Shown here one piece after another: positions 1 to 22,136 of a stretch of 22,136 nt of DNA. The notes below the pieces were generated by a model, which saw only the letters and a program-made list of their open reading frames with translations, searched no databases and was not told where the DNA came from. This stretch comes from a virus. Location of the stretch: the IMG/VR virus record IMGVR_UViG_3300032020_000512, positions 1-22,136 of that record; one strand, 5' to 3'. Numbering within the stretch: the stretch's first letter is position 1; every line of letters begins with the position of its first letter. Position numbers and translations under genes: made by a program.

Positions 1-21
1 AAGCCAAAATAAAGCCAAGAC

Positions 22-37
22 GGGGGGGGAGGAGAGG
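22..37 (+). other. G-rich tract (G8 run) upstream of the packaging genes
   Basis: Eight consecutive G residues (22-29) are followed by A, GG, AGA and GG, which stands out in A+T-rich surroundings. It lies before the terminase region, where packaging sites can occur, but nothing here shows that role. The rest of 1-127 has a weak A/T hairpin (CTAATA 53-58 with TATTAG 64-69) and no convincing promoter. Confidence 0.4.
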
Positions 38-127
38 TCGAGCGAAGAAAATCTAATAATAAGTATTAGTCTCCCTACAAGAAAATCTCATTTTTGCCAA
101 ATTGTATTTAAAATCTGTGGATAACCT

Positions 128-379
128 GTGAATAATATGAAACTCTCCTTTATAGATAAAGACTTTAAAAAGCATTCTTCCTTTGAAATAACCCCAGAAG
201 ATGAAAAAAGATGGGACAATAAGGAATTTAAGAAAAAAGATATTTCCAGAATTATTACTGAAGCGGTTCGAACCTTAAAACAAGCAGGAATTTTAGAAGA
301 AGATATTAGGGTTATAGATTGGGAAGGAAGAAAATTGTTTCATTTAAAAGATTTTAGTGTTGACAAGATAATAGAATGA
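128..379 (+). CDS. Small hypothetical protein before terminase
   Basis: This 83-residue charged protein has no family I recognise. Translation can begin at GTG 128 or at ATG 137, three codons later; neither has a clear ribosome binding site, and ATG 137 is at least as likely. Its TGA overlaps the ATG of the large terminase gene (ATGA at 376-379), so the two are probably translationally coupled. It sits where many phages keep the small terminase subunit. I see no helix-turn-helix or clear DNA-binding motif, so that identity is not claimed. The middle (around residues 35-65) looks helical and the end is DFSVDKIIE. Confidence 0.7.
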   Translation: MNNMKLSFIDKDFKKHSSFEITPEDEKRWDNKEFKKKDISRIITEAVRTLKQAGILEEDIRVIDWEGRKLFHLKDFSVDKIIE

Positions 380-1695
380 CTACTGCCGAATTTTCAAAGA
401 TTATTGATTGGAAGCCTCATAAAGCCCAAAGAGAGATTTTAAAGTCTAAAGCTAGAGAAATAGTGGTTTGTGCGGGGCGGAGATTTGGAAAATCTGCTTA
501 TTGTGCCTTTGTTGTCGCCAAAACATTTATTGAACTTTTTAAAGAAGTTGAAAGGGGGAAAAGGGAATCAATTAAAATCTGGATTGTAGGACCGACCTAT
601 GAATTGGCGGATAAAGTTTTCACCTATGTTGTTAATTTTTTAAGAAAAGCCGACCCCAAAATAATAAATTTTGTTAAAAATAGGCCATTTCCAGAGATAG
701 AACTTTCAAAAAATATCTGGATTCAATGTAAATCGGCTGAAAATCCTAAAAGTTTGTTGGGAGAAGAGTTGGATTTGTTAATTGTTGATGAGGCGGCTAA
801 TATTTCTTCCGATATTTGGTTTGATTATTTGCTTCCAACTACCGCTTCTAAAACAAAACAAGGCAAAACGATCTTTATTTCAACACCCAGAGGGAAAAAT
901 TGGTTTTATGAACTATATTTAAAAGCCAAAGAATCAGAAGGAGCATTCCATTTCACTTCTTTAGATGGAGTTGAGATAGATAAATCTGAATGGGAAAGAT
1001 TAAAGACCATTTCCCCTGCCGATTTCTTTGCCCAGAATTATGAAGCAGTTTTTAGAGAAGAAGCGGTCGGAGTTTTCAGAAAAGTAAGAGAAGCAGTCAG
1101 ATTAGATTGTTTATCAGAACCCTTGCCTAACCATTCTTATTTTGGCGGATTGGATTTAGCCCAAGTTAGGGATTTCACGGTTTTAACCTTTTTTGATAGA
1201 GAAAGCCATAAACAAGTTTTCTTTGATAGATTCCAGAAAATTCCTTATACCCTACAATTAGAAAGAATAGAAAAGGCGGCTAAAAAATATAATGCTCTTT
1301 TAACCGTTGAAATAAATAATATTGGCTTGGCAATTGCTGATGAATTAAAAGCCAGAGGGGTAAGAGTTGAGGATTTTAAAACTGTTGGCACAATTTCTAA
1401 AGTTTTAGAAAGGAAAGGGACAAAAGAGCAGTTAATAGAGAAACTCTCGCTTGATATAGAAAATAAGAATATCTTTTTAGCCCCGATTGAGGTTCAGATA
1501 GATGAATTAGAGGCCTATACTTACAATTACACCCCTTCAAGAAATATCTCTTATGGGGCTCCAGAGGGGATGCACGATGATTGTGTTGTCGCAATAGCAC
1601 TTGCTGATTGGGGCTTAAGTGGTAAAACTCGTGAAGAAAAAATAAAAAAAATGAGATTAATTCCTCATAAAAGGAAAACATTTCAATATTTCTAA
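376..1695 (+). CDS. terL: Phage terminase large subunit (TerL)
   Basis: This is the ATP-driven DNA packaging motor and genome-cutting nuclease. The N-terminal ATPase domain has a Walker A motif AGRRFGKS (residues 33-40), a Walker B motif LLIVDEAA with D138 and E139, and a coupling motif FISTPRG (167-173). The C-terminal RNase H-like nuclease domain shows candidate metal ligands D260 in GLDLA, D266, E312 in TVEINN, and the D401/D402 pair in MHDDC. At 439 residues the length is normal and no key motif is missing. The start overlaps the preceding gene by an ATGA junction, and the portal-like gene follows after 3 bases. Terminase next to portal is the classic head-module order, so this is the firmest call in the window. 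Confidence 0.95.
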   Translation: MTTAEFSKIIDWKPHKAQREILKSKAREIVVCAGRRFGKSAYCAFVVAKTFIELFKEVERGKRESIKIWIVGPTYELADKVFTYVVNFLRKADPKIINFVKNRPFPEIELSKNIWIQCKSAENPKSLLGEELDLLIVDEAANISSDIWFDYLLPTTASKTKQGKTIFISTPRGKNWFYELYLKAKESEGAFHFTSLDGVEIDKSEWERLKTISPADFFAQNYEAVFREEAVGVFRKVREAVRLDCLSEPLPNHSYFGGLDLAQVRDFTVLTFFDRESHKQVFFDRFQKIPYTLQLERIEKAAKKYNALLTVEINNIGLAIADELKARGVRVEDFKTVGTISKVLERKGTKEQLIEKLSLDIENKNIFLAPIEVQIDELEAYTYNYTPSRNISYGAPEGMHDDCVVAIALADWGLSGKTREEKIKKMRLIPHKRKTFQYF

Positions 1696-1698
1696 AAT

Positions 1699-3429
1699 AT
1701 GTTAGAAAAGTTTAAAAACGAAATTAATCAATTTGAAAGAGAATTTGTGGAAGTTGTCCCTGGTTTTAAATTTAATCAGAAAAAAACAATTGAGCGAATT
1801 TATCTTTATTACAATTCAAAATACGAAACTGGGGAATTTGACAATCAGGGAGATAAAAAATACTTCTATAATATAGTTAGAACCCCCTGCAATATCGCCA
1901 CAAAGGCAATTGATTTTGATACCAAAGATATTAAAGTTTTAACTGCCGAAGGGGGAAATCCAAGAAAAACTTGGTACTTTGAAAGAGATTTAAAATTCTG
2001 GATGAAAGACCAGAAATTTGGAGCAGTCTTGAATCGTATATTTTTTGAATTGCCAATTTTTGGCTCAGTAGTTTTGAAAATAATTAATGGAACGCCTTAC
2101 TTTGTTGATTTGAGAAACTTCATTGTTGATCAAGGGGCGGATTCATTAGAAAAATCAAATTATATTGTTGAAGTCCATAATTATACCCCAGTTGAATTCA
2201 GGAAAATCGCCCAAGAAAGAAAGTGGAATAATTATGAAGAGGTTATTAAAAAACATAGAGAAGGAAAAAAACCTTTAATCAAAGTATATGAGAGATATGG
2301 AGAATTAGAAGAAGATGGCGTCTGGGCTTTTAGAAAAGTTCTTATAGCCGATATCGAAATAAAAGATGTTGAATTTATTTTATCTGATGAATTAGTAGAT
2401 GAGATTCCTTATGAAGAATACCATTGGGAAAAAATCCCTGGCAGATGGCTGGGGATTGGAAGAATAGAAATTTTATTAGACCCCCAAGTTAGAACAAATG
2501 AAATTTCTAACCAAGAAGCAAAATCTTCTCAATGGTCAACTTTAAGAATTTGGCAATCAAGAGACCCAGGGGTAAATAGAAATCTTCTGACCGATGTTGA
2601 AAATGGAGAGATTTTAACTGTTGATTCTGAAATTATGCCCGTCGACATGGTTGATAGGAATTTGAGTTATTATGAGAGTGAAATCCGCCGATGGCTTGCC
2701 AATAGAGACGAAATGACTTTTTCCTACGATGTTATTAGGGGCGAGAGATTACCTTCTGGAACTCCTCTTGGTTCGGCTCAATTGGCGGCTGGAATGATTG
2801 GTTCTTATTTCGACCAGATTAGAGAGAATGTCGCAATGGCAGTCAAGGATTTGATTATAGATAAAATAATTCCCAAGTTTTTAAGCGAAAAATCAAAAGA
2901 ACATACCTTGAGATTGGTTGGGGAAGATTTGGATAAATATAAAGAGTTATTATTAGATTTCGCAACTGAAAAATCTGTTTTTGACTTGATAGAAAGAACG
3001 AATCATTATCCCACTGGTAGAGAAAAAGAATTACTGCGAGGAGTTGTGGCTGAACAAATTAAAAGAGATAAAGAAAAATTAGTCACTATCCCCAGAGGAT
3101 TTTATAAAGATATTCAGTATAAAATTGATATTGAAATTACTGGCGAGGCAATTGATATTAGGGTTAAGGCAGCCAATTTGTGGATGGCTTTGCAAGCAGT
3201 TACGGCAAGTCCTGATTTATTAACAGACCCAATAAAGAAAAAATTCTTTTATCAGTGGTTGGAAAGTGGCGGACTTTCTCCTATAGATTTTGAACCTCCG
3301 ACAACTACTCCTTCACTTCAAGAAGTAGTTGGTCAAATGCCCGCCCCAACTGGAAGGGCTGGTGGAGGTGTTAGTCGCCCAGCTTTTGCACCAATACCAA
3401 TAGCTGGTAGAGAAGAAATTAGAGTTTAG
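1699..3429 (+). CDS. Putative phage portal protein
   Basis: The portal is a ring, usually of 12 subunits, at one capsid vertex; DNA passes through it and the terminase and tail attach to it. This 576-residue protein directly follows the terminase and precedes the scaffold and coat genes. Its length and mixed alpha/beta, charged composition fit portals of podovirus-like phages. The C-terminal tail (about 530-570) is rich in Pro, Gly, Ala and Thr and probably flexible. Portals lack a short diagnostic motif, so the call rests on position, size and general resemblance. The ATG at 1699 follows an A-rich TAAAAT with no Shine-Dalgarno. It ends in TAG, which shows TAG is a stop in this genome. Confidence 0.78.
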   Translation: MLEKFKNEINQFEREFVEVVPGFKFNQKKTIERIYLYYNSKYETGEFDNQGDKKYFYNIVRTPCNIATKAIDFDTKDIKVLTAEGGNPRKTWYFERDLKFWMKDQKFGAVLNRIFFELPIFGSVVLKIINGTPYFVDLRNFIVDQGADSLEKSNYIVEVHNYTPVEFRKIAQERKWNNYEEVIKKHREGKKPLIKVYERYGELEEDGVWAFRKVLIADIEIKDVEFILSDELVDEIPYEEYHWEKIPGRWLGIGRIEILLDPQVRTNEISNQEAKSSQWSTLRIWQSRDPGVNRNLLTDVENGEILTVDSEIMPVDMVDRNLSYYESEIRRWLANRDEMTFSYDVIRGERLPSGTPLGSAQLAAGMIGSYFDQIRENVAMAVKDLIIDKIIPKFLSEKSKEHTLRLVGEDLDKYKELLLDFATEKSVFDLIERTNHYPTGREKELLRGVVAEQIKRDKEKLVTIPRGFYKDIQYKIDIEITGEAIDIRVKAANLWMALQAVTASPDLLTDPIKKKFFYQWLESGGLSPIDFEPPTTTPSLQEVVGQMPAPTGRAGGGVSRPAFAPIPIAGREEIRV

Positions 3430-3431
3430 AT

Positions 3432-3677
3432 ATGTTAAAAAAAGACATAGAACAATATCTTAAAAAATTAGCCCATTCAAATGAGGGGCAAGCCCTTAAG
3501 GAATACTTTGAGGAATTGATAGGAAAATTAACTGATGCCAGAAGCTTTGGGGGAGAAAGTTTTGAAATAGAAGGAAAAGCATCCATAAAAGCGGTGGCTA
3601 TTTTAGAGAAAATTTTAAGAGATTTGGAACTTTTAAAAAGGTCGAAAAAACAAATTAAGAAAAATATATATATGTAA
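3432..3677 (+). CDS. Small helical protein after portal
   Basis: An 81-residue protein starting 2 bases after the portal stop. It looks helical, with an N-terminal segment (MLKKDIEQYLKKLAHSNEG), a Gly-containing middle and a basic C-terminal helix (LERSKK-like, ending KKNIYM). Small helical proteins at this position are common in phage head modules, but I do not recognise a named family. An accessory role in the portal or capsid assembly is possible from position only. Confidence 0.65.
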   Translation: MLKKDIEQYLKKLAHSNEGQALKEYFEELIGKLTDARSFGGESFEIEGKASIKAVAILEKILRDLELLKRSKKQIKKNIYM

Positions 3678-3730
3678 TTTCGCAATTGCGCCTTGGGAGT
3701 AATCCTTAAAGACTTTGCGGAAACAATAAA

Positions 3731-3958
3731 ATGGCTTGGAAACCAAAAGTTACAATACAAAAAGGTGCATTTACAGATTGGTGCAAATCCCACGGGTTTT
3801 CTGGTCCGAGCACAGCTTGCGTTAGAGCGGCTTTGGCTGCGGCTAAAAAACAAGGTGGTGCGGGAGGAAAAACATTGAGAGGGAGGGCTTTATTTGCTTT
3901 ACGAGCTAAACAGGGTTGGAAAAAAACTATTGGAACAGCTTGGAAAAAGGCTGCTTAA
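3731..3958 (+). CDS. Small basic Ala/Gly/Lys-rich protein
   Basis: A 75-residue strongly basic protein beginning MAWKPKVTIQKGAF and ending GWKKTIGTAWKKAA. A second reading frame (3693-3878) overlaps it, but this frame has the more protein-like composition and ends 3 bases before the next start. Residues about 29-57 (TAC, then Ala/Lys-rich sequence, then KTLRGRALFAL) resemble the next small protein (TACLALAAK, then KRLRGPALSMY), so the two may be diverged relatives. Two Cys (C18 and C29) are present. The composition would suit binding nucleic acid or another negatively charged partner, such as DNA in the head or the acidic scaffold. That is inference. Confidence 0.6.
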   Translation: MAWKPKVTIQKGAFTDWCKSHGFSGPSTACVRAALAAAKKQGGAGGKTLRGRALFALRAKQGWKKTIGTAWKKAA

Positions 3959-3961
3959 TAT

Positions 3962-4126
3962 ATGCCAGCAACTTCGAAAAAAATGAAAATTACTGCCTGT
4001 CTGGCTTTGGCGGCTAAAGATGGAAAAGTTCCCGTTAAAAGATTAAGAGGACCTGCTTTATCTATGTATAAATCGATGACCCGAGAAGAACTCCGAGATT
4101 TTTGTAAAATGCCAATTAAGAAATAA
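3962..4126 (+). CDS. Small basic protein, DUF3008-like
   Basis: A 54-residue protein starting MPATSKKMKITACLALAAK and ending MTREELRDFCKMPIKK. The MPA-x-SK start, the Gly-Lys centre, the SM-[TS]-x-x-EL-x-DF segment and the basic end recall the small phage and bacterial family DUF3008 (function unknown), by memory of its pattern. It starts 3 bases after the preceding basic protein and shares TAC and LRG-x-AL with it. Its last 14 residues nearly repeat the end of the next protein. The three consecutive genes therefore look like a related small-protein cluster placed before the scaffold. Confidence 0.65.
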   Translation: MPATSKKMKITACLALAAKDGKVPVKRLRGPALSMYKSMTREELRDFCKMPIKK

Positions 4127-4132
4127 AGGTCA

Positions 4133-4148
4133 AGAGGAGAAAACCTCT
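4133..4148 (+). repeat. Small inverted repeat between two basic-protein genes
   Basis: AGAGG (4133-4137) pairs with CCTCT (4144-4148) across a 6-base A-rich loop. No T-run follows, so this does not look like an intrinsic terminator. It lies in the 63-base gap between the 54- and 69-residue protein genes. Confidence 0.3.
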
Positions 4149-4189
4149 CTAACAAAAATAAAATCAATTATTCACTAAAGAATTTAAAA

Positions 4190-4399
4190 ATGAAAAATTT
4201 AAAAAGACATAATTTCTATAAAAAAAATTATTGGAAAGAATTAGAGAATTGTTCAAGAGATGAATTGATAGAAGAAATTAAAGTATGGAGAAAGGGATAT
4301 TGGAAAGTATACAAGCGGCTTAAACACTTAAAAAATCGCTTAAAAGGTCGAGGCCGAGAACAATTAGAAGATTTTTGCAAATTACCTATTAAAAAATAA
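4190..4399 (+). CDS. Small basic protein sharing a C-terminal motif with its neighbour
   Basis: A 69-residue, very basic and aromatic protein (many Lys, Arg, Tyr, Trp), probably helical, with the central segment SRDELIEEIKVWRKGYWKVY. The last residues REQLEDFCKLPIKK closely match REELRDFCKMPIKK at the end of the preceding 54-residue protein, while the N-terminal parts differ. This suggests shared ancestry of the C-terminal part, or a conserved interaction tag. The ATG follows an A/T-rich stretch without Shine-Dalgarno. Function is unknown; the position before the scaffold suggests a head role. Confidence 0.65.
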   Translation: MKNLKRHNFYKKNYWKELENCSRDELIEEIKVWRKGYWKVYKRLKHLKNRLKGRGREQLEDFCKLPIKK

Positions 4400-4405
4400 A
4401 GGTTG

Positions 4406-4451
4406 GGAGTTTAGCATCTCCGAAAACTGCTAATACGAGAAACATAACTCG
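4406..4451 (+). repeat. Cluster of short inverted repeats before the scaffold gene
   Basis: In the 60-base gap before ATG 4460, TTAGCA (4411-4416) can pair with TGCTAA (4428-4433), GGAG (4406-4409) with CTCC (4418-4421), and CGAG (4436-4439) with CTCG (4448-4451). The stems are short and the first two compete. They might shape the leader of the scaffold message, but there is no terminator-like T-run. Confidence 0.3.
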
Positions 4452-4459
4452 GAAAAATT

Positions 4460-4999
4460 ATGGTAGAAGAAAAAAAGGAGGAAGAGACCTCCGAAATAAC
4501 TCCAGAGGAAGGAGAAACTTCCGAATTAGACGAAGAGAAAGTAGCCGAAGGCGAAGGCAAAGAGCCTGACTGGAAGGCTAAAGCCAACGCTATGTATGGT
4601 AAATACAAAGAGGCTAAAGGAACTATCGAAGAACTTGAAGGGAAAGTTTCTGAATTAGAGGAAAAAACAAAACCTAAAAAGGAAATTTCCGAAGACGAGT
4701 GGAAGAAAAAAGTTGAATTTCTAATGGAGCATAAAGATTATGCCGAAGACGAATTCAACCATATCACCACCGTCGCCAAGGAATTCGATATTTCTTTAGA
4801 TGAGGCTGCTTTACTTGAACAAGATTATATCCAGTATCGAAGAGATAAGGTCGAAAAAGAAAAACAACAACTTGAACCTTCGACCCGAACTTCTCCTTCT
4901 ACAACTCCTATTGAACAAACTCCCGTTGAAAAATTAAGGGAATTAACTCCCGAACAGCGGACAGAGTTCTATAAAAAGTGGGGAATAAAGAAGAGATAA
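4460..4999 (+). CDS. Putative capsid scaffolding protein
   Basis: Scaffolding proteins guide coat assembly and are later removed. This 179-residue protein is directly upstream of the coat gene. Residues 1-40 are very acidic with many Glu. Residues about 45-75 form a likely coiled coil (ELEGKVSELEE), followed by helices, a Ser/Thr/Pro linker (about 140-152) and a basic end (FYKKWGIKKR). An acidic helical body with a short basic C-terminal tail is typical of phage scaffolds, where the tail binds coat protein. No protease domain is visible, so it probably acts as a separate scaffold, without self-cleavage. The basis is composition and location, not a sequence signature. Confidence 0.75.
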   Translation: MVEEKKEEETSEITPEEGETSELDEEKVAEGEGKEPDWKAKANAMYGKYKEAKGTIEELEGKVSELEEKTKPKKEISEDEWKKKVEFLMEHKDYAEDEFNHITTVAKEFDISLDEAALLEQDYIQYRRDKVEKEKQQLEPSTRTSPSTTPIEQTPVEKLRELTPEQRTEFYKKWGIKKR

Positions 5000-5009
5000 G
5001 TTCAAAATC

Positions 5010-5014
5010 GGAGG
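5010..5014 (+). promoter_or_regulatory. Strong Shine-Dalgarno site of the coat gene
   Basis: GGAGG lies 10 bases before ATG 5025. It is the only full-strength site seen among about 30 genes, which fits the need for hundreds of coat copies per virion. Confidence 0.75.
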
Positions 5015-5024
5015 TTAAGATTAA

Positions 5025-5894
5025 ATGGCTGAATTAAACGTTTTCAGTGCTGCTCTAAATCCTGAAGTATGGGCCCCATATCTCCAAGATGTCTTAATGA
5101 AGAGTTTGGTAAGTTTTGAGATTGCTGATACTTCTTTAAAGCCTGAATTAAATGTCGGTGATAAGGTGCATGTTCCTTACTTCATCGAATTGACTGCTGC
5201 TGATTATGACCCAGGTAATGCAATTACCATTACTGGAGTAACAGCAACAGATGATTCAATTGATGTAACGACAAAGAAAATCGCTCCTTTTTATATCGAC
5301 AATGTTCAAGAATTACAGGCAAAACCAGAAGTTATTGGTAAGCTTTCTGAAAATGCTGCTTACAAATTAAGAGATGCGATTGACACTGCGGTTTTGGCTT
5401 TTGTTTCTGGTGCTGCAGTTGTATTTGGCACAAGTGCAACAACTGACTATGTAACTGGGACTACCGCTTTGACCTCAATGACTGCTACCACTGCTAACAT
5501 CATTACGATGTTTAGCAAGGGAGCGAAAGTATTACAAGAAAAGTATGTTGAAAATGCGAATGACTGGATTGCTATTCTTACCCCTGCACTATATCAGATA
5601 ATTACAGAGAAAGTTGCCAATACTGGTGGAGATTTGGCTGACCGAGTATTAGAAAATGGTTTCGGGGGAAGATTTATGGGTTTTGACCTTTATGTGTCGA
5701 ACAGTCTTCCTTCTGGATACTTCTATCTTGGCAGAAAAGCCCAAATCAGTTTGGTTTTACAGCAAGATGTTAAGATGGAGATAAAGGAAGTTTCTGACAA
5801 ACTTGGAAGAAACTTCATTCCTTGGGTAGTTTATGGAGCAGGCGCACTGGTACAAGCCAAAAAGAGATACTTGGCTGTTAAGTGCACTGTCTAA
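5025..5894 (+). CDS. Putative major capsid protein (HK97-fold type)
   Basis: The 289-residue likely coat protein forms the icosahedral shell. Order (terminase, portal, scaffold, then this gene), size and composition all fit. The N-terminal helical region (NPEVWAPYLQDVLMKSL) leads into a beta segment (VGDKVHVPYF) and a spine-like stretch around 90-125 (FYIDNVQELQAKPEV, ENAAYKLRDAIDTAV). A C-terminal part (GFGGRFMGFDLYVSNSLP, then WVVYGAGALVQAKKRYLAVK) resembles P22/T7-like coat proteins in style. The gene has the best ribosome binding site in the window, as expected for the most abundant virion protein. I see no large insertion domain. HK97 fold is inferred from this general pattern, not from a signature motif. 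Confidence 0.88.
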   Translation: MAELNVFSAALNPEVWAPYLQDVLMKSLVSFEIADTSLKPELNVGDKVHVPYFIELTAADYDPGNAITITGVTATDDSIDVTTKKIAPFYIDNVQELQAKPEVIGKLSENAAYKLRDAIDTAVLAFVSGAAVVFGTSATTDYVTGTTALTSMTATTANIITMFSKGAKVLQEKYVENANDWIAILTPALYQIITEKVANTGGDLADRVLENGFGGRFMGFDLYVSNSLPSGYFYLGRKAQISLVLQQDVKMEIKEVSDKLGRNFIPWVVYGAGALVQAKKRYLAVKCTV

Positions 5895-5910
5895 ACATTG
5901 AAATAGATTT

Positions 5911-5966
5911 CTCACAAATTGCCCCTCGCTTCTCCTTGTGAGCAAAAAACGGGGGCAATTGCGAGG
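5911..5966 (+). promoter_or_regulatory. Competing inverted repeats after the coat gene
   Basis: Three perfect pairings occupy this spacer: CTCACAA (5911-5917) with TTGTGAG (5936-5942), AATTGCCCC (5917-5925) with GGGGCAATT (5952-5960), and CCTCGC (5924-5929) with GCGAGG (5961-5966). The second and third exclude each other. The first and second cross as in a pseudoknot, but with no linker between their 5' strands, so they may be alternatives in practice. The third would cover the AGGA Shine-Dalgarno (5964-5967) of the gene at 5972. No T-run follows, so it may lower translation or stop exonucleases after the coat message. The effect is inferred. Confidence 0.55.
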
Positions 5967-5971
5967 AATTT

Positions 5972-6157
5972 ATGGATAAAGCAAAAATAAAAAGAAAAAT
6001 GGCAGAAGAAAAACAAGAGGAATTGTTCCGCTATGAGATTTTAGAAGAGTATTTGAAAGAAAGGATAGAGCAAGGAGAAATTATTAAAAGAAATGACTTA
6101 GCTAAGGTTCAGAGAATATTAACAGAAATTAAAAGTATTCTGGAATTTTTAAAATGA
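5972..6157 (+). CDS. Small helical hypothetical protein
   Basis: A 61-residue charged protein, probably two helices (MDKAKIKRKMAEEKQEELF and RNDLAKVQRILTEIKSILEFLK). It has an AGGA ribosome binding site 4 bases before the ATG, which the upstream structured spacer could mask. Its TGA overlaps the start of the glycosyltransferase gene (ATGA at 6154-6157), so it could couple coat-region translation to the sugar cassette. It may be the last head gene or the first cassette gene. I recognise no family. Confidence 0.65.
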   Translation: MDKAKIKRKMAEEKQEELFRYEILEEYLKERIEQGEIIKRNDLAKVQRILTEIKSILEFLK

Positions 6158-7239
6158 AAATTGTATATTTCCAATCAGGATCAGAAGATTTTAGATGTGG
6201 TGTTTGGTTTTATAGACAAATAATTCCTGCCAAAGCCTTAAGAAAAAGAGGACACGAAATTAAAATGGCTGTTTTAACAAATAGGATTGACGAATGGTGG
6301 TATAAATTTCCAGATGTAGTTATTTTTAGAAATGTTTATCTTTTTGACCCTGTTTCAGCTATGAGAGAATTGAAGCGAAGGGGAAAGAGAATAGTTTATG
6401 ATATTGATGATGATTTTTGGACTATAAACCCAGATAATCCCGCTGCCAAGACTGCCAAAGAAAAAGTAGAACAAATTACCGCCTTATTAAAAGAAGCAGA
6501 TATTGTTACCACAACAACCGAAGTTTTGAAACAACGACTTTCAAAGTTTAATAAAAACATTGCCATTGTTCCGAATGCCCTTGATTTTACTGAATTTTGC
6601 GAGAGACCAAAAAATGAAGGACTTTTAAAAGTTGGTTATACGGGCGGAGCAAGTCACTGGGGAGATTTAGAGATGGTTGCTAATGTTATTGGAGAACTCC
6701 AAAAGAAATATAAGTTTAAATTTGTTTTACAAGGAATAACGGGGGACCCCTTAATAAATGAGATTTATACTTATAGATATTATCTTGGGCAAGGATTACA
6801 ACCAGAAAAAAATGAATTTTATGAAGCCGCTATGAGAACATTTGAAAAGTTGAGAAGATTAAATTATATTCACATCCCCTGGTATCATCCAGAATTATAT
6901 CCGCCGATTTTAGTAGGAATGGATTGGGATATTGGACTTTGTCCGCTAAAAGACAATTCTTTTAATCAAGCAAAAAGTTGTGTAAAGTTTTATGAATATG
7001 CCGCTGTCGGAACTACCTGTTTGGCTTCTGATGTTCTGCCTTATAAAAACGAAGTGAATTATCGAGCAAAGAATACTTTTAAAGATTGGTATAAAAAATT
7101 AGAGAAATTGATTAAAGATGAAAAATTTAGAGAAAAAATTACTGAAAAACAATGGGAATTTGTAGAAAAAAATAGAAACATTGAAGAGGTCATTCTTCAA
7201 TGGGAAAAAATATTGGGCTATGTTGGTTCTCAATCCTAA
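6154..7239 (+). CDS. GT-B fold glycosyltransferase (GT4-like)
   Basis: A 361-residue putative glycosyltransferase that would move a sugar from a nucleotide-sugar donor to an acceptor. The N-terminal half has a Rossmann-like start (MKIVYFQSG), an ALRKRGHEI segment and an acidic motif YDIDDDFW (82-89) common in phage and bacterial members of this group. The C-terminal donor-binding half has VPNALD (about 140-150), a glycine-rich turn (VGYTGGASHWGD), and KSCVKFYEYAAVGTTCLASD (271-290). E281 in that stretch matches the conserved Glu of the GT4 donor site. It starts at an ATGA overlap with the small upstream gene and overlaps the next gene by 20 bases. Donor and acceptor cannot be read from the sequence. 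No membrane segment is seen. Confidence 0.85.
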   Translation: MKIVYFQSGSEDFRCGVWFYRQIIPAKALRKRGHEIKMAVLTNRIDEWWYKFPDVVIFRNVYLFDPVSAMRELKRRGKRIVYDIDDDFWTINPDNPAAKTAKEKVEQITALLKEADIVTTTTEVLKQRLSKFNKNIAIVPNALDFTEFCERPKNEGLLKVGYTGGASHWGDLEMVANVIGELQKKYKFKFVLQGITGDPLINEIYTYRYYLGQGLQPEKNEFYEAAMRTFEKLRRLNYIHIPWYHPELYPPILVGMDWDIGLCPLKDNSFNQAKSCVKFYEYAAVGTTCLASDVLPYKNEVNYRAKNTFKDWYKKLEKLIKDEKFREKITEKQWEFVEKNRNIEEVILQWEKILGYVGSQS

Positions 7240-7906
7240 AATTAGTATTCTTTTGACTTCATATAATAATTTAGAGGTAAGGCGGGCGATAGAAAGCATA
7301 TTAAACCAAACCTATCAGAATTTTGAGATAATCCTTTTAGATGATAATTCAAGCGACCCGAAAGTTTTAGAGATTTTAGAAAAATATAAAAAACACCCCA
7401 AAGTAAAGTTCTATAATTCCCAGATTAAAGAAGAAGACAGATTAAAAGAATGTCCCTATGCCAGACAAATAAATATAGGACTGAAAATGGCGATTGGTAA
7501 ATTGATAATTTATATGTGCGATGATGTGGAATATTTACCTCACAAGTTAGAAACGATGGTAAAGTTCCTAAAAAGACATCCGACAGTAAAAGTTTGTTAT
7601 AACCAACAAAAATGGATAAGGCAAAGAACAGGAGAAGTTATAAGAATTTTAAAACCTGATAGAATTTTAAGAGACCCATTCGGAAAAGTAGACCATAATT
7701 CTGTAATGCATTATAAAAGCTGTATTGACAAAGTTGGAAATTGGGGTACCTCTGCTTTCGGGGTAGCAGATGCTCTTTTTTGGCGGAAATTAGGAAAAGA
7801 ATATCCATTTTATCCCATTAAAGAGATATTAGAAATTCATTATCGGAGCGAGAAATGTTTTTCAAATAAAGTAAGAGAATTATTAAAAAAAAATGAGAAA
7901 GCTTAA
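7220..7906 (+). CDS. GT-A fold glycosyltransferase, family 2-like
   Basis: This is a glycosyltransferase of the GT2 type. The reading frame opens earlier, at a TTG (7181) deep inside the upstream gene. ATG 7220 is preferred because it places the family start KISILLTSYNN near the N-terminus, giving 228 residues. Typical elements are the first strand and loop (ILLTSYNN), the helix AIESILNQTYQNFEIILLDDNSSD, and an acidic CDDVE (100-104) in the place of the DxD metal and nucleotide site. A hydrophobic middle and basic C-terminus follow. The last 14 bases overlap the next gene. It is shorter than many GT2 enzymes and has no membrane helices, so it may be soluble. Substrates are unknown. Confidence 0.82.
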   Translation: MLVLNPKISILLTSYNNLEVRRAIESILNQTYQNFEIILLDDNSSDPKVLEILEKYKKHPKVKFYNSQIKEEDRLKECPYARQINIGLKMAIGKLIIYMCDDVEYLPHKLETMVKFLKRHPTVKVCYNQQKWIRQRTGEVIRILKPDRILRDPFGKVDHNSVMHYKSCIDKVGNWGTSAFGVADALFWRKLGKEYPFYPIKEILEIHYRSEKCFSNKVRELLKKNEKA

Positions 7907-8315
7907 TCTGGGCTGTGGCCAAGAAAAAAAAGAAGGGTTTATAGGGATAGATATTAAAGATTATGGGCAAGAAATAGTGAGGGACTTAACGAGAGGAATT
8001 CCTTTTGACAGTGATTCGGTAGATGAAATTTATTCCTGCCACTGTTTAGAACATATTGAAAGAAAAGATGTTCCTTTTATCTGGGAAGAAATTTATCGAG
8101 TTTTAAAACCTGGTGCTATTGCTTATATTCGTGTTCCCCATAGTTCAGAACGAGAAGCTTTTATGATGAATCATTGGTCTTATTGGAACGAAGCAGTGGT
8201 TGAAGTTTTGTGTAATAAATGGGGCTCGCCAGACCATTTTACTAAAACCAATTTTGAAATTTTAGAAAACAAAAAGGAGGGAACAGAACTTCATATTAAA
8301 CTAAAGAAAATATGA
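7893..8315 (+). CDS. Small class I SAM-dependent methyltransferase
   Basis: A 140-residue methyltransferase of the type-11 style, which would transfer a methyl group from S-adenosylmethionine. Motif I LNLGCG is at residues 4-9, the acidic end of the second strand is GIDI (18-21), and the segment DSVDEIYSCHCLEHI (41-55) and EIYRVLKPGAIAYIRVP follow family order. It is at the short end for the fold and has little substrate-recognition sequence. Because it sits between two glycosyltransferase genes and a sugar dehydratase gene, O-methylation or capping of a glycan is a reasonable guess. It overlaps its upstream neighbour by 14 bases and the downstream gene by an ATGA junction. A nucleic-acid target is not excluded, but no such motif is seen. 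Confidence 0.82.
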   Translation: MRKLNLGCGQEKKEGFIGIDIKDYGQEIVRDLTRGIPFDSDSVDEIYSCHCLEHIERKDVPFIWEEIYRVLKPGAIAYIRVPHSSEREAFMMNHWSYWNEAVVEVLCNKWGSPDHFTKTNFEILENKKEGTELHIKLKKI

Positions 8316-9370
8316 AAACCGCTCTTGAAGAAGAAAAACAAACAATCACCCAAATATATATTCCAAAAAGAAAAAGATTACTGCTTACAGGAGGTTGCGG
8401 ATTCGTTGGGCATCACATTGTTGAGGGTGTGCTTAAGCAAACAGATTGGGAAATAATAATATTAGATGCCCTAACCTATGCGGGAAATTTAAACAGATTA
8501 ACTGATATTTCAATTTGGGATAAAGAAAAACATCGAGTTAAGTTTATCTGGCACGACTTGAAAGCTCCGATAAGTGAAACTACTCATAAAATGATTGGAG
8601 ATTTGGATTATATCTGGCACTTAGCGGCTGAAAGCCACGTAGGAAGAAGCTTGGAAGATGCTGTACCGTTTGCTATGTCAAATGTAGTGGGAACGACTCA
8701 TTTGCTTGAACATATTAAGCACCGTCAACCGAATCTGAAAATGTATATTGGGTTTAATACTGATGAAGTATTTGGATCGGCTGAAATAGGAGAATATCAC
8801 TTAGAAACCGATAAGTTTTATCCGTCAAATCCGTATTCGGCAGCAAAAGCAGCCCAATGGTGTATGGAATATGCCTTTGCTCATTCGTTTGGTTTGCCTA
8901 TTTGTATGGTGCACTCAATGAACATTTTTGCAGAAAGACAGCACACTGAAAAGTTTATTCCGATGGTTGTAAAAAGAATTTTGAATAATGAGAAAGTTAT
9001 TATTCACGGAATTCCTGGACATATCAGTCAGAGGCATTGGATACACGCAAGAGAAATATGTAATGGATTGCTCTTTTTAACAGAAAAGGGGGAACCAAAA
9101 GAAAGTTATAATATTATTGGTGAAGAAAAGGATGCTTTGTGGATTGCTAATAAGATTTGTCAGGTCATTAAAGACAGGGATTTGAAAGAAGACGAAATAG
9201 AATATTTTGATTTTCACGCTTTAAGACCTGGGCACGATTTCCGCTATGCTTTAGATGGAAGTAAATTAAGAAATTTAGGTTGGCAACCGAAATTAAATTT
9301 AGATGAATCTTTGGAAAAAACTATTAAATGGATGATAAAAATAGAAAATCGGAAATGGTTAAATCTGTAG
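8312..9370 (+). CDS. RmlB-like dTDP-glucose 4,6-dehydratase family protein
   Basis: A short-chain dehydrogenase-like nucleotide-sugar enzyme. RmlB turns dTDP-glucose into dTDP-4-keto-6-deoxyglucose using bound NAD. A 20-residue lead precedes the NAD site GGCGFVG (27-33). Next come DALTYAGNL, the family motif HLAAESHVGRS, the catalytic TDE (150-152) in NTDEVFG, the YSAAK pair Y175 and K179, and LRPGHDFRYALD near the C-terminus. This set closely follows RmlB and all core catalytic residues are present, so an active enzyme is likely. Related dehydratases (GDP-mannose, UDP-GlcNAc) share much of this; LTYAGNL and RPGHD favour RmlB. No RmlA, C or D is nearby, so the donor would come from the host. 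It ends in TAG and overlaps the next gene. Confidence 0.85.
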   Translation: MKTALEEEKQTITQIYIPKRKRLLLTGGCGFVGHHIVEGVLKQTDWEIIILDALTYAGNLNRLTDISIWDKEKHRVKFIWHDLKAPISETTHKMIGDLDYIWHLAAESHVGRSLEDAVPFAMSNVVGTTHLLEHIKHRQPNLKMYIGFNTDEVFGSAEIGEYHLETDKFYPSNPYSAAKAAQWCMEYAFAHSFGLPICMVHSMNIFAERQHTEKFIPMVVKRILNNEKVIIHGIPGHISQRHWIHAREICNGLLFLTEKGEPKESYNIIGEEKDALWIANKICQVIKDRDLKEDEIEYFDFHALRPGHDFRYALDGSKLRNLGWQPKLNLDESLEKTIKWMIKIENRKWLNL

Positions 9371-10269
9371 TAGTTTCAGCGGTTCATAGGCAGCCATCTG
9401 AAGATTGGATTAGATATTTACCACTGCCTGCCATAATTGTTGATGATAGCAATGGTAAGATTGAGATAAAAAAAGAAGGAGTAGAAGTGATTGATTATAA
9501 AAAAGAAAAAGTATGGGAGAAGTTTTATTATTCGTCAGCTTGTAAGAATTTTGGTCTTTGGTTAGCATATAAGAGAGGATATGATGTGATAATGGTTTTA
9601 GATTCTGATTGTGTTGCTCCAATTGATTTTAAAGAAAAACATTTGAATGCTTTAATAAAAACAGGATATGGCTGGGAGAATCCATTAAAAAGTATAGGTT
9701 GGTTTCCTCGTGGTTATCCATATTCACAGAGAAACAAGAAAGTAGGAGTGAATATGGGATTGTGGACGAATGTTTTAGATATAAATGGAGCTGATAGAAT
9801 AAAAAGAAAAAGTTTGGTTAAATTTGATAGAAAAAAGACGAAAATCGCTGTTGGTAAAATTCCGTTCTCTGGAATGAATGTAGCGATTAGAAGAGATTTA
9901 ATCCCTGGAATGTTCTTTTTACCAAATTTTGAGTATAAAGAACTGAAATTTAGAAGACACGATGATATTTGGGGAGGATATATTTTGCAAAAATTAATGG
10001 AAAAGAAAGGAGATGTAGTTGATTATGGTCCGCCAATTGTTTTTCACGAAGGAGAAGTAAATGCTGAAGAAGATGCTAAAGAAGAAGAAGCAGAAAATTT
10101 TTATAGTGATTCGTTTTATAGTTTAGTTGATGAAATGATGAAAGATATTCAATTTGGAAGTTATCAAGAAATGTTTGGTCAGTTTGCTGATAAGTGCGAT
10201 TTGTTAAAAGGAACTGTTTTTGAGCCGTTAATAAGTTCAATTAAGTGGTGGAAAGAAATTTATGCCTAA
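9355..10269 (+). CDS. RGP/UDP-arabinopyranose mutase-like protein (GT75-like)
   Basis: A 304-residue protein whose motif order recalls the reversibly glycosylated polypeptides of plants, which interconvert UDP-arabinopyranose and UDP-arabinofuranose. In order: VVSAVHR start, VLDSDCVAP (DSD at 83-85, matching the family DDDC), RGYPYS (119-124, family RGYPFS), GLWTNVLD (135-142), PFSGMNVAIRRDL (170-182, family CGMNLAFNREL), and RHDDIWGGY. The Arg of RGYPFS is, as I recall, the self-glycosylated residue, and it is present (R119). ATG 9355 is chosen over ATG 9328 because it begins at the first conserved strand; it overlaps the dehydratase gene by 16 bases. The fold is GT-A-like, so an ordinary transferase is an alternative. 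The match is made by eye. Confidence 0.7.
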   Translation: MVKSVVVSAVHRQPSEDWIRYLPLPAIIVDDSNGKIEIKKEGVEVIDYKKEKVWEKFYYSSACKNFGLWLAYKRGYDVIMVLDSDCVAPIDFKEKHLNALIKTGYGWENPLKSIGWFPRGYPYSQRNKKVGVNMGLWTNVLDINGADRIKRKSLVKFDRKKTKIAVGKIPFSGMNVAIRRDLIPGMFFLPNFEYKELKFRRHDDIWGGYILQKLMEKKGDVVDYGPPIVFHEGEVNAEEDAKEEEAENFYSDSFYSLVDEMMKDIQFGSYQEMFGQFADKCDLLKGTVFEPLISSIKWWKEIYA

Positions 10270-10876
10270 ATGTTCAATTATTTTAGTTACTTTTAATAGA
10301 TTAGATTATACAAAACAAACAATAGATTCGCTTTTAAAAACAGCCTCGTCTGATTTTGAAATGTTTATTATTGATAATGCTTCTTCTGAATTAGGTTTCC
10401 ACGATTATTTGACCGAATTAGAAAAAGATAAAAGAATTACTATTATCCGCAATTATAAAAATGTAGGTTGGGGAAAGGCTACGAATTTAGGACTGAAACT
10501 TTGTAGAACAGATTGGATTTTATTGTCAAATAATGACGTTATTTACAAAGAAAATTGGTTTGAAAAATGCTTGTTAGCTTACGAAGATTTCCCCGAGATT
10601 GGGATTTTAGGACTATGGAAGCATCCTTTTCATACAATATTGGGGGAGAAACAAGGCAAAAGAAGTAAAATTATTATTAAAGATCAAATGCCAGGAGTTG
10701 CTTGGTTAATGAAAAAAGAAGTTTTAGATAAAATTGGACCGATTGCTGAAGCAGGTCCTTGTGATAGACAAGGTGGATGTGGCGAGGATACGAATTATTG
10801 TGCAAGAGTTAGAGGGGCTGGGTTTCTGGTTTGTGGACTCAATGAAGATATTGCTGAACATATAACGAAGACATAA
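10262..10876 (+). CDS. Glycosyltransferase family 2-like (second copy type)
   Basis: A 204-residue GT2-type enzyme, the last of the sugar cassette. It begins with the classic strand CSIILVTFNRLDYTKQTIDSLL, then FEMFIIDNASSE, NVGWGKATNLGL and SNNDV (89-93, NND in the DxD position), with a later GEDTNYCARVRGAGF that fits the acceptor-site ED motif. This pattern resembles rhamnosyl- and similar transferases, but the sugar cannot be named. The protein is shorter than full-length GT2 enzymes (often 250-350 residues), and the C-terminus stops soon after the core. It overlaps the GT75-like gene by 8 bases and is followed by a 38-base spacer before the connector gene. Confidence 0.83.
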   Translation: MPKCSIILVTFNRLDYTKQTIDSLLKTASSDFEMFIIDNASSELGFHDYLTELEKDKRITIIRNYKNVGWGKATNLGLKLCRTDWILLSNNDVIYKENWFEKCLLAYEDFPEIGILGLWKHPFHTILGEKQGKRSKIIIKDQMPGVAWLMKKEVLDKIGPIAEAGPCDRQGGCGEDTNYCARVRGAGFLVCGLNEDIAEHITKT

Positions 10877-10894
10877 ATTAAAAGAAAATAAAAA

Positions 10895-10918
10895 ATGGCT
10901 AAATTTATAAAAATATGA
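10895..10918 (+). other. Seven-codon mini reading frame before the adaptor gene
   Basis: ATG 10895 opens MAKFIKI and stops at a TGA that overlaps the start of the adaptor gene (ATGA at 10915-10918). It may feed ribosomes to the next gene, or be the remaining beginning of a gene lost when the cassette arrived. Chance is also possible in such A-rich sequence. Confidence 0.25.
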
Positions 10919-11643
10919 AATATAATTCAACGTCAACGCTCGACGGCCTAATACAGGATTGTGAAACTCTTTTAGCAATGAGCGATGCAGGTATTTCTGG
11001 TGACGCTACATTATTAAAGGTTTTTACCCGCCTTATCAATGTTTGGTATCGAAGAGTAAATTCCGCTATCTGGGATGTGTGTGGGACTTGGGAATACGAT
11101 GATTCAAATTATACTGATTTACCAGTAGCAACTACTACTTTAGTAGATAGCCAGCAGGATTATGAAATTCCTTCAACCGCTCAAAAAATATCAAAAGTGG
11201 AAGTTTTGGATTCGAGCGGAAACTATCAATTACTAACTCCTTTTGATGAGAGTATGGTAAAAGATAGGGCAATGTCTGAGTTTTATGAAACAGCGGGGCT
11301 TCCTATTTATTATGATTTAAAGGGTCGCTCTATACTCTTATATCCCAAACCTTCCAGTAGCAAGGTTACTTTAGCCGCTGGCTTAAAAATTTATTTCACA
11401 AGAGATATTTACGAATTTGTTTCAACTGATACTACAAAAGAACCAGGATTTATAAATAGTTTTCATCGATTATTATCTCTTGGCGCTTCTTACGATTATG
11501 CTATGAGTTATGAAATGCTTGAAAAAGCCAATTTCTTAAAAGGGCAGATAAACGAAATGATTTCAGAATTAAAGAGATTTTACGGGGCACAGCATAGAGA
11601 TATGCGAACAAGAATAAGACCTCGCAGACAAACTTATTTATAA
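10915..11643 (+). CDS. Putative head-tail adaptor (connector) protein
   Basis: A 242-residue protein that probably attaches below the portal. It has an N-terminal helical region (residues about 8-50, with LLKVFTRLINVWYRRVNSAI), a segment with SQQDYEIPSTAQKISKVEVLD, a Pro-Lys beta segment (LLYPKPSSSKVTL), and a helical C-terminal part (FINSFHRLLSLGASYDYAMSYEM) ending in a basic tail. The segments on damping or 'DYEIP' resemble a common phage adaptor pattern in podo- and siphoviruses. The gene restores virion-structural content after the sugar cassette. P22 gp4-like function is inferred from pattern and place, not proven. Confidence 0.65.
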   Translation: MKYNSTSTLDGLIQDCETLLAMSDAGISGDATLLKVFTRLINVWYRRVNSAIWDVCGTWEYDDSNYTDLPVATTTLVDSQQDYEIPSTAQKISKVEVLDSSGNYQLLTPFDESMVKDRAMSEFYETAGLPIYYDLKGRSILLYPKPSSSKVTLAAGLKIYFTRDIYEFVSTDTTKEPGFINSFHRLLSLGASYDYAMSYEMLEKANFLKGQINEMISELKRFYGAQHRDMRTRIRPRRQTYL

Positions 11644-11646
11644 GAT

Positions 11647-12735
11647 ATGACAAAAATCATTGACCAGATATTAAAAGATAAAAAAGAAGGAATGACAAGA
11701 GAGCAAGCAAGGAAACTTTATCCTAATATTAAAGAGGAAATTTTAGATCAGATTTATTCTTCAGAAATTCAACAAAATGAAAAGTGGGCGGAATTTTCCA
11801 ACAAAATAATTGAAACAAATAATAGAATAGAACAAATAGAAGAAAATATAGGAGGAAAAGTAAAAGAACAATTAAAAGAACAATTAAATGAAATCATTTC
11901 TCAAGTAGAAAGAGGAGTAAAAGATATTAAAGAAGCTCTACCTGACATTGAAGCATTGGAAAAAAAAATTCAGAAAATAGAAACCCAGATTAAAATTCAC
12001 GAGAAGAAAAAACATATAACCGAAAAAGATATTCAAGAAAAAGTTAGCCCTTTAATTTTTAAACAAACGAAATTTATTGAACAATTGGGAGAAATCGGGA
12101 TAGAGCAAAAAGATTTTCAAAAAGAAATCCAAGAACGAATAAGTGAATTACCTACAATAGGTGACCTCCATCCTGAAGAACACGATTTAAAATCTCATAT
12201 TGATGTAGAAATTACTGGTAAAGAATTAAACGAACTTCCTAAAAAAATTGAAGAAATAAGAAAAGTAGCCGCCAGAAAAGAAGTTCCAAGACTTCTCGGA
12301 GGTGGAATAACAGAAAAAGCAGCTTGGGGTTCTATCACAGGCACTCTTACTGACCAGACCGATTTACAAACCGCTTTAGATGCCCGCTCTCTATTAAATC
12401 ACTCCATTTCACAGCATACTTTTGATGCTGATGTGGATTTGGGAGCAAACTTATTAAAAGCAACTACTATTATTGAACTTGGTAATGGCTTTATAGCTTA
12501 TAATGATGCTGGGTTCGAGTTTTATAGTGATGCGGGGATAACTAAAACAGGAGAAATGATAATGATTGGCACTGGAATATATCGTTATCTTGCTACTCTT
12601 ACTCCTGACCAAGTTTATGGTGTATTAGATTTTTCAGGTTTAACTCCTATCGACAAAACCTTCACCTTCCCCAATGCTTCTGGAACATTGGCTTTAATTT
12701 CTAATGTATTGGCTTATTCAATCGCTTTAGGTTAA
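11647..12735 (+). CDS. Putative coiled-coil tail fibre or appendage protein
   Basis: A 362-residue structural protein in two parts. Residues 1 to about 210 are charged and helical with likely coiled coils (IETNNRIEQIEENIG, IEALEKKIQKIETQIKIHEKK). The second part begins with WGSITGTLTDQTDLQTALDA (from about 226), a recurring segment of phage tail fibres. It continues with Ala/Gly and beta-rich sequence such as FTFPNASGTLALISN, a typical fibre ending. A trimeric fibre that holds a distal beta domain fits this architecture. It follows the adaptor candidate by 3 bases and opens a run of appendage genes. Which receptor it would bind is unknown. Confidence 0.75.
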   Translation: MTKIIDQILKDKKEGMTREQARKLYPNIKEEILDQIYSSEIQQNEKWAEFSNKIIETNNRIEQIEENIGGKVKEQLKEQLNEIISQVERGVKDIKEALPDIEALEKKIQKIETQIKIHEKKKHITEKDIQEKVSPLIFKQTKFIEQLGEIGIEQKDFQKEIQERISELPTIGDLHPEEHDLKSHIDVEITGKELNELPKKIEEIRKVAARKEVPRLLGGGITEKAAWGSITGTLTDQTDLQTALDARSLLNHSISQHTFDADVDLGANLLKATTIIELGNGFIAYNDAGFEFYSDAGITKTGEMIMIGTGIYRYLATLTPDQVYGVLDFSGLTPIDKTFTFPNASGTLALISNVLAYSIALG

Positions 12736-12739
12736 AAAT

Positions 12740-14347
12740 ATGAAAATTTTAACAACAAATTATGTATTTAATGCTGTGGCAAAGACAATCACCTTTTCTG
12801 ATTATGCGAGTATTTTATTAGAGAGAGTGCTTTTAATTACCAATGTTACGGATAATATCATTATCTATAATTTCGCCGATGCAACCAAAGGGGGAACTGT
12901 TGCTACAAATGTTTTAACTTTAACTTATAATACGACAGCAATGTCTGATACCGATGATTTACAGATATTCTACGATGATGCTGATGCCGAAATGCCGATA
13001 AATGATGGTGGCAATTCAATTACCGTTGATGGCACATTTTGGCAGGCAACACAGCCTGTATCAGCGACAGATTTAGATATAAGGAATCTGGCTCAGACTC
13101 AAGACAATGTAAGAATTTGGGCTAATACTATTATTGATGGCACAGGGACTAATGTTATTCCATTGGCTGATGCAGCAGGACATTTACAGATTGATGTTTT
13201 GAGTGGCGGTGGGGGTGGAACATTAGTGGTAGATGATGAGTTAGTAAATGCGGCAGATACAGGTCTATTAATTTTAGGAACTGATGGAACAAATTATCAG
13301 ATTTTAGCAGTAGATGCTTCTGGAAACCTACAGGTAGATATATTAAATGCCTCTCTTGCAGTAACAGGAACATTCTGGCAAGCTACACAACCAATTTCAG
13401 CAGCTTCTTTACCATTACCAACAGGAGCTGCGACATCAGCACTTCAAGGAGGAGGATTGCCAGCGGCTTTGGGAGCTGGCGGTGGTCTTAAGGTTGATGG
13501 TTCTGGAACAGCATTGCCTGTAAGCGGAACAGTAACGGTTGGCTCTATAACTGCAGGAGATAACAATATTGGGAATGTTGATGTAGTTACTTTACCAGCC
13601 ATTACCATTGCCGCTGCTCAAACATTGGCAACGGTTACAACAGTTGGAACGGTTACTACCCTTACGGGAACTACAACTCTTACTCCAGGAACGGCAGCAG
13701 CTAATCTTGGTAAGGCAGAGGATGTCGCCCACGCCAGTGGAGATGTAGGCGTAGCAGTATGGGGGGTTCGTGATGATACTTTGGGGATATTTTCGGGTAC
13801 AGAAGGAGATTATGAGCCATTTCATATGACAGCGGCTGGAAGACTTTATACTTCTGCTACTATTGATGCCGCTTTACCTGCGGGAACAAATGCTATTGGA
13901 AAACTAGCGGCAAACAACGGTGTAGATATTGGAGATGTTGATGTAAAAAGTATTGCGGCGGGAGACACCAACATTGGTAATGTTGACGTTGTGACTCTCC
14001 CAACAATTACTCAAAGCACAAAACACGATGCTAAAATTTATAAAACCGCAGTTTTTGATGCTTCGGCAAGCGGAAACTTGGTCGCAGCGGTTGCAGGAAA
14101 AGTAATTAAACTTCACGCCTCAACCATTCAAGCCCAAAACACAGTTGTCGTTAATCTAAATAATGGGGCGGCGGGGGCTAGTCTTATGGAGTGGAGTTTT
14201 CAAGCCAGAGAAGGCGCAGTTATTCCAATGGCTAATGCACCCGCATATTGGGCGGTTACTTCAGTCAACACGGCTTTGTATGTTACTTTGAGTGCCGCCG
14301 TCGTAGTTACCATAACTGCGATTTATTCTGACGATGATACAAGTTAA
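12740..14347 (+). CDS. Repeat-containing tail or fibre structural protein
   Basis: A 535-residue Ala/Gly/Thr/Val-rich protein of virion type with internal repeats. A 21-residue unit beginning SITAGDNNIGNVDVVTL (about 269-289) recurs at about 404-424 with 18 of 21 residues the same. A shorter GTFWQATQP unit occurs at about 98 and about 210. The Gly-rich linkers and low charge suggest elongated beta structure. The C-terminal 100 residues (KIYKTAVFDASASG onward) look like a beta-sandwich. Such proteins often occur among phage appendages and their roles are poorly known. It follows a 4-base gap after the coiled-coil fibre gene, which suggests they act in the same appendage. Confidence 0.7.
   Translation: MKILTTNYVFNAVAKTITFSDYASILLERVLLITNVTDNIIIYNFADATKGGTVATNVLTLTYNTTAMSDTDDLQIFYDDADAEMPINDGGNSITVDGTFWQATQPVSATDLDIRNLAQTQDNVRIWANTIIDGTGTNVIPLADAAGHLQIDVLSGGGGGTLVVDDELVNAADTGLLILGTDGTNYQILAVDASGNLQVDILNASLAVTGTFWQATQPISAASLPLPTGAATSALQGGGLPAALGAGGGLKVDGSGTALPVSGTVTVGSITAGDNNIGNVDVVTLPAITIAAAQTLATVTTVGTVTTLTGTTTLTPGTAAANLGKAEDVAHASGDVGVAVWGVRDDTLGIFSGTEGDYEPFHMTAAGRLYTSATIDAALPAGTNAIGKLAANNGVDIGDVDVKSIAAGDTNIGNVDVVTLPTITQSTKHDAKIYKTAVFDASASGNLVAAVAGKVIKLHASTIQAQNTVVVNLNNGAAGASLMEWSFQAREGAVIPMANAPAYWAVTSVNTALYVTLSAAVVVTITAIYSDDDTS
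13544..14011 (+). repeat. Diverged 63-base repeat pair in the structural gene
   Basis: The copies at 13544-13606 and 13949-14011 code for 21-residue units that agree at 18 positions (S-I-x-A-G-D-x-N-I-G-N-V-D-V-V-T-L-P-x-I-T). Many third-position differences show the protein repeat is older than the DNA identity, and point to selection on protein sequence. Confidence 0.8.
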
Positions 14348-14361
14348 TAAGTTGAAGAAAT

Positions 14362-14859
14362 ATGCCAGTTGAAGAAGTTTACACAGACGCTTTCGACGCT
14401 ACTTATGTAGCTTGGACTGAAGTAGGCTCTAGCCCATATCTAAACGATTCAAACGCTAACTACATTTACTCACTCACAAATAATCAGCTGGAGGGCTATT
14501 GGACTTTTCCAGCTTCGGCGGGAAGCGGAACAATCAACTCGGTTAAGTTGAGGCTTGAAATGGACACTGAGTATGGCGACAGCAGTGGCAATGTTACCGT
14601 TTATGTTTGGAATGGCACAAGCTGGACAGTTTACACTATTTACGGTGACATGACAAGTTACGCTTGGAAAGAAATAGACGTTTCCGCCCTTCTTAACACT
14701 TGGGCTAAAATTAACGGAGCAAAAGTTTATGTTCAAAGTGCGATTCTTACTCCAAAAGACCCAGACACTCTTTATGTTCGCAGGCTCACAAGAAAAGTTG
14801 ATTACACAGCTGTGGTAGCGATAGCGAGTAAGCGTTTGCTTGTGGGAGTTGGAATTTAA
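14362..14859 (+). CDS. Beta-sandwich tail protein, carbohydrate-binding-like
   Basis: A 165-residue protein of beta-rich composition with many Tyr, Trp, Ser and Thr. Alternating strands can be seen: SVKLRLEMDTEYGD, VTVYVWNGTSWTVYTI, WKEIDVSALLNTW, GAKVYVQSAIL. That order resembles the jelly-roll modules of carbohydrate-binding and DNRLRE-like proteins. A role on the particle surface, in glycan or host binding, is suggested by fold type and by the neighbouring fibre genes. There is no signal peptide or membrane segment. The family call is by composition and strand order only. Confidence 0.65.
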   Translation: MPVEEVYTDAFDATYVAWTEVGSSPYLNDSNANYIYSLTNNQLEGYWTFPASAGSGTINSVKLRLEMDTEYGDSSGNVTVYVWNGTSWTVYTIYGDMTSYAWKEIDVSALLNTWAKINGAKVYVQSAILTPKDPDTLYVRRLTRKVDYTAVVAIASKRLLVGVGI

Positions 14860-14893
14860 TAAAAAGGTTGGCTTAAAATAATTTTTAAACAAT

Positions 14894-15091
14894 ATGGATA
14901 CAAAACAAAAAAAAGAGCAAATACAGGCAGAATTTGATAGAAATCAAAAGACATTAAATCAATTAGTAGAAAGACAAGCTCAACTTCGTGGACAATGGCA
15001 ACTTTTGGATGAAATGGAAAAAGAAACAGGAGAAAATCGGGCTTCAAAAAGGAGAATAGAAAAAATAGAAGAGAAATTAGAAAAGAAATAA
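14894..15091 (+). CDS. Small coiled-coil protein
   Basis: A 65-residue Gln/Glu/Lys-rich protein with a continuous helix or coiled coil (AEFDRNQKTLNQLVERQAQL), ending in a very charged tail (KRRIEKIEEKLEKK). It is preceded by AAAGGTTG at 14863-14870, an element also found after other small genes. It resembles the small coiled-coil genes at 16804 and 18948, and all three sit just before genes for fibre or tail proteins. They might be chaperones or structural linkers, but nothing in the sequence shows it. Confidence 0.6.
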   Translation: MDTKQKKEQIQAEFDRNQKTLNQLVERQAQLRGQWQLLDEMEKETGENRASKRRIEKIEEKLEKK

Positions 15092-15092
15092 T

Positions 15093-15356
15093 ATGGCTTA
15101 TACAAATCAAACAAAGCATACTGCGACTTGGACTAATAAATCCAAATCTACTAAACCAACTTACACAAATAAAAGTAAGAATACAGCAACTTGGGCTAAC
15201 ATTTCAAAAGGATATCGGGATTTACTTTTAGCAGAAGATGGAACTTCTTTAAAACAAGAGAATAATTATTATATTTATTTAGAACAAAGCGCCCAACCAA
15301 CTTGGAGCGGGGGAACTAAACATACCGCTTCTTGGTCGGGGGCAACCAAACACTAA
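15093..15356 (+). CDS. Small W-T-N-x-S-K repeat protein
   Basis: An 87-residue protein built mostly of short repeats of the form [TS]-[WY]-[TSA]-[NG]-x-[ST]-K. Copies start in YTNQTK, TWTNKSK, TYTNKSK, TWANISK, TWSGGTK and SWSGATK. Between repeats lies a 30-residue segment (GYRDLLLAEDGTSLKQENNYY). Aromatic, Thr and Lys residues at fixed spacing could build a stacked beta ribbon or present repeated binding sites. It starts one base after the preceding gene stop. The family is unknown to me; phage appendages sometimes carry such repeats. Confidence 0.65.
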   Translation: MAYTNQTKHTATWTNKSKSTKPTYTNKSKNTATWANISKGYRDLLLAEDGTSLKQENNYYIYLEQSAQPTWSGGTKHTASWSGATKH

Positions 15357-15358
15357 AA

Positions 15359-16651
15359 ATGAGCGACAAGAAAATCAGCGAATTAACAGCGTTAACAGAA
15401 GCGGCGGCAGCCGATGCTTTTCCTATTGTTGACGATTCAGCCACTGAAACAAAGAAGATTACTTTTTCTAATTTAGTAGGCGGGGCTACTAAAACTGAAT
15501 TAAGTTATTTAGTCGGTGTCACTTCTCTTATCCAAACTCAATTAAATGCGAAACAGGCTTCAGATGCCACCTTAACCAGTATTGCTGCTTTAGGAACAGC
15601 CGCCGATAAGATGCTTTATACAACAGGAGTAGATACTTGGGCGGAAACACCTTTAACTGCGGCAGGGCGGGCTTTAATAGACGATGCTGATGCCGCAGCC
15701 CAAAGAACTACTTTAGAGCTTGGGACAATAGCCACTCAAGCTGCTTCTGCTGTATCAATTACTGGTGGTTCAATCACAGGAATTACTGATTTAGTCATAG
15801 CCGATGGTGGAACAGGGCAATCTACACAGCAAGCTGCAATAAATGCCTTAACTAATGTTGCTGCTGCTACTAATGAATATGTTTTGACTAAAGATACTGC
15901 TACTGGGAATGCGATATTCAAAGCTGCGACTGGTGGTGGTGGCGGTTATGCCACAATTCAAGAAGAAGGAACTGGTCTTACCCAAAGAACAATAATGAAC
16001 TTTATCGGAGCTGGAATTACTGCTGCCGATGATGCTACAAATACAAGAACTAATATCACATTAGATGCTACCTTAAATAGTATCTCTGCCTTAGGAACTG
16101 CCGCCGACAAGATGCTTTATACCACAGGAGTTGATACCTGGGCAGAAACTGCTTTAACTGCCTTTGGGCGTTCTTTGATAGATGATGCTGATGCTGCCAC
16201 AGCCAGAACTACCCTTGGCTTACCAGTAGGTTTTAGTTCAAAAGCCAAAGGTTATCGGGCAACTACTGTTCAAAGTATTCCTAACGTCACAGCCACTAAA
16301 ATCCAGTTAAATGCGGAAAATTATGATGAATTAGGAGAATTTGACCCGACGACTAATTATAGTTTTACCGTTACAACCACGGGATATTATTTAGTTGTTG
16401 GTAAAATTGAATATTCAAGTTCTGTTGACCAATCAATGCACCAATGCAATGTATATAAAAACGGGGCAGCTGCTGTTATTGGCACACTGAGGTCATCAGG
16501 CACAGGAGATTTAAATGTGTTTTGTATGGATATTATATATTTAGCCGCAAATGATTATTTAGAACTTTGGGCTTATCAGGGTACTGGGGGTGATGTAAAT
16601 GTTCAATATGGTTCTGCAAAAACCTATATGGTAATTCACAGAATTTCTTAA
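15359..16651 (+). CDS. Putative tail fibre with duplicated unit and C1q-like tip
   Basis: A 431-residue tail fibre. ATG 15359, two bases after the preceding stop, is chosen because it begins with the common fibre start MSDKKISELTAL; ATG 15332 lies in the upstream gene. The shaft contains two units of about 54 residues (69-122 and 236-288) that begin DATL and contain GTAADKMLYTTGVDTWAE, then a Gly-rich joint (GGGGGYA). From about 290 the C-terminal domain (GYRATTVQSIPNVTATKIQL, then YYLVVGKIEY, ending KTYMVIHRIS) follows the jelly-roll order of C1q/TNF-like tips. Trimeric shaft plus receptor-binding tip is the usual design. The host ligand is unknown. Confidence 0.82.
   Translation: MSDKKISELTALTEAAAADAFPIVDDSATETKKITFSNLVGGATKTELSYLVGVTSLIQTQLNAKQASDATLTSIAALGTAADKMLYTTGVDTWAETPLTAAGRALIDDADAAAQRTTLELGTIATQAASAVSITGGSITGITDLVIADGGTGQSTQQAAINALTNVAAATNEYVLTKDTATGNAIFKAATGGGGGYATIQEEGTGLTQRTIMNFIGAGITAADDATNTRTNITLDATLNSISALGTAADKMLYTTGVDTWAETALTAFGRSLIDDADAATARTTLGLPVGFSSKAKGYRATTVQSIPNVTATKIQLNAENYDELGEFDPTTNYSFTVTTTGYYLVVGKIEYSSSVDQSMHQCNVYKNGAAAVIGTLRSSGTGDLNVFCMDIIYLAANDYLELWAYQGTGGDVNVQYGSAKTYMVIHRIS
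15563..16222 (+). repeat. Duplicated 54-residue unit in the fibre gene
   Basis: The units at 15563-15724 and 16064-16222 encode segments that share LGTAADKMLYTTGVDTWAE and LIDDADAA. Most positions agree while many synonymous bases differ, so the copies are not recent. This motif is widespread in phage fibres. Confidence 0.8.
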
Positions 16652-16660
16652 TAAATTTCA

Positions 16661-16768
16661 ATGTCTAAAGACGCCCTAATTCTTTTAGCCTGCTGGATAG
16701 GAATAATAATAGTTACATTTTTAGTAGTAAGCGGAATAGTTTTTTGGCTACGAATTTTAATATTTTAA
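16661..16768 (+). CDS. 35-residue single-span membrane peptide
   Basis: ATG 16661 begins MSKDALILLACWIGIIIV, followed by another hydrophobic stretch with TFLVVSGIVFWL and ending RILIF. Almost all of residues 5-34 are hydrophobic, with Lys3/Asp4 before and Arg31 near the end, so one transmembrane helix is likely. There is no good ribosome binding site. Its size and location between fibre and tail genes would allow a holin-like or other small membrane role, but no family motif is seen. The reading frame is short, so chance is possible; composition and a codon-intact frame make a true gene plausible. Confidence 0.5.
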   Translation: MSKDALILLACWIGIIIVTFLVVSGIVFWLRILIF

Positions 16769-16803
16769 AATAAAGGTCGGCAATTAAAAAATAAATTAAA
16801 AGT

Positions 16804-17004
16804 ATGAGTTTTGACGAAAAATATTATACAGACCGCAAATTAAAACTTCAGCAAAGAGAACAAAGAAATCTACAAAGATATCTACAAGCCGCTTTTGATT
16901 ATGTTGAAGAACAAAGATATATCAAAGAACAATGGGATGAACTTTTAGAAAGAGAGGCGGAGGCAAAAAAGAAGGCGGAAGAGAAAAAAGTAGAAAAGAA
17001 ATAA
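16804..17004 (+). CDS. Small coiled-coil protein
   Basis: A 66-residue, mainly helical protein rich in Gln, Glu, Arg, Lys and Tyr (QREQRNLQRYLQAAF; AEAKKKAEEKK). It begins 35 bases after the membrane peptide and ends 15 bases before the beta-propeller-like gene. AAAGGTC, which recurs after other small genes, precedes it at 16772-16778. It resembles the coiled-coil proteins at 14894 and 18948 in composition. Role unknown. Confidence 0.6.
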   Translation: MSFDEKYYTDRKLKLQQREQRNLQRYLQAAFDYVEEQRYIKEQWDELLEREAEAKKKAEEKKVEKK

Positions 17005-17019
17005 ATCTAAATCATAAAT

Positions 17020-18390
17020 ATGACACCTAAAATCGTAATAGATTCTTTCGATGCTGGAATTTTAGAAGATAAAACAGTTCAAGCCAGAAATGGATTCAGT
17101 TTTGGGGCGGGTTTAGATATTATAAGAGAGAAAGGAATCTTACAAGTTTCTCAGAAATTGGAAGCAATGACAGAAGCGGCTTCACCAAATAATATTACCG
17201 ATAGACCATTAAGAATTTTACAATATGGATTAGCTTATTATGCTTTAGGTTCTTCAGGAAGAATTTATAAATATGAAGCAGGTGCGTGGACAAAAAAATT
17301 CGCAGATACAATTACTGTTGCTGATGAAATGATAGTTTTTAATGGAAATATGTATTGGATGACCGATAATGCGACTAATGCCAATATGGGAAAATTTGAT
17401 GGAGCTACTTATACTGATTCGGCTTCTTTTAAAACTGGTTTCACTCTTTGTGCTATAGGGCATCCAATGGTTATTTTTGAGAATAAATTGAGGATTGGAA
17501 ACGGAAGATATGTAGCTACTATGGATACTGCCGAAAATGTAACCCTAACCAGTTTAACTTTACCTCAGGGATATGAAATTTATTCTTTGGCGGTTTATGG
17601 AAATAGGTTGATAATTGGGGCAACTAAATTATTAGAATCTGCCTTATTTTCTTGGGATGGAGCTACTACGCTTCCTGAACAAATGTGGGAAATAAGAGAA
17701 ACTCCTTATGTCTTAATTAATTGGAAAAATCTTTTAATAATTTTATCGGGAACAAAAGGAAACATTTATGCTTTTAATGGAGCAAGCGTAACGAGAATTA
17801 AAACTTTAAGATTCAAAATGTCAGAATTTACTGGCGGAATTCCAAGAAAAGGAGCAATAGCCGAATTCAAAGGAAATCTACTTTTTGGATATGGATATAA
17901 TGGTTGGGCTTATTGCGGAATTTATCAATTAGGAGTTGAGGAAGGATTCCCAATGGTTATGAGCCATATTTGTTCCCCTGGGTTATCTAATGTTGAACCT
18001 TATTCAATCCTATCGGTTGGAGGCGACCAGTTTTATGTTGGTTGGTATGACCAAACAAATTGCGGAATTGATGCTATAAGTCTAACTACCAGAATTGCCT
18101 CTACTGCTTATTGGGAATCACAAATTTATGAAATTGCCCCAGCCAGTAATCCTATCCCTATTAAAGGCATAGAACTTATTGCTAAACCAATGGCAAGCGG
18201 AACTTCAGTAACTATCAAATATAAATTAGACAATGCCTCCTCTTGGTCGACTTGGGGGACAATAAATTCAACAAATCAAAATAAAGCTTTAGTAAAGGGC
18301 ATTGGATTGGCAAAAACAATTCAAATACAATTAACATTTACTTGTTCAACGAGTTATAGCCCCGAAATTTCTATCATTCGTATCTATTGA
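17020..18390 (+). CDS. Beta-propeller-like tail protein
   Basis: A 456-residue protein with regularly spaced beta segments and turns: [82 protein letters not shown]. These resemble blades of a propeller. The last 75 residues (from about 382; [20 protein letters not shown]) look like a separate beta-sandwich. P22 gp10 and T7 gp12 tail nozzles are beta-propeller proteins, so a nozzle or stabilising role fits, but this is not sequence proof. It precedes the endonuclease gene by two bases. Alternatively it could be a distal tail protein. Confidence 0.68.
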
Positions 18391-18392
18391 CT

Positions 18393-18944
18393 ATGCCTTC
18401 TCCAATCATAAAAGGAAATAAAATAAATTTAGGAAGAAAACATTCAAAAGAATGGAATGAGAAAATAGGAAAATCAAATTCCATTATACAAAAAGGAAAA
18501 CATAATTCTCCCAAAACGGAATTTAAAAAAGGATTAATTCCTTGGAATAAAGGAAAACATCATTCTCAAAAAACAAAAGAAAAAATAGGAAAAGCCAATA
18601 AAGGAAAAAAAAGAACTAAAGAGATGCTTAAATGTAGAAAAAATTTCTGGAAAAAACAAGGAAAAACTATGGAAAAATCTCCAGCATGGAAAGGAGGAAA
18701 ATGTTTTCAGAATGGATATATTTTAGTAAAAACTATTGAAGGTTATATTCTTGAACATCGATTAGTAATGGAAAAATACCTTGGAAGAAAATTAGAACCT
18801 TGGGAAATGATTCATCATAAAAATGGAATTAGAGATGATAATCGTATTGAAAATTTAGAAATTACTACAAGGGCAGAACATCGTAGAAAAAGATTAAAAG
18901 TAAAATGTCCTAAATGTAATTTTGAATTTTTAATTAAACATTAA
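18393..18944 (+). CDS. HNH homing endonuclease with NUMOD3 motifs
   Basis: A free-standing homing endonuclease of 183 residues. TTG 18387 also opens the frame, but ATG 18393 starts just after the preceding stop and is preferred. The N-terminal region repeats basic NUMOD3 DNA-binding segments ([35 protein letters not shown]), with linker [12 protein letters not shown] between them. The HNH centre is [11 protein letters not shown] (from E121), H141-H142-K143-N144-G145 and [10 protein letters not shown] with N150 and N154. A CxxC pair (C172, C175) near the end is half a zinc ribbon. These enzymes cut specific DNA and spread their own gene. No intron border is visible, so it is an intergenic insertion. 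Confidence 0.9.
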
Positions 18945-18947
18945 AAT

Positions 18948-19112
18948 ATGGCACAAACAATAAATAAAATTGAAAATGGGAAAGTCGAAATCAGAGAAAC
19001 TTCAGAAACGAGGTCGATTTATGATATTAAGTCCCTAAAAGAACAACGAGAAGTTTTGAAAGAAAGATTAGCAATGATAGAAAACATATTAAAGGAAATT
19101 AAAGAATTATAA
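18948..19112 (+). CDS. Small coiled-coil protein of 54 residues
   Basis: ATG 18948 begins MAQTINKIENGKVEIRETSE, followed by RSIYDIKSLKEQREVLKERL and a helical end (MIENILKEIKEL). It starts three bases after the endonuclease stop and ends two bases before the next fibre gene. The second half is a likely coiled coil. A beta-rich start and a helical end could bind a fibre partner, but no role is shown. No Shine-Dalgarno is seen. Confidence 0.6.
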   Translation: MAQTINKIENGKVEIRETSETRSIYDIKSLKEQREVLKERLAMIENILKEIKEL

Positions 19113-19114
19113 CT

Positions 19115-19852
19115 ATGGCAGAAGAAATTGAAGAAAAAAAAGAAACCCCTGAAGAAGAAAAACCGCTTATTCCTTTAGAGCCTTATATCCCGCCAGTCGA
19201 GGAAAAAGTTTCTATTCAGCACCTTCATCGTGGAACTGATACTCCTCGGATTTCTTATAACGATTTATTAAATAAGCCAACCACTATAACTGACCACGGG
19301 GAATTAACAGGATTAGCCGATGATGACCACCCTCAATATGTTCACAATACGGGAGATGAAACAATTGCTGGGATTAAGACTTTTAGTTCTTTTTCCATAA
19401 CTCCTTCATCTGCCCCAACCACCGATTATCAGACGGCAAATAAAAAATATGTAAATAATGAGGATGGTTATTTGGCGGGAAATACACTTTTAAGGGCTGA
19501 TACTGGCGGTTCACAAACCGCCTCAACTACTTATATAAAACTAATGACAATAACCATAGGAAAATCAGGGGGAACTTTTAGAATAAAATTTAATATGAAT
19601 ATTGGAAATGCAATATATACGGCACAGGGAATTATTAGAAGAAATCGAGGTGGAGATATTGTATCGGTTGGAACTCCCCAAAGCACCCAATCAGAAGTCC
19701 CAGTAACCTTTTCAGAAGATATTTCGGGATGGTTAAAAGGTGATGTTTGTGAACTTTGGGTAAAAACTACTTCTGGTAGTTCGGCGGCTTGGGTTTCAAA
19801 CCTCAGTTTATATGGTTTAAATCCAAGCGAATGGTCTGTATGGCACTTATAA
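19115..19852 (+). CDS. Putative tail fibre or spike protein
   Basis: A 245-residue fibre-type protein. An acidic, Pro-rich N-terminus (1-40) leads to the classic fibre segment DHGELTGLADDDHPQYVH (about 60-77) followed by GDETIAGIKTF. A C-terminal beta-rich domain (from about 125) has strands such as YIKLMTITIGKSGGTFRIKF, VPVTFSEDISGWLKGDVCEL and ends in WSVWHL. Domains of this design bind host surface sugars or proteins. With the fibres at 11647 and 15359 it gives several different binding tips in one cluster. No autocleavage motif is evident. Confidence 0.78.
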   Translation: MAEEIEEKKETPEEEKPLIPLEPYIPPVEEKVSIQHLHRGTDTPRISYNDLLNKPTTITDHGELTGLADDDHPQYVHNTGDETIAGIKTFSSFSITPSSAPTTDYQTANKKYVNNEDGYLAGNTLLRADTGGSQTASTTYIKLMTITIGKSGGTFRIKFNMNIGNAIYTAQGIIRRNRGGDIVSVGTPQSTQSEVPVTFSEDISGWLKGDVCELWVKTTSGSSAAWVSNLSLYGLNPSEWSVWHL

Positions 19853-19870
19853 AAATAAAACAATAAAAAT

Positions 19871-21604
19871 ATGGCAACATACACAATAAAATCAGGGGAA
19901 ACCCTTTCGGGAATTGCAAAACAATATGGAACATCGACTTCAGAATTGATGAAATTAAACCCCCAGATTAAAGACCCAAATTTAATTTATGCTGGGGCGA
20001 GTTTGAATTTACCTACAGCACCAACAGCACCAGCAGCACCAGCACCAACCCCAGAACAATTAAAACCTTTTGAAGAACAGATTAAAGCAATTCAAGCCAA
20101 AGTTCCAGCAATTCAAACGGGAGTAGAAGAATTGACGAAAGCAGGAGTATCCTTGCCCGAAATTCCTTATGACCAAACTAAACCAGATGATAAAGCTGTA
20201 AGTGGCATTTTAGCTGGGGCTGGGGCTGTTTCAGATTGGACTACTTACTGGATAGAAAGAGATAAAGAACTTCAGAAACAATTGACAGAAGAGAGAGAAA
20301 AACAAAAGGGATTTATAGAAAAATTAACTGCCCCGCCAGAAAAAACACGGGAAGAAAGATTAACAGAATTAAGAACAGAATATGGTGTTCCAGAAAAGCT
20401 GGATTTATTACAGCAACAAAATATCAAAGTGGCTCAATTAAGAGGCGAGATAGATAAATTAGATATTGCCCGCCAAACTGAAATTGATAGAGCTTATGCT
20501 CAAGCGGCAACAATGACTGGAGCAAGGGCAGAAGTTAATGAAACTAATAGGATTTATGACTCAAAAAGGGCTTATATGTCAGCCCAATTAGGGGCAGAAG
20601 CAATGGTTTTAAGTGCATATCAGGGAAACCTTGATCAAGCAAGAAATTTAATAAGTGAGACAGTTGATGCTTTCGTATGGGATTATACAGAAGAAAGAAA
20701 CCGTTGGCAGTTTGCTTATACTTATCATACCGATTTCATTAATTCTTTAACCACTGAACAGAGAAATATTATGGATAATGCCTATCGAGAAACAGTTAGG
20801 CAAGAAGAGGTTGCCAGAGAAGAAAAAACTAATTTATTAAATTTAATGCTTAAATATCCAGAAGCTGGAATTAGATTAAAAGATACTTTGGAAGAAGCAA
20901 CTACAAAGGCAAGTGAGTGGACAGCAACTCAAATAGCTCCAACAGGAATTACTCCAGATATAGCCAATAGAATATTCAATCAGATTAATATGGCAGTTGA
21001 CCAATATAGATTAAATCCAGAAGGATTTAGAGAAAGATTTATTGAAGGATTGGTGACTCAATATGGAGAACCAGCCAGAGATTATATTTCAAAGCAAGTT
21101 TATGCCCAAATGCCAGATATTGGAAAACCAGAAATTCCTACTGAGATTACTGAACTTCCAGTAGAGCCAGCGAAAGTATATACTTGGAATAGTATGAAGT
21201 TTCACGCTTTAACCTTACCTGGTTCCCCAACTGTAAGAACGGCAATGTCTGCTTTACAAGGAGCATTGATTAACTATGCTACTGCTGTATCTGGAAGGCA
21301 AATGAGTTGGCGAGAAACAAAAATGCAATATGCTGCTATGATGCCAAGTTTCTTGGATAGCAATGAAACAAAAATAAATAAGATTATAAGATTAGAAAAT
21401 TCTTTAATAGGATTTTTAGGCGCAGAAGATTTTGCAAGAAACCAAGCAGAAGTAGGACTTCAGAGAATGGGAGAAGTTAGAAGGGAGTTGGAAATTAAAG
21501 AAAAAGGAGGAGTTAAAACTGAAGAAGGAATCCAAACCATAACTGCGTCAGATGGAACTATCTGGACTAAAAATCCAGATGGGACATATACGCAAATAAA
21601 ATGA
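19871..21604 (+). CDS. LysM-domain virion protein
   Basis: A 577-residue protein with an N-terminal LysM domain (about residues 4-48: [20 protein letters not shown], then [19 protein letters not shown]), a fold that binds N-acetylglucosamine in peptidoglycan or similar chains. A Pro/Ala linker (about 49-65) separates it from a long, mostly helical, charged body. The C-terminal end ([19 protein letters not shown]) is beta-like. No peptidase, amidase or lysozyme motif is visible, so it probably binds rather than cuts the wall. The start is 18 bases after the fibre gene and the stop overlaps the next start (ATGA at 21601-21604). An internal virion or cell-wall-anchoring role during DNA entry is plausible. 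Confidence 0.75.
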
Positions 21605-22136
21605 TAGGAGAAACTATTTCGGGAGAGGAATTTTTAAATAAATATAAAAAAATTCCAGAAGAAACAACTATTTCGACAGAGGAATTTCAAAAAAGGTATC
21701 CTGAAATTTTGGAAAAGAAACCAGGGTTTTTGGCGTCTTTAGGTAAAGAAATAATAAGACCATTTGTGAAATTAGGAGTTACTACAATTTCAGCAGGAAG
21801 AGGAATAGAAAGATTAGGAAAAGCAGGAATTCAATATTTAAAAGGAGAAAAAAAAGAAGCCTTAAAAACAGCAATTACAGCGGCAGAACCAATTAAATTT
21901 TTAGGGTTTGAACCAATAGAATCTACTCAAGAAGCAATTGGAATCGGAATTGAAATAGGATCAACAATAGCGGGAGTTAGAGCACCATTACAGGCAACTT
22001 TAGCAGGAAGAGTAGCTACGGGGGCGGGAATAGGTGCAGGTTTGGGATTAGGAAGGGGATTGCAAGTAGAAAAAGAACCTAAAAAAATTGCCGTAAGAGC
22101 AGCAACAGGAGCTGCTATTGGAGGAGCGATGTCAGG
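21601..22136 (+). CDS. Gly/Ala-rich virion protein, 3' end outside window
   Basis: The gene begins at an ATGA overlap with the LysM gene and runs to the window edge, so at least 178 residues are visible without a stop. The start is [18 protein letters not shown], followed by [15 protein letters not shown], a doubled IS-x-EEF-x-x-x-Y segment. A small Gly/Ala-rich region (about 60-175) has likely amphipathic helices ([16 protein letters not shown]) and Gly-rich turns ([14 protein letters not shown]). This composition recalls membrane-active or ejection proteins of podoviruses, or a tape measure. The gene is cut off, so this is unsettled. Confidence 0.6.

Follow-up and report, generated by a model that had tools for sequence, protein, structure and literature searches.

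A major capsid protein gene paired with a glycosyltransferase gene and an exchangeable sugar cassette suggests virion glycosylation in an uncultured phage lineage

We report here that in a large group of uncultured phages the major capsid protein (MCP) gene is followed, almost without exception, by the gene of a single family of GT-B-fold glycosyltransferase (GTB), and that the sugar genes behind this pair are exchangeable among relatives. The combination of a coat gene, the same sugar-attaching enzyme and exchangeable sugar genes suggests that these viruses decorate their own shells with custom sugars. The locus is probably a phage-encoded virion glycosylation module, in which GTB would start a glycan on the coat protein, the presumed acceptor, and the variable genes would make and extend that glycan. 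The window analyzed here is one entire IMG/VR virus record of 22,136 bases, which is probably part of a larger genome of ~40 kb.

All features in the window discussed here are on the plus strand. The MCP, the proposed glycan acceptor, is encoded at 5025..5894 (phrog_267 major head protein, 3e-31), and a connector-like gene at 10915..11643 (phrog_6013, a weak direct family match, E 0.0024) closes the slot behind it. Between them lie the genes for GTB, a GT4-like glycosyltransferase (6154..7239; phrog_7162 glycosyltransferase, E 1e-45), a family 2 glycosyltransferase, GT2a (7220..7906; PF00535, 3e-21), a small SAM-dependent methyltransferase (7893..8315; PF08241, 7e-9), an RmlB-like NDP-hexose 4,6-dehydratase (8312..9370; PF16363, 6e-47), a GT75 or RGP-like protein, a putative NDP-pyranose mutase (9355..10269; PF03214, 2e-15; PDB MtdL, 5e-12), and GT2b, a second glycosyltransferase of family 2 that has an NND motif (10262..10876; PF00535, 4e-24). 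The longest frames of GT2a (7181-7906, TTG start) and GT75 (9328-10269) extend further upstream, and the likelier starts are the ATG at 7220 and position 9355, respectively. With these starts the genes overlap by 20, 14, 4, 16 and 8 bases. An earlier note on this DNA had described these six genes and their overlaps of 4 to 20 bases, and both descriptions, including the coordinates, were borne out. All six belong to the set, but the note passed over a seventh member, a coiled-coil-like open reading frame (ORF) of 61 amino acids at 5972..6157, between MCP and GTB, which shares 4 bases with the start of GTB and is conserved along with it. Homologues of this ORF, with 36-44% identity, are present in loci L094, L095 and L099, and 74 of the 75 lineages have an ORF of at least 35 amino acids in the gap between MCP and GTB, which in a few cases is the connector gene itself. 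From its position, the 61-amino-acid protein is a possible accessory factor. Promoter-like matches inside the cassette showed no excess over shuffled sequences (20 vs 24.5). The cassette genes are presumed to be co-transcribed.

The pairing of the two genes was apparent from either side. When viral loci were sampled by GTB alone, an MCP of the window type lay just upstream in 78 of 80, within 1 kb in 76 of 80, and typically at a distance of 230-380 bases; the two exceptions were L297 and L298. When loci were sampled by MCP alone, GTB was found downstream in 73 of 80, five loci were cut, and two were without GTB, namely L217, which is truncated, and L092, which carries a different GT4-FkbM fusion. 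The MCP-GTB pairs represent 75 lineages at 95% MCP identity, 43 at 80% and 16 at 60%. GTB tracks MCP type better than it tracks portal or connector ancestry: the MCP tree requires 2 GTB changes, against 3 for the portal tree and 6 for the connector tree. A single GTB clade was rejected by the connector data (AU p 0.016) and not by the MCP data. A natural swap is seen in L093, where close versions of terL, portal and connector are retained, the MCP is of another type, and GTB is absent. Separately, L092 is a counter-case, in which the MCP is kept and GTB is absent. Overall, GTB behaves almost like a core gene that accompanies the coat gene, and the remaining cassette genes behave as an exchangeable insert.

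Linkage between neighboring genes may also reflect conserved gene order, and portal ancestry accounts for GTB presence nearly as well as the MCP does. If gene order were all that joins GTB to the MCP, there would be no functional tie to the coat. The small number of GTB changes on the portal tree indicates that shared ancestry of the head block accounts for part of the pattern, but conserved order as the whole explanation is quite unlikely: the gene following GTB belongs to at least 12 families across 61 lineages, whereas GTB is of one family in all 75, the connector may stand on either side of GTB, and in L298 GTB directly follows an unrelated major head protein.

The slot between MCP and connector often holds sugar genes in the relatives, and its length varies from 49 bases to more than 9 kb. 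A connector homologue was found in 68 viral loci, usually after the MCP, and in many of these a connector-like gene is kept at the position seen in the window despite the weak family match. In 50 related records the slot makes up ~20% of the bases and contains 19 of 21 PF00535 matches, 18 of 21 PF01370 matches and, after the records were extended, 17 of 17 GTB matches. One separate record, L107, repeats five of the six genes in order (GTB, methyltransferase, RmlB, RGP, GT2, connector), with a methyltransferase homologue at the same position (41% identity over 82 amino acids), and the L094 and L099 slots contain GT2a homologues (50-52%). NeuB and a CMP-sugar transferase are present in relatives, and the glycan in most of the sampled relatives is most likely of the nonulosonic-acid type. 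The order of the window thus recurs in L107, while other relatives hold variable sugar cassettes, and an arrangement that the earlier note had considered unusual is in fact common in this phage lineage. Host contamination or misassembly is very unlikely because the L107 order recurs and sugar cassettes fill the slot in many relatives, all in separate records.

GTB had no Pfam match; it does have a conserved region of the form KSxxKFxE. Its structural model shows a two-domain GT-B fold (pLDDT 89) with BshA, MshA and PglA among the nearest PDB folds (Foldseek E ~1e-11). The fold also matches T4 alpha-glucosyltransferase (AGT), an enzyme that acts on DNA, and for this reason does not name the acceptor. 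Phage glycosyltransferases are known to glycosylate DNA, and the fold shared with AGT is consistent with sugar hypermodification of phage DNA by the cassette. We regard this as extremely improbable, since the cassette sits among coat genes and not replication genes, and no dCMP/dUMP hydroxymethylase of the thymidylate-synthase/hydroxymethylase family PF00303 was detected in the 50 related records (0/50), many of which are fragments.

The RmlB-like protein is homologous over its full length to dTDP-glucose 4,6-dehydratases, which are its best PDB matches (top 2hun, 3e-50). As an extended SDR, it retains the active-site motifs TDE and YxxxK (ntdevfg and ysaak when aligned to 2hun). In contrast to the RmlB pathway, RmlA, RmlC and RmlD were not seen in the window, nor was another reductase or epimerase to complete the RmlB product, and dTDP-glucose is a putative substrate of the window enzyme. 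The GT75 protein can be compared with MtdL, whose catalytic or binding residues are D109, D111, R159, D195, R257, D260 and H287 (PMC9937993). MtdL D109 and D111, the first and third Asp of DXD, and the metal-binding H287 correspond to D83, D85 and H231 of the window protein (9355 start), which are invariant across five phage homologues; the acceptor residue Arg159 and Asp195, Arg257 and Asp260 correspond to R119, D142, R201 and D204. All seven residues checked in the GT75 mutases (MtdL, plant RGP/UAM) are therefore conserved, but the window protein is phage-borne and has Ser, not Asp, as the middle residue of DXD. By sequence it is a putative pyranose-furanose mutase. The methyltransferase may have a role in sugar O-methylation or capping.

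Both GT2 enzymes have weak GtrB-like PHROG matches, and O-antigen nucleotide-sugar genes have been reported in phages predicted to infect Patescibacteria (PMC12911398). A cassette of this kind could remodel the surface of the host cell, so as to exclude superinfection or change a receptor, in the manner of gtr seroconversion modules. This is decidedly improbable here, as neither the position in the head block nor the tie to MCP type would be expected of such a module. Moreover, none of the 293 slot ORFs has at least 3 hydrophobic segments, as a membrane flippase (GtrA) or a membrane-embedded GtrC beside GtrB would, and the lipid-carrier transferase family PF02397 is absent from all 50 related records.

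Glycosyltransferase genes lie in, or are tied to, the head gene block, and the near-obligatory pairing of the GTB and coat families favors the capsid over fibers, host surface and DNA as the site of modification. The earlier proposal that the cassette is phage-owned and could modify capsid or fibers is supported, and of the two targets the pairing of GTB with MCP favors the capsid, with the coat protein as the presumed acceptor. Tail fibers or other virion proteins could instead be glycosylated, the neighborhood of the MCP being merely convenient for late expression. Fiber-like genes do lie downstream in the same gene block, and PMC12619734 cites Freeman 2023 for glycans on the tail tube, in addition to the capsid, of mycobacteriophages. 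We nevertheless consider this unlikely, because GTB tracks MCP type and is lost upon the MCP swap in L093. The predicted MCP structure (pLDDT 43.5) is too poor to locate an exposed acceptor loop.

For coat glycosylation we infer the acceptor, the reaction order and the sugar identity as follows. GTB, a soluble enzyme, would act in the cytoplasm and attach the first sugar to coat protein that has just been synthesized, and the genes after it would constitute the exchangeable cassette for nucleotide-sugar donor synthesis and for glycan extension or capping. For the window cassette, the expected product of the RmlB-like dehydratase is an NDP-4-keto-6-deoxyhexose, to be finished by host or unassigned enzymes. 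The GT75 mutase would turn a pyranose donor into its furanose form, GT2a and GT2b would attach sugars, and capping of the chain may fall to the methyltransferase. The sugar of the window glycan is probably a 6-deoxy-furanose. It is about evenly balanced, in our judgment, whether a large uncultured phage lineage has integrated coat glycosylation into capsid building by means of a co-inherited glycosyltransferase and a hypervariable cassette that places diverse sugars (nonulosonic or sialic-like acids, deoxy-furanoses) on many coat subunits. If so, capsid glycans would be a widespread and variable trait of environmental phages, comparable to serotype variation, and the lineage would supply soluble glycosyltransferases that act on proteins, together with their natural acceptors, as well as pathways to rare sugars. 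Few phages are known to glycosylate their virions, and a coat-enzyme pair across 75 lineages with exchangeable cassettes makes the purpose of this modification testable.

Among cultured relatives, the connector had one weak match and the MCP weak matches only (23-32% identity). A scan of a genome collection with the connector gave one match, on a contig binned to an archaeon, which does not decide the host; no archaeal 16S was found in that genome bin. In MW202801 (uncultured podovirus ctQWt234, Manatee Spring), the MCP is followed by an oxidoreductase, a glycosyltransferase, a PhyH dioxygenase, a methyltransferase, a NodB-like protein and a GTB homologue (24%). It differs in that this divergent homologue is last and not first, a P22-like stabilization protein is next, and the other enzymes are not the same. 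A literature search for nonulosonic acid on phage capsids gave nothing relevant among the papers listed, and the literature searched on mycobacteriophage virion glycosylation did not describe a near-obligate coat-glycosyltransferase pair with a swappable slot for donor synthesis. Glycans have been reported on the MCPs of mycobacteriophages Che8 and Rita (PMC11256854), and virion glycosylation was proposed for Corndog (cluster O), whose head module includes a methyltransferase and glycosyltransferases (PMC4351075). These systems likewise have phage-encoded glycosyltransferases, together with a methyltransferase, that lie in the head module or serve it. By contrast, the Corndog set lies between portal and protease and the Maravista glycosyltransferases near the far genome end, whereas in the uncultured lineage described here donor enzymes are present (RmlB and GT75 in the window, NeuB and CMP-sugar transferase in relatives). 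Virion glycosylation of mycobacteriophages was thus already known, and what is new is the near-obligate pair of coat and enzyme with swappable cassettes.

The window spans the entire 22,136-base IMG/VR virus record and carries, all on the plus strand, terL, portal, scaffold-like and major capsid protein (MCP, 5025-5894) genes, a 61-aa ORF, six sugar genes (6154-10876), a connector-like gene (10915-11643) and fibre-like genes. The ORFs and family matches of the six sugar genes agree with the earlier note, which had described a sugar cassette between coat and connector genes; it had overlooked the 61-aa ORF between MCP and the first of them. This first gene, the GT-B glycosyltransferase GTB (6154-7239), matches phrog_7162, and the others match PF00535 (GT2a and GT2b), PF08241 (methyltransferase), PF16363 (RmlB-like) and PF03214 (RGP). 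Successive overlaps are 20, 14, 4, 16 and 8 bases (with starts at 7220 and 9355). An HNH endonuclease gene is present in the fibre region at 18387-18944 (phrog_20891, 4e-18). The circular relative L169 (MW202577.1), which has no annotated sugar genes, is 39.6 kb, suggesting a full genome size near 40 kb; the window is thus probably about half a genome.

A search of IMG/VR with the connector as query returned 68 loci, and most of those long enough to display it have the order terL-portal-scaffold-MCP-slot-connector. The length of the slot ranges from 49 bases to more than 9 kb, with empty slots in L144 (49 bases), L137 (57) and L145 (58). Pfam matches of 187 slot ORFs are mostly to glycosyltransferases, epimerases/dehydratases, DegT aminotransferases, methyltransferases and cytidylyltransferases, with fewer sulfotransferases and APS kinases. 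Over 50 records the slot makes up about 20% of the bases and contains 19 of 21 PF00535 matches, 18 of 21 PF01370 matches and, once records were extended, all 17 GTB homologues. Locus L107 has the window order without GT2a (GTB, methyltransferase, RmlB, RGP, GT2, connector). In L095 the slot holds only a small ORF and GTB, and a second sugar slot between terL and portal carries two genes of the epimerase family along with one RGP homologue (1206-3920). RmlB homologues also occur 5' of terL in L084 (450-2392) and, paired with RGP, in L001 (8370-10354). In part of the family, membrane-anchored or virion-like proteins fill the slot instead of sugar genes.

In a first sample, GTB presence tracked MCP type. 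With 48 loci, its distribution takes 2 changes on the tree of MCPs against 6 on that of connectors; for portals (37 loci) the figure is 3. The hypothesis of one GTB clade fails the AU test with the connector data (p 0.016), but the MCP data do not reject it. By terL the nearest relative is L093 (73%), which lacks GTB and whose MCP is very different. Two fresh IMG/VR scans used GTB alone or MCP alone as query, each taking the best 80 loci; contigs are shared between them, and the counts are not independent events. An MCP of the window type is immediately 5' of GTB in 78 of 80 loci, the exceptions being L297 and L298, the latter with an unrelated major head protein directly followed by GTB. Conversely, GTB is immediately 3' of MCP in 73 of 80 loci; of the remaining seven, five are cut off, L217 is a truncated locus, and in L092 a GT4-FkbM fusion stands in place of GTB. 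L092, in which this GT4 and FkbM-methyltransferase fusion (6031-7881) is preceded by a cytidylyltransferase, is the sole clear MCP of the window family without GTB in that scan. The 118 MCP-GTB pairs represent 75 lineages at 95% MCP identity, 43 at 80% and 16 at 60%. In 74 of the 75 lineages the MCP-GTB gap holds an ORF of 35 aa or longer, which a few times is the connector gene itself. The correlation between MCP distances and GTB distances is 0.85, a value that co-inheritance alone could yield.

In contrast to GTB, the gene 3' of it belongs to at least 12 families over 61 lineages. Among 111 ORFs 3' of GTB in 15 relatives, there are matches to NeuB (13), the CMP-sugar transferase family (13), LicD (10) and epimerases (6), a predicted pathway of the nonulosonic-acid type. 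A DUF4910/M28-peptidase-like protein recurs beside NeuB (13 each; cassettes of L187 and L270-L291), and L083 also encodes a PEP-mutase-like protein. The window cassette, with RmlB and GT75, can be read as a variant making a 6-deoxy furanose donor. Its RmlB-like protein matches solved dTDP-glucose 4,6-dehydratases over the full length, with TDE and YxxxK motifs. The best PDB match of the RGP-like protein, recognized through the residue numbering in PMC9937993, is the GT75 NDP-pyranose mutase MtdL; all seven mechanistic residues checked are matched (D109, D111, R159, D195, R257, D260, H287) and are invariant across five phage homologues.

GTB had no sequence match in PDB. Its predicted model (pLDDT 89) has a GT-B fold nearest to BshA, MshA and PglA, with the DNA glucosyltransferase T4 AGT lower among the matches, so the acceptor is not readable from the fold alone. 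No slot ORF has three or more hydrophobic segments, and none of the 50 records contains a member of PF02397, the family of sugar-phosphate transferases; this argues against lipid-linked surface glycans. The absence of PF00303 from the same records argues against glucosylation of hydroxymethyl bases in DNA. Both negatives are weakened because many records are fragments. We infer that MCP is the acceptor, the chief positive argument being the tie between GTB and the coat protein.

As to hosts, TGA is a sense codon throughout the locus of a sister phage, L125 (IMGVR_UViG_3300009537_000070), and glycine is the plurality residue at 15 of 30 aligned TGA positions. TGA is read as glycine in Gracilibacteria and Absconditabacteria (PMC10746230); for L125, too, glycine (code 25) is most likely, pointing to such a host for at least one relative. 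Another relative, L160 (JALTGF010000032.1), comes from a contig assigned to the MAG of an archaeon and keeps the slot order (GT-B-like gene, epimerase, DegT-like aminotransferase, connector; 40-3769); it is either a virus that was binned wrongly or a genuine archaeal virus. Shine-Dalgarno motifs precede 1 of 17 window genes and, in similar form, 34 of 788 gene starts in the 75 lineages (4.3% vs 4.4% in shuffled sequence), and in many window genes the ATG is directly preceded by an A-rich stretch with AT at its end, which together hint at a host with non-Shine-Dalgarno initiation.

Our literature search, which covered few subscription papers, found no description of a near-obligate coat-enzyme pairing, a swappable donor cassette or this uncultured lineage. 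Phage virion glycosylation as a kind is already known: the portal-protease interval of Corndog holds genes for three glycosyltransferases and one O-methyltransferase, enzymes proposed to modify the capsid (PMC4351075), and Che8 and Rita have MCP glycans, as cited in PMC11256854.
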